A stretch of DNA of 64,000 bases. It comes from Bradyrhizobium sp. AZCC 1693. GTDB taxonomy: Bacteria; Pseudomonadota; Alphaproteobacteria; Rhizobiales; Xanthobacteraceae. The translations under genes and the position numbers were made by a program. This document shows positions 1 to 64,000 of this stretch, one piece after another. Numbering within the stretch: the first letter of the stretch is position 1; every line of letters starts with the position of its first letter. The notes under the pieces were generated by a model. The model saw nothing but the letters and a program-made list of their open reading frames with translations. It searched no databases and had not been told where the DNA came from. The stretch is taken from NCBI RefSeq assembly GCF_036924745.1, contig NZ_JAZHSD010000001.1, forward strand, positions 496,001-560,000. The letters run 5' to 3'.

Positions 1-1575
1 GTAGAAGATGAACATGTGCACGGCCATGCGGTTGAGGCCGAGCTTTTCCAACGCGGGCGCCACCAGAATGGCGAGAAAGATGTAGCAGGCCGTCGTGGTC
101 AGCCCGAGCCCAAGGATGAGGCTGGTGAAGGCGCACATGCCGAGCAGGAGGAACGCATTGTCGCCGGCGATGCGCAACAGATCGTTGGCGAGGCTGGAGA
201 CGACGCCGGTCATCGAAAACGCGCCGATCAACAGGCCGCAGCCGGCCAGGATGCCGACCAGCTCGACGAAGGTGCGGCCGTTGACCTCGAGGAACTTGCT
301 GATGGTCGCAAGTGTCCAGCGCGTGTCCTTGGAGAAGATCTGGTTCAGTACCAGCAGCAGCGCGGTCGCATAGAACGGCGCGTGGCTCTCGCGCTTGAAA
401 TACAGCAGCATCACGATCAGGAGCGCGATGACGAAGACATAGTACCATCCTTCCTTGATGGTGTCCCAGACCTTCGGCAGCTCGGCGCGCGGAATGCCCT
501 TCAGCCCGTGGCGCGCGGCATAGGAATCCACCTGCATGAACAGACCGACATAATACAGCACGGCCGGTATGATCGCGGCGAGGGCGACGTCGGCGTAGCT
601 GACATTGAGGAACTGCGCGATCACGAACGCGGTCGCGCCCATCACCGGCGGCGCCAGCACCGCGCCGGTCGACGCGCAGGCCTCGATTGCCCCGGCATAG
701 GAGGCGCGGAAGCCGCTTTTCTTCATGACAGGAATGGTCATAGTGCCGGCGGTCAGCACGTTGGAGATGATCGAGCCGGACATCATGCCGAGCAAGCCGG
801 AGGCAAAGATGCAAACCTTCGCGGCGCCGCCCCGGAAGGTGCCGCACAGCGCAAAGGCGATGTTGATGAAGAATTTGCCGGCGCCCGTCATCATCAGCGC
901 GGTGCCGAACACCAGAAAGCCGATCACGGTGTCGGCAAAGGCCTGGATCGGGATGCCGAGCAGGCTTTCGCCCGACAGCACGTGATAGGAGGTCGCCTGT
1001 TCGAGCGTCGATTGCGTGCCGCGGAACGGGCCCAGCCACTTGGCATCGGCGAACAGGGGATAAACCGTAAACGGCAGCACGCTCAGCAGCAGGCTCCAGC
1101 CGCCTGTGCGCCGCAACGCCTCCATCAGCACCGCCCACATGATGACGCCGGCGACGATGACGGGCGTCGGCGCACCGCCGAATTCCCAGCCGGCTTCTGC
1201 CGCCTTGCGGACGCTGCGCATCAGGAGAATGGCGCAGGCGAAAGTGACGACAAAGAGCAGGATGTCATACCAGGGAATTCGATCCAGCGGCGAACTCTCG
1301 GCTCCCGGAAAGATCAGGAACGTGAATGGCAGCATCAGCGCAATCAGGAGATAGAAATACTCCGTGTTGAGCTGCGTGTAGCCGATGAAGAAGCGCAGGG
1401 AGAATTGCTGGTTGATGCACAGCAGGATGGTTACCGCGGTTGCAACCACCAGCGCCCAGCGCCACGCCCCGCGCAGCGCGCGCACGCGTGTGACTTCGGC
1501 TTCCTGCATGTTGGCATGCGGGTCGTCGAACTCAATTCGTTTTGCAGGCACGACTACGCTATCGCTCGACATCAT
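1..1575 (-). CDS. TRAP transporter fused permease, TAXI type (partial, 3' end beyond window)
   Basis: Inner-membrane permease of a TRAP (sodium- or proton-coupled solute) uptake system in which the small (DctQ) and large (DctM) membrane subunits are fused. I translated the minus strand from the ATG at 1575 (preceded by GGGGAA). The frame stays open to base 1, giving 525 residues with the C-terminus missing. Many hydrophobic segments are visible, with the glycine-rich DctM-like core (GSIISNVLTAGTM, APPVMGATAFV, GLGLTTTACYIFLA). The TAXI-family binding protein gene lies 48 bp upstream on the same strand, so the two form one transport operon. The substrate is unknown; TAXI systems usually carry organic acids or amino acids. 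The antisense frame is also open across this region but reads as low-complexity, charged sequence. Confidence 0.9.
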   Translation of the reverse strand, partial: MMSSDSVVVPAKRIEFDDPHANMQEAEVTRVRALRGAWRWALVVATAVTILLCINQQFSLRFFIGYTQLNTEYFYLLIALMLPFTFLIFPGAESSPLDRIPWYDILLFVVTFACAILLMRSVRKAAEAGWEFGGAPTPVIVAGVIMWAVLMEALRRTGGWSLLLSVLPFTVYPLFADAKWLGPFRGTQSTLEQATSYHVLSGESLLGIPIQAFADTVIGFLVFGTALMMTGAGKFFINIAFALCGTFRGGAAKVCIFASGLLGMMSGSIISNVLTAGTMTIPVMKKSGFRASYAGAIEACASTGAVLAPPVMGATAFVIAQFLNVSYADVALAAIIPAVLYYVGLFMQVDSYAARHGLKGIPRAELPKVWDTIKEGWYYVFVIALLIVMLLYFKRESHAPFYATALLLVLNQIFSKDTRWTLATISKFLEVNGRTFVELVGILAGCGLLIGAFSMTGVVSSLANDLLRIAGDNAFLLLGMCAFTSLILGLGLTTTACYIFLAILVAPALEKLGLNRMAVHMFIFY

Positions 1576-1623
1576 TTCCCCCGAGACGGTGTTGGCCTTC
1601 GACTTGAGCGAATAGCGGCGGTG

Positions 1624-2784
1624 CTATTCGAATCCGTTCGGCATATTCGCCTTTGCCAGCGCCGCAGCGCGCGACTTCATCCAGGCATCGAAAAACGCCT
1701 TGTCATCCGATGGCGGATTGGACTTGGTGAAGTCCGTCCACGCCGCCGCCAATACCTGCTGGCGCTTGAGCAGTGCCTTGTTGTGGGCATCCTGTTCGTC
1801 GCTCCACTGTCCGGCTTCCTTCAGCGCCCTCACGGCGCCCGGATGCACCGGAACCACCCAGTTTTTGGTCTGGCGGTCGGCCGCAAGGCCGGCCGCGCCG
1901 GGCGCGGAATCCTTATAAGCGTCGTAACCCGTGATCATCGCCTTGGTGATGGCATAGACGTCGTCGGCGGCCAGCGATCCGTAAGACACGAAGATCGGGT
2001 AGGGGTAGTTGCCGAGTTCGATCGGCTTGTCCTTGGAGATGCCGGCGCCGCAAGTCGCGGTGTGCGGGAAGAAGAACGAGCCAACCTTTTTCACGCGCTC
2101 CCAGCCGGCCTTGTCGCCGGGGGGCAAAGGCGGCCAGATGATGCCGCGCGGCGATGTCTCGAGTTCTTTCGCCGGGCCGGTGATGGTGGTGGCGAACGCG
2201 GCATCGACGTCGTTGTTGATCATGCCCTTCCACATCGCGCCATAGCTCGAGAATTCGACGATCTTGACGTCGCTCTGCTTGAGGTCGCCGAACGCCAGGA
2301 TCGCGAGCGCGTTCTGGTTCAGCGCCGGCGAACCGACCACGAAGCCGACCCGCTTGCCCTTGAGCTGCTTGATCTCGGTCACGCCGCTATCCTTGGCGAC
2401 CCCGAGCGTAGCGGCGTTGCAGTCGACGGTAGACAGCACCAATTGCAGGGCTTGCGGACCCCATTCCTTGGTGCCGAATTCGAACACGCCTTCCTGGGCG
2501 AAATAGGAGCCGGAGCCCATCGCGGACATGGCCGCGCGCTTGGCGCGCAACGGCGCCAGTCGCGCCACGTCATTGCCGGCAGGCAGCACGCGGACGTCGG
2601 TACCGTATTTGTCCTTCATCATTTTGCCGATGCCGACGGCGATGTTGAAGCCCGCCGTTCCGGTGTCATAGGCGGTGACGACCATGGTCGGCGGCAGCTT
2701 GACGTCGTCGGACCAGGCCGGCGAGGCCAGCAGCAAGGCGCCTGCAAGGACAATTGGCGCGAGCAGCTTCAACCGATGAATCAT
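1624..2784 (-). CDS. TAXI family TRAP transporter solute-binding protein
   Basis: Periplasmic substrate-binding protein (386 aa) that would deliver ligand to the fused permease encoded just downstream. It has a Sec signal peptide (hydrophobic core LLAPIVLAGALLLA, likely cleavage after SPAWS, about residue 25) and then the TAXI fold: TAYDTGTAGFNIAVGIGKMM near the mature N-terminus, AMGSGSYFAQEG, and GKRVGFVVGSPALNQNALAI. The ATG at 2784 is preceded by GAGGGGAAAAAT, a strong ribosome binding site. It is slightly longer than typical TAXI proteins (about 320 aa). The adjacent orphan biotinyl protein and acyl-CoA carboxyltransferase suggest, by inference only, that the imported acid is activated and carboxylated. 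Confidence 0.93.
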   Translation of the reverse strand: MIHRLKLLAPIVLAGALLLASPAWSDDVKLPPTMVVTAYDTGTAGFNIAVGIGKMMKDKYGTDVRVLPAGNDVARLAPLRAKRAAMSAMGSGSYFAQEGVFEFGTKEWGPQALQLVLSTVDCNAATLGVAKDSGVTEIKQLKGKRVGFVVGSPALNQNALAILAFGDLKQSDVKIVEFSSYGAMWKGMINNDVDAAFATTITGPAKELETSPRGIIWPPLPPGDKAGWERVKKVGSFFFPHTATCGAGISKDKPIELGNYPYPIFVSYGSLAADDVYAITKAMITGYDAYKDSAPGAAGLAADRQTKNWVVPVHPGAVRALKEAGQWSDEQDAHNKALLKRQQVLAAAWTDFTKSNPPSDDKAFFDAWMKSRAAALAKANMPNGFE

Positions 2785-2946
2785 AATTTTTCCCCTCAGA
2801 TAGTTTTCGCTATGCGAAAGTCACACGTTAGCGTTGATCATGTCATCGGCTGCTTGTGATGGCAACGTCAGGTGCGCCTACGTCAACACCTGGGCTGGAC
2901 AGATTGTCGCGGAACGCATCGCAGGCAAGTCTTATGACGCGATCCG

Positions 2947-3168
2947 TTAAGCTTCGATGATTGCGACGACCTGTCCTTCAGCGATGACGTCGTCGAGCTT
3001 GACCAGGATAGCCTTGATTCTTCCTGCCGTCGTCGACGTGACCGGAATTTCCATCTTCATGGCTTCGACGAAAGCAATCTCGTCGCCGTCGCCGACGTTT
3101 CCGCCGGTTGTGACGGGAAGCGCGCACACGCGACCGGCGACTTCGGTGACGATCTTGATTTCTGGCAT
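2947..3168 (-). CDS. Stand-alone biotin carboxyl carrier (biotinyl/lipoyl attachment) protein
   Basis: A 73-residue protein made of a single biotinyl domain. The biotin-accepting lysine lies in the canonical VEAMKMEIPV motif (about residues 34-43), flanked by the usual beta-hammerhead glycines (TTGGNVGDGD, LVKLDDVIAEGQ). The start is ATG at 3168 with GGGAGG eight bases upstream. It would carry CO2-biotin from a biotin carboxylase to a carboxyltransferase; the likely partner is the carboxyltransferase at 4217-5776, on the other side of the divergent regulator. No biotin carboxylase gene is in the window, so the enzyme must borrow one encoded elsewhere or at another locus. It lies 162 bp upstream of the TAXI-TRAP genes on the same strand. 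Confidence 0.9.
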   Translation of the reverse strand: MPEIKIVTEVAGRVCALPVTTGGNVGDGDEIAFVEAMKMEIPVTSTTAGRIKAILVKLDDVIAEGQVVAIIEA

Positions 3169-3257
3169 TTCCGTCCTCCCGGGGACCGTCTGACGGACTG
3201 GCTGTCCTCGTGAACGGCTTTTTGTTGTGGCCGCAGATTGCCTGAGGTAGTTTGTTC

Positions 3258-3280
3258 TGCAAGTGGAATTTTATTCCGCA
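3258..3280. promoter_or_regulatory. Candidate IclR-type operator in the biotinyl/iclR divergent region
   Basis: A perfect dyad GGAAT-TTT-ATTCC occupies 3265-3277, with TGC/GCA extending it at 3258-3260 and 3278-3280. It sits in the 141-bp region between the biotinyl gene (minus) and the IclR gene (plus), 30-50 bp before the iclR start. It resembles the TGGAAA-N-TTTCCA style of IclR-family operators. Autoregulation of iclR and control of the divergent gene is the natural inference. Confidence 0.5.
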
Positions 3281-3309
3281 GGGCGAAATTAGGCCATGGA
3301 GCCATAACA

Positions 3310-4287
3310 ATGGGAAGACGCTCGGAACGGCTTAGCAAACAGGGAATGCTCGCCAGCGATCTGGCGGGCGAGGGTGATGTGATCCAGGTGGTGTCGCGGG
3401 CGTTCGACGTCCTGCGCTGCTTCGAGGGTCATGAAGCGAGGCTCGGCAATCTGGAAATTTCCAGTCGCTGCGGTCTGCCGCGCTCGACGGTATCGCGGCT
3501 CACCCACACGCTGACGCGGATGGGCCAGCTCGTCTATCTGCCGCGGGACCAGAAATACCGCATCGGTCCAAGCGCGGTGGCGATGAGCACCTCGATGATG
3601 AAGGGGTTGCAGCTTCGCAATCTGATCCGGCTACGGCTGCAGGATGTCGCCGATCAATTGCCGGGCACCGTCGGCTTCGTGATTCCGGACCGCTATCATC
3701 TGGTCTATCTCGAATTTGCGCGTGCGGCGAACGCGCTTGGCTTGCATGAAGGCACCGGCAGCCGCATCTCGATAACGAGCACTGCGGCCGGCTTTGCCTA
3801 CACCGCAGCGCTCGATACCGAAATCGGCGACGCCTTGATCGCCGAAATGGAGCGTGAGATTCCCGAAAACGCGGGACAGTTGAAATCGCGCATCGAAGAC
3901 AACCGTCGCCATTTGCGTGAACACGGCTATGTCGTGGGATGCGGCACCTGGAGCCCGCATATCAACGGCTGCGCGGTGCCGGTATGGTCGCCGCAATATC
4001 AAACCTTTGTCGTCGTGACGATCGGCCTGCTCGCCGCGATGTTTGATGAGAAGCGGTTGCACCAGGAAGTGGCGCCGCTGATGCTCGAACTCGGCGTTGC
4101 GATCGGCGGCCTGCTCGAAGGCGCCGAGGGCGACATCTTCACAAGCCGTATGGAAAGAAAGCCGCTTCCGGCGCGGCCCCACAATAACAACAAGATCATC
4201 AAGACGGAGGATACGAATGAACTGGAAGCCGGAGCTCGACGAGCTCGCTCGGCGCGAAGCGTTCGCGCGCGAGATGGGAGGCGTTGA
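3310..4287 (+). CDS. IclR family transcriptional regulator
   Basis: A 325-aa regulator with the N-terminal winged helix-turn-helix of the IclR family (VVSRAFDVLRCFEGHEARLG, then RCGLPRSTVSRLTHTLTRMG, about residues 25-75). A C-terminal effector-binding domain of the GAF-like IclR fold follows (GTGSRISITSTAAGFAY, HLREHGYVVGCGTWSPHINGCAVPV). The ATG at 3310 follows GGAG; an in-frame upstream start at 3238 lacks a ribosome binding site and lies in the operator region. The protein is longer than typical IclR members (about 260 aa). The last 23 codons overlap the carboxyltransferase start by 71 bp in another frame and read as an Arg/Ala-rich tail, so the true 3' end is unusual. It probably controls the adjacent carboxylase and transporter genes. 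Confidence 0.92.
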   Translation: MGRRSERLSKQGMLASDLAGEGDVIQVVSRAFDVLRCFEGHEARLGNLEISSRCGLPRSTVSRLTHTLTRMGQLVYLPRDQKYRIGPSAVAMSTSMMKGLQLRNLIRLRLQDVADQLPGTVGFVIPDRYHLVYLEFARAANALGLHEGTGSRISITSTAAGFAYTAALDTEIGDALIAEMEREIPENAGQLKSRIEDNRRHLREHGYVVGCGTWSPHINGCAVPVWSPQYQTFVVVTIGLLAAMFDEKRLHQEVAPLMLELGVAIGGLLEGAEGDIFTSRMERKPLPARPHNNNKIIKTEDTNELEAGARRARSARSVRARDGRR

Positions 4288-5776
4288 CAAGGTCAAGCGC
4301 CAGCATGACCAGGGCCGGCTCACCGTTCGTGAGCGCATCGACAGACTGATCGACAAGAATTCCTTCCACGAGATCGGCGCGATTTCCGGCATCGCCGAAT
4401 ACGACGACAACAGCGAGCTCAAGCACCTGACGCCGGCCAACTGCGTGTTCGGCCGCGGCAAGGTCGACGGCCGTACCGTGGTTGTGGTCGGCGACGATTT
4501 CACCGTGCGCGGCGGCTCGGCCGACGCCTCGATTTCCGCCAAGCCGCTGATGGCCGAGGAGATGGCGCATGATTTCCGCCTGCCGATCATCCGCGTGATC
4601 GAAGGTTCGGGTGGCGGCGGTTCGGTGAAGACGATCGAAACAAGGGGCGCGGCCAATCTGCCGGGCGGCGTCGGCGGCACGCGCTGGTACTGGTTTACGA
4701 CCGCGAACATGGCGCGCGTGCCCGTGGTGGCTCTTGGGCTCGGTTCGGTCGCGGGGCTTGGCGCGGCGCGGCTAGCCGCGAGCCATTATTCGATCATGAC
4801 CCGGAATTCGGCAATGTTCGTCGCGGGTCCGCCGGTGGTGAAGCGTCTCGGCCAGGATCTGACCAAAACGGAACTTGGCGGCGCCGAGATCCAGACCCGC
4901 GCCGGCGGCGTCGACGATGCCGTCGACACCGAGGAGGAGGCGTTCGAGCGCGCCAGGCGCTTTCTGTCCTATCTGCCGCCCTCAGTGTACGACCTGCCGC
5001 CGACCACGCCCTGCGCGGACGATCCGGAGCGCGCGGAAGAATCGCTGCTGAAGGCGGTGCCGCGCAACCGCCGCCAGGTCTACAAGATGCGCCCGATCAT
5101 CGACGCCGTGGTCGACAAGGGCTCGTTCTTCGAGGTCAACGCCAATTTCGGCCGCCCTGTTATCACCGGGCTTGCCCGGCTCGAAGGCCGTGCGGTGCTG
5201 CTGCTGGCCAGCGATCCCTTCCACTATGGCGGGTCGTGGACGGCGGAAGCGTGCCAGAAGGTGGTGCGCTGGGTCGATTTCGCGGAAACCTTCCATCTGC
5301 CGGTCGTGTATCTGATGGATTGTCCGGGCTTCATGATCGGGCTCGAGGCCGAGAAGTCGGCGACCATCCGCCACGGCGTGCGGGCGATGGCGGCGGTCAA
5401 CCAGTCGACCGTTCCCTGGTGCACCATCATCGTGCGCAACGCCTTTGGTGTTGCCGGCGTCGTGCATCAGCCGGCCAATCGCTATTCGATGCGCTACGCC
5501 TGGCCGTCGGCCTATTGGGGCTCGCTGCCGCTGGAAGGCGGTATCGAGGCGGCCTACCGCGCCGACATCGACGGTTCAGATGACCCGGCCGCGAAGCTGA
5601 AGGAGATTGAGGATCGCCTCAACAAGCTGCGCTCGCCGTTCCGCTCCGCCGAGAAATTCTGGGTCGAGGAGGTGATCGATCCCCGCAGGACGCGTTCGCT
5701 ATTGTGCGAATTCGCGCGATTGGCGGAGCCGATCCGCAGTGTAGGGCCGCCGAGCAACATGTCGACGCGGCCGTAG
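4217..5776 (+). CDS. Acyl-CoA carboxylase carboxyltransferase subunit (PccB/AccD-like)
   Basis: Carboxyltransferase subunit (519 aa) of a biotin-dependent acyl-CoA carboxylase of the propionyl/methylcrotonyl-CoA type. It would transfer carboxyl from carboxybiotin to an acyl-CoA. Features of both crotonase-like halves are visible: IRVIEGSGGGGSVKTIE and GSVAGLGAARLAASHY in the N-terminal half, and VYLMDCPGFMIGLEAEKSAT and RNAFGVAGVVHQPANRYSMR in the C-terminal half. The start at 4217 has GGAGG six bases upstream and lies inside the 3' end of iclR, suggesting cotranscription. Its biotinyl partner is probably the 73-aa protein encoded divergently. Substrate specificity cannot be read from sequence. 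Confidence 0.92.
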   Translation: MNWKPELDELARREAFAREMGGVDKVKRQHDQGRLTVRERIDRLIDKNSFHEIGAISGIAEYDDNSELKHLTPANCVFGRGKVDGRTVVVVGDDFTVRGGSADASISAKPLMAEEMAHDFRLPIIRVIEGSGGGGSVKTIETRGAANLPGGVGGTRWYWFTTANMARVPVVALGLGSVAGLGAARLAASHYSIMTRNSAMFVAGPPVVKRLGQDLTKTELGGAEIQTRAGGVDDAVDTEEEAFERARRFLSYLPPSVYDLPPTTPCADDPERAEESLLKAVPRNRRQVYKMRPIIDAVVDKGSFFEVNANFGRPVITGLARLEGRAVLLLASDPFHYGGSWTAEACQKVVRWVDFAETFHLPVVYLMDCPGFMIGLEAEKSATIRHGVRAMAAVNQSTVPWCTIIVRNAFGVAGVVHQPANRYSMRYAWPSAYWGSLPLEGGIEAAYRADIDGSDDPAAKLKEIEDRLNKLRSPFRSAEKFWVEEVIDPRRTRSLLCEFARLAEPIRSVGPPSNMSTRP

Positions 5777-5782
5777 GGGGAT

Positions 5783-5884
5783 GTCATTCCGGGGCGATGC
5801 GAAGCATCGAGCTACGATGTGCAATTGCACATCGGAGAATCTCGAGATTCCGGGTCTGGTGCTAACGCACCATCCCGGAATGAC
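5783..5884. repeat. Palindromic dispersed repeat, family A (copy 1)
   Basis: 102-bp unit bounded by inverted GTCATTCCGGG and CCCGGAATGAC. Inside are GCGATGCGAAGCATCG, the perfect 16-bp palindrome ATGTGCAATTGCACAT (5817-5832) and GAGAATCTCGAGATTCCGGG. A second copy of the same architecture is at 50585-50685. It lies between two convergent genes and could fold into a long hairpin, possibly acting as a terminator. Confidence 0.85.
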
Positions 5885-5892
5885 GCGTTACA

Positions 5893-7173
5893 TTATGCCA
5901 CCACCGGCTTCGGCCGTGAGATCGCCAGCACAATCAGCGCCGCCACCACACAGAGCGCGCCGGCGACGAAGAAGGCCGGCAGGTAGGTCTGCAGCACCGT
6001 CCGCGACAGGCCGGCCCCGAAGGCGGCGACGCCCGCGCCGAGCTGATGGCCGGCGAAAATCCAGCCGAACACCAGGTTGGCCCGCTCGGGGCCGAACCGC
6101 TGCGCGGTGAGCCGCACGGTCGGCGGCACGGTCGCGATCCAGTCGAGCCCGTAGAACATCGCGAACACGGACAGGCCGTAGAACGAGAAATCGGTGAACG
6201 GCAGGAACAACAGCGACAGGCCGCGCAGGCCGTAATACCAGAACAGGAGCCAGCGGTTGTCGTAGCGGTCGGACAGCCAGCCGGACGCGATGGTCCCGAC
6301 GAAATCGAAAATGCCCATCGCCGCGAGCAGGCTTGCCGCCTGCACCTGCGGAATGCCGAAATCGAGGCACATCGGGATCAAATGCACCTGGACCAGGCCG
6401 TTGGTCGAGGCGCCGCAGATGAAAAAGGTGGCGAACAGGATCCAGAACACACCCGACTTCGAGGCATCGCGGAGCGTGCCGAGCGCCGCCGCCATGATCG
6501 GCGTGTTGTTCGGCGGCGGCGCCGGCAGCGGCTCGGTGCCTTCATCGCCGAACGGCCGCAAGCCGACGTCGCTTGGCCGGTCGCGCACGACCATCAGCAC
6601 GGCGAACGCGGCCACGCCCAGCATCACGCAAACCAGCGCCAGCGCGAGCCGCCAGCCATAAGCATCGGTCAGGCTCGCCAATAGCGGCAGGAAGGCAAGC
6701 TGCCCGGTCGCAACGCTCGCGGTGAGGATGCCGACGACAAGCCCGCGCCGGGCCACGAACCAGCGCGCGGCAATCGTCGCGCCCAGCACCAGCGCCGTCA
6801 TGCCGGTGCCGAGCCCGATCACCACGCCCCACAGCAGCATCAACTGCCAGACCTGTGTCATCGCCAGCGACGCGACGAGGCCGGATACGACGATCAGCAG
6901 CGCCAGCAGCGTCACATTGCGCAGGCCGTAGCGGTTCATCAGCGCGGCGGCAAACGGCGCCATCAGCCCGAACAGGATGAAGCGGATCGACAGCGCCGAG
7001 GAAATCTCGGCCGTGGTCCAGCCGAATTCCTTCTGCAGGGGCACGATGAAAACGCCGGGGGCGCCGACCGTGCCGGCGGAGATCAGGGCGGTGAGGAAGG
7101 TCACGCCGACCATCACCCAGCCGTAGTGGATGTTGCGGCGGGCGAGGGTGGCTGACAGCCAGTTCGAGATCAT
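5893..7173 (-). CDS. MFS transporter
   Basis: Major facilitator superfamily permease of 426 aa with about 12 predicted transmembrane helices in two six-helix halves, linked by a cytoplasmic loop near residues 205-225 (DVGLRPFGDEGTEPLPAP). The early helices carry HYGWVMVGVTFLTAL and SIRFILFGLMAPFAAALMNR, typical of MFS carriers for small organic acids (oxalate/formate- or monocarboxylate-like). The ATG is at 7173 with TGAGG upstream. It is convergent with the carboxyltransferase gene and stands alone. The 278 bp upstream hold an AT-rich stretch around 7333-7356 including the palindrome ATAATATTAT (7343-7352), a plausible promoter or operator. The transported compound is unknown; metabolite import is more likely than drug efflux. 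Confidence 0.88.
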   Translation of the reverse strand: MISNWLSATLARRNIHYGWVMVGVTFLTALISAGTVGAPGVFIVPLQKEFGWTTAEISSALSIRFILFGLMAPFAAALMNRYGLRNVTLLALLIVVSGLVASLAMTQVWQLMLLWGVVIGLGTGMTALVLGATIAARWFVARRGLVVGILTASVATGQLAFLPLLASLTDAYGWRLALALVCVMLGVAAFAVLMVVRDRPSDVGLRPFGDEGTEPLPAPPPNNTPIMAAALGTLRDASKSGVFWILFATFFICGASTNGLVQVHLIPMCLDFGIPQVQAASLLAAMGIFDFVGTIASGWLSDRYDNRWLLFWYYGLRGLSLLFLPFTDFSFYGLSVFAMFYGLDWIATVPPTVRLTAQRFGPERANLVFGWIFAGHQLGAGVAAFGAGLSRTVLQTYLPAFFVAGALCVVAALIVLAISRPKPVVA

Positions 7174-7451
7174 TGAACCTCAGAGGATTCCAGAGGGAAG
7201 ATTTGCTTGGTTTGCCTTAGGTATCCTGACGTGATGGTCGTCTGACTTGAATGTCGTACTTCCCTCATTTCAGGACATGACGGGGAAGAGCTGGCATCAG
7301 GATCGATCCGTGCGGGGCCAACTCTGGAATTGGATTATACTTATAATATTATGCGCTGCAAAAAATCGCAACGGATCATCCCATGAAAAATCTCGCCCTT
7401 CGCATGAGAGAAGTTGATCGATCGTTGTCCGGGCGAGGATTGTGGCGAACG

Positions 7452-7637
7452 CTATTCCAGCCCGTCGAGCGCGGTCTCGATGGCCTTCCTGAAGACCGCG
7501 ACGTCGCCGAGTTCGTGGCCGAGCACGAGCGCAAGCCGGGTCAAGAACAGTGCTTCGCGCGCAGGTCCCGCCTGATCGATCGCCGTCGCCAGCGTCTCAT
7601 AGGCGGTCTCGAAATCCTCGAACGGCATGGCGCTCAT
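7452..7637 (-). CDS. DUF2783 domain protein
   Basis: A 61-aa soluble protein that fits DUF2783, a family of about 60 residues found beside flavin-dependent aromatic hydroxylases. Diagnostic stretches are DFETAYETLATAIDQAG and LGHELGDVAVFRKAIETAL. I chose ATG 7637 because it forms an ATGA overlap with the stop codon of the monooxygenase (7634-7636), implying translational coupling. A longer frame starting at 7703 would overlap the monooxygenase and shows no ribosome binding site. Function is unknown; the strict coupling suggests an accessory or stabilising partner of the hydroxylase. Confidence 0.82.
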   Translation of the reverse strand: MSAMPFEDFETAYETLATAIDQAGPAREALFLTRLALVLGHELGDVAVFRKAIETALDGLE

Positions 7638-9325
7638 GGCGTCTCGCTTCCCAGGCAAAGGCTCGCGGTTTTCAGGATCTCGCCGGGGACGACGGCCTTC
7701 CATCGCCCGGCAATGTGCAGGTCGGGCCGCAGCAGATAGAGCGTACCCGGTCTTGCGGCGAACAGACGGGCGATTTCGCCGTCATGGTCAGCAATGGTTT
7801 CCGCTTCGGCGGCCGAGCCGTGCGAGGTGACCAGCATCGGGACGAAGCGCTTGTCGATCCGGCCGAGTTGCGCGAGCAGCGCCACCTGTTCGCGGGTGGG
7901 TTGCTCCTCGCAGAACAGGATCGCCGTCATGCCATCGCCGGCGCGATCCAATAGATAGCTCCCGTCGTTGAGCCTGGCATTCGGCGCGACGCTGCCGCAA
8001 GGAGCGCCGCCGGCAAATTCAGCATTGCGTTCGGCGTAGGGCGTCAGCGGGCTTTCCGAGTAGGTGTAGGGTTGCATCTGGCGCGGATTGGCGAGCCCTC
8101 GCGGAAATTCGTGCTTCAAACTGAGCGACAGCGCCGCCTCGCGCGCCAGTCGCCAGCCGCGCGTCGGCGGCGTCATGAAGCGCGTGCTCTTGGTGGCATT
8201 GGCGAAGACGTCGAGCGTGGCGCCGCGCCGCTCCGGCGAATAGCTGTCGAGCAGCCGGTCGTCCGACTCGCCGCGGAGGACGAGCGCCAGCTTCCAGCCG
8301 ATGTTTTCGGCATCCGCGAGACCGTTGTTCAGTCCGCGCACGCCGAAAATCGGCACGATGTGCGCGGCATCGCCGATGAAGAAGACGCGGCCGTGCCGGT
8401 AGTCGTCGAGGCAGAGCGTATTGGCGGAATAGACGCTCCACCATTCCAGCTCCCACGGTTTGGTGTGGCCGATATCGGCAAGGATGGCGCCGACGCGGGC
8501 GCGGATGTTTTCCTCCTTCAGGGCATCCGCCTCGCTTTCGCCTTCGCGGAGCTGGTAGTCCACGCGCCAGATATCGTCCGGCTGCTTGTGAATCAGCACC
8601 GTGCCGCCGGGATTGCCGCTTGGTTCGAAAAAGGCGCGGCGCTCGGTCGGAAAGTCGTGATCCATGCGGATATCCGCGATCACGTACCGGCCTTCGTAAT
8701 TGTCACCCTTCAGCCGCAGCCCGAGCATGGAGCGGATCGGCGAGCGCGCCCCATCGGAGGCCAGCACATAGTCGGCATCGAGCCGGTAATCGCCCTCCGG
8801 CGATGAAATCCGAACCGATACGCCATCGTTGTGACGTTCGATGGCCGACAATTCGCTTTGCCAGCGCATGTCGATGAGGCCGCTGGCCGCGACCGCATCG
8901 TGCAGGAATTTTTCGATATACTGCTGCTGCAGATTGTACATTGGCAGATATTTTTCGCCCGGCGGTTGCGGCATCTCGAGCCGGAAGATCTGTTCGCCGC
9001 GGTAGTAGCTGCGGCCGAACCGCCAGCCGAGCGCCTTTTCGACAAACGGCGCGACCGCGCCGATCCGTTCCAGGATATGCATGCTCGGCCGCGCGATGCA
9101 GATGGCGCGGCTGCCGTCATTAAATGTGTCCTTGCGTTCGACCAACACGCTCTTGATGCCGTAGCGCGCCAGCACCAGCGCCGCCGTCATGCCGATCGGG
9201 CCCGCTCCTGCGATCAGGACGGGATGCCGCGTCGCGACGCTGTCAAGTTCGGGGACACGCCGCGCCGCGAACCGCGGATAGTCGAAATAGAGCGATTCCA
9301 GCGCTCCCTTGCCGGCAGGTCTCAT
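7634..9325 (-). CDS. FAD-dependent aromatic monooxygenase (class A, MhpA/PheA-like)
   Basis: A 563-aa single-component flavoprotein hydroxylase that would use NAD(P)H and O2 to hydroxylate an aromatic ring. Motifs of the PHBH-type family are all present: GAGPIGM (residues 40-46, FAD dinucleotide fold), DGARSPIR (191-198, the DG motif), and GDAAHIVPIFGVRGLNNG (318-335, FAD ribityl binding). A C-terminal thioredoxin-like region follows, as in 3-(3-hydroxyphenyl)propionate and phenol hydroxylases. The ATG at 9325 has GGAGGGAG upstream. It lies 12 bp downstream of the enoyl-CoA hydratase gene and is coupled to the DUF2783 gene, so the three form one operon, probably for an aromatic acid or its CoA ester. 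The exact substrate is not predictable. Confidence 0.9.
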   Translation of the reverse strand: MRPAGKGALESLYFDYPRFAARRVPELDSVATRHPVLIAGAGPIGMTAALVLARYGIKSVLVERKDTFNDGSRAICIARPSMHILERIGAVAPFVEKALGWRFGRSYYRGEQIFRLEMPQPPGEKYLPMYNLQQQYIEKFLHDAVAASGLIDMRWQSELSAIERHNDGVSVRISSPEGDYRLDADYVLASDGARSPIRSMLGLRLKGDNYEGRYVIADIRMDHDFPTERRAFFEPSGNPGGTVLIHKQPDDIWRVDYQLREGESEADALKEENIRARVGAILADIGHTKPWELEWWSVYSANTLCLDDYRHGRVFFIGDAAHIVPIFGVRGLNNGLADAENIGWKLALVLRGESDDRLLDSYSPERRGATLDVFANATKSTRFMTPPTRGWRLAREAALSLSLKHEFPRGLANPRQMQPYTYSESPLTPYAERNAEFAGGAPCGSVAPNARLNDGSYLLDRAGDGMTAILFCEEQPTREQVALLAQLGRIDKRFVPMLVTSHGSAAEAETIADHDGEIARLFAARPGTLYLLRPDLHIAGRWKAVVPGEILKTASLCLGSETP

Positions 9326-9337
9326 GTCTCCCTCCGT

Positions 9338-10108
9338 CTATTTCTTGCGGTCGAGAAACCCCTGCATCAGCCGCTGCGGCTCGCCGGTCAGGAAGGATTG
9401 TCCGAACACACCGACGCTCAAGTTGACGGATTCGGTCAGCGGCAGTTCCTCCCATTGGCGCAGCAACGCCTTCTGCGCGCGCAGCGCTTCGGGACCGCAT
9501 TCGAGCAGGGCGTTGACCGTATGCTCGACGGCGGCATCGAGTCCGCCTTGCTTCGCGACCACGTCGACCAGGCCCCAGGCGAGCGCGGTGGGCGCGTCGA
9601 TATTCTCCGCGGTCATCACCAGCCAGCGGGCGCGGCCCCAGCCGATCAGCCGCGGCAGCAATGCGGCGTGGATCACCGAGGGGATACCGACACGTACCTC
9701 CGGCATGCCGAATTTGGCGTCATGGGCCGCAATCCGGAAATCGCAGGCGGCGGCGACTTCCAATCCGCCGCCCAGGCACCAGCCGGGCAGCCGCGCAATC
9801 ACGGGCGCCGGAAAGTTGCGCACGGCCTCGCACAGATCGCGCAGCCGCGTGATGAAGGCTTCCGCTGATTTCTGGTCGAGACGCGCCATCTCCTTGATGT
9901 CGGCGCCGCCGATCATGCTCTTCTCGCCTTGGCCGGCGAGGATGACCGCGCGAATACTCTTGTCGCCGGCGAGCTTCTCGAACCCTTCGCGCACATCATC
10001 GGTGACGGCGGAGGACAGGATGTTGAGGGTGCCCGCATTGCAGATCGAGAGACGAACGACGCCCCGATCGTCGCGGTCGACACCGCAGTGGGGATTGAGC
10101 ATTTCCAT
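9338..10108 (-). CDS. Enoyl-CoA hydratase/isomerase family protein
   Basis: A 256-aa crotonase-fold enzyme. The oxyanion-hole motifs are IGGADIKEMA (about residues 66-75) and GWCLGGGLEVAAACDFRIAA (about 108-127), followed by KFGMPEVRVGIPSVIHAALLPRLIG. Members hydrate, isomerise or hydrolyse acyl-CoA thioesters. It is the first gene of the three-gene unit with the aromatic monooxygenase and DUF2783 protein, which points to degradation of an aromatic or alicyclic CoA thioester. The start is ATG at 10108 (a second in-frame ATG is at 10102). A dyad at 10216-10233 lies in the divergent region shared with the thioesterase gene. Confidence 0.9.
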   Translation of the reverse strand: MEMLNPHCGVDRDDRGVVRLSICNAGTLNILSSAVTDDVREGFEKLAGDKSIRAVILAGQGEKSMIGGADIKEMARLDQKSAEAFITRLRDLCEAVRNFPAPVIARLPGWCLGGGLEVAAACDFRIAAHDAKFGMPEVRVGIPSVIHAALLPRLIGWGRARWLVMTAENIDAPTALAWGLVDVVAKQGGLDAAVEHTVNALLECGPEALRAQKALLRQWEELPLTESVNLSVGVFGQSFLTGEPQRLMQGFLDRKK

Positions 10109-10215
10109 TTTGTTTTCCGGACTTGTTCGGGACGGTTGACGTCACTTCCAAGGACATTGCGGCGGCTTGTCAAGGGGACGCAGGCAGGTGTTGCGCGGCG
10201 GCACGCGCCGACATA

Positions 10216-10233
10216 GAATTACGATCATAATTC
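10216..10233. promoter_or_regulatory. Candidate operator in the hydratase/thioesterase divergent region
   Basis: Perfect dyad GAATTA-CGATCA-TAATTC located 12 bp before the thioesterase start and overlapping its likely transcript start region, within the 137-bp divergent intergenic region. The nearby TetR-family gene (10845) is the obvious candidate binder; this is inference. Confidence 0.4.
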
Positions 10234-10245
10234 AAAGGAGCCATT

Positions 10246-10782
10246 ATGACTGTAACCGAGACCGCCGACCTGTTTTCGCTCGATACGCGCAGGCATCGGG
10301 TGGTGGAGTGGCAAGCGCCGGGGCCAGTGGCGAAGGCGGCTACCGGGATGTCCGGTCTGGAGACGATGTGTGCGATCCGCGACGGCATCCTGCCACCGCC
10401 GCCGATGGCCCGGTTGATCGGCTTCGAGATGCGTGTCGCCGAACCGGGCCGGATCGTGATGGAACTGGATCCGGATGAAAGTCTCGAAAATACCATCGGA
10501 CTGCTCCACGGCGCGACCGCCGCGGCGCTCCTGGATACCGCTATGGGTTGCGCCATTGCCACCATGCAGCCGGCGGGGCAGACCTCCGTCACGCTGGACC
10601 TCAAGCTGACGTATTTGCGGCCGTTGTCGGCGCGATCAGGCAGGATCTCGGCGGAAGGCAAAGTGGTAAAACTCGGCCGCCAGACCAGCTATGCCGAAGG
10701 CTTCGTCCGCGACGGCGCGGGCAATCTTGCAGTGCACGCGACCGCCACATTCACGATGATCGGTGCTGAAAAAGCGAAATAG
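10246..10782 (+). CDS. PaaI family hotdog thioesterase
   Basis: A 178-aa thioesterase of the PaaI/4HBT type. The core hotdog motif is LLHGATAAALLDTAMGCAI, with the conserved His near residue 88 and the catalytic acid near residue 97. The later strand TSVTLDLKLTYLRPL is also typical of phenylacetate-type acyl-CoA thioesterases. There are about 40 extra N-terminal residues relative to minimal PaaI proteins. The start has AAAGGAG eight bases upstream. It is divergent from the hydratase/monooxygenase operon and precedes a TetR regulator, so it probably releases CoA from intermediates or dead-end products of that pathway. Confidence 0.88.
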   Translation: MTVTETADLFSLDTRRHRVVEWQAPGPVAKAATGMSGLETMCAIRDGILPPPPMARLIGFEMRVAEPGRIVMELDPDESLENTIGLLHGATAAALLDTAMGCAIATMQPAGQTSVTLDLKLTYLRPLSARSGRISAEGKVVKLGRQTSYAEGFVRDGAGNLAVHATATFTMIGAEKAK

Positions 10783-10844
10783 ATGCAGCTTTTCGCCCGC
10801 ACAACTGCTATTATATGACTGCAGACATTTCATGGGACGCCTTG

Positions 10845-11465
10845 ATGCGTTATTCGAAAGAGCACAAGCAGGAGACCCACGCGCGGATCGTGAAGAAGGC
10901 CTCGGTGCGGCTTCGCGAAAAGGGCGCGCATGGTATCGGCGTCGCCGACCTGATGAAGGAGGCCGGCCTGACCCATGGCGGCTTCTACGCCCATTTCGAT
11001 TCCCGCGAGGCGCTGGTGATCGAGGCCTTTGCCTATGCGATGGACCGCTCGGTCGAGCACTGGCGCAAGATCGCCGCTGAGACGCTGCCGGAGAAGCGGC
11101 TTTCGACGATCGTCGATTCCTACGTCTCGACGGTGCACCGCGACGACCCCGGTCGCGGTTGCGCGGTCCCGACGCTCGGCGCCGAGATCGCCCGCGAAAG
11201 CGCCAAGACCCGCAGGGCCTTTAGTGCCAAGCTGGAACAGTTGATCGATGTGATGGCCGAACAGATTCCGGATGTGCCGCGGAAGACGGCGCGCCGGCAG
11301 GCGATGGGCACGCTGGCGACGATGATGGGCACGCTGGTGATGTCCCGCGTGGCCGGCAGCGGTGATCTGTCCGACGAAATTCTGGTTGCCGGCCGCGAGG
11401 CGGCGCTTGGCCGAGCCGCCGCGGCGAAGCCGGTTGCGAAGAAGCCGCGGGCGAAGGTGAATTAG
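10845..11465 (+). CDS. TetR/AcrR family transcriptional regulator
   Basis: A 206-aa one-domain-pair repressor. The N-terminal helix-turn-helix is clear (ARIVKKASVRLREKGAHGIG, then VADLMKEAGLTHGGFYAHF), followed by a variable ligand-binding region (TetR_C type) and an Ala/Lys-rich tail. I prefer the ATG at 10845 (MRYSKEHKQ, the usual start of this subfamily); an in-frame ATG at 10815 would add ten residues but sits directly against the AT-rich TATTAT box. It lies 62 bp after the thioesterase gene and may be cotranscribed. It is likely to control the divergent aromatic/acyl-CoA operon through the dyad at 10216-10233. Confidence 0.88.
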   Translation: MRYSKEHKQETHARIVKKASVRLREKGAHGIGVADLMKEAGLTHGGFYAHFDSREALVIEAFAYAMDRSVEHWRKIAAETLPEKRLSTIVDSYVSTVHRDDPGRGCAVPTLGAEIARESAKTRRAFSAKLEQLIDVMAEQIPDVPRKTARRQAMGTLATMMGTLVMSRVAGSGDLSDEILVAGREAALGRAAAAKPVAKKPRAKVN

Positions 11466-11483
11466 AATCGACGGCCTCTCACG

Positions 11484-11530
11484 TCGCCGCGGCCTAGTGC
11501 GCAATTGCGCATCAGGCGCCGGGACCCATA
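11484..11530. repeat. Left half of a dispersed repeat split by the IS1111-type element
   Basis: This stretch contains the palindrome TGCGCAATTGCGCA (11498-11511) and ends in GCGCCGGGACCCATA. Its continuation is found 1.57 kb away at 13100 (CGCCGCGGCCCGTGG). Joined, the two give GGGACCCATACGCCGCGG, which I recognise as a string common in Bradyrhizobium intergenic repeats. The repeat at 28252-28372 shares both the TACGCCGCGG string and the GTGCGCAATTGCGCAC palindrome. Confidence 0.65.
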
Positions 11531-11543
11531 TGTGGACGGCCCC

Positions 11544-11913
11544 TGCTGGCAAGAGGCGGAACTGGTTTTTGATCGAAGCGATTGCGGCCATATGTCCGGT
11601 CTGATGATGCGGTCGCACATGACCGCTGCCAAGATGGGGTCCACAGCACGAGCTCCAAACATAGCCGCGGCGTCTTTGCACCAACGGGTCCCACGGAGTT
11701 TTGCCTCGTGACTGTGATCGATCGATCAGGTTCCATCTTCCGTTCTCGAGCAAGCTTCGGCTGCGGCGTGAGGCTTTGGGCCTCATGCCGAAGTTGATGA
11801 TCTGCGGGTCGGATATCGGGTCATGTGATTACCTTGGTTGTGTTGTGGGCGAGGCCCGGAGTGCTTCGTTTCACCGATGGCGGCTAGCTTTCGAGCGCCG
11901 CGCGCAAGCGTCG
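11544..11913 (-). ncRNA. Candidate seekRNA/bridge RNA region of the IS1111-type element
   Basis: About 370 bp without a convincing gene, lying between the transposase 3' end and the subterminal repeat. IS1111-type elements encode their target-guiding RNA in this position. Within it, read on the plus strand, GCCGCGGCGT (11664-11673) and GGGTCCC (11686-11692) are separated by 12 bases. These equal the two halves of the minus-strand target, GCCGCGGCGT followed by ATGGGTCCC, reconstructed from the flanks. The RNA ends and structure were not determined. Confidence 0.5.
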
Positions 11914-13020
11914 TCAAGGCTGGCCGGAGGCCACCGCCGTAGGCGGCGCGCAGCGGCCTTGACGTCGCGAGCACGGCGCTACCCTTGGCCTCGGGGAGAC
12001 GATGCCGGCGCGCGCCGGGTCGTAGCGTTCACCGCTGACCATCAGTTTCCAGGCGATGCGCGCGAGCTTGTTGGCGAGCGCCACGGCGGCAAGTTTCGGT
12101 GGCTTGCGCGCCACCAGATCGCGCAGCCAGGGCGAGGGATGCGCCTTGCCCTTGTTGACCTGCTGGATGACCGAGGTGGCGCCCACCACCAGGGTGCGGC
12201 GCAAGGCCTCGTCGCCGGCGCGGGTAATGACGCCGAGCCGCATCTTGCCGGCGGTGGAATGATCCTTCGGGGTCAACCCCATCCAGGCCGCGAAGTCGCG
12301 ACCGCAGCCGAAGGCATGCGGGTCGGGTGCTTTGACCGCCAGCAAGCAGCCGCCGATCGGGCCGATGGCATCGACCTCGGCAAGGCGCCGGCTCATCTCG
12401 TTCTCCCGGTGCCAGACCTTCAGCTTCGCCTCGATCTCACGCAGCTCGAGCTTCAGCCGGCCGTACTCGTCGCCGTGGATGGCGAACAGCTCTTTGGCAA
12501 GCGCGGGCACTGTTCCGTCTTCGGCAATACGCGCCAGCAGCGGCCCGACATGGGCAGGCCCTTTGGCGGCCGTCAGCCCGAACTCGGCCGCGTGGCCGCG
12601 GATGGTGTTGATGAGCTGCGTGCGATAGTCGATCAGCCGCTGGCGCGTCGTCATCAACATTTGCGCCGCTTGCTCTTCCGCACTCTTGATCCTCACGAAG
12701 CTCATGCGCGGCCGGCTCATTGCCTCGCAGACCGCATCGGAATCTCTCTGGTCGTTCTTGTTGCGCTGCACGTACGGCCTTACGTGCTGCGCTGGCAGCA
12801 GCTTCGGCTCGTGCCCCAGCGCCGTCAGCTCGCGTGCCCAGTAGTGCGACCCGCCGCAAGCTTCCAGGCCCACCTTGGTCGGCGGCAGCTGCGCGAAAAA
12901 GCTCAGGAAGTCGCGTCGGCGCAGCTTCTTGCGCAGCACCGGCCGCTCGGCCGCATCCACCCCATGCAGCTGGAAAACACTCTTGGACGTGTCCACACCA
13001 ATTCGGATAATATCGCTCAT
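11914..13020 (-). CDS. IS110 family transposase (DEDD recombinase)
   Basis: A 368-aa site-specific transposase. The N-terminal DEDD (RuvC-like) domain starts with IRIGVDTSKSVFQLHGV (first catalytic Asp in GVDTSK) and contains LEACGGSHYWARELTALGH and RNKNDQRDSDAVCEA (further acidic residues). The C-terminal transposase_20 domain carries AEVDAIGPIGGCLLAVKAPD and FAAWMGLTPKDHSTAGK, followed by the region around GATSVIQQ with the serine required in this family. The last 40 residues are Pro/Arg-rich and look like readthrough into the non-coding end. The ATG is at 13020. The protein appears intact, so the element could be active. Confidence 0.93.
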   Translation of the reverse strand: MSDIIRIGVDTSKSVFQLHGVDAAERPVLRKKLRRRDFLSFFAQLPPTKVGLEACGGSHYWARELTALGHEPKLLPAQHVRPYVQRNKNDQRDSDAVCEAMSRPRMSFVRIKSAEEQAAQMLMTTRQRLIDYRTQLINTIRGHAAEFGLTAAKGPAHVGPLLARIAEDGTVPALAKELFAIHGDEYGRLKLELREIEAKLKVWHRENEMSRRLAEVDAIGPIGGCLLAVKAPDPHAFGCGRDFAAWMGLTPKDHSTAGKMRLGVITRAGDEALRRTLVVGATSVIQQVNKGKAHPSPWLRDLVARKPPKLAAVALANKLARIAWKLMVSGERYDPARAGIVSPRPRVAPCSRRQGRCAPPTAVASGQP

Positions 13021-13099
13021 GGACGGCTCCCTTGTTTGAGATCTTTACCGACCTCATTCTGGCACATCGATGCCGTCGGGGGCCGTCCACCCCAACATA

Positions 13100-13203
13100 C
13101 GCCGCGGCCCGTGGAAGGGGCACAAGTGGAGACACCTTTTGTTGCCCTTCACATCGGTGGTTATGGGTCCCTGCTTTCGCATGCTTTCGCAGGAACGACG
13201 ATG
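13100..13203. repeat. Right half of the dispersed repeat split by the IS1111-type element
   Basis: It begins CGCCGCGGCCCGTGG and ends near TTATGGGTCCCTGC, CTTTCGCAGGAACGACG. The outer part (13156-13200) is a hairpin-forming unit with ATGGGTCCCTGCTTTCGCA followed by a short GCATGCTTTCGCAGG reiteration. It is the continuation of the sequence at 11484-11530. Confidence 0.6.
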
Positions 13204-13219
13204 GATTTGTGTTAGGTCC

Positions 13220-14134
13220 TCATCTTCCGCCAAACAGCGCGCGCTCGCTGTCCACGGTTTCGCAGATGTAATCCGCCACCGCCCTGATCCGCGCGAGATC
13301 CTTGCTGTCGGCGTGCATTAGCATCCAGAACGTGCGGGAAATCCTGATCTCGTCCGGCAACACCGGCCGCAATTCCGGATGCGCCGTCGCCATGAAGTGC
13401 GGCAGCACCGCGATTCCAAACCCCGCGATGGTGGCGTTAAGTTGCGCGATCAGATTGGCGCTGCGGAATTTGGCGGAAATTTTTGGCGAGACCTGCGGCA
13501 GGTAGTCCAGTTCCGGCGTGAACAGCAGTTCCTCGATGTAGCCGACGAAGCGGTGCCCGGGCAGGTCGCCGCGCGACACGATTTTTGGCGCGCGATCGAG
13601 ATAGGCGGGCGCGGCATAGAGCCCAAGGCTGTAGTCGAGCAGCTTGCGCCCGACGATCCGGCCTTCCTTGGGCATCGTCAGGCTGATCGCGATGTCCGCC
13701 TCGCGCTTCGACAGGCTGAACAGCCGCGCCGTCGCCACGAGCTGCAGGTCGAGATCGGGATACCGCTCGGTGAATTTCAGAAGCCGAGAGGCCAGAAAAT
13801 GGCTGCCGAACCCGTCGGGGGCGCCGATCCGGACCGTGCCGGTGAGCTGGGCGCGCGAGCCGCCGACCGCCTCCTGGTTGGCGACGATGGTGGATTCCAT
13901 CGCTTCCGCGCTGTCGGCGACGCGCTGGCCGGCTTCGGTCAGGAGGTAGCCGGTTTTGCGGCGATCGAACAGTTTTGCGGAGAGATGCCGTTCCAGCCGG
14001 TCGACCCGCCGGATCACGGTGGCATGATCGACCGACAGCTGCTTCGCGGCAGCCGAGACCGATCCGCCGCGCACGATGGCGAGGACGAAACGGAAGTCAT
14101 CCCAGTCGATCGTCTTGGTGCCTTGATCCAGCAT
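13220..14134 (-). CDS. LysR family transcriptional regulator
   Basis: A 304-aa LysR-type regulator. The winged HTH occupies residues 10-70 (DWDDFRFVLAIVRGGSVSAA, then AAKQLSVDHATVIRRVDRLE), and the substrate-binding domain begins around TGTVRIGAPDGFGSHFLASR. The subfamily starting WDDFRFVLA usually lies beside aldehyde or acyl-CoA dehydrogenase genes. I chose ATG 14134; the frame is open 94 codons further upstream but that part overlaps mmsA and is not LysR-like. It is divergent from the valine-degradation operon with 100 bp between the starts, which suggests that it controls that operon. Confidence 0.92.
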   Translation of the reverse strand: MLDQGTKTIDWDDFRFVLAIVRGGSVSAAAKQLSVDHATVIRRVDRLERHLSAKLFDRRKTGYLLTEAGQRVADSAEAMESTIVANQEAVGGSRAQLTGTVRIGAPDGFGSHFLASRLLKFTERYPDLDLQLVATARLFSLSKREADIAISLTMPKEGRIVGRKLLDYSLGLYAAPAYLDRAPKIVSRGDLPGHRFVGYIEELLFTPELDYLPQVSPKISAKFRSANLIAQLNATIAGFGIAVLPHFMATAHPELRPVLPDEIRISRTFWMLMHADSKDLARIRAVADYICETVDSERALFGGR

Positions 14135-14234
14135 TTCCGCACATCTATGGTGCAATATATCGGACTTGTATCCTAAGAAATGCAGGTCAAAAAGGGCTCC
14201 AACACGATCCATCCGGGCTCTAGGGAGAAAATTC

Positions 14235-15731
14235 ATGCGCTCAATCGGACATTTCATCGGCGGCAAAGAGGTCAAGGGCACGTCCGGGCGGACGGCCGAC
14301 GTTTTCGAGCCGATGACCGGCGACGTCCAGGCCAAGGTGGCGCTGGCCTCCAAGGCCGAGGTTCGCGCCGCCGTCGAAAACGCCAGGGACGCCCAGGTCG
14401 AATGGGCTAACACCAATCCGCAGCGTCGCGCGCGCGTGATGATGAAGTTCCTCGAACTCGCCCAGCGCGATTACGACAAGCTCGCCGACATGCTGGCGCG
14501 CGAGCACGGCAAGACCGTTCCCGACGCCAAGGGCGATATCCAGCGCGGCCTCGAGGTCGTTGAATTCGCCTGCGGCATCCCGCATCTGATGAAGGGCGAA
14601 TACACCGAAGGCGCCGGCCCCGGCATCGACATCTATTCGATGCGGCAGCCGCTTGGCGTCGTCGCCGGCATCACGCCGTTCAATTTCCCGGCGATGATCC
14701 CGATGTGGAAATTCGCGCCTGCAATCGCCTGCGGCAACGCCTTCATCCTGAAGCCGTCCGAGCGTGATCCCGGCGTGCCGATGATGCTGGCCGCCTTGAT
14801 GATCGAGGCAGGGCTGCCGGCCGGGATCCTCAACGTCGTCAACGGCGACAAGGAAGCGGTCGACGCCATTCTCGACGATCCCGATATCCGGGCCGTCGGC
14901 TTCGTCGGCTCGTCGCCGATCGCGCAATATATCTATGAGCGCGCGGCCGCTACCGGCAAGCGCGCGCAGTGCTTCGGCGGCGCCAAGAACCACGCCATCG
15001 TGATGCCCGACGCCGACATGGACCAGACCGTCGATGCGCTGATCGGCGCGGGCTACGGCTCGGCCGGCGAACGCTGCATGGCGATTTCGGTCGCGGTGCC
15101 CGTCGGCAAGCCCACCGCCGACCGGTTGATGGAAAAGCTGATCCCGCGGGTCGAGAGCCTGAAGATCGGCACCTCGATCGATCCTTCCGCCGATTACGGT
15201 CCGCTGGTGACGAAGGAGGCGCTCAACCGCGTCAGGAATTATGTCGATATCGGCATCAAGGAAGGCGCGACGCTCGCGGTCGATGGCCGCGGCTTCAAGA
15301 TGCAGGGCTATGAGAACGGCTTCTATATGGGCGGTTGCCTGTTCGACAACGTCACCAAGGACATGCGGATCTACAAGGAGGAGATCTTTGGACCCGTGCT
15401 GTCGGTGGTGCGCGCCCACGACTACAAGGAAGCCCTCGCACTGCCGTCGGACCATGACTACGGCAACGGCGTTGCGATCTTCACCCGCGACGGCGACGCC
15501 GCACGCGACTTTGCCGCCAAGGTGAATGTGGGCATGGTCGGCATCAACGTGCCGATCCCGGTGCCGATCGCGTACTACACCTTCGGTGGCTGGAAGAAGT
15601 CGGGCTTCGGCGATCTCAACCAGCACGGCCCGGATTCGATCCGCTTCTACACCAAGACCAAGACGATCACCTCGCGCTGGCCGTCCGGGGTCAAGGAAGG
15701 CGCGGAGTTCTCGATCCCGACGATGAATTGA
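14235..15731 (+). CDS. mmsA: Methylmalonate-semialdehyde dehydrogenase (CoA-acylating)
   Basis: A 498-aa aldehyde dehydrogenase superfamily member that oxidises methylmalonate or malonate semialdehyde to propionyl- or acetyl-CoA with NAD and CoA, the last step of distal valine catabolism. The N-terminus (IGHFIGGKEVKGTSGRTADV) is typical of MmsA. The catalytic Cys is residue 281 in GSAGERCMAISVAVPVG, and the substrate region includes PFNFPAMIPMWKFAPAIACG. The start at 14235 follows AGGGAG; an in-frame start at 14166 lacks a ribosome binding site. It is the first gene of the operon with the acyl-CoA dehydrogenase, hydrolase and mmsB. Confidence 0.95.
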   Translation: MRSIGHFIGGKEVKGTSGRTADVFEPMTGDVQAKVALASKAEVRAAVENARDAQVEWANTNPQRRARVMMKFLELAQRDYDKLADMLAREHGKTVPDAKGDIQRGLEVVEFACGIPHLMKGEYTEGAGPGIDIYSMRQPLGVVAGITPFNFPAMIPMWKFAPAIACGNAFILKPSERDPGVPMMLAALMIEAGLPAGILNVVNGDKEAVDAILDDPDIRAVGFVGSSPIAQYIYERAAATGKRAQCFGGAKNHAIVMPDADMDQTVDALIGAGYGSAGERCMAISVAVPVGKPTADRLMEKLIPRVESLKIGTSIDPSADYGPLVTKEALNRVRNYVDIGIKEGATLAVDGRGFKMQGYENGFYMGGCLFDNVTKDMRIYKEEIFGPVLSVVRAHDYKEALALPSDHDYGNGVAIFTRDGDAARDFAAKVNVGMVGINVPIPVPIAYYTFGGWKKSGFGDLNQHGPDSIRFYTKTKTITSRWPSGVKEGAEFSIPTMN

Positions 15732-15758
15732 CGCGCGCGTCATAACCGGGGCGCGGAG

Positions 15759-16904
15759 ATGCAGTTCGCTCTCAATGAGGACCAGGTGGCGGTTCGCGAC
15801 ATGGCGCGCGAATTCGCCGCGGAGAAGATCGCGCCGCATGCGCTCCGCTGGGACGAGGAGAAGCATTTCCCCGTCGACGTGATGCGCGAGGCCGCAAGCC
15901 TTGGCATCGGCGGCATCTACATCAAGGACGACGTCGGCGGCTCCGCCATGACCCGCTTTGACGCCGCGCTGATCTTCGAGGCGCTCGCGACGGGCTGTCC
16001 GACCGTGTCGGCCTACATTTCGATCCACAACATGTCGTCGTGGATGATCGATGCCTACGGCAACGACACCCAGCGCCAGAAATGGCTGCCAAAGCTCTGC
16101 ACCATGGAGCTGCTGGCGAGCTATTGCCTGACCGAGCCGGGCTCCGGCTCGGACGCCGCGGCGCTGCGTACCCGCGCGGTGCGCGACGGCGATCATTATG
16201 TGCTCAACGGCCAGAAGCAGTTCATCTCCGGCGCCGGCAAGGGCGATCTTTATGTGGTGATGGTGCGGACCGGCGGCGACGGACCCGGCGGCATCTCGAC
16301 GCTGGTGATTCCGGCCGACACGCCGGGCGTCTCGTTCGGCGCCAACGAGCGCAAGATGGGCTGGAACGCGCAGCCGACGCGCGCGGTGATTTTCGAGAAT
16401 GCCCGCGTGCCGGTCGAGAACCGTCTGGGCGAGGAGGGGATCGGCTTCAAGATCGCGATGGCCGGGCTCGACGGCGGGCGCATCAATATCGCGGCCTGTT
16501 CGCTCGGCGGTGCGCAGAGCGCGCTCGACAAGTCGCTGGCTTACATGAAGGAGCGAAAGGCTTTTGGAAAACGCCTCGACGAATTCCAGGCGCTGCAGTT
16601 TCGCCTCGCCGACATGGCGACCGAACTGGAGGCGGCGCGGACGCTTGTGTGGCGTGCCGCCGCAGCTCTCGACCGCAAGGACGCGGACGCCACCATGCTC
16701 TGCGCGATGGCCAAGCGTTTTGGCACCGATGTCGGCTTCGAGGTCGCCAACCAGGCGCTGCAACTGCACGGCGGCTACGGTTACTTAAGCGAATACGGTA
16801 TCGAGAAGATTCTGCGCGATCTGCGCGTGCACCAGATCCTGGAAGGAACCAACGAAATCATGCGGCTGATCGTGTCGCGCAAGCTGATCGAGGGTGCGCG
16901 ATGA
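15759..16904 (+). CDS. Acyl-CoA dehydrogenase, probably isobutyryl-CoA dehydrogenase
   Basis: A 381-aa flavoprotein that would oxidise isobutyryl-CoA to methacrylyl-CoA in valine degradation, passing electrons to ETF. It has the full acyl-CoA dehydrogenase architecture: an N-terminal helical domain (QFALNEDQVAVRDMAREFAA), the substrate/FAD signature YCLTEPGSGSDAAAL (about residues 125-139), and a C-terminal domain with RKAFGKRLDEFQALQFRLAD. The ending HQILEGTNEIMRLIVSRKL resembles isobutyryl-CoA dehydrogenases. The start at 15759 is preceded by GCGCGGAG. Its stop overlaps the next start as ATGA (16901-16904). Specificity is inferred from the operon (mmsA, hydrolase, mmsB). Confidence 0.92.
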   Translation: MQFALNEDQVAVRDMAREFAAEKIAPHALRWDEEKHFPVDVMREAASLGIGGIYIKDDVGGSAMTRFDAALIFEALATGCPTVSAYISIHNMSSWMIDAYGNDTQRQKWLPKLCTMELLASYCLTEPGSGSDAAALRTRAVRDGDHYVLNGQKQFISGAGKGDLYVVMVRTGGDGPGGISTLVIPADTPGVSFGANERKMGWNAQPTRAVIFENARVPVENRLGEEGIGFKIAMAGLDGGRINIAACSLGGAQSALDKSLAYMKERKAFGKRLDEFQALQFRLADMATELEAARTLVWRAAAALDRKDADATMLCAMAKRFGTDVGFEVANQALQLHGGYGYLSEYGIEKILRDLRVHQILEGTNEIMRLIVSRKLIEGAR

Positions 16905-17974
16905 CGGATGTGGCTGTTGCAGAGGGCGACCTGATCGCGCGCAAGGAAGGTTCGGCCGGCATCCTCCGCTTGAACCGGCCGAAGGCGATCAATGCGGTGA
17001 CGCTGGAGATGTTCCACGATGTTGACAAGGCGCTCGATGCGTTCGAGGCCGATCCTGATGTTGCAGTGATCATACTGGAAGGTGCCGGCGAGCGCGGGCT
17101 GTGCGCCGGCGGCGACATCCGCGCGCTCTGGGAAAGCTCCAAGGTCAAAGGCGATCTCGGCAAGATCCTGTGGCGCGACGAATACATCCTAAACGCCCGG
17201 ATCAAGAAATTCCCGAAGCCGTATGTCGCATTCATGGACGGCATTGTGATGGGCGGCGGCGTCGGGCTATCGGCACATTCGAGCCATCGGGTCGTGACCG
17301 AGAAGACAAAACTGGCGATGCCCGAAGTCGGCCTTGGCTTCTTTCCCGATGTCGGCGGCACCTGGCTGTTGTCGCATTCGCCGGGAGAGATCGGCACTTA
17401 CTTCGGCTTGACCGGTCGGACCATGAATGGCCCCGACGCAATCCATGCCGGATTTGCCGACGCCGTCGTGCCGTCGGCCAAACTGCCTGCCTTGCGCGAG
17501 GCGCTCACCAAGGTAAGGGCCGGGATCACTGCCCCAGAGGTCAAAGCCCTGATCGCGGGTTTCGCGACGGGTGAGACCGCAGGTCCCGTCGCGGCGACGC
17601 AGGACAAGATCGATCGCTGGTTCGCCTATGACCGCATGGAAGACATCGTCGCGGCTTTGCAACGCGATGGTTCGGAGCTCGCGCAGGCGACATTGAAGAC
17701 GCTGCACGAGAAATCCCCGCGCGGCATGGTGGTGACGCTGAAACTGCTGCGGCTGGCACGCACCGCGCGCTCGCTCGAGGAATGTCTGGTTCGGGAATAC
17801 CGCGCCGCGCTGAAAGTCTTTGCCAGCGATGATTTCCGCGAGGGCGTGCGCGCTGCGGTGATCGACAAGGACCGCAATCCAAAATGGTCGCCGGCTAGAA
17901 TCGAGGACGTGACGCCGGCAATGGTCGCGCCTTACTTCGCCGAGATCGGCGCCGAAGAACTGAAGTTTCCCTGA
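16901..17974 (+). CDS. 3-hydroxyisobutyryl-CoA hydrolase (enoyl-CoA hydratase/isomerase family)
   Basis: A 357-aa crotonase-superfamily member with the extended C-terminal ECH_2 domain (about 350 aa, longer than simple hydratases) that marks 3-hydroxyisobutyryl-CoA hydrolases. It would release 3-hydroxyisobutyrate from its CoA ester in valine degradation. Signature segments are GAGERGLCAGGDIRALWE, MDGIVMGGGVGLSAHSSHRV, LAMPEVGLGFFPDVGGTWLL, and late in the protein EYRAALKVFASDDFREGVRA. The start at 16901 overlaps the acyl-CoA dehydrogenase stop by four bases, so translation is coupled. The same frame is open upstream to 16040 inside the dehydrogenase gene, but that part is antisense-like noise. 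Confidence 0.93.
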   Translation: MTDVAVAEGDLIARKEGSAGILRLNRPKAINAVTLEMFHDVDKALDAFEADPDVAVIILEGAGERGLCAGGDIRALWESSKVKGDLGKILWRDEYILNARIKKFPKPYVAFMDGIVMGGGVGLSAHSSHRVVTEKTKLAMPEVGLGFFPDVGGTWLLSHSPGEIGTYFGLTGRTMNGPDAIHAGFADAVVPSAKLPALREALTKVRAGITAPEVKALIAGFATGETAGPVAATQDKIDRWFAYDRMEDIVAALQRDGSELAQATLKTLHEKSPRGMVVTLKLLRLARTARSLEECLVREYRAALKVFASDDFREGVRAAVIDKDRNPKWSPARIEDVTPAMVAPYFAEIGAEELKFP

Positions 17975-18008
17975 TCAAAACAGAAAAATTCCAAGCGGAG
18001 GATTCGAG

Positions 18009-18896
18009 ATGGCAAATATCGCATTCATTGGCCTCGGCAACATGGGCGGGCCGATGGCGGCCAATCTGGTCAAGGCCGGCCACAAGGTCACCGCGTTCGA
18101 TCTGGTGGCGGCCTCGCGCGATCAGGCCAGGGCGGACGGGGCTGATATCGCGAAGACTTCGGTAGCCTCCGTCAAGGGCGCCGACGTCGTCGTCACCATG
18201 CTGCCGGCGGGCAAGCATGTGCTGACGGTATGGAACGAGGTCGTCCCAGTGATGGCCAAGGGTACGCTGATCATCGATTGCTCGACCATCGACGTCGAAA
18301 GCGCCAAGCAGGCGCATGCGCTGGCTGCCAAAAGCGGCATGCTTTCGGTCGATGCGCCGGTGTCGGGCGGAACCGGCGGCGCCAAGGGCGCGACACTGAC
18401 GTTCATGTGCGGCGGCGAGGACAAGGCGTTTGCGGCGGCAAAACCCGTGCTGGAAAACATGGGCAAGAAGCTCGTGCATTGCGGCGGGGCGGGTGCGGGG
18501 CAGGCGGCCAAGATCTGCAACAACATGATCCTCGGCATTTCCATGATCGGTGTCGGCGAGGCGTTTGCGCTGGCGGAAAAGCTCGGCCTGTCGCATCAGG
18601 CGCTGTTCGACGTCGCCTCGACCTCCTCGGGGCAATGCTGGGCGCTGACGTCCTATTGCCCGGTGCCGGGCCCGGTGCCGGCCTCCCCGGCGAACAACGG
18701 CTACAAGCCCGGATTTGCCTCGGCGCTGATGGTGAAGGACCTCACCTTGGCGCAGGACGCGGCCAATGCCGCGGGTGCTGTGACGCCTCTGGGCAAGCAC
18801 GCGCAGGAGATCTACAAGGCCTTCGACGCCGCCGGCCATGGTGGGGTGGATTTTTCCGGGATTATCCAGCACGTTAGGAGCCTCGCCGGGAAATAA
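18009..18896 (+). CDS. mmsB: 3-hydroxyisobutyrate dehydrogenase
   Basis: A 295-aa NAD-dependent beta-hydroxyacid dehydrogenase that oxidises 3-hydroxyisobutyrate to methylmalonate semialdehyde, the substrate of MmsA encoded in the same operon. The N-terminal Rossmann motif is IAFIGLGNMGGPMAANLVKA (residues 3-22). The substrate motif DAPVSGGTGGAKGATLTFM and the catalytic-lysine motif GAGQAAKICNNMILG follow, then the all-helical C-terminal domain. CGGAGG lies upstream of the ATG. The stop is 11 bp before the acyl-CoA synthetase start. Confidence 0.95.
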   Translation: MANIAFIGLGNMGGPMAANLVKAGHKVTAFDLVAASRDQARADGADIAKTSVASVKGADVVVTMLPAGKHVLTVWNEVVPVMAKGTLIIDCSTIDVESAKQAHALAAKSGMLSVDAPVSGGTGGAKGATLTFMCGGEDKAFAAAKPVLENMGKKLVHCGGAGAGQAAKICNNMILGISMIGVGEAFALAEKLGLSHQALFDVASTSSGQCWALTSYCPVPGPVPASPANNGYKPGFASALMVKDLTLAQDAANAAGAVTPLGKHAQEIYKAFDAAGHGGVDFSGIIQHVRSLAGK

Positions 18897-18906
18897 CGGA
18901 GACCTG

Positions 18907-20637
18907 ATGACGACCTTCCAGGAAGCGCGCGCCTTTCTGCTCAAGCACCGCGCGGATTACGATACGGCCGTGAAGGGTTTTCGCTGGCCGGATCCGGTTC
19001 CGTTCAACTGGGCGCTGGACTGGTTCGATGCGGAACTCGCTGCGAATGGCGATAGCCGGGACCGTGCCGCGCTCTGGATTGTCGATCCCGGCGATAGGGA
19101 GACAAAACTCTCCTTCGCGACGCTGTCTCGCCGTTCCAATCAGGTCGCGAACTTCCTGCGTGCGCAGGGCCTGAAGCGCGGCGATCATTTGTTGCTGCTG
19201 CTCGGCAATGTCGTCCCGCTGTGGGAGACCATGCTGGCGGCGATGAAGCTCGGCGTGGTCGTGATCCCCGCCACCACGCTGCTAACCTCGGACGAGTTGC
19301 GCGACCGGCTCGATCGTGGCAAGGCGAGGGTGGTGGTGGCTTCGCAGGATCAGGTCGCGAAGTTTACAGGGCTCGGCAGCGACAATCTGGTCCGCATCGT
19401 GGTCGGCGCGACATCGAAGCATGACGGCTGGCTGCCGTTCGAGCAGGCCGCGAGCGCGCTGGAGACCTTTACATCTGACGGCCCGACCAATGCCGATGAC
19501 CCGATGCTGCTCTATTTCACCTCGGGCACCACGGCAAAGCCGAAACTGGTGCGGCACAGCCAGCGCAGCTATCCCGTCGGCGCGTTGTCGACGATGTTCT
19601 GGCTCGGGCTGCAGCCGGGCGACGTGCATCTTAATATTTCCTCGCCGGGCTGGGCCAAGCATGCCTGGAGTTGCTTCTTCGCGCCGTGGAACGCGGGCGC
19701 GACTGTGTTCGTGGTCAACCAGCCGCGCTTCGACGCCAAAGCCTTGCTCGCGACCGTCGGCCGCTGTGGCGTCACCACGCTGTGCGCGCCGCCAACGGTG
19801 TGGCGGCTGTTCATTCAGGAGAAGCTCGCCGACTTCAAGGTGAGTCTGCGCGAAGTCTGCGGCGCGGGCGAGCCGCTCAACCCCGAAGTGATCGACCAGG
19901 TGAAGGCGGCGTGGGGCCTGACCATCCGCGACGGCTACGGCCAGACCGAAACCACCGCGCTCGCCGGCAACTCGCCGGGCCAGAAAGTCAAGGTCGGCTC
20001 GATGGGTCGTCCGCTGCCGGGCTATCGTGTGCAGATCACCGATAGTGACGGCCATGTCACCAAGGAAGGCGAGGTGACGCTGGTGCTCGGCGCCGACCGC
20101 CCGGCGGGCCTGATGCAGGGCTATCAGGGCGAGGATGGCAAACTGAGTGGGACGAGCGGCGATCTCTATCGCAGCGGCGACGTGGTGTTTGCCGATGACG
20201 AAGGCTATCTCACCTTCGTCGGCCGCTCCGATGACGTCTTCAAGTCTTCCGATTACCGCATCAGCCCGTTCGAACTGGAAAGCGTGCTGCTGGAACATGA
20301 ACAGGTCGCGGAAGCCGCCGTCGTGCCGAGCCCCGATCCGATCCGGCTCGCAATCCCCAAGGCCTATGTGCTGCTGGTCTCGGGAGCGGAACGCACGCCG
20401 GAAACCGCGCTCTCGATCTTCAGGCACCTGCATACGCGGCTCGCGCCTTTCAAGCGTATCCGCAAGATCGAACTGGTGACGGAACTGCCGAAGACGATCT
20501 CCGGAAAGATCCGCCGCGTCCAGTTGCGCCGGCTCGAACATGATAATAACCGCAGCGACGGTTTGCGCGGCGCCGAGTTCCGCGAAGAAGAATTCCCGGA
20601 GCTACAGAAAGTGCGAACCGCCGGGCTGGAGAGTTAG
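18907..20637 (+). CDS. AMP-dependent acyl-CoA synthetase (acetyl-CoA synthetase-like)
   Basis: A 576-aa member of the ANL adenylate-forming superfamily, which activates a carboxylic acid with ATP to the acyl-AMP and then the CoA thioester. Visible core motifs are LLYFTSGTTAKPKLVRHS (P-loop-like A3), DGYGQTETTALAGNSPG (A5), YRSGDVVFADDEGYLTFVGR (A7-A8 hinge) and LPKTISGKIRRVQLRRLE (catalytic Lys of A10). The N-terminus resembles medium-chain or acetyl-type synthetases (NWALDWFDAELA). The start at 18907 follows CGGAGA. It continues the valine operon with the MaoC gene four bases downstream, and may feed short or branched acids into the pathway. Confidence 0.92.
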   Translation: MTTFQEARAFLLKHRADYDTAVKGFRWPDPVPFNWALDWFDAELAANGDSRDRAALWIVDPGDRETKLSFATLSRRSNQVANFLRAQGLKRGDHLLLLLGNVVPLWETMLAAMKLGVVVIPATTLLTSDELRDRLDRGKARVVVASQDQVAKFTGLGSDNLVRIVVGATSKHDGWLPFEQAASALETFTSDGPTNADDPMLLYFTSGTTAKPKLVRHSQRSYPVGALSTMFWLGLQPGDVHLNISSPGWAKHAWSCFFAPWNAGATVFVVNQPRFDAKALLATVGRCGVTTLCAPPTVWRLFIQEKLADFKVSLREVCGAGEPLNPEVIDQVKAAWGLTIRDGYGQTETTALAGNSPGQKVKVGSMGRPLPGYRVQITDSDGHVTKEGEVTLVLGADRPAGLMQGYQGEDGKLSGTSGDLYRSGDVVFADDEGYLTFVGRSDDVFKSSDYRISPFELESVLLEHEQVAEAAVVPSPDPIRLAIPKAYVLLVSGAERTPETALSIFRHLHTRLAPFKRIRKIELVTELPKTISGKIRRVQLRRLEHDNNRSDGLRGAEFREEEFPELQKVRTAGLES

Positions 20638-20640
20638 CGA

Positions 20641-21120
20641 ATGAATGAAGTCTGGAAGAAGCCGCCGGTCTCCTTTGACGCCTATCAGGCCATGGTCGGC
20701 AAGGAGATCGGGGTGTCGTCCTGGCACCTGATCGACCAGAACAGGATCAACCTCTATGCCGACGTGATCGAGGACCATCAGTTCATCCATGTCGATCCCG
20801 AACGCGCCAGGAAGGAAACCGCGTTCGGCAACACCATCGCGCATGGGTTTCTGACGATGTCTCTGCTGAGCATCATGTCCTACGAGGTGATGCCGGTCAT
20901 TGAAGGCACGGCGATGGGCGTCAATTACGGCTTTGACAAGCTGCGCTTCCTGTCGCCGGTCCGCGCCGGCTCCCGCGTCCGCGGCCGCTTCACGCTCATG
21001 GAAGCCAAGCTGCGCAAGCCGAAAGAGCTGCAGTCGCGCACCAATGTCACCGTCGAGATCGAGGGCGAGGAAAAACCCGCTTTGGTCGCCGACTGGATCG
21101 GGCTGATCTATTTCAACTAG
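20641..21120 (+). CDS. MaoC family dehydratase
   Basis: A 159-aa hotdog-fold protein with the hydratase-2 signature: an Asp/His pair in DVIEDHQFIHVDPERA (about residues 41-56) followed by FGNTIAHGFLTMSLLSIMSY. It would hydrate trans-2-enoyl-CoA to the R-3-hydroxyacyl-CoA. It starts four bases after the acyl-CoA synthetase stop and is probably translationally linked. The SDR downstream (21384) could act on its product, although about 260 bp of repeats separate them. A role in supplying R-3-hydroxyacyl-CoA for polyester synthesis is possible but not shown. Confidence 0.9.
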   Translation: MNEVWKKPPVSFDAYQAMVGKEIGVSSWHLIDQNRINLYADVIEDHQFIHVDPERARKETAFGNTIAHGFLTMSLLSIMSYEVMPVIEGTAMGVNYGFDKLRFLSPVRAGSRVRGRFTLMEAKLRKPKELQSRTNVTVEIEGEEKPALVADWIGLIYFN

Positions 21121-21128
21121 GTTTCCCT

Positions 21129-21190
21129 GTCATTGCCGGGCAAAAGCGCGAAGCGCGTCTTCAAACCAGTTGACCCGGCAATCCATCACT
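21129..21190. repeat. Short palindromic repeat unit (GTCATTGCCGGGC type)
   Basis: Begins TGTCATTGCCGGGC and ends TGACCCGGCAATCCATCAC, with an inner hairpin GCGCGAAGCGCG. It is 8 bp downstream of the MaoC stop and could act in transcription termination. Confidence 0.6.
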
Positions 21191-21224
21191 GCTCAAAAAC
21201 TATCAATCTCTTGGCGCTTTCGTA

Positions 21225-21363
21225 CCCTCTCCCCTTGTGGGAGAGGGTGGCGAAATCGAGCGGAGCGAGATGAAGCCGGGTGAGGGGTCTCTCTCCGCGG
21301 CGACAGACCCCTCATCCGGCGCGGATTGCATCCGCGCCACCTTCTCCCACAAGGGGAGAAGGA
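21225..21363. repeat. Long inverted repeat (CTCTCCCCTTGTGGGAGAGG type)
   Basis: A dispersed intergenic element whose left side contains CTCTCCCCTTGTGGGAGAGG and whose right side contains CCTTCTCCCACAAGGGGAGA, with GGTGAGGGGTCT/AGACCCCTCATC arms inside. The whole can fold into one long hairpin. It occupies most of the 263-bp gap between the MaoC and SDR genes. The type is widespread in rhizobia (from memory). Confidence 0.75.
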
Positions 21364-21383
21364 AGAAGAACTAGGGAATTCGC

Positions 21384-22301
21384 ATGGCAATCAGGTTTGA
21401 CGGACGCGTCGCTATCGTCACCGGCGCAGGCAATGGTCTGGGACGGGCGCATGCGCTGGGGCTGGCGAGCCGCGGCGCCAAGGTGGTGGTCAACGATTTC
21501 GGCGGCGCGCGCGACGGCACCGGCGGGTCGCTGACGCCGGCCGAAACCGTGGTCGAGGAAATCCGCAAAGCCGGCGGGACCGCGATGGCCGATGGCGCCG
21601 ACGTCTCGAAGTTTGGACAAGTCACAGCGATGGTCGAACGTGCCACCAAGGAATGGGGCAGCGTCGATCTCCTGTGCGCCAATGCCGGCATTCTTCGCGA
21701 CAAGTCGTTCGCAAAAATGGACGTAGCCGACTTTGCCAAAGTGCTCGATGTCCATCTCGTCGGTACGTTTTACTGCTGCAAGGCGGTGTGGGATGGCATG
21801 CGCGAGCGCAACTATGGACGCATCGTGCTGACCACCTCGTCATCCGGCCTGTTCGGCAATTTCGGCCAGGCCAATTACGGCGCCGCCAAAGCCGGCATGG
21901 TCGGCCTGATGAACGTGCTGGCCGAGGAGGGCCGCAAGAACAACATCCGCGTCAACACGATCTCGCCGACCGCGGCGACCCGGATGACGGAAGAACTGCT
22001 GCCGCCGCAGGCGCTGGCCTTGATGCGCCCCGAGGCGATCACGCCGGCCGTGGAGTTTCTGCTCAGCGAAGACGCCCCGACCCGCACCATCATGGGCGCC
22101 GGCGCGGGTTCGTTCGCGGTGATCAAGATCATCGAGACCGAAGGCATCAACCTCGCCCAGTCCGACTGGACGCCCGATGCGATATCAGCGCATTTTGCCG
22201 AGATCGACGACGTCTCGAAGGCGAAGGCGCTGCAGGGCGCGTTTGAGCAAACGCAGAAGTATGTCGCGCAGGCTGCCGCACGGGCGGGGATCAAGTTGTA
22301 G
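21384..22301 (+). CDS. SDR family 3-hydroxyacyl-CoA dehydrogenase-like oxidoreductase
   Basis: A 305-aa short-chain dehydrogenase most like the dehydrogenase half of peroxisomal multifunctional enzyme type 2. It has the cofactor motif TGAGNGLGRAHALGLASRGA (about residues 13-32), NDFGGARDGTGGS, an NAG motif (CANAGILRDKSF) and the catalytic Ser/Tyr/Lys in SSSGLFGNF and ANYGAAKAGMVGL. The C-terminus extends about 50 residues beyond classical SDRs. It probably oxidises a 3-hydroxyacyl-CoA using NAD. The start follows TAGGGA. It is in the same direction as the MaoC/synthetase genes but separated by repeats, so it may have its own promoter. Confidence 0.9.
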   Translation: MAIRFDGRVAIVTGAGNGLGRAHALGLASRGAKVVVNDFGGARDGTGGSLTPAETVVEEIRKAGGTAMADGADVSKFGQVTAMVERATKEWGSVDLLCANAGILRDKSFAKMDVADFAKVLDVHLVGTFYCCKAVWDGMRERNYGRIVLTTSSSGLFGNFGQANYGAAKAGMVGLMNVLAEEGRKNNIRVNTISPTAATRMTEELLPPQALALMRPEAITPAVEFLLSEDAPTRTIMGAGAGSFAVIKIIETEGINLAQSDWTPDAISAHFAEIDDVSKAKALQGAFEQTQKYVAQAAARAGIKL

Positions 22302-22327
22302 CGCCGCAGCGGCACGTTACACTCCCT

Positions 22328-22416
22328 CGTCATGGCCGGGCTTGACCCGGCCATCCACGCTTTTGCCACCTGCCAAAAGCCAGACGTGGATGCCCGGGAC
22401 AAGCCCGGGCATGACG
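22328..22416. repeat. Palindromic repeat (CGTCATGGCCGGGC type)
   Basis: Begins CGTCATGGCCGGGCTTGACC and ends ACAAGCCCGGGCATGACG, with a second stem formed by CCACGCTTTTG/CAAAAGC and CGTGGATGCCCGG. It fills the gap between two same-strand genes (stop 22301, start 22457). Confidence 0.75.
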
Positions 22417-22456
22417 ACTGTTATTGTGGTGGGCGAATCCGGCTTACACTCACACC

Positions 22457-23686
22457 ATGTCATCGCCTCCCAATAACGTCGCCGTCATCGGCGCCGGCCC
22501 CGCCGGCCTGATGGTCGCCGAAGTGCTCGCGCAGGGCGGCATCAAGGCCACCGTCTATGATGCGATGCCATCGGCCGGCCGCAAATTCCTGATGGCGGGG
22601 CGAGGCGGGCTGAACCTCACGCATAGCGAGCCATTGCCGCAATTCCTTGCGCGCTACCGCGAGGCGATGCCGCATCTGAAAACTGCCATCGAGGCGTTTT
22701 CGCCACAGGCACTGCGCGACTGGAGCGACGCCCTGGGACAACAAACCTTCGTCGGCTCCAGCGGCCGGGTGTTTCCGAAAGCATTCAAGGCGTCGCCCTT
22801 GCTGCGGGCATGGTTGCGGCGGCTGGACGCGATGGGGGTTAAGCTGTCACTACGTCATCGCTGGAGTGGCTGGGACGAACAAGGTCGCCTGCGCTTTCAA
22901 ACACCGGATGGGGCGGTCACGGTCGAAGCGGCCGCGACCGTGCTGGCGCTCGGCGGCGCAAGCTGGCCGCGGCTGGGCTCCGACGGCGCATGGGCGGAGA
23001 TACTCGCTGCCAAAGGCGTGCAGATATCGCCGCTGCGCCCGGCCAATTCCGGCTTCACCGTCGCCTGGTCGGACATCTTTCGAGATCGCTTCGAGGGACA
23101 GCCACTCAAGGGCGTGGTGCTGACATCAGGTGCGCATAGCGTCCGCGGCGAGGCCGTCGTTACCCGAACCGGTATCGAAGGCGGCGCGGTCTATGCGCTG
23201 TCAGCCGAGTTGCGCGAGGCGATCGACCGCTCGGGACGAGCAACCCTCCACATCGCGCTGCGGCCCGATCTCGACATGAAAGACCTGATCGCGAAGGTAT
23301 CGGTGCCGAAAGGCAAACAGTCCCTGTCGAATTTCCTGCGCAAGGCCGGCAGCCTCCCACCCGTTGCGATAGGATTGCTGCAGGAGGCGGCCAGGGCATC
23401 CGGCACTTCGCTCGCGTCGATGTCGCAACCCGACCTTGCTCGACTGATCAACGCCGTCCCGATCGAGCTCACCGGCACAGCCCCGATTGGGCGCGCGATT
23501 TCGACCGCGGGCGGGATCGCGTTCAGCGAACTCGACGGCGACTTCATGCTCCGCCGTTTGCCCGGCGTGTTCGCGGCTGGCGAGATGCTGGATTGGGAGG
23601 CGCCGACCGGCGGCTACCTGTTGCAGGCGTCGTTCGCGACCGGCGCTGCCGCGGGGCGGGGTGCGTTGAAGTGGCTTAATCCGTAG
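22457..23686 (+). CDS. TIGR03862 family flavoprotein (BaiN/RdsA-like NAD(P)/FAD-dependent oxidoreductase)
   Basis: A 409-aa flavoprotein. The N-terminal FAD-binding motif is VAVIGAGPAGLMVAEVLAQG (residues 8-27). The family signature SAGRKFLMAGRGGLNLTHSE follows at about 47-66, and near the C-terminus GVFAAGEMLDWEAPTGGYLL binds FAD again. This group is related to HI0933/BaiN proteins; its physiological substrate is unknown. I chose ATG 22457 rather than the in-frame 22424, which lies at the edge of a repeat. The stop codon TAG (23684-23686) lies within the first bases of the palindromic repeat that follows, so the extreme C-terminus was set by the repeat. Confidence 0.9.
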   Translation: MSSPPNNVAVIGAGPAGLMVAEVLAQGGIKATVYDAMPSAGRKFLMAGRGGLNLTHSEPLPQFLARYREAMPHLKTAIEAFSPQALRDWSDALGQQTFVGSSGRVFPKAFKASPLLRAWLRRLDAMGVKLSLRHRWSGWDEQGRLRFQTPDGAVTVEAAATVLALGGASWPRLGSDGAWAEILAAKGVQISPLRPANSGFTVAWSDIFRDRFEGQPLKGVVLTSGAHSVRGEAVVTRTGIEGGAVYALSAELREAIDRSGRATLHIALRPDLDMKDLIAKVSVPKGKQSLSNFLRKAGSLPPVAIGLLQEAARASGTSLASMSQPDLARLINAVPIELTGTAPIGRAISTAGGIAFSELDGDFMLRRLPGVFAAGEMLDWEAPTGGYLLQASFATGAAAGRGALKWLNP

Positions 23687-23768
23687 GATGGGTTGAGCGA
23701 AGCGAAACCCATCGGGACTTGCCGAGCTGATGAATGATGGGTTTCGCTGCGCTCTACCCATCCTACGG
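23682..23768. repeat. Palindromic repeat, family C (CCGTAGGATGGGT), copy 1
   Basis: Bounded by CGTAGGATGGGT and ACCCATCCTACGG, with inner arms GAGCGAAGCGAAACCCAT and ATGGGTTTCGCTGCGCTC. It separates the convergent TIGR03862 and DSD1 genes and could serve as a bidirectional terminator. Copy 2 is at 24889-24971, and a shorter relative is at 35946-36006. Confidence 0.85.
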
Positions 23769-23774
23769 GGCCGC

Positions 23775-24857
23775 TTAGCGCAACTTCCCCCGCGCCGCCA
23801 CCGGCAGCGTGCCCAAAATCTCGTCACCGCGCACCATCACCACCTCGTCCATCATGTTGACGACGACGCAGACATGATTGGGCACGATCCGCACGACGTC
23901 GCCGACGACAGGCCGCGTGTTGCTGCGGGCCAGGTCGAGAAAGCCGTGCTCTTCCGCAAAGCGCGCGATCTTGGCTTCCGGGTGCTCCAGGATCAGCCCG
24001 TAACCGTCGAGCCCGCCGCCGGGATCGGAGGTCAGCGTCTTCGAGCCGGCGTCCAGAATGCCTCGATCCGGGCCGGCGCGGCTGACCACGGTGGAATAGA
24101 TGTTGAGCGCGCAATCGTCCCAACCGGCGACGCCGGCGGCGACCTGCATGCGGTCGTTGTAGATATAGGTGCCGGGCCGGTGCTCGGTGCCGCCCTTGAG
24201 CTTGCCGAGATTTTTCAGGTTTGGCGAACCGCCGGTGGAAACCATCGCAGCATCGAGCCCGTGCGCGCGGACGCCGGCCAGTGCTTCGTCGAAGAACTTC
24301 TGCGCCTCGGCCCAGCCGGTTTCGGTCGGATACAGCATGAAGCCCGCAAACGTCAGCCCCTTTGAGGCGGCAATCTCGCGCGCCAGCGCAATGGCTTCGG
24401 CTGGCGTTTCGACGCCGGCGCGCTTGCGCCCGGTGTCGCATTCGACCACGACCGACAGCGGGCGGCCGGAAGCGGCGACGGCCTGCGGCAGGCCCGCGAT
24501 CACGGTCGAATTGTCGGCGGCGACCGTCATGTTGGCCTTGGCCTGCAGCGCGGCAAGGCGGGCCATCTTCTCCTCGCCGATCAGGTTGTAGCTGATCAGG
24601 ATGTCGTCGATCCCGGCTTCCGCCATCACCTCGGCTTCGCCGAGTTTCTGGCAGGTGATGCCCTTGGCGCCGGCCGCGACCTGCATCTGTGCCAATAGCG
24701 GGCTCTTGTGGGTCTTGATATGCGGCCGGTTGGCGACGCCGGCCGTATCACAGGCCACCTGGACCCGCGCGATGTTGCGCTCGACGCGGTCCATGTCGAT
24801 GACGGCACAGGGCGTGCCGTATTCGCGGGCGATCTTGGCGGCGAGGGGCGTTGTCAT
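23775..24857 (-). CDS. DSD1 family PLP-dependent enzyme (D-threonine aldolase/D-serine dehydratase-like)
   Basis: A 360-aa fold-type III PLP enzyme with an alanine racemase-like N-terminal barrel and a metal-binding D-serine dehydratase-like C-terminal domain. The PLP lysine is in RPHIKTHKSPLLAQ (about residues 44-57). The barrel motifs VECDTGRKRAGVETP and VSTGGSPNLKNLG are present, and the C-terminal metal site is near IVPNHVCVVVNMMDEV (His/Cys pair). It would cleave or dehydrate a D-beta-hydroxy amino acid; the substrate cannot be assigned. The start at ATG 24857 follows AGAGAGAAGAG. Palindromic repeats of the same family flank the gene on both sides. Confidence 0.88.
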   Translation of the reverse strand: MTTPLAAKIAREYGTPCAVIDMDRVERNIARVQVACDTAGVANRPHIKTHKSPLLAQMQVAAGAKGITCQKLGEAEVMAEAGIDDILISYNLIGEEKMARLAALQAKANMTVAADNSTVIAGLPQAVAASGRPLSVVVECDTGRKRAGVETPAEAIALAREIAASKGLTFAGFMLYPTETGWAEAQKFFDEALAGVRAHGLDAAMVSTGGSPNLKNLGKLKGGTEHRPGTYIYNDRMQVAAGVAGWDDCALNIYSTVVSRAGPDRGILDAGSKTLTSDPGGGLDGYGLILEHPEAKIARFAEEHGFLDLARSNTRPVVGDVVRIVPNHVCVVVNMMDEVVMVRGDEILGTLPVAARGKLR

Positions 24858-24888
24858 GCTCTTCTCTCTGTTCGAAATCGTATGAACC

Positions 24889-24971
24889 CGTAGGATGGGT
24901 GGAGCGCAGCGATACCCATCAATTCCCGTCGATGCACTATGATGGGCATCGCTTCGCTCCACCCATCCTAC
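24889..24971. repeat. Palindromic repeat, family C, copy 2
   Basis: Bounded by CGTAGGATGGGT and ACCCATCCTA, with GGAGCGCAGCGATACCCATC and GATGGGCATCGCTTCGCTCC as inner arms. It lies between the DSD1 gene start and the Uup stop codon (24974). Confidence 0.85.
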
Positions 24972-24973
24972 AC

Positions 24974-26788
24974 TCAGGCCTGTTCAATTTCCTCGCGCAA
25001 AACTTCCAGCTCCAGCCAGCGGTCTTCGGCCGCCGCGAGCTCTTCCTGCGCCTTTGCGATCGCCGCGGAGGCCGCATCGAACTTCTTGCGATCCTTGGCG
25101 TAGAGGTCGGGATCGTCAAGCAGCTTCTGCTGTTTTGCGATCGCGGCCTGCAATTTTGCGATCGTCTTCGGCAGGGTTTCCAGCGCGTGCTTCTCGTTGA
25201 AGTTCAACCGGCGCTTTGATGCCGCTGAAGGCGCGGCCGCCCTGACTTCCTTCTTCTCCTCGACGGCCGCCGGCGCCTGCGGCGCTTCGCGCGCCAGATC
25301 CTCGCCGCGCTGCGCCAGCATGTCGGTGTAACCGCCGGCATATTCGATCCAGCGGCCATTGCCCTCGGGCGCGATCACCGACGTCACCACGCGGTCGAGG
25401 AAGTCGCGGTCATGGCTGATCAGGATCACCGTGCCTTCGTAGTCGCCGAGCATCTCCTCCAGCACGTCGAGGGTTTCGAGATCGAGATCGTTGGTCGGCT
25501 CGTCCAGCACCAGCAGGTTCGATGGTTTTGCCAGCGCACGCGCCAGCATCAGCCGGCCGCGCTCGCCGCCGGAGAGCACCTCGAGCGGGGTGCGCATCTG
25601 CTCCTGCGCGAACAGAAAATCCTTCATGTAGCTGACGACGTGCTTCGGCTTGCCGCCGACCATGACGTGGTCGCCGCGTCCGCCGGTCAAGGCTTCGGCC
25701 AGTGTCGATTTGGGGTCGAGGCTTTCGCGGTGCTGGTCGAGCGTCGCCATCTCGATATTGGCGCCGAGCCGGATCGTGCCGCTGTCAGGCGGATCATTGC
25801 CGATCAGGAGATGAACCAGTGTGGTCTTGCCGGCACCGTTCGGGCCGACGATGCCGATCCGGTCGCCGCGCTGTACCCGGATCGAGAAGCCATCAACGAT
25901 TCTGCGATCGCCATAGGCCTTGCTGATGTTCCTGGCCTCGATGACCATCCGGCCGGATTTCTCGGCTTCCGCGGCGGCGAGGTTGGCATTCCCGGTCGCG
26001 CCGCGATAAGTGCGCCGCTGGTCGCGCAGCGCATGCAGATTGCCGAGCCGCTTGACGTTGCGCTTGCGCCGGCCGGAGACGCCGTAGCGCAGCCAGTGTT
26101 CCTCGTTGACGATCTTGCGGTCGAGTTTGTGCTGGTCGCGCTCTTCCTCGGCCAGCACCTCATCGCGCCAGGATTCGAACGCCGAAAAACCGCGGTCGAT
26201 CTGCCTGATCTGGCCGCGGTCGAGCCAGGCGGTCGCGCGCGACAGGTTGGAGAGAAAGCGGCGGTCGTGGCTGATGAGGACGAGCGCGCATCGGCGGCTT
26301 TGCAGTTCGCCTTCCAGCCATTCGATGGTCGGAAGGTCGAGATGGTTAGTCGGCTCGTCCAGCAGCAATATGTCTGGCGAGGGCGCCAGCACCCGCGCCA
26401 GCGCCGCGCGGCGGGCTTCGCCGCCGGAGACATGCGCGGGGTCTTCGTCGCCGTGCAGCCCGAGCTGCTCGATGAGATAGCGCGCCTGGTAATGATCGTC
26501 GCCGGGGCCAAGGCCAGCCTCGACATAGGCCAGCGTCGTCTTGTGATCGCCGAAATCAGGCTCCTGCGGCAAATAGCGGATGGTGGCGCCGGGCTGCACG
26601 AAGCGGCTGCCGCCGTCGGGCTCGACGAGGCCGGCGGCGATCTTCAGAAGAGTCGATTTGCCGGAGCCGTTGCGGCCGATCAGGCAGACACGCTCGCCCG
26701 ACGACACCGATAGTTCCACGCCCGACAACAGCGGCGTGCCGCCAAACGTCAGCCTTATATCCTTCAACTGGATCAGCGGCGGCGCCAT
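24974..26788 (-). CDS. uup: ABC-F family ATPase, Uup type
   Basis: A 604-aa soluble protein with two ABC ATPase domains and no membrane segment. Domain 1 has Walker A GRNGSGKST (about residues 38-46), signature VSGGEARRA and Walker B ILLLDEPTNHLD. Domain 2 has GPNGAGKTT, LSGGERGRL and LLVLDEPTNDLD. A linker with basic residues (YGVSGRRKRNVKRLGNLH) joins them. The C-terminus (about 530-604) is a coiled coil beginning RLNFNEKHALETLPKTIAKL, typical of Uup. Uup proteins act on ribosomes or branched DNA intermediates. The start is three bases after the stop of the UPF0178 gene, so the two form an operon. Confidence 0.92.
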   Translation of the reverse strand: MAPPLIQLKDIRLTFGGTPLLSGVELSVSSGERVCLIGRNGSGKSTLLKIAAGLVEPDGGSRFVQPGATIRYLPQEPDFGDHKTTLAYVEAGLGPGDDHYQARYLIEQLGLHGDEDPAHVSGGEARRAALARVLAPSPDILLLDEPTNHLDLPTIEWLEGELQSRRCALVLISHDRRFLSNLSRATAWLDRGQIRQIDRGFSAFESWRDEVLAEEERDQHKLDRKIVNEEHWLRYGVSGRRKRNVKRLGNLHALRDQRRTYRGATGNANLAAAEAEKSGRMVIEARNISKAYGDRRIVDGFSIRVQRGDRIGIVGPNGAGKTTLVHLLIGNDPPDSGTIRLGANIEMATLDQHRESLDPKSTLAEALTGGRGDHVMVGGKPKHVVSYMKDFLFAQEQMRTPLEVLSGGERGRLMLARALAKPSNLLVLDEPTNDLDLETLDVLEEMLGDYEGTVILISHDRDFLDRVVTSVIAPEGNGRWIEYAGGYTDMLAQRGEDLAREAPQAPAAVEEKKEVRAAAPSAASKRRLNFNEKHALETLPKTIAKLQAAIAKQQKLLDDPDLYAKDRKKFDAASAAIAKAQEELAAAEDRWLELEVLREEIEQA

Positions 26789-26791
26789 CGT

Positions 26792-27286
26792 TCAATCCTG
26801 GTTCGGCGCAGGCTGCTGCGCCCGCTGGCGCTGGATGCGGCGGATGGTTTGGTCGAGCGCCGACAAAAACGCCGAGCGGTCGCGCGGCGAGTAGGATTTC
26901 GGCCCACCCGTCACTTCGCCCGATGAGCGCAGGTCGGTCATGAGGTTGCGCACGGCCAGCGTCATGCCGATCGATTGTTCGGTGAACGGCTTGCCATTCG
27001 GCGCAATCACCTCGGCGCCCGATTTCACGCAGCGGCTGGCGAGCGGGATATCCGACGTGATGACGATATCGCCTTTGCCGGCGCGCTCCGCGATCCAGTC
27101 ATCGGCGGCATCCATCCCGGAACCGGCGGCGATGCGCGCGATCAGCGGGTCCTGTGGCACGCGGATGAAATTGCCGGCGACCACGCTGACCGGCAAGCCG
27201 TGCCGGATCGCGACGCGATAGATCTCGTCCTTCACCGGGCAGGCGTCGGCATCGACATAGATGCGGGTGGGGTTCAATTCAGGCAT
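26792..27286 (-). CDS. UPF0178 (YaiI/YqxD) family protein
   Basis: A 164-aa protein of DUF188, a PIN-like (NYN-related) fold predicted to be a nuclease. The N-terminal motif is [19 protein letters not shown], followed by [20 protein letters not shown] and [20 protein letters not shown]. The acidic residues expected for metal binding are therefore present. The C-terminal [20 protein letters not shown] and [13 protein letters not shown] are also standard for the family. ATG 27286 was chosen because the family begins at this motif; the frame is open 51 codons upstream with no family similarity. It is cotranscribed with uup. Confidence 0.92.
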
Positions 27287-27431
27287 ATCTCGGCGGTGTG
27301 TTCTTGCCCGCGCGTGGTAGCCTATTCGATGCCTGAATGCGAGGAAAACAGGGGGCGGAACACGCTTGCCACGGTACATTCTTTGCGTACGATAAATGGC
27401 TGAAAACAACCAAGAACAAGAGGAAACCGGC

Positions 27432-28226
27432 ATGCCCATCGAGCCGTATCGCGTCCATGCCTACAACACCGCAAAACAATCCGAAAACAAGATGCATGAC
27501 GACACCGTCGCAAAGCGGTTCGGATTCTCGGGCGGGCTGGTCCCGGGCGTCGACGTGATGGCCTACATGATGCACTTGCCGGTCGCCAAATGGGGCCGCG
27601 CCTTTCTCGAACGCGGCCTGATCGATGCCCGTTTCGTCGAGCCGGTCTATGACGGCGAACTCGCGGAGCTGACGGCGGAGGAAAGCAATGGCGTGCTTTC
27701 GATAGAGGTGCAGAGCCGCGGCGAGCTTTGCGCCACTGGCACCGCGTCATTGCCGGCATCTGTGCCGGCTGTTTCGATCGCAGACTACAAGGAAGTTGCG
27801 GCCGCGGCGGAGCGCAAACCGGTCAATGCCGCTTCCTACGAAGTCGGCAAATGGCTCGGCACCGCGCCGCTCGACTGGGCCGACGGGGCGGCCAGCGAAT
27901 ATCTCAGAAATATCAGGGAAGCCGATCCGATCTACGCGAAGGAGGGTCTGGGTCATCCCGGTCTGCTGCAACGGGTGATGAATCGCGCGCTGGTCGACAA
28001 CGCCATTTTGGGGCCCTGGATTCACGCCGGCAGCCGGATGCAATTGCTTTCGGCCGCCAAGAGCGGCGATGTAATCACGGCGCGCGCGAAGGTCATCGGC
28101 AATTACGACAAGAAGGGCCACCGCTTCGTCGAACTCGACGCGCTGGTCGTCGGCAACGGCCAGACGCCGCTGGCGCATTGCCACCACGTCGCGATCTACC
28201 AGCCGCGCGAGCAGGCTGCGGCGTAG
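27432..28226 (+). CDS. MaoC-like hotdog-fold protein of unknown substrate
   Basis: A 264-aa protein that appears to have two hotdog halves. The N-terminal half contains [20 protein letters not shown] (the FxGGLVPG turn resembles the dehydratase loop). The C-terminal half ends with [20 protein letters not shown] and [11 protein letters not shown]. The ATG at 27432 has AGAGGAAA eight bases upstream; an in-frame ATG at 27396 has none. It is divergent from the UPF0178/uup operon. A role as an acyl-CoA hydratase or thioester-binding protein is plausible from fold alone; no pathway neighbour helps. Confidence 0.75.
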
Positions 28227-28251
28227 AGGGCAGGCTCGCCTAAACTCATCC

Positions 28252-28372
28252 CGTCATTCCCCGCGAAGGCGGGGAATCCAGTACGCCGCGGCCTCTCGGT
28301 TTTATCGCTGACGTCTCTGGGATACTGGATCGCCCGCCCCAGTGCGCAATTGCGCACAAGGCGGGCGATGAC
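28252..28372. repeat. Dispersed palindromic repeat, family D
   Basis: Begins CGTCATTCCCCGCGAAGGCG and ends AAGGCGGGCGATGAC. Inside are CCAGTACGCCGCGGCC, GGATACTGGATCGCCCGCC and the perfect palindrome GTGCGCAATTGCGCAC (28342-28357). The same palindrome and the TACGCCGCGG string occur in the repeat split by the IS1111-type element at 11531-13099. Confidence 0.8.
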
Positions 28373-28401
28373 TGTTTTCTATGTGGCTGGCAGCGCAGCC
28401 C

Positions 28402-30774
28402 TCACGCCGCCTTCGCCTTCGCATCCTGGATCGCGCGCCACACCCGTTCCGGCGTCAGCGGCATGTCGATCTGCGTGATGCCATATTCCGACAGCGCATC
28501 AATCACGGCGTTGACGACGCAGACGAGGCTGCCGGCGCAGCCGGCTTCGCCGCATCCCTTGGTACCCAGCGGATTGGATTTTGCGGGCGAGGGATGGTCG
28601 CCGACTTCCATCGGCGGGATGTCCTCCGCGCGCGGCAGCGCGTAATCCATGAACGAGCCGGTGATCGGCTGGCCGCTGGAATCGTAACTGACCTGCTCCA
28701 TCAGCGCCTGGCCGATGCCTTGCGCCACGCCGCCATGCAACTGGCCGGCGACGATCATCGGGTTGACCACGGTGCCGAAATCGTTGACGGCGAAATAGCG
28801 CACGATTTGCACGACGCCGGTCTCGGGATCGATTTCCACTTCCGCGACATGGCAGCCATTGGGGAAGGTGGAGGGCGTGTCCGTGGTGGCATGGTCGACG
28901 TCGAGCGACAGCGGCACGCCCTCCGGCATCTTGCCCTCGCGCACGCGCTGCGCCACCTCCATGATGCCGATCGAGCGGTCGGTGCCGGCGATGGTGAAGC
29001 GGCCTTGTGCGAATTCGATATCGCCTTCGGACGCCTCCATCAGATGCGCGGCGGCCTGCTTGCCTTTTGCGATCACGAGCGCGGAAGCCTCCACGATCGC
29101 CTGGCCGGTTGCGGTGATCGAGCGCGAGCCGCCGGTGCCATTGCCGAAGCGGACGAGATCGCTGTCGTTCTGCTCCATCGTAATCCTTTCGAAGGGAACG
29201 CCGAGCTGCGCCGAAAGCACCTGCGCGAACGGCGTGGCGTGGCCCTGGCCGTAATCGAGCGTGCCGGTGGTCAGCTTCACCGAACCATCCGGCTCGAACG
29301 TGATCTTGCCGAGTTCGCCGCTCGGAGGCGCAGTCACTTCGAGATAGGAGCCGACGGCGAAGCCGCGCAGCTTGCCGCTCTTTTTGCTTTCCTTCTTGCG
29401 CTTGGCAAAATTGGCGTGGTCGGAAATCTCCAGCGCCTTGTTGAAGACGCATGCGAAATCGCCGCTGTCATAGGTGACGCCGGAGGCCGCCGCGAACGGC
29501 AGTTGCGCCGGCTTGATGAAGTTGCGCCTGCGAAGCGTGAGACGGCTGATCCCCATTTCGTCGGCGGCGCGGTCGATCAGCCGCTCCATGTAGTAGTTGG
29601 CTTCGGGCCGGCCGGCGCCGCGATAGGCGCCCATCAGCGTGGTGTTGGTCAAAACCGTCTTGATGTCGACGCCGAGCAGCGGCGTGCGGTAGACGCTCGC
29701 GAGATTCTTGCCGGTGTTGAGCGACAACGGCCCCGGTGCCACGCCGGTGATGTAGGCGCCGAGATTGCCGTAACCCTGCAGGCGCACCGCGAGAAACTTG
29801 CCTTCGGCATCGAGCGCCAGTTCGGCGTGGATGAGCTGCGCGCGGCCGTGGCTGTCGGAGAGGAAGCTGGTCGAGCGTTCATCGGTCCATTTCACCGGGC
29901 GGCCCAGTGCCTTCGCCGCGTGCAGGATGCAGGTGTATTCGGGATAGCTGACGTTCTTCATGCCGAAGGAGCCGCCGACATTGGCGGTCAGGATGCGGAC
30001 CTTGTCGTTCGGCACGTTGAGGATTTTCGCCAGCGTCACCTTGTTGCCGGAGACGCCTTGTGTCGGCACCTGCAGCGTGAAGCGTTCGGCCGCCCTGTCA
30101 AAGGCCGCCAGCGCCACGCGCGGCTCCATCGACACCACGGCAACGCGGGTGTTGACGATGTCGAGTCTTGTCACATGCGCAGCAGTGGCAAACGCCGCGT
30201 CGATCTTGGCCGTATCGCCATAGTGGTAGTCGAGCGCGACGTTACCAGGGATATGATCGTAGAGCTGCGGCGCGCCGGGCTTGGCGGCTTCCGCGGCATC
30301 GGTCACGGCGGGAAGCGGCTCGATCTCGAGTTCGACGGCCTCCGCCGCATCGCGCGCCTGCGCCGGCGTTTCCGCGACCACGAAGGCGATGGGATCGCCG
30401 ACAAAGCGAACCTTGTCGGTCGCCAGCGCCGGACGGTTGGTCTGCAACAGCGGCGAGCCGTCGCGGCTCTTCAAGGGCAGGCCACAGGTGAAAGGGTTGT
30501 AACCGGCGGCTTCGAGGTCCTTGCCGGTCCAGACGCCGAGCACACCGGGCATGGCCTTGGCGGCGGCGGTGTCGATCGCCTTGATGATCCCGTGGGCATG
30601 GCTGGAGCGCACCATCCAGCAATAGGCCTGGCCGGGCAGGGTGAAATCGTCGGTATATTTGCCCTTGCCGCGCACCAGCGTGTCGTCTTCCCTGCGGCGC
30701 ACAGGCTGCCCCACCCCGTATTTTTGCAGTGCGATAGCGTTGCCCAGGGAGGAGGCCGGCGTGTGATCTTGCAT
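28402..30774 (-). CDS. Xanthine dehydrogenase family molybdopterin-binding subunit (CoxL-like, form II)
   Basis: A 790-aa large subunit of a molybdenum hydroxylase carrying the Mo-cytosine dinucleotide cofactor. The active-site loop reads GAYRGAGRPEANYYMERLID, the AYRGAGR version that marks form II CoxL-like enzymes rather than true CO dehydrogenases (AYRCSFR). The conserved base is the Glu in GTKGCGEAGCAGS near the C-terminus. NVGGSFGMKN and the TGTLDYGQGHATPFAQ loop are also present. ATG 30774 was chosen over GTG 30783. No medium (FAD) or small (2Fe-2S) subunit gene lies next to it, so partners must come from elsewhere. The substrate is unknown. Confidence 0.92.
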   Translation of the reverse strand: MQDHTPASSLGNAIALQKYGVGQPVRRREDDTLVRGKGKYTDDFTLPGQAYCWMVRSSHAHGIIKAIDTAAAKAMPGVLGVWTGKDLEAAGYNPFTCGLPLKSRDGSPLLQTNRPALATDKVRFVGDPIAFVVAETPAQARDAAEAVELEIEPLPAVTDAAEAAKPGAPQLYDHIPGNVALDYHYGDTAKIDAAFATAAHVTRLDIVNTRVAVVSMEPRVALAAFDRAAERFTLQVPTQGVSGNKVTLAKILNVPNDKVRILTANVGGSFGMKNVSYPEYTCILHAAKALGRPVKWTDERSTSFLSDSHGRAQLIHAELALDAEGKFLAVRLQGYGNLGAYITGVAPGPLSLNTGKNLASVYRTPLLGVDIKTVLTNTTLMGAYRGAGRPEANYYMERLIDRAADEMGISRLTLRRRNFIKPAQLPFAAASGVTYDSGDFACVFNKALEISDHANFAKRKKESKKSGKLRGFAVGSYLEVTAPPSGELGKITFEPDGSVKLTTGTLDYGQGHATPFAQVLSAQLGVPFERITMEQNDSDLVRFGNGTGGSRSITATGQAIVEASALVIAKGKQAAAHLMEASEGDIEFAQGRFTIAGTDRSIGIMEVAQRVREGKMPEGVPLSLDVDHATTDTPSTFPNGCHVAEVEIDPETGVVQIVRYFAVNDFGTVVNPMIVAGQLHGGVAQGIGQALMEQVSYDSSGQPITGSFMDYALPRAEDIPPMEVGDHPSPAKSNPLGTKGCGEAGCAGSLVCVVNAVIDALSEYGITQIDMPLTPERVWRAIQDAKAKAA

Positions 30775-30982
30775 CGAAAACACCTGAAATGCTGGATTTT
30801 CTTGGATTTTCCCGTTCGGCGCGGGTTCCCGCTCAGATAACGCACCGCGTCATGCCCGACAACGCCTGATTGGGCATAGTCCTATGTGATGGGTTGTTGC
30901 GTAGCCCCTTGGCGCTGCTAAAGTTTCCGTGAACGGTAATTTTCTTCGTCGGCCCGGAAGTGGCCGCGGAAAGACAGTTTTG

Positions 30983-32026
30983 ATGAATGAGGACACGCGG
31001 CTGCGCGAAGGGCTTCCGGCCTGCGCAAGCCCGTCAGGGTCGGTTGCGGCGGCCACGGCAAACGGTGTCTATGCCGCGCTCGACCTTGGCACCAATAATT
31101 GCCGGCTTTTGATCGCCAGTCCGGCCGGCGACAGTTTTCGCGTGGTGGATTCGTTTTCGCGGATCATCCGGCTCGGTGAGGGCATTTCCGCAACCGGTTC
31201 CATCAGCGAGGCGGCGATCGACCGCGCCATCGCGGCGCTGAGCATCTGCAGCGACAAGATCCGCTATCGCAAGGCCCACCGCCTGCGGCTGATCGCCACC
31301 GAGGCCTGTCGTGCCGCCGCCAATGCCGAAAACTTTCGCGCCCGCGTCGCGGCCGAGACCGGCATCCGGCTCGAGGTGATCGATCGCGAGACCGAGGCGA
31401 CGCTGGCCGTGATCGGCTGCTCGCCGCTGCTCGACGCAAAAGGGCGGGGCGCGATCCTGTTCGACATCGGCGGCGGCTCTACCGAACTGGTCCGGATCGA
31501 GCGCGATCCCGCCGAGCAGAATGCGCCGCCGCGGATCAAGGCGTGGATGTCGATCCCGCTCGGCGTCGTCACGTTGGCCGAGCATTTCGGCGGACGTGAC
31601 GTCACGGCGCAAGCCTATGCGCGGATGGTGCGCGAAGTCGCGCAATATGTGGCGCCGTTCGCTGGCGAGCACGGCATGGATTTGCACGACATGCATATGC
31701 TGGGCACGTCCGGCACCGTGACGACGCTCGCCGGTGTCCATCTCAATCTGGCGCGCTATGACCGCCGCCGGATCGATGGCATCTGGATGAACGGTTCCGA
31801 CGTCACCACGGTGATCCAGCGGCTGCTCGGCATGAGCTATCAGGAGCGCGCCAACAATAATTGCATCAGCGTCGAGCGCGCCGATCTGGTGCTGGCCGGC
31901 TGCGCCATTCTCGACGCGATCCGCGATGCCTTCCCGCTGCCGCGGCTGCGCGTCGCCGACCGTGGCCTGCGCGAGGGCATGCTGGTCGAGATGATGCGCG
32001 AGGACGGCGCCCTCCGGGCGTGCTAA
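30983..32026 (+). CDS. Ppx/GppA family phosphatase (exopolyphosphatase)
   Basis: A 347-aa member of the ASKHA phosphatases that hydrolyse polyphosphate or guanosine pentaphosphate. It has the first phosphate-binding loop AALDLGTNNCRLLIA (about residues 32-46), the catalytic-Glu region DRETEATLAVIGCS, the second loop ILFDIGGGSTELV and the adenosine-type motif MHMLGTSGTVTTLAGVHL. At about 350 aa it is the short two-domain form common in alphaproteobacteria. ATG 30983 is preferred over GTG 30929 because upstream residues are not conserved-looking. RlmE usually follows this gene; here a phasin gene on the opposite strand separates them. Confidence 0.9.
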   Translation: MNEDTRLREGLPACASPSGSVAAATANGVYAALDLGTNNCRLLIASPAGDSFRVVDSFSRIIRLGEGISATGSISEAAIDRAIAALSICSDKIRYRKAHRLRLIATEACRAAANAENFRARVAAETGIRLEVIDRETEATLAVIGCSPLLDAKGRGAILFDIGGGSTELVRIERDPAEQNAPPRIKAWMSIPLGVVTLAEHFGGRDVTAQAYARMVREVAQYVAPFAGEHGMDLHDMHMLGTSGTVTTLAGVHLNLARYDRRRIDGIWMNGSDVTTVIQRLLGMSYQERANNNCISVERADLVLAGCAILDAIRDAFPLPRLRVADRGLREGMLVEMMREDGALRAC

Positions 32027-32081
32027 TGCGCATCCATCCGTGCAGTTGGTTCGGAAGCCTCCCCGCTATGTCCAGCAACGC

Positions 32082-32110
32082 AAGAGCGGCTGAGTGTGTC
32101 AGCCGCTCTT
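32082..32110. terminator. Strong bidirectional hairpin terminator candidate
   Basis: Perfect 12-bp stem AAGAGCGGCTGA/TCAGCCGCTCTT with the loop GTGTG, in the 112-bp gap between the convergent ppx and phasin genes. No long U tract follows on either strand, so efficiency is uncertain. Confidence 0.75.
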
Positions 32111-32138
32111 CTGTCAATGTTGAAACCGGGAGGCTGGA

Positions 32139-32768
32139 CTAGGCAGCACGCCGGATCTCTTCCAATTTTTCATTGATCTGTCTTCCAGCGTCGTCGGCCA
32201 ATTTGAGCGACATGTCGGCGATCCGATGGCTGCTCTCCAGAACAGTTCCCACGGTCTCACGCAGCATGTCACTTTGTACGGCTGCAACGTCTTGCGGCGT
32301 TCGGCAGGTCCACAATTCATTCATGCGATCCATATTTTGTTCGACCTGACGCCGGACAAGCTGGAAGTACTCTCGCGACATCCCGCCCATCACATTGGCA
32401 GCCGCCGTGCTGGCGTAAAGCATGGTTTGGACGTTGCGGGTCGATCGTTCCGTTGCCTGCTGCGCACCGTCACCCGACAAGCCGAGCGTGCGACCGAATT
32501 GCTCCGTAGACCGGCCCATGACCGTGGTTGCCATCTCCAGACCGAAGCGCCAGGCGTTCTGTAGCGTTTCGGCGTTTTGCTGGAGCAGATTGGCACCTGC
32601 CCGAGCCACTTCCTGCCCGGTGTCAGCCGCGACTTGGCCGACGCGCGTCGTCTGCTCGGCTACAGCCTGTCCGATACGGCTTGTCTGTTCGGCAGTCCTC
32701 TCGGCGGCGCGGCGGGCAGCGTCCTCAATGCCTTGTGTAGACTTTTCCTCCTGGCGTGGGTTTGCCAT
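32139..32768 (-). CDS. Phasin family protein (1)
   Basis: A 209-aa phasin, an amphipathic helical protein that coats polyhydroxybutyrate granules. The N-terminal part is a heptad-like Ala/Gln/Thr-rich region (AAERTAEQTSRIGQAVAEQ). The phasin_2 core follows (NAETLQNAWRFGLEMATTVM) and then a region with AANVMGGMSREYFQLVRRQV. There is no signal peptide or Cys-rich motif. GGAGAAC lies a few bases before ATG 32768. The gene sits between ppx and rlmE on the opposite strand and faces the terminator at 32082-32110. A second, shorter phasin is at 35255-35722. Confidence 0.88.
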   Translation of the reverse strand: MANPRQEEKSTQGIEDAARRAAERTAEQTSRIGQAVAEQTTRVGQVAADTGQEVARAGANLLQQNAETLQNAWRFGLEMATTVMGRSTEQFGRTLGLSGDGAQQATERSTRNVQTMLYASTAAANVMGGMSREYFQLVRRQVEQNMDRMNELWTCRTPQDVAAVQSDMLRETVGTVLESSHRIADMSLKLADDAGRQINEKLEEIRRAA

Positions 32769-33157
32769 CTTTGTTCTCCGCTGATTGCAGGTTGATGACT
32801 TGCCCCAGCTCCTTCCCGAGCAACGCAAACACTGTGGGACCGTTCCGGGCCAGCCCATCTTTTCCCGCGACCCTCGATGGTTCTCTGGGAGCGACCGCAT
32901 ATCGCGGATGTTCCGCAACTGGCTCTCACCTGCCGCAAATTCGGCTGGCTACTCAAGTCACGATTCCCGGCAAATGTTCGCTGCTGGGCTATTTCGTCGA
33001 TCTTGTGATATTGCGTATGCCCACCATCGGGCTGATGGTGATGAGCACCCGAATGGCGGGAGCGGCCGGTCCTCATCCTCGCTTCAATGCCTGGCGGGTT
33101 CCGTGCTATTGATTCCAATCTCCGAGCCGCGGCTGACTTTTCAACACAAGCATTGAC

Positions 33158-33847
33158 ATGGCAAAAGACACCACCGGACGGCTGCACGTCACGGTCAAGA
33201 GCGGTGGCAAGCGCAAGCTGTCGTCAAAACTCTGGCTGGAGCGGCAGCTCAATGATCCCTATGTGGCGCAAGCCAAGCGGGATGGCTATCGCTCGCGCGC
33301 GGCCTACAAGCTGATCGAGATCGACGACAAGCATCATTTCCTCAAGCATGGCATCGCGGTGGTCGATCTCGGCGCTGCCCCCGGTGGCTGGAGCCAGATC
33401 GCGGCCAAACGCGTCGGTGCAGTCAACGGCAAGGGCAGGGTGGTCGCGATCGATCTCCTGGAGATGCCGGAGATCCCCGGCGTCGATTTCGCGCAGCTCG
33501 ACTTTCTTAGCCAGGACGCGCCCGAAAAGCTGATCGCGATGATGGGCGGGCGGGCCGACGTCGTGATGTCCGACATGGCGGCGAATACCACCGGCCATCG
33601 CAAGACCGATCAGCTGCGCATCATCGGCCTCGTCGAAAGCGCGGCAGCCTTTGCCGCCGACGTGCTCAATCCCGGCGGAACATTTCTGGCAAAAGTCTTT
33701 CAGAGCGGCGCCGATGCCGAGCTGGTGGCGCAATTGAAGCGCGATTTCGCCAGCGTGCGCCACGTCAAGCCGGCCTCGAGCCGGCAGGATTCGTCAGAGC
33801 GCTATGTGCTGGCGATGGGATTTCGCGGGCATCGCGAACAGCCTTGA
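33158..33847 (+). CDS. rlmE: 23S rRNA (uridine-2'-O)-methyltransferase RlmE
   Basis: A 229-aa FtsJ/RrmJ-type SAM-dependent methyltransferase that methylates the 2'-O of U2552 in the 23S A-loop. The catalytic K-D-K-E tetrad can be traced: Lys in [16 protein letters not shown], Asp in [17 protein letters not shown], Lys in [12 protein letters not shown] and Glu in [19 protein letters not shown] binds at [21 protein letters not shown] basic N-terminal extension ([20 protein letters not shown]) is typical of alphaproteobacterial members. It would normally follow ppx. Confidence 0.95.
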
Positions 33848-34061
33848 GCGCAACCTTTACGGTGCGATGACTGGACCGCGTCTCCAGCGGTTGCAGTACG
33901 AGGCGGAAGCGGGCGCTAGGTCTTGTGCGAATCCCCTGGAACTTTCCTCCCGTAAGGCGTATTTCATTAGCCAGGCGTGGTTTGTTATCCGCATGCAGCC
34001 CTGGCGCCACCGGGAATTCTGCAGCGAGCCGCGCCTCCGTCTGGGAAGGAGTATTCCCGTG

Positions 34062-34880
34062 ATGGAGCAGAGGACCAGGGTTGGTAATCGACTGTTAGCT
34101 GCGTTGCCGCCAGCAGACCTCGATTTGCTTGTGCGTCATTTCCGGCTGATTGAGCTTGAACGGGACGCCGTGCTGGTGCGGTCGGGCGATCCAATAGAGC
34201 GGATCCATTTCCCCCTAAGCGGCTTGATCGCCTTCATCATGGATATGCCGAGCGGACAAACGGTTGCGACCGCCGTCGTCGGCAATGAGGCAGCCGTGGG
34301 CCTCCTGACGACTCTGGAGTTTTCCCGCTCTCCGATGACGGCGGTGGTGCGGGTGGCCGGGCTCGCACTGCAAATTTCGCCAACACGATTTCATGCCGCG
34401 CTCGGCCGTAGCAGAGCCTTGAACGGCGCGGTTCAGACCCTCAACAGGGCACTGATGGCGCAATTCCAGCACGTCGCGGCCTGCAATGCGCTGCACTCGG
34501 TCGAGGCGCGTCTGGCGAGGTGGTTGCTGCAGGTGCACGATCGGGCTGACGGGGACGTCCTGCCGCTGACCCAGGAGACGCTTGCGGAATTTCTCGGCGT
34601 GCGGCGGACGACGGTGACGCAGGTCATTTCCAAGCTTCGCGAGTCCGGCGCAATCCGATCCAATGCGCGGAGCTCGATCGAGATTGACAGGCCGCGGCTC
34701 GAAGCGGCGGCATGCGAATGCTACCAGCTCATGCGCCGTAGAATTGATCGTATCGTCCTGACGGAGGAGATGAAGCCGCCACCGCAGGGGGATGAAATCC
34801 CCCTGTTTGCCAACGCGGGCGAAGTGCGGCGGCGCACACCGACACAGGGAGGGACCGGCCAACGGCCACGGGGCCATTGA
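34062..34880 (+). CDS. Crp/Fnr family transcriptional regulator
   Basis: A 272-aa regulator with an N-terminal cyclic-nucleotide-binding-like barrel (RLIELERDAVLVRSGDPIER, then FPLSGLIAFIMDMPSGQTVA) and a C-terminal winged HTH (LTQETLAEFLGVRRTTVTQV). It lacks the four Cys of Fnr and the canonical cAMP-contact residues, so its signal is unknown. GGAAGGAG lies about 11 bp before ATG 34062. The C-terminal 40 residues (Pro/Arg/Gly-rich) extend past the HTH. Its position between rlmE and a second phasin gene suggests a stress or storage-related role, by inference. Confidence 0.9.
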   Translation: MEQRTRVGNRLLAALPPADLDLLVRHFRLIELERDAVLVRSGDPIERIHFPLSGLIAFIMDMPSGQTVATAVVGNEAAVGLLTTLEFSRSPMTAVVRVAGLALQISPTRFHAALGRSRALNGAVQTLNRALMAQFQHVAACNALHSVEARLARWLLQVHDRADGDVLPLTQETLAEFLGVRRTTVTQVISKLRESGAIRSNARSSIEIDRPRLEAAACECYQLMRRRIDRIVLTEEMKPPPQGDEIPLFANAGEVRRRTPTQGGTGQRPRGH

Positions 34881-34904
34881 CCGGATTGCAGCGCCTCGAC
34901 GGCT

Positions 34905-35126
34905 CTACGCCGGTTGCAGGACGAATGCGGCCTCGTGCATGCGCCATTTCTCTTCCGGCTCATGAACCCAGGCCTCCCGGGCAAACCATTCGTGATTGGC
35001 CTGGCAGATCAAACAAAAGGTGCGCGCAAAAAACACCGGGCTGCGTCGAAACCTCTCCCGGTCCGCTTTCATACCTGTCGGAATAGCGTGCCCGGTCCCG
35101 GGGCATTTGATCATGACCACGCCCAT
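34905..35126 (-). CDS. Small conserved hypothetical protein with paired cysteines
   Basis: A 73-aa protein. The N-terminal MIKCPGTGHAIPTGMKADR and central VFFARTFCLICQANHEWFAR give a single Cys and a CxxC pair with nearby His residues, a plausible zinc ribbon. I recognise the pattern (CPxTGxAIPTG, HEWFA-AWV) from small uncharacterised rhizobial proteins, but know no function. The start at ATG 35126 has CGGAGGAG upstream; an alternative ATG is at 35114. It is convergent with the Crp-type gene and stands upstream of the phasin gene on the same strand. Confidence 0.7.
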   Translation of the reverse strand: MGVVMIKCPGTGHAIPTGMKADRERFRRSPVFFARTFCLICQANHEWFAREAWVHEPEEKWRMHEAAFVLQPA

Positions 35127-35254
35127 TACTACTCCTCCGTTGCTGGATTTTTTGTGCCGACGGCAAGTTGCTTCGCCACCGGTTGGAATGCGCCCTTCTC
35201 ATGGGAGCGCTTGTTCCTGCCGATCCCGGCGGGCTGCAAAGGTTCGATTAAGAA

Positions 35255-35722
35255 CTAGGCCGCCTTCTGCAGCACGCTGGCAAAGCTCTTCTTGATCGGA
35301 TCGGCCGTCTCGGTCGCCACCTTGCGGGTGAGCTCCCAAAGCTGCCGGCTCTGCGCGGTCGCATTTTCGAAGTTCTTGGCGTGCTGTGCGGCCGAGAGCT
35401 GCAGGATTTCCGACGGCGATTTCATGCCCAGGAGGTGGATGAGAAAATCAAAGGCTGAGTTCGTATTGGCGCCGGAGAACTCGATGACTTTGGCGGCGTA
35501 ATCCGCAGCGCCTTTTACGTTGGTTGAATAGGCTTCCCGGAGGGCGTCGTTGATCGCTCCCGAGGCCATCTTCATCTTCTCGATGTTTTCTTTTGCCCTG
35601 ATCATGTTCTGCTCGGCGAGCCCATCAAAAATGCCCGGCACTGCGGGGAACGACATGGCAGAGCGCTTCTCGGCGCCGGCTTTCGGATCGGCATTCGCTT
35701 CCATCGTATTGGCTTGATTCAC
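35255..35722 (-). CDS. Phasin family protein (2)
   Basis: A 155-aa phasin_2 protein with the typical motif order FDGLAEQNMIRAKENIEKMK, then YSTNVKGAADYAAKVIEFSG, AFDFLIHLLGMKSPSEILQL and FENATAQSRQLWELTRKVAT. It would bind polyhydroxybutyrate granules. The frame begins with GTG at 35722, preceded by GAAAGGA; an in-frame ATG lies at 35704 and could be the real start. Finding two phasin genes within 4 kb around a Crp-type regulator suggests a small storage-related cluster. Confidence 0.88.
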   Translation of the reverse strand: MNQANTMEANADPKAGAEKRSAMSFPAVPGIFDGLAEQNMIRAKENIEKMKMASGAINDALREAYSTNVKGAADYAAKVIEFSGANTNSAFDFLIHLLGMKSPSEILQLSAAQHAKNFENATAQSRQLWELTRKVATETADPIKKSFASVLQKAA

Positions 35723-36083
35723 GCGTCTTCATCCTTTCAATCGAAACTGATTTCAACGGAAGAATTCCCCGTCTTGATGGGGTTCCGACACGGAACGGCT
35801 CCGCGCCGCGTCCAACCAGCTATGGCTGACAGTTGCGGATGCTTCCGTTCGCTTTCTGACTCTCGTGTCAGATTCTTTCTTGCGGAGCGCAACGTGCTGC
35901 GCGGCGAGGAACGGGGCAAATTCGGGTAGCGTTCACGAGGACGGGCAGAGCGGAAAGCGAAACCCATCGATGCCGCCCGGCAGGCCGATGGGTTTCGCTT
36001 GCGCTCTACGCATCTACCCATGCAGATCCCGGCAAAAACGCGTGCTGAAATGATGGGGGACGCCGGCTTCTCGCGCCGGCCTA
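35723..36083. other. Intergenic region with a family C-like palindrome
   Basis: 361 bp between the phasin and MFS genes with no convincing gene. It contains AGAGCGGAAAGCGAAACCCAT (35946-35966) facing ATGGGTTTCGCTTGCGCTCT (35987-36006), a relative of the CCGTAGGATGGGT repeats. The rest shows nothing I recognise. Confidence 0.6.
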
Positions 36084-37559
36084 TCAGCCCAGCCGCTGAT
36101 CCCGCGCGTCCTCGGTGCCTTCGCTGGCGGCCTTGGTCGCTGCTTTCGCGGCACCCTTGCGGCTCGAAATCTCGACCGCCTTGCGGCCGGAGATTTCGTG
36201 GCCGGCGTCGTCGGGCATCTGCCGGAAAAAATAAGCCGACGCCGCCGAAATGACCGCGACCACGAGGAACGCCGGTGGGAACACGCCGGCGTTCAGTTCG
36301 GTGACGTGTTGATAGAGCATGGTCGATTCCACCGAGAACGCGCCGACCGCGACGCCTGCGGAGATCGCCAGTTGCTGGTTGACGCTGACGAGCGTGGTGG
36401 CGCGGCTCATCTGCGCCGGCTCGACCTCGGCGTAGGCGACGGTATTGATCGCGGTGAACTGCAGCGAGCGGAAGAAGCCACCGACCACGAGGATGATGAA
36501 GATCAGCAATAGCGGTGTCGTCACCGTGAACAGGGCGCAGGCGGCGAGGAAGACCGCGCTGACGACGGCGTTGACCGTCATCATGTTGCGGAAGCCGAAG
36601 GCGCGGATGATGCGTGCGGCCAGCGTCTTCATGCCCATGGCGCCGACCGCGGAGGCGAACGTGACGAGGCCGGACTGGAACGGCGTCAGGCCAAAACCTT
36701 CCTGCATCAATAGCGGCAGCAGGAACGGCAGCGCGCCGATGCCGAGCCGGAACAGGAAGCCGCCGATGATGCTGGCGCGCATGGTGGAAAGGCGCAGCAG
36801 CGAGAAATCCAGCACCGGCGATCCGGTCCGCCTCGCGTGCATCACGTAGAGCGTCATCGAGATCGTGCCGACCGCAACGAGGCCGGCGACGACAGGCCAG
36901 GGCAACAGGCCGATGCCGGCGACCGAGAGGCCGAAGGCGATGCCGGCCAGTCCGATCCCGGCCAGCACCAGCCCATAGAGATCGAAGCGCTCGGGATCCT
37001 CGCTCTTGATCGGGTCGATATACTTCATCGCCATGAAGATGCCGAGCAGCCCGATCGGGATGTTGATCAGGAAGATCCAGTGCCAGGAGAAATAGGTGGT
37101 GATGAAGCCGCCGAGCGGCGGCCCGATCACCGGCCCGATCAGCGCCGGCACCGTCACCCAGGTCATCGCATTGACCAGCGCGCTCTTGTCGATCGAGCGC
37201 AACAGCACCAGCCGCCCGACCGGCGTCATCATCGCGCCACCCATGCCCTGCAGGATGCGGGCGATGACGAAATGGGTCACGTTCTGCGACAGCGCACACC
37301 CGATCGACCCGATCATGAACACGCCGATGGCGATCGAGAACACCATGCGCGCGCCGAAACGGTCGGCGGTCCAGCCGCTGGCCGGGATGAACACGGCGAG
37401 TGACAGCAGATAGGACGTGATCGCAAGCTTCAGCGTCAGCGGGCTGGTGCCGATGTCAGCCGCGATCGCCGGCAGCGACGTCGCGATCACCGTCGAGTCC
37501 ATGTTCTCCATGAACAGGGCAGTGGCGACGATCAGCGGGATCAGGCGTTGCTTGTCCAT
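36084..37559 (-). CDS. DHA2 family MFS drug efflux transporter (EmrB/QacA type)
   Basis: A 491-aa permease with about 14 predicted transmembrane helices, the DHA2 number. Motifs include FMENMDSTVIATSLPAIAAD in helix 1 (motif D1), GWTADRFGARMVFSIAIGVF (motif A) and RILQGMGGAMMTPVGRLVLL (motif B), followed by GPPLGGFITTYFSWHWIFLI (motif C). It would export lipophilic compounds using the proton gradient. The last 40 residues (after FRQMPDDAGHE) are charged and cytoplasmic. There is no membrane-fusion partner or regulator next to it. Confidence 0.92.
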   Translation of the reverse strand: MDKQRLIPLIVATALFMENMDSTVIATSLPAIAADIGTSPLTLKLAITSYLLSLAVFIPASGWTADRFGARMVFSIAIGVFMIGSIGCALSQNVTHFVIARILQGMGGAMMTPVGRLVLLRSIDKSALVNAMTWVTVPALIGPVIGPPLGGFITTYFSWHWIFLINIPIGLLGIFMAMKYIDPIKSEDPERFDLYGLVLAGIGLAGIAFGLSVAGIGLLPWPVVAGLVAVGTISMTLYVMHARRTGSPVLDFSLLRLSTMRASIIGGFLFRLGIGALPFLLPLLMQEGFGLTPFQSGLVTFASAVGAMGMKTLAARIIRAFGFRNMMTVNAVVSAVFLAACALFTVTTPLLLIFIILVVGGFFRSLQFTAINTVAYAEVEPAQMSRATTLVSVNQQLAISAGVAVGAFSVESTMLYQHVTELNAGVFPPAFLVVAVISAASAYFFRQMPDDAGHEISGRKAVEISSRKGAAKAATKAASEGTEDARDQRLG

Positions 37560-37698
37560 CGGGATCAGGAGATTGGAGAAAGAGGCAGGCGAGGGCGCTG
37601 TATCATCCCGCCGTCACACAGGCCATTGCGGAACGGAGCAAACCACCTAAATCCTGCGTGACGCTGGTATGCACCGCGCCAGCCGCTGGGAGGTCCGC

Positions 37699-37947
37699 AT
37701 GATCTACGTGCTTGCTGCCTTGTTGCCGCCGCTCGGGCTGCTGCTGAACGGGCAGCCGTTTTCGGCGATCTTCAACCTGGTCCTGATCGTGTTTTGCCTG
37801 GTTTTCGGGCTGATTTTCCATGTCCTGCTGCTGGTGCCCTCGGCGCATGCGCTGATCGCGGTTCACATGAAGCGGGAGGACCGCCGGCACCGCGAGGTGG
37901 TGGAGGCGATCCGCCAGCACGGCCCGCCGCCGGGCTACCGGCCCTAA
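37699..37947 (+). CDS. Small YqaE/Pmp3-like membrane protein
   Basis: An 82-aa protein with two hydrophobic helices (about residues 2-20 and 24-50) separated by a short turn. It begins MIYVLAALLPPLGLLLNGQP, which matches the LPPLxxxL pattern of Pmp3/YqaE proteolipids. The C-terminus is charged (HMKREDRRHREVVEAIRQHG). The start at 37699 has GGGAGG six bases upstream. It is divergent from the DHA2 pump and upstream of guaB; a membrane-potential or stress role is known for the family in other organisms, not shown here. Confidence 0.7.
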   Translation: MIYVLAALLPPLGLLLNGQPFSAIFNLVLIVFCLVFGLIFHVLLLVPSAHALIAVHMKREDRRHREVVEAIRQHGPPPGYRP

Positions 37948-38118
37948 AGGCTGTCGCTAACCCCTTGGGATTGCGGCTTTTCCCGAAAAGCCTGTGCATA
38001 GCTGGCAAACGCTTTGATTCGGCGTCCCGCCATGCTATCGACCACCGTCAACCCCACCGATGGGCTTCGATTCGACGGCGATGCCGATAGCATCGCCGCA
38101 GGCGGCGCTCATCCATAA

Positions 38119-39648
<1,530 letters not shown>

Positions 39649-39713
39649 TCGCACGCAGGCATCTCCGGACGATGCGAAACATCGAAGTGGTCTGATCTTC
39701 GCAAGCGTCGCGC

Positions 39714-41843
39714 TTATGCCGCGCGCACGGCTTCCAGAAACTTGCTGACCTCGAGCTTGAGGCGGCTCGAGTCGGAGGCGAGCAATTGGGCCGCGGACAG
39801 CACCTGCGACGAGGCCGATCCGGTCTCACTCGCGCCTTGCTGCACGTCGCTGATGTTGGTGGAGACTTTCTGGGTGCCGTGCGCCGCCTGCTGCACGTTT
39901 CGCGCAATCTCCTGCGTGGCTGCGCCCTGCTCCTCGACGGCAGCGGCAATCGTCGAGGAGATTTCCGACAGCTTCCCGATCGTATCTCCGATCTCCCTGA
40001 TAGCGCCGACGGACTCCTGCGTCGCTGCCTGGACGCCGATGATCTGCTGATGGATTTCGCCGGTCGCTTTCGCTGTCTGCTGCGCCAGCGCTTTCACCTC
40101 CGCGGCGACCACAGCGAAGCCGCGGCCGGCTTCGCCGGCGCGTGCGGCTTCGATGGTCGCGTTCAATGCCAGCAGATTGGTCTGGCTTGCGATCGAGTTG
40201 ATGAGCTCGACGACATCGCCGATCCGGCTTGCTGCCTGCGACAACGCGCTTACGCGTTCATTGGTGCGGCGCGCTTGCTCGACCGCGTCGCCGGCTACGC
40301 GTGCGGACTCCTGAACCTGCCGGCTGATCTCGTTGACCGAAGATGTCAGCTCTTCAGTGGCGGAAGCCACCGATTGCACATTGGTGGATGCTTCATCGGA
40401 CGCAGCCGCGACCGCCGTCGTCAGCGTCTGCGAGCGGTCCGCCGTCGTGTTCAAAGTGCTGGCGGAACCTTCAAGCTCGGTCGCTGCCGACGACACCGTG
40501 CTCACGATGTCGCCGATCACGGCCTCGAAATCGCGTGTGATGCCGTTGACGCGGCGGCCGCGCTCGAGCTGCGCTTCGGCGTTACGCGCAGCATCCTCGT
40601 CCGCGCGCTTTTTCGCAATCAGCGCATCCTTGAAGATCTGCAGCGCATTCGCCATGGTGCCGATCTCGTCCTTGCGATCGCCGTCGGGGATTGCGACGTC
40701 GAGTTCGCGGTCGGCAAGCCGCAGCGTCACTCCGGTTAGCCGCACCAGCGGGCCGATCACCTGGCGCATCACGGCGATCATGACGATGAACGAGGCCACG
40801 AGCACGACCAACAGAGCCGCAAGGGCCCAGGTCAACCGCATCTGCGCCTGTGCAATCGCAGCATCGTTGGCGTTGTGGGCAAAGGTCAGCGCGGCATCGC
40901 GCAGACCGAGCACGCTGTTCAGGACGCGACCGATCCAGGCCGGCCATTCGGCCTCGCTGATCGGGCAGGGACTGCCCTCGCGTGCGGCCGCGACGACCTG
41001 TCGAAACCGCGGCTCTGCTTCGGTCATCAGGGTCGTGCGCACTTGGTCGAAGACGCCCGCAAGCGTCGGCGCATCGCCGGTATTGTGGACTCCCTGCTCG
41101 ATTTGCTTCCAGATCAGCGCAACCTGACCGGTCAATTCGGTCACTTCGACGCGCTGGGCTGCCGACAAGGGCTGGTTGCGGGCAAAAAGGCCGAGCACGG
41201 CGGCGCGCGCACCATTGATGGCACGCATGCTCTGTGCGCTTTGCGCCAGTTCCGCCGCAGGCAGCAGATTCTCGATGTCGCTGCCGGTGCGCGACAGGTT
41301 GATCAAGCCGTCGCTCGTCGCCGTAGTGAGGGCGTCGACGACGCGCGCAAGTCCATCCACGATCGCCGTCTGGGTATTGGCGGGTCGTTGCGGCTTGGGC
41401 AGGATCACTGCCTGGCGTGCGGCACCGCGCGTTTGCTGCAGCGCCTGCTCGGCCGCTTCGATCGACTTCGTCGGCAGCTCCGCCGCGCGAACGGCCGCCT
41501 TGGCCGCGCCGATGGCGGCATTCGTGCTGGCGACGGTCTTGTCGAGCGCCGATAGCTTCTCGGGCGTGGCCGGGTCGGCCGCGGTTGCAACCACGAACCA
41601 GGCGCTGCGTTCGACGGGAATCTGGCTGTTGGCCTTCATCACCAGCTCGAAGGCGGTCAGCGAGCGCGCGGCCGCTTCCCGCTTGCGCAGATCGCCCCAT
41701 CCACCCCAGGCGACCGCCATGGCGAAGGCCACGGCCAAGAGACACGTGATCAGATTGCCCGCCAGGATCCGCCATCGCAGACTGATGCCGCCCTTTGTTC
41801 GATTCGCAGACGAAGGTTCGGGCGGTAAGGAAAGCTCTGGCAT
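39714..41843 (-). CDS. Methyl-accepting chemotaxis protein
   Basis: A 709-aa chemoreceptor. TM1 is at about residues 27-49 ([17 protein letters not shown]) and TM2 at about 336-360 ([18 protein letters not shown]). They bracket a roughly 285-residue periplasmic domain, helical by appearance, with no recognisable small-molecule motif. A HAMP domain follows ([20 protein letters not shown]), then the signalling domain. Its hairpin tip is clear ([20 protein letters not shown], then [20 protein letters not shown]). No C-terminal CheR-binding pentapeptide is present. No che genes are nearby, so it is an orphan receptor convergent with guaB. Confidence 0.93.
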
Positions 41844-42329
41844 CGAATGGCCTCTTCGAGAGCGGGATGGCGAGCATACTTCGCAACTGCAACCAAACCC
41901 TTAATTGATCGTGGCTATTCATTGCCGGCACTCCAAGCAAATTGCGGGGCTGGCTCGCGGATCGCGCCGGGTTATCGGGCGCGAACGGCGCCTTGTTTCT
42001 CCATGACGACGTCGTGGCGAGATGCACTTCGCTCGTTCTGATGAATCCCACAAATTGCGGAGATCACGGGGATCAATCTTGCCGATAGTCTGGGGTGGCC
42101 AATAACGACCTCATCGATCTTCCAACGGGCGGGAGATCGGTCCATAGGAATGGTCGGCGCTCGACGTTCGCGATGCCTTGCAATTGCGCCGATTGCTTGG
42201 GGAAACATGAACCGGCTGGCCTTCATCTGGAGATGCCGGGTTCGGACCGCCCCGGAATGAGAGGCGGGTTTGCGTCGCGGCGATGCGTCGCCTAAATGAC
42301 AGCAACAACCCGGTGAGGAGAAAGCCATC
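41844..42329. other. Intergenic region without a recognisable gene
   Basis: 486 bp between the divergent chemoreceptor and oxidoreductase genes. Open frames here are short and unconvincing. It probably holds both promoters; the oxidoreductase ribosome binding site GTGAGGAG is at 42313-42320. Confidence 0.5.
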
Positions 42330-43352
42330 ATGTCCCAAGGCAAACGTATCGTTCTCGCCTCGCGCCCCGTTGGCGAGCCCAAACCCTCCGATTTTCGCCT
42401 TGAGGATTGCCCGGTCCCGACGCCCGGCGCCGGCGAAGTGCTCCTGCGCACGATCTGGCTGTCGCTCGATCCCTATATGCGCGGGCGCATGAGCGATGGG
42501 CCGTCCTACGCACAGCCGGTGCCGATCGACGGCGTGATGGAAGGCGGCACCGTCAGCGAAGTGATCGCATCGAACAATCCCGGCTTCGCCAAGGGCGACA
42601 TCGTGCTCTCGCGCGCCGGCTGGCAGACGCATGCGATTTCCGACGGCAAGGGGCTTGCGAAGATCGATCCCAGGATCGCGCCGATCTCGACCGCGGTCGG
42701 CGTGCTCGGCATGCCGGGGATGACGGCGTATACGGGCCTGCTCGACATTGGCAAGCCGCAGGCGGGCGAGACCGTCGTTGTTGCGGCGGCTTCCGGCGCG
42801 GTCGGCTCGGCGGTCGGCCAGATCGCCAAGATCAAGGGGGCGCGCGCGGTCGGCATCGCCGGCGGCAAGGACAAATGCGCCTACGTCAAGAACGAGCTCG
42901 GCTTCGATGATTGTCTCGATCACCGCGATCCCGATCTCGCGGCGAAATTGAAGGACGCCTGCCCGAAGGGCATCGACGTCTATTTCGAAAACGTCGGCGG
43001 CGCGGTGTTCGAGGCGGTGTTCCCGCTGCTCAACGCGTTTGCGCGCATGCCCGTCTGCGGCCTGATCGCGCATTACAACGATACGCAGGCAGTAGCGCCG
43101 AAATGGGCGCCGTCGCTGATGCGCGCGGTGCTGACCAAGCGGCTGACCATTCGCGGCTTCATCGTCAGTGATTTCGCCGCGCGTCACGGCGACTTCCTGC
43201 GCGACATGTCGGGCTGGGTGCGCGAGGGCAAGGTCAAGCACAAGGAGTTCATCACTGAAGGCCTCGACAGCGCGCCAGCGGCGTTCATGGGGCTTCTGAA
43301 GGGCGCGAACTTCGGCAAGCAACTGGTGCGCGTCGGGCCGGACAAGGTTTGA
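42330..43352 (+). CDS. NADP-dependent oxidoreductase of the MDR/leukotriene B4 dehydrogenase type
   Basis: A 340-aa zinc-free medium-chain dehydrogenase that would reduce the double bond of 2-alkenals or enones with NADPH (CurA/YncB-like). The N-terminal GroES-like domain contains LRTIWLSLDPYMRGRMSDGP, diagnostic of this branch. The cofactor motif is VVAAASGAVGSAVGQIAKIK, followed by GIAGGKDKCAYVKNELGFDD, and DVYFENVGGAVFEAVFPLLN is the family signature. GTGAGGAG precedes the start. It stands alone. Confidence 0.93.
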   Translation: MSQGKRIVLASRPVGEPKPSDFRLEDCPVPTPGAGEVLLRTIWLSLDPYMRGRMSDGPSYAQPVPIDGVMEGGTVSEVIASNNPGFAKGDIVLSRAGWQTHAISDGKGLAKIDPRIAPISTAVGVLGMPGMTAYTGLLDIGKPQAGETVVVAAASGAVGSAVGQIAKIKGARAVGIAGGKDKCAYVKNELGFDDCLDHRDPDLAAKLKDACPKGIDVYFENVGGAVFEAVFPLLNAFARMPVCGLIAHYNDTQAVAPKWAPSLMRAVLTKRLTIRGFIVSDFAARHGDFLRDMSGWVREGKVKHKEFITEGLDSAPAAFMGLLKGANFGKQLVRVGPDKV

Positions 43353-43466
43353 GGCCTCTGCCGAGTTGCCGGGAACACGCGAGGCGACCTCACGGTCACT
43401 TGAGACCGATGGGGGAACGTCCTTTCGCAACCATCGTTTGGCTTTGACATCCAATGGAGAAGCCAA

Positions 43467-43745
43467 ATGATGAACTGCAAGAAACTATCGCTCGGCCTGG
43501 TTGCCGCAACGATGATGCTGGCCACTCCTGCAATGGCTCAAGTGGTCTATCAGGATCCCGGCGTGACGGGCTTTAACTATCCGAACTCCGCTTACGTCAC
43601 ACGAGGCTACGGCGCCAGGACCACGGCCCCGGGCTACTATTACGGTTACCGGTTTCATCCGGCCCCGCGCGTCGGCGCCTTTGCGACAGCACCATGGGAT
43701 GACGGTTCCTACGCCTCCTATGGCCTCGTTGAACGCCAGTGGTGA
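43467..43745 (+). CDS. Small exported Tyr/Gly-rich hypothetical protein
   Basis: A 92-aa precursor with a clear signal peptide (KKLSLGLVAATMMLATPAMA, cleavage likely before QVVYQD, about residue 25). The mature part is short and rich in Tyr, Gly and Pro (GYYYGYRFHPAPRVG) with no known domain. Similar small periplasmic proteins are frequent in Bradyrhizobium. TGGAGA lies ahead of the paired ATGATG start. No function can be assigned. Confidence 0.75.
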   Translation: MMNCKKLSLGLVAATMMLATPAMAQVVYQDPGVTGFNYPNSAYVTRGYGARTTAPGYYYGYRFHPAPRVGAFATAPWDDGSYASYGLVERQW

Positions 43746-43835
43746 TGCGCTCTGACGTGTGAAGCGTGATCCGAAAATCTTTCGAGAGGGTCATGCTCAA
43801 ATCAACGCGATGGAGCGGGTGACGATTTGAAAAAG

Positions 43836-44679
43836 TCATCCGCTCCGGGATTTCCTGTCAATCAGCGAATCCAGACCAACATCGGTCTGTCCCGCCGCTC
43901 TGACGTAGCGGACTTCAAAACTGTCGGGCTGGAAGCGGTACTCCACCAGCCCGACTTCCTTGACGCCGATCAACTTCCTGCATCCGGTCCGGAATAATGA
44001 AACCGGCGGATGGCGCCCAGACATGGCGGGTGTGGCGATAGGTGAAGTCGCGGCGCTGGTGAACGTGACCGCTTGCCACCAGCCGGAGATCGACCGCCGC
44101 AAACATCTCGATCAAACTTTTGCGCCTGGGCTGCGGCACATAGCGGATCGCCGTTGCCTCTGTCTCGGGATCATCAGGCGTGTGCAGATAAAGCGGCTTG
44201 TGCAGGAACAGTGCGACCGGCCTGCCGTTCGCGCGCGCCAGCTCGGCGGCGAGCCACTCGAACTGCTCGGCCTCGCTCTCGATCCCGGTGTTCATGATCA
44301 GCGAGTTTAGCCCGACAAAGCTCCAGCCCGCCGCGTCGAAGCGCCAGCGGTCTTCGCCGATCACGGTGAGATAATTCTGCCGCTCTTTCTCGGTCGCCGG
44401 TTGCGTCGGCGCCGGATCAACGGCCGTCGGGTTGTCGCCGATGTCGTGATTGCCCGGCAAGTGCCGGCACGGCACCGGCAGCGCGTCATGCAGTTCCTTT
44501 GCAAACTTTAGCTCATCCGGGCTGGTCGGCGCGTCGAAGGCGAGATCGCCGCTATTGATCACGAGATCGGGCCGCGTCGCGTCGATGTGTTCGCTGACGC
44601 GATGAAAATTGTCGGTGAGTTTTTGCAGACGGCGGGCGAGGTGGGTATCGGAAATTTGCGTCAGGCGAAATTTGCTCAT
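43836..44679 (-). pseudogene. Metallophosphoesterase (calcineurin-like) with a frameshift near its 3' end
   Basis: The first 230 or so codons from ATG 44679 encode a calcineurin-like phosphoesterase with the metal-binding motifs QISDTHLA, NSGDLAFDA, LPGNHDIGD and SGHVHQRRD. After FIIPDRMQ the frame changes. The continuation that fits (KLIGVKEVGLVEYRF, then SFEVRYVRAAGQ) lies in another frame and ends at 43836. Removing one of the two C bases at 43977-43978 (plus strand) joins them as PDRMQ-KLIGVKEVG and gives a protein of about 280 aa. As the sequence stands, translation ends at 43915 with a foreign tail. It could be a real mutation or a sequencing error. A good ribosome binding site (GAAAGGAATGG) remains. 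Confidence 0.8.
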
Positions 44680-44748
44680 GGACCATTCCTTTCGGTACGA
44701 TCATAACCGCACCCGAAGTCGGAACGATGACGGGAATACAACGCTCGC

Positions 44749-45726
44749 TTACCCCAACGTCCTTCGCCAGAACGCCAGCATCTCCGCGTTGAACAATTCG
44801 GCATCGCCGTCGCGGCTTCCGATCTTCGCGCCCTTGCGGCCATAACCGGCCTTCAGCGCGTAAATCATCAGGTCGCGGTCGACGAGCTTGCTGTCGGCTA
44901 CACCGTGAAGCGGATGGATGAAGGCGCCGTCATTGGCGATATAGGCCGTCGGCGCGGCGGGGGAGACGGAGGCCTCGGCGACATTCTCGATGCCGGTCCC
45001 CCGATCAAAACTGTGCTGCGCGCCGCCGATCAGCCGCATCGTCGCTCTTCCGCCGGAAAGGCGGATGGCCTGGCAATGGCCCTGCACCTGCATCGGCGAG
45101 CACCATTCATCGGCATCGCCCATGATGACGCGGATTTCGGTTTCATCGACCGATGGATCGAGGAACTGGTGGCCGCTCCAGGGATAGGCGGCGAGCACGC
45201 TGCGAAAACCGGCGCCGGCGCCGACCACCGCATCGGCAAAGCGCCGCGTCGCCGCCGTCAGCGCCGCCGAACCGCCGCGGCTATGGCCTTGCGCGCCGAT
45301 CCGGGAAGCGTCGATCTCGGGATGATCAGACAGCACCATCCACGCGGCCAACACGTCATAGGCGCTGGCGGCAAATGAGAACTGGGTCTGGTTGGCAACG
45401 GTTGAGGTCACATCGCGCGCGCCAAAACTGTCGAGCACGAAGGCCGCAAAGCCGTCGGAGACCACGGTTTCGGCATGCTTGATGTGCGAGGGCGCGACGC
45501 CGAGGCTGCCCGGCACCACCATGACCAGCGGCAGTTTTCCGTTGCGTTTGCGATGATCCGATGAAGGCAGGAACAACTTGCCATCGATCGCAAGCTTCGG
45601 CAGCTCGGCGGAATTGCTGATGACCTGGAAATAGTTGGCCGGGTTGGCGGTGGGAATTTCGAAATTCTGTCCCTTGCTGGGTCCCTTGACGCCGTTGAAG
45701 ACGATGTCCTGATCGCGAAATCGCAA
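44749..45726 (-). CDS. Alpha/beta hydrolase (dienelactone hydrolase-like)
   Basis: A 325-aa alpha/beta hydrolase. The nucleophile elbow is GAQGHSRGGSAALTA (Ser in GHSRG), the acid is probably the Asp in IRVIMGDADEWCSP, and the His is in LIGGAQHSFDRGTG, in the correct order. It resembles dienelactone hydrolase family esterases (VVPGSLGVAPSHIKHAE), with substrate unknown. The frame begins at TTG 45726, nine bases after GGGAGGAAA; no ATG is available nearby. It lies upstream of the frameshifted phosphoesterase on the same strand, 69 bp away. Confidence 0.85.
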   Translation of the reverse strand: MRFRDQDIVFNGVKGPSKGQNFEIPTANPANYFQVISNSAELPKLAIDGKLFLPSSDHRKRNGKLPLVMVVPGSLGVAPSHIKHAETVVSDGFAAFVLDSFGARDVTSTVANQTQFSFAASAYDVLAAWMVLSDHPEIDASRIGAQGHSRGGSAALTAATRRFADAVVGAGAGFRSVLAAYPWSGHQFLDPSVDETEIRVIMGDADEWCSPMQVQGHCQAIRLSGGRATMRLIGGAQHSFDRGTGIENVAEASVSPAAPTAYIANDGAFIHPLHGVADSKLVDRDLMIYALKAGYGRKGAKIGSRDGDAELFNAEMLAFWRRTLG

Positions 45727-46540
45727 AGTTGCTTTCCTCCCGCGGCTGCTCTTTTTTGGCGACCGTCAGGGGATATAGTAGAGCCAAGTTCTCGATATGT
45801 ATCGGCTCTCGCTGGATTTATTTTCTGTCGAGGAATGAAGACATGCTAACGAAACAGAAAAGATGGGGGCGCTTCGGGTGGCTTCTGTGTTTCGTCACGT
45901 CGAGAGTGTGACGCTGCGGCTATCGGCCAGTGAGAAACTCACAGAAATTCTAGTCAAACTTGATCAACAAAAAAATCTATTTACAACGTTAGGCAGTTCA
46001 AATTACAAATCACAGTTGGTCGTTGAGTCTGCAAGTGGCAGCCTCTTGCGGCACTTGGAGTTCTTGTGGCTGGGAATTCAGGCTTCTCGTCGCTTGACCG
46101 AAGATCGAGCGAACGTGCTTCCGCGCAACTGGTCGGGCGGGATGTGCCTTTCGCCTGTCGAAGCGAGCCCCCGAAGAGGGGCTCCATCGCTAAAGTGGCA
46201 CACAATTCAAACGTCTTTTCAATCGGTTCATCGGGCAGAGAGAGGGCCCGGCGATTGAACGTGCTTGGGCCAACTGTTCGCGTTGAGAGCTGGTGCGACA
46301 AGGCAGTGGTGTCAGTTGTTGGAAGAAGCCACGTCAACAGGCTAATGCATCGCCTAGCCGGAATCGCGTTGTGGATCATTCCCTTCATCGGCACTTTCAG
46401 CGGTGTTTCGTTATCTCAGAATTTGAACCGAAGTCCGTGATCGCTAGAATCGAGGCGGCGAGCTGCGCTGTGCTCTTTGGATGGTTTTTGTTGATGGCGG
46501 AACACTCGTTGGGCAACGTTGCCGGTGATTGCGAGCTGCT
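45727..46540. other. AT-richer stretch with no supported gene
   Basis: About 810 bp visibly lower in GC than the surroundings, especially 45940-46020 (runs such as CAACAAAAAAATCTATTTAC). Open frames are present but show no family-like or codon-biased character. Together with the next gene and the RAYT unit it looks like acquired DNA. Confidence 0.55.
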
Positions 46541-46954
46541 ATGAATCAAGCGACTCGTTTGTTCGGATTTTTCGTGACCTTCCTTACGCCGATGGCTGCG
46601 GTCACCTACGTGGTAGCTCGCGGGCTCCAGAATAGTGGCGAGGACGCCCTGCTGCGAGTTTTGGTGATTTTGACCTTTTCTTTGTTGACAGCATTTGTTT
46701 GCGCACTCGCGCAGCCGATCCAGGCCGTGGATCCCGTAAGGTTGGCAAGACTCGGACTCGCTAATGTCTGTTTTGTTGTGATCGACAGCCTGATCTTTGC
46801 GCTTCTTGTTTATGATCGAATCTGGTCCGGAGATGCGTGTCAGTCTGCTGCCGATAAGTGTGGCAAATATCCCGTGATGTGGTTGGCCTTGGCAGGAATG
46901 CATCTTTGCTATGCCGTCTGGGCTTACGCTGGCACACGACATTCTTCCCGATAG
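46541..46954 (+). CDS. Hypothetical four-helix membrane protein
   Basis: A 137-aa protein with four hydrophobic segments at about residues 5-27 (LFGFFVTFLTPMAAVTYVVA), 40-63, 76-94 and 112-131 (MWLALAGMHLCYAVWAYAG), separated by short polar loops; one loop has two Cys. I do not recognise a family. The start ATG 46541 has only a weak ribosome binding site. The lower GC content than the neighbours, and the position between an AT-rich stretch and a RAYT transposase unit (inverted repeat starts at 46969), suggest acquisition. Confidence 0.55.
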   Translation: MNQATRLFGFFVTFLTPMAAVTYVVARGLQNSGEDALLRVLVILTFSLLTAFVCALAQPIQAVDPVRLARLGLANVCFVVIDSLIFALLVYDRIWSGDACQSAADKCGKYPVMWLALAGMHLCYAVWAYAGTRHSSR

Positions 46955-46968
46955 GAGACAGCTATGAG

Positions 46969-47715
46969 TTACGGTGACAGTGCACACAATTGACTCTTCG
47001 CGCTCTGGTTGCCATCATGGCGCATGGCCCGCCTCGCCCGCGTCGTTATTCCCGGCCTGCCGCACCACGTGACGCAGCGTGGCAACGGAGGTGCGCGCAC
47101 GTTCTTCGGCGATGACGACTACGCGTTTTATCGCGACCTGCTGGCGGCGTCCTGCCGCGCCGCCGGCGTGGAAATCTGGGCGTGGTGCCTGATGCCGAAC
47201 CACGTCCATCTGATCTTGGTGCCGTCGGATGCGGACGGATTGCGCCGCGCGCTGGCGCCGGTGCACCGCCGCTACGCCGGCATCATTCATGCGCGCCGCA
47301 AGCGGACCGGCCATTTCTGGCAGGGCCGCTTCGGCTGCGTGGCGATGGACGAAGAACATCTCGCCGCGGCGCTGCGCTATGTGTCGCTCAACCCGGTGCG
47401 GGCGCGCCTCGTCGACCGTGCCCGCGACTGGCGCTGGTCCAGCGTGCGGGCACATCTCGGCGGCCGGGACGACGGCGTCACGGCGCTCGCGCCGGTTCGC
47501 GAGCGCTATCCGGATTTCGCGAATTTCCTGTCGGAAGAGACCGATGCCGAGATGATCGCGCGGCTGCGCAGCGCCGAGACCATCGGCCGGCCGCTCGGCG
47601 GCCGCAAATTCCTCGACACGCTTGAAAGGAAGACACGGCGGGTTCTCAGCCCCGCCAAACGCGGCCCGAAGCCGCGCATCAGCATCAAGAAGAGTTAAGT
47701 GCACTGTCACCGTAA
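46969..47715 (+). mobile_element. RAYT transposase unit with perfect 17-bp inverted ends
   Basis: A gene for a REP-associated tyrosine transposase is bracketed by TTACGGTGACAGTGCAC (46969-46985) and its exact reverse complement GTGCACTGTCACCGTAA (47699-47715). The unit is 747 bp. The right repeat begins one base after the transposase stop codon and contains the stop codon of the next gene on the opposite strand. Confidence 0.85.
47024..47698 (+). CDS. REP-associated tyrosine transposase (RAYT, Y1_Tnp)
   Basis: A 224-aa single-domain HUH endonuclease. It begins ARLARVVIPGLPHHVTQRGN (the family N-terminus) and carries the HUH motif in WCLMPNHVHLILVPSD. The catalytic Tyr is probably in LAAALRYVSLNPVRARLVDR. 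RAYT proteins nick at REP-type palindromes and are thought to move them. I chose ATG 47024 (MARLAR) over TTG 47009. The reading frame is intact. Numerous palindromic repeats in this window are candidate substrates, although none resembles its own flanking inverted repeat. Confidence 0.92.
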   Translation: MARLARVVIPGLPHHVTQRGNGGARTFFGDDDYAFYRDLLAASCRAAGVEIWAWCLMPNHVHLILVPSDADGLRRALAPVHRRYAGIIHARRKRTGHFWQGRFGCVAMDEEHLAAALRYVSLNPVRARLVDRARDWRWSSVRAHLGGRDDGVTALAPVRERYPDFANFLSEETDAEMIARLRSAETIGRPLGGRKFLDTLERKTRRVLSPAKRGPKPRISIKKS

Positions 47716-48117
47716 TATGCCAGTTTCGACCTGGGTGTCGGCGGCGGCGGCCAAGGCCGCCTTCGGCAGGAGGATTTCAAATTCCACCGCGGGCTTTGCC
47801 GGATTGAGGCCGAGATACGCCAGCGCCGCCTGCCGCATGTCCGAGATCGCGAAGGCGAGCAGGACCAGCACGGCGGAGGCGGCGAGGCCGTGCTTGAAGA
47901 CGTCGCGCCGGCTACGGTAGCCGCTGCGGAAATAGACCGCCAGCACGATCGCGACCGCCAGCGCCGCCGCGATGCCGGCCAGGGCCGACATGATGATGCC
48001 GAGGCCGCCGTCCGGTCCGTCGCTGAACCCGAAGGTCCGGAGCAGGGAGGTCACGGAATCGCCGGGCAGCTCGGCCGCATTGGCAGCGCCGGTCAGGATC
48101 GGGGAGGTGATGTTCAT
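47707..48117 (-). CDS. Membrane protein, probably 3'-truncated by the RAYT unit
   Basis: A 136-aa product with hydrophobic helices near residues 40-62 (IMSALAGIAAALAVAIVLAV) and 75-95 (LAASAVLVLLAFAISD). It ends in a probable periplasmic beta-rich start (KPAVEFEILLPKAALAAAAD). The stop codon lies inside the inverted repeat of the RAYT unit (47699-47715), and the last few residues are encoded at that edge. The VEFEI-LP stretch looks like the start of a longer soluble domain seen in Bradyrhizobium proteins (from memory), so the native C-terminus is probably lost. The start ATG 48117 is the second of two in-frame possibilities. Confidence 0.6.
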   Translation of the reverse strand: MNITSPILTGAANAAELPGDSVTSLLRTFGFSDGPDGGLGIIMSALAGIAAALAVAIVLAVYFRSGYRSRRDVFKHGLAASAVLVLLAFAISDMRQAALAYLGLNPAKPAVEFEILLPKAALAAAADTQVETGILR

Positions 48118-48313
48118 CGCCTGCTTGCGGGTTGCTCGATGGCCGGTTCGAGACCAGAACCATTGGAATTCTCGATAGTTGGTCGCCAAGGCTCCTTCTG
48201 TGGTTCAAAAGGCTCTCCCTGTGGCTCAAGCGAGCCCGCCAAAGTGGATTTGTCAGGCGAGGAGCGCCTCGTTATTGCTTTAGGGCCTGGTGCAGGGTTC
48301 GGGGGAGATTCTC

Positions 48314-48736
48314 ATGTCGGTTCAAATGGTTTTGCTGCCGGTCTTCGTTCTGGTCGGGCTCACCTTCTTCCTGATGCTGTGGATGGTGACGGCCCGCACG
48401 CGCGCGGTGAAGGCCCGGGAAACCAGCCTGAGGGATATCGCGCTAGGCCAGCCGAAATATCCACCCCGCGTGGCCCAGATCGGCAATTGCTTCTCAAATC
48501 AGTTCGAAGTACCCCTGCTGTTCTACATCCTGATCGCGCTGGCGCTGCCGCTGCGCCGGGCTGATCTCTTCATCGTGCTGATGTCCTGGGTGTTCGTGGT
48601 GACGCGATTTGCCCATGCCGGCATTTTCGTCACGTCGAACAACATTCAGCAGCGCAGCCTGGCGTGGTTTGCCGGCGCGCTGGTGCTGCTGGCGATGTGG
48701 ATCTACTTCGCATTGAAGCTGCTGCTTCTGATCTAG
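48314..48736 (+). CDS. MAPEG family membrane protein
   Basis: A 140-aa protein with four predicted transmembrane helices and the MAPEG pattern RVAQIGNCFSNQFEVPLLFY (the N-x-x-E/Q-x-x-P segment of helix 2), followed by FVVTRFAHAGIFVTSNNIQQ in helix 3. Bacterial MAPEG proteins are related to glutathione S-transferases and eicosanoid enzymes; the substrate is unknown. GGGGGAG lies just before ATG 48314. It sits 74 bp upstream of the rsmB-like gene, in the same direction. Confidence 0.88.
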   Translation: MSVQMVLLPVFVLVGLTFFLMLWMVTARTRAVKARETSLRDIALGQPKYPPRVAQIGNCFSNQFEVPLLFYILIALALPLRRADLFIVLMSWVFVVTRFAHAGIFVTSNNIQQRSLAWFAGALVLLAMWIYFALKLLLLI

Positions 48737-48810
48737 TCTCTTATTTTGACGCGTTTTCTTCACGCGAACCGGTACCCACTTCGCTCGAAAACGCTAACGG
48801 AAAGCTCTTG

Positions 48811-50109
48811 ATGACTCCCGCTGCCCGGCTGTCCGCCGCCATCGAACTGATCGAGACCATCGACGCCCAGCGCGTGCCGGCCGCAAAGGCGCTGAAGGAG
48901 TGGGGCACCGCGCATCGCTATGCCGGCTCGGGCGATCGCGCCGCGATATCAGGCCTGATCTGGGACGTGCTGCGGCGGCGGGCATCGAGCTCCTGGCTGA
49001 TGGATGCGGATACGCCGCGCGCGCGCGTGCTCGGCATGATGCGGCTCGAGCGCGGCATGAGCACGGAAGCGATATCGGCGCTGTGCGACGGCGGACGTTT
49101 CGCGCCGGAGCCGCTGAGCGAGACTGAGCGATCAGCGCTCACCTCGCGGACCCTTGACGGCGCGCCGCCGCACATCGCCGGCGACTATCCGGAATGGCTG
49201 GATGCGCCGCTGGCTGCTGTCTTCGGCGACGACCGCGTGGCGGAAGCCACCGCAATGGCGAGCCGTGCGCCGCTTGACCTGCGCGTCAACACGCTGAAGG
49301 CCAAGCGCGAAAAGGTGCTGGCCTCGCTCAGGCATCTCGGCGCGCAGGAAACGCCGTGGTCGCCGATCGGCCTGCGCATCGAGCTCGGCGCCGACGCGCG
49401 CAATCCCGGCATTCACGCGGAGGAAGATTTCATCAAGGGCGCCGTCGAAGTGCAGGACGAGGGCTCGCAGCTTGCCGCGTTGTTCTCGGCGGCAAAACCC
49501 GGCGAGCAGGTGATCGATCTCTGCGCCGGCGCCGGCGGCAAGACGCTGGCGCTCGCGGCGATGATGCAAGGCAAGGGCAGGCTGATCGCGACCGACCACG
49601 ACAAGCGCCAGCTCGCGCCGATCTATGAGCGGCTCTCCCGCGCCGGCGTCCACAACGCCGATGTCCGCGCGCCGAAAGGCGACACTGATCCATTGGCCGA
49701 CATCAAGGCCTCAGCCGATCTCGTGCTGATCGACGCGCCCTGCACCGGCACCGGCACCTGGCGCCGCAACCCCGACGCCAAATGGCGAATGCGCCCCGGC
49801 GCGCTGGAAGTTCGCTTGAAGGACCAGGCCGAAGTGCTTGATCGCGCGAGCACCCTGGTCAAGCCGGGCGGCCGCATCGCTTATGTCACATGCTCGGTGC
49901 TACGAAGCGAAAACGGCGAGCAGGTTCGTGCGTTCGTGACGCGTCATCGGGAGTTTTCGATTCAGCCACTGAACGAGACGGCGAGCGTGCTCTGGGACAA
50001 GGCGGAAGATTTTGAGGAAGCCGCACTCAAGTCTCCGGAGGGGTGGCTGATGACCCCGCGCCGCACCGGCACGGACGGGTTTTTTGTGTCGGTGCTGAAG
50101 AAGGCGTGA
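48811..50109 (+). CDS. RsmB/NOP family 16S rRNA (cytosine-5)-methyltransferase
   Basis: A 432-aa protein with an N-terminal NusB-like RNA-binding region and a C-terminal Fmu/SAM methyltransferase domain. SAM binds at VIDLCAGAGGKTLALAAMMQ. The two catalytic-type Cys are in LIDAPCTGTGTWRRNPDAKW (motif IV) and IAYVTCSVLRSENGEQV (motif VI). The likely target is C967 of 16S rRNA or an equivalent. I chose ATG 48811 because upstream in-frame sequence overlaps the MAPEG gene. A family B palindromic repeat begins 12 bp after its stop. Confidence 0.92.
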   Translation: MTPAARLSAAIELIETIDAQRVPAAKALKEWGTAHRYAGSGDRAAISGLIWDVLRRRASSSWLMDADTPRARVLGMMRLERGMSTEAISALCDGGRFAPEPLSETERSALTSRTLDGAPPHIAGDYPEWLDAPLAAVFGDDRVAEATAMASRAPLDLRVNTLKAKREKVLASLRHLGAQETPWSPIGLRIELGADARNPGIHAEEDFIKGAVEVQDEGSQLAALFSAAKPGEQVIDLCAGAGGKTLALAAMMQGKGRLIATDHDKRQLAPIYERLSRAGVHNADVRAPKGDTDPLADIKASADLVLIDAPCTGTGTWRRNPDAKWRMRPGALEVRLKDQAEVLDRASTLVKPGGRIAYVTCSVLRSENGEQVRAFVTRHREFSIQPLNETASVLWDKAEDFEEAALKSPEGWLMTPRRTGTDGFFVSVLKKA

Positions 50110-50120
50110 CGATCTATCCC

Positions 50121-50199
50121 CGTCATTGCGAGCGAAGCGAAGCAATCCACCTCGCGGCATAACGGATGGATGGATTGCTTCGCTACGCTCGCAATGACG
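50121..50199. repeat. Palindromic repeat, family B (CGTCATTGCGAGCGAAGCG), copy 1
   Basis: Bounded by CGTCATTGCGAGCGAAGCG and CGCTACGCTCGCAATGACG with AAGCAATCCA/TGGATTGCTT arms. It can form an almost uninterrupted hairpin. It lies between the convergent rsmB-like and cupin genes. Copy 2 is at 59788-59866. Confidence 0.88.
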
Positions 50200-50210
50200 C
50201 GGTTAGAACT

Positions 50211-50543
50211 TCAATCCACAATGAACAACTTCACGCCCGTCTTCGTCGACGACCGATGCGCGGCGTCGCCGAAATCCGATACCTGATAGCTCATGCCCGG
50301 CTTGAGCTTAAATTTGCGCCCGTCGCGCAATTCGCTATCGAGCTCGCCTTCCAGCACATAGAGCACATGCCCGCGATCGCACCAGTGATCGGCGAGATAA
50401 CCCGGCGAATACTCGACGATCCGCACGCGCAGATCGCCGATATTGAGCGTGCGCCACAGCGCTTCGCCGGTTTCTCCGGGATGTTTCGTCGCGGCGACCT
50501 GGCTCCAGTCGGTGACGGTGAAGGGCAGTGTCGGAATTTTCAT
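50211..50543 (-). CDS. DHCW-type cupin fold protein
   Basis: A 110-aa single cupin barrel. The signature ADHWCDRGHVLYVLEGELDS (about residues 51-70) includes the His and Glu expected for metal binding, and LKPGMSYQVSDFGDAAHRSS forms the second cupin motif. The small size and motif place it in the DHCW-motif cupins of unknown function. ATG 50543 is the only start; upstream is CTCCCGC. It is convergent with the rsmB-like gene. The next gene upstream on the same strand is only a remnant (50686-50791). Confidence 0.85.
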   Translation of the reverse strand: MKIPTLPFTVTDWSQVAATKHPGETGEALWRTLNIGDLRVRIVEYSPGYLADHWCDRGHVLYVLEGELDSELRDGRKFKLKPGMSYQVSDFGDAAHRSSTKTGVKLFIVD

Positions 50544-50584
50544 GCGGGAGTGTCCGTTTATGTGAGCAGGCGTGAGGAGATTTC

Positions 50585-50685
50585 GTCATTCCGGGGCGAT
50601 GTGAAGCATCGAATTATGGTGCGCAACTGCGCACCCCTGAGAATCTCGAGATTCCGGGTTCGCGCTCCGCGCGCCCCGGAATGAC
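50585..50685. repeat. Palindromic dispersed repeat, family A (copy 2)
   Basis: 101 bp bounded by GTCATTCCGGGGC and GCCCCGGAATGAC. It shares GCGATGTGAAGCATCG, GGTGCGCAACTGCGCACC and GAGAATCTCGAGATTCCGGG with copy 1 at 5783-5884. Here it abuts the broken end of an NTF2-like gene. Confidence 0.85.
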
Positions 50686-50791
50686 AGCCTGCGTAAAGCG
50701 CGAGGATGCGTTCGAGGTCGTGCGAGTTCCAGGCGGCGATCCACTCCCGGCCGAGCGTGGCGAGGTCGGCCGCCGCGTAGTGGCTTTGCAT
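50686..50791 (-). pseudogene. NTF2/SnoaL-like protein, N-terminal remnant
   Basis: From ATG 50791, after a strong GGGAGG site, 35 codons read as the start of an NTF2-like (SnoaL) domain: ATLGREWIAAWNSHDLERIL, the usual first helix with WNxHDLERILxLYA. At 50685 the sequence passes into the family A repeat and the frame runs through it to 50558 without domain character. The remaining 80-100 codons expected for the family are not found between the repeat and the cupin gene (start 50543). It is therefore a truncated gene that keeps its promoter region. Confidence 0.75.
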
Positions 50792-50865
50792 GGTTTCCTC
50801 CCTTTTCTCCCGATTTACGCTGTGCAAATCGCCCGGTGGGTTCTTGAGCGCGTGTCGGAGCAAAT

Positions 50866-50886
50866 TAGGTCAATAATACTGACCTA
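50866..50886. promoter_or_regulatory. Candidate operator TAGGTCA-N7-TGACCTA before guaA
   Basis: Perfect 7-bp arms TAGGTCA (50866-50872) and TGACCTA (50880-50886) around ATAATAC. It overlaps an AT-rich promoter-like stretch (CTATATAGACT) in the 181-bp region between the NTF2-like remnant and guaA. It resembles TetR- or MarR-type operators. No cognate regulator gene is adjacent. Confidence 0.5.
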
Positions 50887-50972
50887 TATAGACTTGTCCA
50901 TCCCCGCAGAAGAATGTGGGCTGGCCGTTTCTCGCGGTTGCGAGGCCGCCCCCCGTCGCGTATCTGCTTGCC

Positions 50973-52568
50973 ATGACAGCCCCACAGAAAGCCCGCGAGC
51001 AGACCACCTCAGTGGCCTCGGCGCATGACAAGATTCTGATTGTCGACTTCGGCAGTCAGGTGACGCAACTGATCGCGCGCCGGGTGCGCGAGGAGGGCGT
51101 CTATTCCGAGATCGTGCCGTTCCAGAAGGCGGAATTAGCCTTCGACGAGATGAAGCCGAAAGCGGTGATCCTCTCCGGCGGTCCGGAGTCGGTGCACGAA
51201 AAAGGCTCGCCGCGCGCGCCGCAGGCCATCTTCGATTCCGGCGTCCCCGTGCTCGGCATCTGCTACGGCCAGATGACCATGGCCGCCCAGCTCGGCGGCG
51301 AGGTCGAGGGCGGCCACCACCGCGAATTCGGCCGCGCCGATGTCGAGGTGAAGACGGCAAGCAGATTGTTCGACGACACCTGGTCGATGGGCGAACGCCA
51401 TCCGGTTTGGATGAGCCATGGCGACCGCATTACAAAAATGCCGCCGGGCTTCACGGTCGCCGGCGCCTCGCCGAACGCGCCGTTCGCGGTGATCCAGGAC
51501 GAGAAGCGCAGATATTACGGCCTGATGTTCCACCCCGAAGTGGTGCATACGCCCGACGGCGCCAAACTGATCCGCAATTTCGTCCGCAAGGTCGCAGGTC
51601 TCACCGGCGACTGGACCATGCGTGCCTTCCACGAGGAGGCGATCGAAAAGATCCGCGCGCAGGTAGGCCCGGGCAGGGTGATCTGCGGCCTCTCCGGCGG
51701 CGTCGACTCGGCGGTGGCCGCGGTGCTGATCCACGAGGCGATCGGCGACCAGCTAACTTGTGTCTTCGTCGATCACGGCATGCTGCGGCTCGACGAGGCC
51801 AAGACCGTCGTCGACCTGTTCCGGCATCACTACAACATCCCGCTGGTGCATGTTGATGCGTCGAAACAATTCCTCGGCGAGCTCGCAGGGGTCACCGACC
51901 CCGAAATCAAGCGCAAGACCATCGGCCGCCTGTTCATCGATGTGTTCGACGCGGAAGCGAAAAAGCTCGGCGGCGCCGATTTCCTCGCGCAAGGCACGCT
52001 CTACCCTGATGTGATCGAGAGCGTCTCCTTCACCGGCGGACCTTCGGTGACCATCAAGTCGCACCACAATGTCGGCGGTCTCCCCGAGCGCATGAACATG
52101 AAGCTGGTCGAGCCCCTGCGCGAACTCTTCAAGGACGAGGTCCGCGTGCTCGGCCGCGAGCTCGGCCTGCCCGAAATTTTCGTCGGTCGCCATCCGTTCC
52201 CGGGCCCCGGCCTCGCCATCCGCTGCCCCGGCGACATCACAAGAGAAAAGCTCGACATCCTCCGCAATGCGGATGCGGTCTATATCGACCAGATCCGCAA
52301 GGCCGGCCTCTACGACCAGATCTGGCAGGCCTTCGCCGTGCTGCTGCCGGTGAAGACGGTCGGCGTGATGGGCGACGGCAGAACTTACGAATATGTCGTC
52401 GGCCTGCGCGCCGTCACCTCCACTGACGGCATGACCGCCGACTTCTATTCCTTCGACATGAGCTTCCTCGGCGCGACGGCGACGCGGATCATCAACGAGG
52501 TGAAGGGCGTCAACCGGGTGGTGTATGACGTAACGAGCAAGCCACCCGGGACGATCGAGTGGGAGTAG
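50973..52568 (+). CDS. guaA: GMP synthase (glutamine-hydrolysing)
   Basis: A 531-aa enzyme that aminates XMP to GMP. The N-terminal class I glutamine amidotransferase domain has its catalytic Cys at residue 97 (GICYGQM) and the His/Glu pair in [12 protein letters not shown]. The ATP-pyrophosphatase domain has the P-loop [20 protein letters not shown]. The C-terminal dimerisation domain ends with the invariant [13 protein letters not shown] 50973 was chosen; an in-frame upstream GTG at 50916 lacks family sequence. Degenerate copies of its 3' end (52527-52566) occur near 56112-56139 and 61446-61488, the pattern expected of an island inserted at guaA. Confidence 0.97.
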
Positions 52569-52623
52569 GGAGCAACCTTGCTCGATTCGGATCATCTCCT
52601 GATGTAACCAGTCGACCTTATCC

Positions 52624-55600
52624 GTGGAAGTTCGCCACGTGCTTTCGGACGTATTGAAGCGCAAGCACCTCTATGACTTCTTCAGCCGCTCGGCTTTCGA
52701 GAAGGCTCATGTCTATCAAGCGCAGGGACGCGTCAAGGGACTGGAGGTCAGCGAAGACCTGACACACCTTCGCGCCAGGGTACGGGGAAGCGGATCGAAC
52801 GAATATCGCGTCGATATTCAACTCGAATTCAGCGGCGATCAGCTCGATGACCTTGACGGCGAATGTAGCTGTCCGATGTCTTTCAACTGCAAGCATGCGG
52901 CTGCGACCCTGCTCGAAGCCACCAGCGGGAAGCCGCTGCCGGCTCCTGCGCCGATGGCGGCCGGCCAAGCTGCGGCGGCCCCGATGCCCGTTCTGGGCTA
53001 CGAAGTCACCAACTGGCTCGACAATGTCGGCAACGCGGTGCGCGGCGACGATTATCCCGCCGAGCTGAACCAGCGGCTGCTTTATCGCCTGCACCCCTCC
53101 CGAGAAGGCGTACAGACGCCGGTTCTGGCGATATCGCTGCTCTCGGTGAGGATATTGAAAGGCGGCGATTTCGGCGGCAATCCCGCGCAACCCAGCGTGT
53201 CCGATTTTGCGCCCGAGCGTGCGCCAAAATATTACCGCGACGCCGATATCGATATTCTGACTCAACTCTCGGCCTCGTCCAGAGGAGCTTATTACAGCCC
53301 CCGGCCGCTCCCGGCTAAGCTATTGCAGCGGATCGTCGCGACCGGCCGCGCCTATTGGCTCGATCACACACGACAGCCGTTGCGATGGGGAGACAAGCGT
53401 GAGGGGCGGATCGAGTGGCGCCAGGCCAGCAAACGTGGCGTTGCTCCCTGCCTGCTCGTGCCGGGAACGATTGCGCTCAATGCCGAGCCGCCGGTCTATA
53501 TCGACGAGTCCACCGCGACGATCGGCCCGGTGGAGTTGAGCTTGCCGCCCAGGCTTGCCCGTCAGCTCTTGTCGGCGCCAGAGATTCCGCGCGACCAGGT
53601 CATGGAGGTATCGCGTCGTCTTGGCCAACGTCTGCCGGAACGTCATCACGGCTTGTTGCCGGCGACGCCGGCGCCCGCAGTGCAGATCGACGAGCAACCG
53701 GTCCCGGTATTGCGCCTGCGACTGGGGCAGATGACAAAGAGTTCCTACTACGGTTACCGTGACCCGCAAACAATCAGCGGCCCGGTCGCGGTCGCTCAAC
53801 TTGGCTTCCGCTACGGCCCGATCGAGATCGACACATCGGAACGGGCGAGCCGGGTGGAGGCATTTCACGCCGGACAGGTCTATGCGATCAAGCGCCGCCA
53901 GCCGAAGGAGAAGGAGGCGCGCAAACGCCTGACCGAACTGGGTTTCGTTGACGCGAGGTCGAAGTTTTCCTTTCTCGATTCCCGCCATGCCCGCGACCTG
54001 ACGCTCGGCGAGCCGTACGATTGGCTCGACTTTCTCAACCTGGACGCGGCCGAACTGCGGGCGCAGGGTTTCGAGATCCTGATCGACGACGACTTTCCCC
54101 ACCGGCTGGCGGCATCGGGCGACTTCGACGCGGAGTTCGAATCCAGCGGCATCGACTGGTTCGAACTGGCCCTCGGAATCGAAATTGACGGTGAGCGGCA
54201 CGATCTTGCGCCGATGCTGGCCGCGCTGGTCTCGAAGCCGGACTTCACTCCCGATCTGATCAAAGAGCTTGCCGAAAACAGCGACTATTTCTATCTGCCG
54301 CTTGCCGACGGTCGCCATGTTTCATTGGCCGCCGATCGCTTCCTTCCGCTGGTGCTGGCGCTGCATGGCCTGAACCTGAGCGGGATTTCCCCGGATGGTT
54401 CGGGAAAGCTGAAGCTGTCACGTGCGGACGTCGTCCCGCTCCTGGGGGTTGAGAACGACAAATTCGCTTTCCGCGGCGCCGACAATCTTCGCCGTCTCGC
54501 CGGTCTGCTTCAAGCTCACGGCTTGAATGACCAGCGCCTGCCGGAGAGTTTTCGCGCCGAACTTCGGCCCTACCAGGCGCAAGGCGTGGCCTGGCTCGAC
54601 CTGCTCCGCGAAAGCGATCTGGGCGGCGTGCTGGCCGACGACATGGGGCTCGGCAAGACCGTGCAGATCCTGGCCTTCCTTGCCCTGGAAAAGGCGCGGG
54701 AGCACATCGCACAGCCGGTGCTGATCGTCGCGCCGACCAGCCTGATGACCAACTGGTTCAACGAAGCGCAGAAATTCACGCCGGACCTGAAAGTGCTGGT
54801 GCTGCACGGTCCCGATCGCAAGCACAGCTTTGCGGCGATTCCCGAGCATGACGTCGTGCTGACCACTTATCCTTTGATCGCGCGCGACCGGGAGGTGCTG
54901 TTGTCGCGTGATTGGCATATGGCGGTGCTGGATGAAGCGCAAACGATCAAGAATCCCGACGCTGCGACCACCCGCTGGCTGCGCGACATCAAGGCGCGAC
55001 ACCGCTTCTGCCTGACGGGGACGCCGATGGAAAATCATCTTGGCGAACTCTGGTCGATCATGAGTTTCGCAAACCCCGGTTATCTCGGCGACAAGGCCGG
55101 TTTTACCCGTCAGTGGCGGACCCCGATCGAGAAGCGCGCCGACAAGGTCCGCGCCGCCGCGCTCGCCCGGCGGGTCAGGCCGTTTCTGCTGCGCCGGACC
55201 AAGGCGGAGGTGGCGGCGGAACTGCCTGCCAAGACCGAAATCGTCGAGCGGATCGTCCTGGAGGGTGGCCAGCGCGATCTCTATGACGCGATCCGCCTGT
55301 CGATGTCGGACAAGGTTCGCAAGGCGATCCAGCAGCGCGGCCTGGCCAAGAGCCACATCGTCGTGCTCGAAGCGTTGCTGCGAATGCGGCAGGTCTGCTG
55401 CGATCCTGCCCTACTGAAGCTCGACGGCGGTGTCGAGCGGCCGTCGGCCAAGCTCGACCGCCTGATGGAAATGGTGCTGGAGTTGCTGAGCGAGGGACGG
55501 AAGATCATCGTCTTCTCGCAATTCACCTCCATGCTCGACCTGGTTCGAAAGCGCCTGGACGCGGAAAGTGTTCGCTATGGCGTGTTGACTGGTGAAACCA

Positions 55601-55950
55601 AGGACCGCAAGCGCGAGATCGACGGTTTTCAGAACGGTACGAACGACGTTTTCCTGGTCAGCCTGAAGGCCGGCGGCGTCGGCCTGAACCTGACGGCTGC
55701 CGATACCGTGATCATCTTCGATCCCTGGTGGAATCCCGCCGTCGAGGAGCAGGCGATCGATCGTGCCCACCGCATCGGGCAGGACAAGGCGGTTTTCGTC
55801 TACCGGCTGGTGGCCGCCGGCACGGTCGAAGAGAAAATGGAAGAGCTCAAGGAACGCAAGCGCGCCCTGGCCGACAGCCTGTTCGACCGCGACGGACGGA
55901 TCGCTTCAGCCCTTACGGAAGAGGATGTGCGAGCGTTGTTTGAGGACTGA
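52624..55950 (+). CDS. SWIM zinc finger SNF2-family helicase (1)
   Basis: A 1108-aa SWI2/SNF2 ATPase. A SWIM zinc-binding motif lies at residues 81-91 (CSC-x5-CKH), followed by a roughly 550-residue region. The ATPase core has Walker A LADDMGLGKTVQIL (about residue 672), motif II DEAQ in AVLDEAQTIKNPDA (about 770), motif III LTGTPMENHLGELW and the C-terminal helicase lobe with VGLNLTAADTVIIFDPWWNP and AIDRAHRIGQDKAVFVYRLV. It would translocate on double-stranded DNA or remodel nucleoprotein. The start is GTG 52624, as no ATG is available before the SWIM motif. It lies 55 bp after guaA, inside the proposed island. Confidence 0.92.
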   Translation: MEVRHVLSDVLKRKHLYDFFSRSAFEKAHVYQAQGRVKGLEVSEDLTHLRARVRGSGSNEYRVDIQLEFSGDQLDDLDGECSCPMSFNCKHAAATLLEATSGKPLPAPAPMAAGQAAAAPMPVLGYEVTNWLDNVGNAVRGDDYPAELNQRLLYRLHPSREGVQTPVLAISLLSVRILKGGDFGGNPAQPSVSDFAPERAPKYYRDADIDILTQLSASSRGAYYSPRPLPAKLLQRIVATGRAYWLDHTRQPLRWGDKREGRIEWRQASKRGVAPCLLVPGTIALNAEPPVYIDESTATIGPVELSLPPRLARQLLSAPEIPRDQVMEVSRRLGQRLPERHHGLLPATPAPAVQIDEQPVPVLRLRLGQMTKSSYYGYRDPQTISGPVAVAQLGFRYGPIEIDTSERASRVEAFHAGQVYAIKRRQPKEKEARKRLTELGFVDARSKFSFLDSRHARDLTLGEPYDWLDFLNLDAAELRAQGFEILIDDDFPHRLAASGDFDAEFESSGIDWFELALGIEIDGERHDLAPMLAALVSKPDFTPDLIKELAENSDYFYLPLADGRHVSLAADRFLPLVLALHGLNLSGISPDGSGKLKLSRADVVPLLGVENDKFAFRGADNLRRLAGLLQAHGLNDQRLPESFRAELRPYQAQGVAWLDLLRESDLGGVLADDMGLGKTVQILAFLALEKAREHIAQPVLIVAPTSLMTNWFNEAQKFTPDLKVLVLHGPDRKHSFAAIPEHDVVLTTYPLIARDREVLLSRDWHMAVLDEAQTIKNPDAATTRWLRDIKARHRFCLTGTPMENHLGELWSIMSFANPGYLGDKAGFTRQWRTPIEKRADKVRAAALARRVRPFLLRRTKAEVAAELPAKTEIVERIVLEGGQRDLYDAIRLSMSDKVRKAIQQRGLAKSHIVVLEALLRMRQVCCDPALLKLDGGVERPSAKLDRLMEMVLELLSEGRKIIVFSQFTSMLDLVRKRLDAESVRYGVLTGETKDRKREIDGFQNGTNDVFLVSLKAGGVGLNLTAADTVIIFDPWWNPAVEEQAIDRAHRIGQDKAVFVYRLVAAGTVEEKMEELKERKRALADSLFDRDGRIASALTEEDVRALFED

Positions 55951-55992
55951 GCACGCGAGCGGATGTCGTTCGGGTTCAAAAGTCACGCAGGT

Positions 55993-56066
55993 CCCGTAGG
56001 GCGGAATGGCGTAGCGTATTCCGCCAATCTGGTATGGTGGATGAAATACGCCGCGCTATTGCGCCC
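55993..56066. repeat. Palindromic repeat (CCCGTAGGGCGGAAT type)
   Basis: The left arm CCCGTAGGGCGGAATGGCGT, followed by GCGTATTCCGCC, faces a degenerate right arm GATGAAATACGCCGCGCTATTGCGCCCT. It is intergenic between the two SNF2 genes. Confidence 0.65.
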
Positions 56067-56111
56067 TGCGCGCTGGTGTGCGTGTGTTCTGCCTCTACCG
56101 ACGGCATCAGC

Positions 56112-56139
56112 CGCCGGGGACGATCGAGCGGGAATGACG
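56112..56139 (+). other. guaA 3'-end-like site (candidate att, middle copy)
   Basis: CGCCGGGGACGATCGAGCGG followed by GAATGACG. It matches the guaA end (52541-52566), and its GAGCGGGAATGA is one base from GAGTGGGAATGA, the direct repeat I recall for guaA-integrated islands. It differs from the copy at 61462-61488 by two substitutions and one base of length. It lies between the two SNF2 genes. Confidence 0.5.
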
Positions 56140-56234
56140 TAATCCGGGTTCCGTGGCTTCGTGGCCCGCATGGCAGCAAGGCGTACGGGCACGGACGCTC
56201 GATTGATGAAACTTTCTGTACGGAATGTACCTTG

Positions 56235-58739
56235 ATGAAATCCCCGCGCCGAAAACCAAATCTCGTTGCCAAGCCGACCAAGGAACCCAAGCTTTCCCGC
56301 ACCCATGCTCCGGCCGATCTGTCGCCGGTGGACTGGCAACGCGGCCTGCGCCGTCAGTTCGGCCGCGAGCAGGCCTTCGGGCTCGAGAACCTGACCGACG
56401 AACCGTTTTTCTCGGAATTTCGAGTCAGTAATCCCGCGTCGAAGTCCAGCTATCGGGTCGCGATTCGCGGCTTGGGGCCGGGCGGCAATTTCTGTTCTTG
56501 CCCCGATTATGCCACCAGCGAGTTGGGCACCTGCAAGCATCTCGAATTCACGCTTGCGAAGCTGGAGAAAAAGCGCGGCGCAAGGGCGGCGTTCACGCGC
56601 GGCTACCAGCCTGCTTTTTCTGAACTGTATTTGCGTAATGAAGGCAAACGCCGCGTGCATTTTCGCGCCGGAACGGATTGCCCGCCGGAGGTAAGCGAGG
56701 CCGCAGCGGGTCTGTTCGATGCCGAGCACGACGGAACGCTGCCGGAGGGGCGTTTCGGCGAGTTGGAACGCTTCATGACAATGGCGTCGAAGTGCGGTCA
56801 TGAGTTGCGCGCTTATGACGACGCGCTCGATTTCGTCGCAGGAAGACGGGATGCGGATCGGCGGGCCTCGAAGCTGGAGCAGCTGTTCCCGCGCGGCGCA
56901 GCCGATCCAAAGCTGCGGGCGCTTCTGAAGGTCCCGCTCTATCCCTATCAGGCCGAGGGCGCGCTGTTCGCCGTGCGAGCAGGCCGGGCACTGATCGGCG
57001 ATGATATGGGGCTAGGCAAGACGATACAGGCCATTGCCGCGACGGAAATACTGGCACGGCATTTTGGCGTCTCGAAAGTTCTGGTGATCTGCCCGACCTC
57101 GCTCAAATATCAGTGGCAAAGCGAGATTGCGCGCTTCTCGGGACGGAAGAGCAAAAATGCGGCGCGCGTCATCAGCGGCGCCCGGGCGCAGCGGCTGAAG
57201 GACTACGCCCTGGACGACTTCTGCAAGATCACCAACTACGAGAAGCTCAAGCCCGATCTCGATCTGATCGCCGATTGGGCGCCGGAGCTGGTCATCGTCG
57301 ATGAAGCGCAACGGGTGAAAAACTGGAACACCATCGCAGCACGCGCCTTGAAACGCATCGATAGCTCTTACGCAATCGTACTGACCGGGACGCCCCTGGA
57401 AAACAAGCTGGAAGAACTGATCTCCATCGTCCAGTTTGTCGATCAGCATCGGCTGGGGCCGACCTGGAAGCTGCTGCATGAGCATCAGGTCAAGGACGAA
57501 GCCGGCCGCGTCACCGGCTATACCGGACTGGAAAAGATCGGCCAGACGCTGGCGCCGGTCATGATCCGCCGCCGCAAATCCGAGGTGCTGCGGCAACTGC
57601 CCGCCCGGACCGACCAGAACCTGCTGGTGCCGATGACCGAAATGCAAATGGAGTACCATCAAGGAAACGCCGACGAGGTGGCGAAAATCGTCCGGCGCTG
57701 GCGCAAGACCAGGTTTCTGTCTGACATGGATCAGCGGCGGCTGATGATTGCCCTGCAGAACATGCGGATGTCGTGCAACAGCACCTATCTGCTGAACCAG
57801 GAAACCGACCATGGCGTCAAGGCCGACGAACTGGCGGCGCTGCTCGACGAATTGTTCGCCGATCCCGAGGCCAAGGCGGTGGTGTTTTCGCAGTGGACGC
57901 GGACCCATGACATCGTCATCCGCCGTCTCGAAGCGCATGGACACGGCTATGTCAGCTTCCATGGTGGCGTGCCGTCGGACAAGCGGCCGGCACTGATCGA
58001 GCGGTTTCGCGACGACCCCGCTTGCCGCGTGTTCCTGTCCACCGATGCCGGCAGTACGGGGCTCAATCTGCAGCACGCTTCGACCCTGGTGAACATGGAC
58101 TTGCCGTGGAATCCGGCAATCCTCGAACAGCGCATCGCACGCATCCATCGCATGGGTCAGACGCGGCCGGTGCAGGTCATCAATTTCGTGGCCAAGGGCA
58201 CCATCGAGGAGGGCATGCTTTCGGTGCTTGCGTTCAAGCGCTCGTTGTCGGCGGGAATTCTCGACGGCGGCAGCGGCGAGATTTCGCTCGGCGGTTCGCG
58301 TCTCAACCGCTTCATGAAGGACGTGGAAAACGTCACCGGAAGCATGGGCGAGGGCGAAGCGGTGACGCCGGCCGAGGAAGCGGGGAGCATCATCGCTGCT
58401 GCTGATGAGGATGCAGGCCCGGCGAAAGACATAAAGGCTGACGGGAACATTCGCGCTGGCGAGACGGCGCGGACTGACGGGGCTGGGGCGCCGCCTCGAG
58501 ATACGGCTCCCGATCCGTGGCAAGCCCTGCTGCAGGTCGGCGCGCAGTTCGTTGCCGCACTGGCGGCTGCCAACGATCCCACGGCTGATCCCAGGGCGGC
58601 GGCGCATCCCTGGATCGAGCGCGATCCGGCAACCGGCGCGCAAAGCCTCAAGATGCCGCTGCCGCCACCGGAAACCGCGCGACAACTTGCCAATGCACTT
58701 TCTGCACTCGCGGACGGCCTGCGCGGCAAGATTGCGTGA
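56235..58739 (+). CDS. SWIM zinc finger SNF2-family helicase (2)
   Basis: An 834-aa SNF2 ATPase, not a simple duplicate of its neighbour. An N-terminal SWIM motif (FCSCPDYATSELGTCKHLEF, residues 86-105, CxC-x10-CxH) is followed after about 150 residues by the helicase core. Walker A is in IGDDMGLGKTIQAIAATEIL (about 255) and motif II in IVDEAQRVKNWN (about 355). LTGTPLENKLEELISIVQF follows, then the second lobe with STDAGSTGLNLQHASTLVNM and RIARIHRMGQTRPVQVINFV. The last 130 residues are an Ala/Asp-rich linker and a short helical end. ATG 56235 was chosen; the frame is open upstream through repeat sequence. Confidence 0.9.
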   Translation: MKSPRRKPNLVAKPTKEPKLSRTHAPADLSPVDWQRGLRRQFGREQAFGLENLTDEPFFSEFRVSNPASKSSYRVAIRGLGPGGNFCSCPDYATSELGTCKHLEFTLAKLEKKRGARAAFTRGYQPAFSELYLRNEGKRRVHFRAGTDCPPEVSEAAAGLFDAEHDGTLPEGRFGELERFMTMASKCGHELRAYDDALDFVAGRRDADRRASKLEQLFPRGAADPKLRALLKVPLYPYQAEGALFAVRAGRALIGDDMGLGKTIQAIAATEILARHFGVSKVLVICPTSLKYQWQSEIARFSGRKSKNAARVISGARAQRLKDYALDDFCKITNYEKLKPDLDLIADWAPELVIVDEAQRVKNWNTIAARALKRIDSSYAIVLTGTPLENKLEELISIVQFVDQHRLGPTWKLLHEHQVKDEAGRVTGYTGLEKIGQTLAPVMIRRRKSEVLRQLPARTDQNLLVPMTEMQMEYHQGNADEVAKIVRRWRKTRFLSDMDQRRLMIALQNMRMSCNSTYLLNQETDHGVKADELAALLDELFADPEAKAVVFSQWTRTHDIVIRRLEAHGHGYVSFHGGVPSDKRPALIERFRDDPACRVFLSTDAGSTGLNLQHASTLVNMDLPWNPAILEQRIARIHRMGQTRPVQVINFVAKGTIEEGMLSVLAFKRSLSAGILDGGSGEISLGGSRLNRFMKDVENVTGSMGEGEAVTPAEEAGSIIAAADEDAGPAKDIKADGNIRAGETARTDGAGAPPRDTAPDPWQALLQVGAQFVAALAAANDPTADPRAAAHPWIERDPATGAQSLKMPLPPPETARQLANALSALADGLRGKIA

Positions 58740-58776
58740 CGATGCGTTGTTTCGGGAACGCTTTAGGCGGAGATCC

Positions 58777-59181
58777 ATGATGTTCCATGATCCTAAATGG
58801 TCTCCATCTGAAAAGAAGATCGCACGTAGGGCCCTCGACACAGCGCTGGAATCGGCGCTCGCCAAGGTAATGGCCGACTTCAAGCGAAAGGCTGACGCCG
58901 CAACGACGCCTTCAGAGATGTGGGAGATCGAAGACTATCTGCGTCAGCAACGGCGAGAGATCGATGAGACATTCGATTATCGGTACTCGCAACTTCCTCT
59001 TGTCTTTGCCCGTCTCATTCGAGAGGGGCATCTGGATGAAAGTCTCCTTTCCGGTCTGTCGGAAGAGAAGTACGAGATCATTCGCTCGTTCCTTGCTTTC
59101 GCTGCGAAAGGGTGGCGTCGGGCGGCCGTGCTCCAGGTCTGGCTCTGCGCCATGGGCGCGCAGGCAGCGGCGCGACCGTGA
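58777..59181 (+). CDS. Conserved hypothetical helical protein
   Basis: A 134-aa protein predicted mostly alpha-helical and charged (KKIARRALDTALESALAKVM, then MWEIEDYLRQQRREIDETFD), with coiled-coil potential near residues 10-70. The C-terminal 25 residues are more Ala/Arg-rich. GGCGGAGA precedes the paired ATGATG start at 58777/58780. It is 37 bp after the second SNF2 gene in the same direction and could be part of that operon. I do not recognise a family with a known function; a helper of the helicase is a guess. Confidence 0.7.
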   Translation: MMFHDPKWSPSEKKIARRALDTALESALAKVMADFKRKADAATTPSEMWEIEDYLRQQRREIDETFDYRYSQLPLVFARLIREGHLDESLLSGLSEEKYEIIRSFLAFAAKGWRRAAVLQVWLCAMGAQAAARP

Positions 59182-59787
59182 AGCGCAGCGCCGACAAGCT
59201 GAAGGGGCGTTAGGATTACGGGTCCAGCGCACAAAAATTGTAACGGTGGCTCAAGGGCGGCGCGCCACAAACTGGCATGACAGGCAAATCAATTCTGATT
59301 TTCCGAAATCGTGTCAAGCCCGGGAATCAAAAATATTCTGCTTTCGTTCTCACCCAAATCAGCCGCATAACTCCGCTTGTCTCACGGCGGATGAGGGGCG
59401 CTCGCGATCGTCACGAACGCGCTGTGAGATGCGATGGACGCTGACGGCGCGATAGACGTTGCGCGCCGGAAGCGTACGGCGAAGTCGTGTGGTTCGGGCG
59501 CCGCGGTGCTGGCGTTAAGTTGCGCAGAAATATCTGCGCGACGACGGAGGCAAAAGAGCCGTTCTCCGGGAAGAGCACGAAGTAAACCGTAAAGCCATTG
59601 CGCAGGGAAGGCCGGAATGCTCCCGCTGCCCTGTATGCTCGTGTGCAGTTTTGTTTGCGCAAATCGCACGCGAGACCGCGGGTGCAGCAAGCACCCGGTC
59701 TTCCCTGCGCCCTCTGATTACTGAGAGGGCAACGAAGATGCAAACCTCGGGCGCATCGCGCCGCGAGAAAGCGATGCTGTATCCACC
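59182..59787. repeat. Long Bradyrhizobium-type dispersed intergenic sequence
   Basis: No gene is supported in this stretch. From about 59270 on it reads as a conserved intergenic sequence that I recognise from many Bradyrhizobium genomes. Landmarks are GCATGACAGGCAAATCAATT, GTCAAGCCCGGGAATC, AAAAATATTCTGCTTTCG, GGATGAGGGGCGCTCGCGAT, AAAGCCATTGCGCAGGGAAG, CACGCGAGACCGCGGGTGC and CTTCCCTGCGCCCTCTGATT. Minus-strand open frames here are often annotated as small proteins but are likely spurious. It runs directly into a family B palindrome at 59788. Confidence 0.6.
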
Positions 59788-59866
59788 CGTCATTGCGAGC
59801 GAAGCGAAGCAATCCATGCTGCGGCATAAAGAAAGAATGGATTGCTTCGCTTCGCTCGCAATGACG
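59788..59866. repeat. Palindromic repeat, family B, copy 2
   Basis: CGTCATTGCGAGCGAAGCG and CGCTTCGCTCGCAATGACG with AAGCAATCCA/TGGATTGCTT inner arms; the same architecture as 50121-50199. The 167 bp from here to the amidase start hold no recognisable feature. Confidence 0.88.
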
Positions 59867-60033
59867 TGGAGAGAGCGGAGGCAACCAGGCAGCTACGCCG
59901 CGGGCTGCGCAACGTTCGGTCCCGATCATGGTTGCAGATCTGCCATTCTGGTCGAGGGGCTGCGGCCCACTGTCTGCCGTGGCATGCTCGACACAATGTT
60001 CGAAGGCTTCACCACATTTTCGGATCGGGCGGC

Positions 60034-61452
60034 ATGTCTGACGAGTTGAACTGGCTTTCCGCCCGCGAGATGGCGCGGCGCTTTGCCAAGGGCGATCTGT
60101 CGCCGGTCGATGTGCTGGAAGCTACGCTAGCGCGACTGCAGGCGGTCAATCCGGTTCTCAATGCCATCTGCCTCTTGGATGAACCGCTAGCGCAGCGCCT
60201 GGCCGCAGAGTCGGCGGAACGCTGGCGCAGCAGTACACCGCTCGGACCGCTCGACGGCGTGCCTGTCGCCATCAAGGACACGGCCCATGTCGCCGGCTGG
60301 CCGATGCGCTTCGGCTCGCACGCGACGCTAGCTGTGCCCAGCACGGAGGATACGCCCGGTGTCGCCCGCCTGCGTGAGGCCGGCGCGGTGTTCTTTTGCA
60401 AGACATCGACTCCCGAATTCGGATGGAAGGGCATCACGCACGGCCCGCTGACCGGCATTACACGCAATCCCTGGGATGTTTCCCGCACGCCCGGCGGCTC
60501 CAGCGGCGGTTCGGCCGCCTTGGTGGCGGCAGGCGTCGTGCCCCTGGCCACCGGCGGCGATGGCGGCGGCTCCATCCGGATTCCGGCGGCGTTCAGCGGC
60601 GTGTTCGGATTGAAGCCGAGCTACGGCGTGGTGCCGAATTTCTTGGGCCCAATGGGCACGCTCGCGGTCTATGGCGGCCTGTCGCGCGATGTCGCTGACA
60701 GCGCCTTGATGTTGAACGTGCTGACGCGGCCGGACGCACGTGATTCCTTCGCCATTCCCTATCGCGGCATCGATTATCTCGACGGCCTCGACGGCGGGGT
60801 GGCGGGCATGTGCATCGCATGGTCGCCCGATCTCGGCTTCCCGGTTGCCGACCCCGCCGTCGTGGCCGGCATGCAGCCGGCTATCGACGCGCTGGTGAAG
60901 GCGGGCGCCGACGTGCAGAGCGTTGCTCTCGATCTTTCCGGTGCGCAGCCCGCGCTGGAGGTGATCTGGGGCGCATCGCATGCCGCGGTGGTGCGTGATT
61001 TCGACGGCGCGCAATTGGCGGCGCTCGATCCGGGCCTGCTGCGGCTGGTCATATCAGCCCAAAATATTTCCGCGAGCGAATTGCAGGCCGCCTATGCCGA
61101 GATGCGCACGCTGAGCCAGAAGATGCAGTTGTTTCATCAGGATTATGATCTGCTGCTGACGCCGACCGTTCCCATCACCGCCTTCGCCGCCGGCGTCGAC
61201 ACGCCCGACACCACGCGCTTCCCGCAATGGTTCGATTGGACGCCGTTGACATGGCCGTTCAACCTCACCCGCCAGCCTGCGGCCTCGGTGCCTTGCGGAT
61301 TTGTCGAGGGGCTGCCGATCGGGTTGCAAATCGTGGGGCCGATGTTCAGCGAGCAGAACATTTTTCGGGCGAGCCGCTGCGTCGAGCAGGCCTGCGCCAC
61401 CGGTGCGCGGCCGGGCCTTGGAGCAGGCGGCCATGCCCGCGACATGACGTGA
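60034..61452 (+). CDS. Amidase (amidase signature family)
   Basis: A 472-aa serine hydrolase with the Ser-cisSer-Lys triad: Lys in GVPVAIKDTAHVAG (about residue 79), and the two Ser in RTPGGSSGGSAALVAAG (about 154-170), followed by GGDGGGSIRIPAAFSGVFGL. It would hydrolyse an amide or an aryl/acyl-amino substrate; specificity is not readable. ATG 60034 is chosen because the family begins SDELNWLSAREMARRFAKGD; the frame is open upstream through a repeat. The final two codons and stop (ATGACGTGA) fall inside the guaA-like site at 61446-61488. Confidence 0.92.
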   Translation: MSDELNWLSAREMARRFAKGDLSPVDVLEATLARLQAVNPVLNAICLLDEPLAQRLAAESAERWRSSTPLGPLDGVPVAIKDTAHVAGWPMRFGSHATLAVPSTEDTPGVARLREAGAVFFCKTSTPEFGWKGITHGPLTGITRNPWDVSRTPGGSSGGSAALVAAGVVPLATGGDGGGSIRIPAAFSGVFGLKPSYGVVPNFLGPMGTLAVYGGLSRDVADSALMLNVLTRPDARDSFAIPYRGIDYLDGLDGGVAGMCIAWSPDLGFPVADPAVVAGMQPAIDALVKAGADVQSVALDLSGAQPALEVIWGASHAAVVRDFDGAQLAALDPGLLRLVISAQNISASELQAAYAEMRTLSQKMQLFHQDYDLLLTPTVPITAFAAGVDTPDTTRFPQWFDWTPLTWPFNLTRQPAASVPCGFVEGLPIGLQIVGPMFSEQNIFRASRCVEQACATGARPGLGAGGHARDMT

Positions 61453-61488
61453 CAAGCAAGTCGCCGGGGACGATTGAGTGGAATGACG
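61446..61488 (+). other. guaA 3'-end-like site (candidate att, distal copy)
   Basis: Aligning 61446-61483 with the guaA terminus at 52527-52564 gives 31 identical bases of 38. Five of the seven differences are at third codon positions, and the site would read DVTSKSPGTIEW like the end of GuaA. This pattern suggests a diverged copy of a guaA 3' end, as expected of an attachment-site duplication. Confidence 0.65.
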
Positions 61489-62065
61489 AAAGTGGTGAGG
61501 TTTTGCGATGTCTGATGCAGTGCTGAAGCGAACGACCGAAATCTTTACGACGCGATTGCAGGTGCTTGCCGGCCTGCTTGACGCCGCCGAGACGCAATGG
61601 CGGGAGAAGGCGGGCGATCCCGAGACATTTCTGGCTGCCCGGCTGGCCGATGATATGTTTCCGTTCCCGCATCAGATTGCCTTCGCCTGCAACCAGCCCA
61701 ATCGGTTCGCTGCCTGGTGCATCGATGCGGCGGCGCCCGAGACCGACCCGGCGACGCTGGATTTTGCCGGCTTGAAACGGCATGTGTGGGATACGGTCGC
61801 CTATCTCGCGGAACGGACTGCAACCGCCGATGACCGCGTGCTCGATCGCGAAAAGCGGATCGATTTGTCCGGCGGCAGGTTCATTTCATTGACCGGCCCT
61901 CTCTATGTCGACGAGTGGCTGCTGCCGAACTTCTACTTCCATCTCGTCACCGGCTACGACATTCTCAGGCATGAGGGCAGAGCCGGCTCCGGAAATCTGC
62001 ACAGTGCGATAAGTGGAGTTTCTGCCTGACGGCGGGCAAGATTGTCCCGCGAATCAGGAGAGACG

Positions 62066-62377
62066 ATGACGAGACGAGCGCGCCGGAACCACACACCGGC
62101 TTTCAAGGCGAAAGTGGCGCTGGCCGCGGTGAAGGGCGATCGAACACTGGCTCAATTGGCGGAGCAGTTCGACGTGCATCCCAATCAGATCACGTCGTGG
62201 AAAGCCCAGCTTGAGGGCGGGGCCGCCGATGTGTTCGGTCCAGGGGGCGGCAACGCCATGGCGCTACCGGCCGTCGATGTGAAGTCGCTGCATGCCAAGA
62301 TCGGGGAGCTGACGCTGGAGAACGATTTTTTAGAAGGAGCGCTCACCAAGGCGGGATTGCTGAGCGCAAAACGATGA
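62066..62377 (+). CDS. IS3 family transposase OrfA
   Basis: A 103-aa DNA-binding protein with the HTH_Tnp_1 domain (HTPAFKAKVALAAVKGDRTL, then QFDVHPNQITSWKAQL) and a C-terminal leucine-zipper-like stretch (VKSLHAKIGELTLENDFLEG). CAGGAGAG lies upstream of ATG 62066. Its stop overlaps the orfB start as ATGA (62374-62377). A slippery heptamer T-TTT-TTA at 62326-62332, followed by a 7-bp stem at 62339-62345/62361-62367, could direct a -1 frameshift into orfB to make the OrfAB transposase. Confidence 0.93.
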   Translation: MTRRARRNHTPAFKAKVALAAVKGDRTLAQLAEQFDVHPNQITSWKAQLEGGAADVFGPGGGNAMALPAVDVKSLHAKIGELTLENDFLEGALTKAGLLSAKR

Positions 62378-63201
62378 TCGACCGTGAGCACGATCTTTCG
62401 ATCACCAGGCAGGCGGAAGTTTTGAAGATCAGCCGTGGCAGTGTCTATTACCTGCCGCGTCCGGTGTCGCCCGACGACCTCGCGATCATGCTGCGGCTCG
62501 ACCGGCTGCATCTGGAGTTTCCTTTCGCCGGTTCGCGGATGTTGAGAGGCCTGCTGGCTGCCGAGGGGTGCAAGATCGGCCGCCGGCATGTCAAGACGCT
62601 CATGCGGAAGATGGGGATAGAGGCGCTCTATCGCCGTCCGCGCACCACCAAGCCCGAACCTGGTCACAAGATCTATCCGTATCTGCTGCGGGGCATGGAG
62701 ATCACGCGCCCGAACCAGGTCTGGGCAATGGACATAACGTATATCCCGATGGCGCGTGGCTTCGTGTATCTCACCGTCGTGCTGGACTGGGCGACCCGCC
62801 GGGTTCTGTCGTGGCGGCTGTCGATCACGATGGAGGCGGCATTCTGCGTCGAGACGCTGCATGACGCCATGGCTCGCCACGGCAAGCCGGAGATCTTCAA
62901 CACGGATCAGGGCTCGCAGTTCACCGGCTCGGCCTTCACCGGCGCGCTCGCCAGCAACGGTATCGCCATCAGCATGGACGGCAAAGGAGCATGGCGGGAC
63001 AACGTGTTCGTCGAGCGGCTGTGGCGCAGCGTCAAATACGAGGAGGTTTACTTGCGGGCCTACGATAGCGTGTCCGACGCCCGCGCCTCGATCGGCCGAT
63101 ACCTCGACTTCTACAATGGCCGGCGTCCACATTCGAGCCTTGACGGCAGTACACCGGATCAAGCCTACTTCAACTCGCTGCCGCTCCGCACGGCAGCCTA
63201 A
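62374..63201 (+). CDS. IS3 family transposase OrfB
   Basis: A 275-aa integrase-core protein. After an HTH_21 region ([20 protein letters not shown]), the DDE catalytic residues are the Asp in [15 protein letters not shown], the Asp in [15 protein letters not shown] and the Glu in [19 protein letters not shown]. The C-terminal [20 protein letters not shown] is the standard IS3 ending. It is in the -1 frame relative to orfA, and the frame is open upstream of its ATG back to the slippery site, consistent with a fused product. Confidence 0.95.
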
Positions 63202-63367
63202 CCCCGGCAGAGGCTCCACTTATCGACGCGGAGATTCTGTTCAGACAATCGGGACCAGCTCAGGCGTGCAGATCGGCAAGGCCAACTATATGGCGCACCT
63301 TGCCGGGCGCGTGCGCTCCGCCAAGGCGGGCTGAGCTGTTGGCATCGCCGCCATGCTCCGAAAACCA

Positions 63368-63706
63368 CTACCGAAACTGCGGACAACGATGCACGTAATC
63401 CCAGGGAATATCATACACGCACGTGTAACGGAGATCATCTGATTGCTTTAGCGGCGGAGCCACTACCACCGGTTCGTCGACCGCATCCGGCGGTAGACCG
63501 TAGAAAACACCCCCGCCTGCAGGGAAGAAAGCGCCTGGTCCCCGGTGATGGTGATGATTCATCGATCGGGGGAATGACGGGAAAGCCGGACGCGACGGAG
63601 CAACCCCTGCACCGCGCGCAGCTCCCGGATCGGCAAATGTCTCGCTCGCGGCAAGGACAAGCGCGACTACACTGAGAGACGCGATAAACGTCGTTCTATA
63701 GGTCAT
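63368..63706 (-). CDS. Small exported hypothetical protein
   Basis: A 112-aa precursor with a signal peptide (TFIASLSVVALVLAASETFA, cleavage likely after about residue 26). The mature part contains a His-rich stretch (NHHHHRGPGAFFPAGGG) and two Cys near the C-terminus (TCVYDIPWDYVHRCPQ) that could form a disulfide. I recognise no domain. ATG 63706 is preferred over GTG 63715. It is convergent with the DUF1993 remnant. Confidence 0.7.
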   Translation of the reverse strand: MTYRTTFIASLSVVALVLAASETFADPGAARGAGVAPSRPAFPSFPRSMNHHHHRGPGAFFPAGGGVFYGLPPDAVDEPVVVAPPLKQSDDLRYTCVYDIPWDYVHRCPQFR

Positions 63707-63830
63707 GGCACTCACCCATTCATAGGTTACCGAGCAGCATTCCCAAGACGCTAAGCCGCGGTTTTTGTGCCCGCAAAGGCATAATTAATTATTAGTTAAG
63801 ACGTAATCTTAATGCAGGGGCGCATTCATC

Positions 63831-64000
63831 TCAACTGCGCGACATTTTCTCGAAACCGCTTGATCAGCCGCTCGCGCTTGAGGCGGGACAGCCGCCTGAT
63901 CCAGAACAGGCGTGCGGCCGGTGAAAACGGAGGGCGCATCTCTGGATGGGCGAGACCCTGTCGTGGCAGTGCGGCTATTGTCGCTGAACGGTGCCCAACC
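63831..64000 (-). CDS. C-terminal end of an unidentified protein (partial)
   Basis: On the minus strand a frame is open from the right edge to TGA at 63831-63833, about 56 codons. It ends in a basic, amphipathic stretch (LFWIRRLSRLKRERLIKRFR). Too little is visible for a family call. It could also be a chance open frame, but the terminal charge pattern and absence of stops favour a gene continuing beyond the window. Confidence 0.4.

Follow-up and report, generated by a model that had tools for sequence, protein, structure and literature searches.

Structure of the Element and Its Ends

An insertion sequence of the IS1111 group is located on the minus strand at positions 11529-13097 of the window, i.e., the whole 64-kb stretch of DNA analyzed here (Table 1). 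Its transposase gene presents an intact open frame encoding 368 aa; the protein matched the Pfam families PF01548 (DEDD_Tnp_IS110; 41.3 bits, cut-off 29) and PF02371 (Transposase_20; 58.3 bits, cut-off 21.3) and carries the motifs VDTS, LEAC, and DQRDSDA, which we take to contain the DEDD residues. All three of its closest named protein matches (91, 85, and 85% identity) are Bradyrhizobium records, which suggests a host in or near Bradyrhizobium. The motif described for IS1111-group transposases, GL-P----S(t)G with an occasional TA (PMC11187229), is present in the TA variant (GLTP at position 248 and STAG at 255, giving GLTPKDHSTAG). At 368 aa, the protein lies outside the 330-350 aa reported for the group in the same paper, a range that represents a spread and no strict criterion.

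Table 1. Features of the element, its predicted RNA, and its insertion site (positions in the window)
Feature	Positions	Strand	Evidence
Right half of target with core, TGGGTCCC; repeat stem end and CCA tail	11521..11528	-	Same in three own copies; repeat alignment
Right terminal extension ATA	11529..11531	-	Family alignment of ends
Right subterminal inverted repeat, 12 bp	11532..11543	-	String check; identical in L001-L003
-35-like TTGCCA, 16 nt before the -10-like TATGTT that end joining in a circle would create	11547..11552	-	Joined-end pattern
Structured guide (bridge/seek) RNA, predicted; full match to model R1	11568..11720	-	128.4 bits, E 6.8e-38
Right donor guide: RNA ACAUA+UG, reading in the sense of right end ACATA and core TG	11589..11595	-	Covariation with right end and core across relatives
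Possible left donor guide: RNA CCCCAUC, complementary to part of left end	11633..11639	-	Weaker covariation
Left target guide (B): RNA GGCUA (11662-11666) and core UG (11660-11661), same sense as target left half	11660..11666	-	70-element scan, columns 179-183; out-of-sample test
Right target guide (T): RNA GGGACC (11687-11692) and core-facing CG (11685-11686), complementary to target top strand; last G a would-be G-T wobble	11685..11692	-	70-element scan, columns 146-151; out-of-sample test
DEDD-type transposase/recombinase	11914..13020	-	Pfam PF01548 and PF02371 above cut-off; motifs
Left subterminal inverted repeat, 12 bp	13079..13090	-	String check
Left terminal extension TGTTGGG (TG = core)	13091..13097	-	Family alignment of ends
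Left half of target, GCGTA on minus strand	13098..13102	-	Family alignment of ends; repeat alignment
Opposite end of same repeat pair, TATGGGTCCC (in GGTTATGGGTCCC), unoccupied	13162..13171	+	String check; genome site search

The transposase gene lies between perfect 12-bp subterminal inverted repeats (GTGGACGGCCCC and its reverse complement; 11-13 bp in the IS1111 group), located where a first-pass annotation, made from the sequence alone, had placed them; the IS1111 type named in that annotation also agrees with the Pfam matches, the repeats, the terminal extensions, and GLTPKDHSTAG. Its bounds for the element, 11531-13099, stood in part: deleting this interval does join GGGACCCATA to CGCCGCGG, but 11529-13097 fits better. 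Because TATG is present at both ends of this copy, both intervals give the same empty site; relatives with left flanks lacking TA fix the junctions at 11529-13097, with extensions of 7 nt on the left (TGTTGGG) and 3 nt on the right (ATA), as in the IS1111 group, and a TG core at both junctions. The stretch downstream of the transposase gene (11544-11913) is non-coding over 370 bp, as annotated.

The genome (7.6 Mb, one contig) contains three full-length, near-identical copies of the element (this copy, L002, and L003), which differ at 4 of 1569 positions, plus one left-end remnant. This truncated remnant (L004; G000:C1:4796744-4797272; 89% identity) is located at GGTGGCTA^TG and adds a fourth left flank resembling those of the full copies. 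Joining of the ends of this copy in a circle gives TTGCCA-N16-TATGTT; the pattern TTGnnn-N15-18-TATGWT was found at the joined ends of 68 of 70 elements, as compared to 2 of 1400 control windows, suggesting that the circle junction would represent a candidate promoter for the transposase and the RNA.

A Conserved RNA Fold Downstream of the Transposase Gene

A guide RNA of about 150 nt was modelled in the stretch that separates the transposase stop from the right end, its extent being predicted from a model (R1; 151 positions) whose underlying alignment contains this copy. The conserved fold contains 27 pairs in six helices (32 sequences, <90% mutual identity). Changes on both sides were found in 14 of the 27 pairs (58 such cells), as compared to 7.9 pairs (15.1 cells) in shuffled alignments, and 93.0% of cells were paired (86.0% in shuffled alignments); none of 500 shuffles reached the real alignment on any of five measures, and sliding the partners lowered pairing to 25-40%, which bears out the guide RNA that the first-pass annotation had proposed downstream of the transposase. 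Folding of the single sequence was unremarkable (z -1.76, with 12 of 200 shuffles as good or better); only the alignment revealed the structure. At E up to 0.001, R1 matched the organism's own genome only at the three copies; at E up to 1e-6, matches were present in 47 of 385 genomes of the class, own genome counted. No Rfam family matched the 64-kb window at its gathering score.

Two Target Guides Vary with the Flanking Sequence

Guides were sought by scanning every column of the RNA alignment against every flank position in both senses, with no candidate named, in 70 distinct elements. These elements were obtained from 117 loci, 91 of which had both ends, 87 also a usable left junction and flank, and 77 a distinct sequence; L010 and duplicates were then left out. 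The five strongest signals for the left flank were the consecutive columns 179-183, which read in the same sense as positions -5 to -1 (71, 80, 87, 94, and 91% identity, respectively, vs 25-31% expected). The six strongest signals for the right flank were columns 151-146, complementary to positions +3 to +8 (93, 99, 90, 91, 90, and 89% vs 34-65% expected); GGGTCCC, which the first-pass annotation had read as a target guide, thus holds as one. The 11 guide positions therefore form two unbroken diagonals that top a candidate-free scan, and no further diagonal was seen among the 45 strongest signals listed per flank. Both guides (B for the left and T for the right half of the target; Table 1) face one another within one internal loop of the fold. 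The segment complementary to the top strand lies 5′ of the one matching the bottom strand, and the two overlap in the target, which is the arrangement of the IS1111 seekRNAs described in PMC11187229, where the top-strand complement likewise precedes the bottom-strand match, with one segment per strand.

Both guides were then scored on elements that had been used neither for model building nor for guide finding, although these may share species with first-set records. The 69 model matches of this second set were reduced to 61 by setting aside eight from the own or first-set genomes, and to 45 by removing four without an aligned guide region and 12 without a recognizable right end; in 24 of the 45, the inverted repeat matched at 9 or 10 of 10 positions, and in 14 at all 10. 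Each guide was compared with its own flanks and with those of other elements in 20000 permutations, which ignore relatedness. In the 24 elements, the T guide matched its own flank at 6.42 of 8 positions (3.91 for other elements' flanks) and the B guide at 6.08 of 7 (3.28); in the 14 elements with a 10/10 repeat, the respective values were 6.86 vs 3.82 and 6.71 vs 3.19, and none of the 20000 permutations reached any of these four results. With all 45 elements, including those with uncertain ends, the T signal weakened to 5.60 vs 3.78 (AUC 0.76; still 0 of 20000). Relatives in which guide and target have changed together include L182 (AGGACC with GGTCCT), L039 (GGTAAC with GTTACC), and L040 (GGCAAC with GTTGCC).

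Genome G041 contains related elements whose guides differ: L220 and L221 carry the B guide GAGTT at a GAGTT flank, while L222 carries GTTGT at a GTTGT flank and the T guide TCGTGC at the target GCACGA; L219 also has the B guide GAGTT, and its called left flank did not match. Elements L038-L041 (three Acetobacter records and one Gluconobacter metagenome record) are inserted at TTCTG^TGGTTGCC (TTACC in L039), and in all four a second match of the same RNA model adjoins on the opposite strand. The target of L041 appears to be the right end of this neighbor plus its core, i.e., a guided element may here be aimed at another's terminus. A further group (L055, L056, L059, L061, L062, L064, and L082) shares a target around CTTGA^TGGGATTCGAAC, and in several of its members the left junction carries TG and the right one AG or TA. 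This target resembles what we take to be a tRNA T-arm; that identification was dropped, as the rejoined sites yielded no tRNA with ARAGORN.

The Target Is the Tail of a CGTC-Type Palindromic Repeat

Comparison of the insertion sites shows that the element targets the CCA tail of a CGTC-type palindromic repeat, TATGGGTCCC, which occurs 181 times in the organism's own genome, as compared to six occurrences of a backward-pattern control. All three full copies have TGGGTCCC to the right of the insertion point; the aim at a repeat of a Bradyrhizobium-like genome, as first annotated, is supported. By hand count, the first 100 of the 181 sites include 76 in 38 facing pairs with spacings of 70 to 121 bp, six in pairs split by the three copies, and 18 single sites. 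Twenty hand-picked repeat pairs aligned in the form CGTCCCTGCGAACGCAGGGACCCATA ... TATGGGTCCCTGCGTTCGCAGGGACG, with variations; one end read GGTTA in 19 pairs and GGCTA in one, and the other end GCGTA in 14, CGGTA in three, GAGTA in two, and CGATA in one. The CGTC-type palindromes of these pairs have two different inner ends. Their CGTC head, hairpin stem, and CCA tail agree with CGTC repeats as described in the text of PMC3733652, which reports few associations between these repeats and transposases and regards them as fortuitous. Among other genomes, G092 contains 35 model matches, 29 of which, among those listed, score identically (136.7 bits); the five of these equal-scoring matches that were fetched (L206-L210) all have the right flank TGGGTCCC.

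The left flanks of the three copies differ, reading GCGTA in this copy, GGTTA in L002, and GGCTA in L003. The GGCUA of this copy matches its own flank at three of five positions, the GGTTA site at four, and the GGCTA site at all five; as read, this B guide would favor GGTTA over GCGTA sites. When each copy is compared with its own left flank, this copy and L002 match at three and L003 at four of five positions (mean of the 70 elements, 4.24), and a base is missing from the T guide of L003. The imperfect match of this copy at its own site and the lost base in its sibling are what one would expect if the copy were a dead fossil whose guides decay freely. We regard this as somewhat improbable, given that the 368-aa frame is intact, the inverted repeats are perfect, the three copies are nearly identical, and the score against the RNA model is strong.

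A Second RNA Region Matches the Right End and Core

The multi-branched second region of the RNA contains ACAUAUG, which matches the right end and the core (Table 1); the first-pass reading contained no donor-recognizing loop. Because the right-end columns hardly vary among the 70 elements, a wider set was used to assess right-end covariation; within the 70, these columns are nearly invariant and allowed no test. In the 24 second-set elements, the donor loop agreed with its own right end and core at 6.50 of 7 positions (vs 5.37) and, with the core excluded, at 4.79 of 5 (vs 4.01), each reached by none of 20000 permutations, and the loop variants ACACA, ATACA, and ACAGA followed the right end.

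The core dinucleotide gave a similar picture. The core in the B guide equals the left core in 19 of the 24 elements (exceptions L132, L143, L146, L154, and L167, the last with a shifted register), and the core in the donor loop equals that of the right flank in 19 as well (exceptions L120, L132, L134, L154, and L155); some of these mismatches fall in elements with doubtful ends. In ten of the 24, the left core is not TG, and four of these ten (L132, L143, L146, and L154) were judged to have probably miscalled ends, yet were retained among the 24. In the other six (L120, L144, L155, L168, L172, and L174), the B guide carries the left core in all six cases and the donor loop the right-flank core in four; L120 and L155 have AG in the loop and GG in the flank. 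In the first set, the donor loop agrees with right end and right-flank core in 63 of 70 elements. Among the seven others, the loop keeps TG while the flank has AG (L055, L057, and L082) or TA (L061 and L078), L012 has a loop reading ACATATA, and L064 differs in both. The two CG-core elements of the first set, L054 and L060, have CG in the left end, the target, and both target guides, and they alone of the 70 carry ACATACG both in the donor loop and in right end plus core.

These data bear on whether the RNA recognizes more than its target. A seekRNA is a processed RNA of 70-100 nt that is bound to the transposase. It might be a seekRNA for the target only, the second region being structural, its match to the right end incidental, and the subterminal repeats being read by the protein; for ISEc11, an 82-nt peak RNA did suffice for transposition (PMC11187229), and no right-end position in the first set varied enough to bear on such a reading. 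We nevertheless consider it unlikely, since in the second set the loop tracks four forms of the right end (ACATA, ACACA, ATACA, and ACAGA), and partly the core, to an extent that no permutation matched, and since the CG core recurs in the loops of L054 and L060. The RNA looks like a two-ended bridge RNA that would also recognize the element's own end, and thus like more than a target seeker. Potential donor nucleotides in the multi-loop of many IS1111 orthologues have been pointed out from prediction and inspection (PMC11208160), and the covariation seen here supports them.

Evidence for a left donor guide, CCCCAUC, is only suggestive: in the 24 elements, 3 of 20000 permutations reached the observed agreement in one register and 519 of 20000 in another; in the 14 elements, the corresponding numbers were 115 and 175.

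Reading Sense of the Second Guide

The first-pass annotation had paired GGGTCCC (11686-11692) with GCCGCGGCGT (11664-11673), 12 bases away, as the two guides, and had held that identical segments at unrelated targets would count against the proposal. Both strings are present and match the junction in this copy (GCCGCGGCGT at 10 of 10 positions in the register proposed). The mean over the 70 elements in that register, however, is 2.5 of 10, which equals chance, and L002 and L003 keep GCCGCGGCGT in other left flanks that match at 3 and 6 of 10 positions, respectively; the expected covariation of the two segments with the flanks is thus seen for the GGGTCCC half and not for the GCCGCGGCGT half. 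Both segments would moreover pair with one strand, as opposed to one per strand in the seekRNAs described in PMC11187229. GCCGCGGCGT is the reverse complement of RNA ACGCCGCGGC, so that most of it falls in hairpin-stem and spacer sequence adjacent to the B guide and only the rest covers the first three bases of that guide, which overlaps GCCGCGGCGT and reads in the opposite sense. A match in the wrong sense comes easily here because GCCGCGGC is its own reverse complement; judged against the relatives, the match in this copy is a coincidence helped by this palindrome, and GCCGCGGCGT is very improbable as a guide. That the transposase protein picks the site, with guide matches as a by-product of shared descent, is more improbable still: related transposases often share targets and the permutations keep no tree, but target and guide change together within one genome (L220 and L221 vs L222) and in the relatives L182, L039, and L040, and the two diagonals emerged from a scan in which no candidate was named.

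Proposed Mechanism and Comparison with Known Systems

We are highly confident that the locus represents an IS1111-group element with a transposase and an RNA that has two target guides and a donor-matching second region, aimed at TATGGGTCCC. The transposase would act with the RNA encoded downstream of its own stop codon, before the right end. In this RNA, the first loop would hold the target: GGGACC(CG) would pair with the top strand immediately to the right of the insertion point, while GGCUA(UG), which matches the top strand immediately to its left, would be able to pair with the bottom strand. In the multi-branched region, ACAUAUG would match the right end and the shared TG core, and CCCCAUC may possibly serve the left end; joining of the ends in a circle would then create the promoter for transposase and RNA. 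For this copy, we infer transcription, RNA binding, circle formation, and mobility.

ISEc11, ISPa11, and ISKpn4, as described in PMC11187229, resemble this element in the DEDD transposase, the 12-bp subterminal repeats, the 7- and 3-nt extensions, the downstream non-coding region, the guide order, and the junction promoter pattern, and ISPa11 also targets REP sequences. The element differs from the IS1111 seekRNA elements of that paper in its target, the tail of a CGTC-type repeat, in the length of its transposase (368 vs 330-350 aa), and in having a donor loop backed by covariation. With the IS621/IS110 bridge RNA (PMC11208160), it shares one RNA whose target and donor segments have a common core dinucleotide; unlike in that system, the RNA is located downstream of the transposase, the guide order is reversed, and the donor segments lie in a multi-branched region. 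Six IS110/IS1111 elements were inspected by hand in that study. ISPpu9, ISPpu10, and ISRm19 (PMC1525189) likewise insert into palindromic repeats; here, the repeat is of the CGTC type and a guide explaining the choice of site has been identified. A search of the open-licence literature by title and start of abstract found no further work devoted to IS1111 guide RNAs.

Guide Changes among Sibling Copies and Implications

Two RNA columns vary among the three own copies, and both are among the 11 guide columns. Across within-genome copies (own genome, G036, and G194), three of six variable columns lie in the guides, as compared to 0.4 expected (p 0.006); with two cross-species sets of close relatives added, the count is five of 11 vs 0.8 expected (p 0.0006), both p values being binomial, with columns treated as independent and sets picked after inspection. 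Sets without a variable RNA column (G237 and two in G092) added nothing, and G041 (20 variable columns, six in guides) and a further set of near relatives (36, seven in guides) were left out after viewing. Automatic calling gave wrong or doubtful left flanks for L003, L009, L029, and L219, and these were not used; the flanks of L003, L009, and L029 were taken from end alignments. These counts provide a lead that guides may evolve faster than other parts of the RNA among sibling copies. Departure of ISEc11 requires guide-matching flanks (PMC11187229); by analogy, the own copies, with their imperfect guide match, may be locked in place. Conceivably, though this is less likely than not, the RNAs of IS1111 elements are complete bridge RNAs: the donor half would evolve together with right end and core, and the guides, in which copies within one genome would diverge first, would be the fastest-changing part. 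A guide mutation would then lock a copy in place and retarget its RNA, e.g., between the two ends of a repeat pair.

Sequence comparison has shown where the element ends, how its RNA folds, which two segments guide it to the target, which repeat that target is, and that the right donor guide varies together with right end and core; the element is a well-supported IS1111-group member, ordinary in kind, for which the target, both target guides, and the right donor guide have been identified. With its relatives, it provides a natural data set of dozens of IS1111 guide-target pairs, in which guides, right donor guide, and core can be read and, for new elements, predicted. The data also bear on whether IS1111 RNAs recognize the target only, as a seekRNA, or both partners, as a bridge RNA; the covariation favors recognition of both partners, and the CG-core and AG-core elements represent ready natural test cases for donor recognition.
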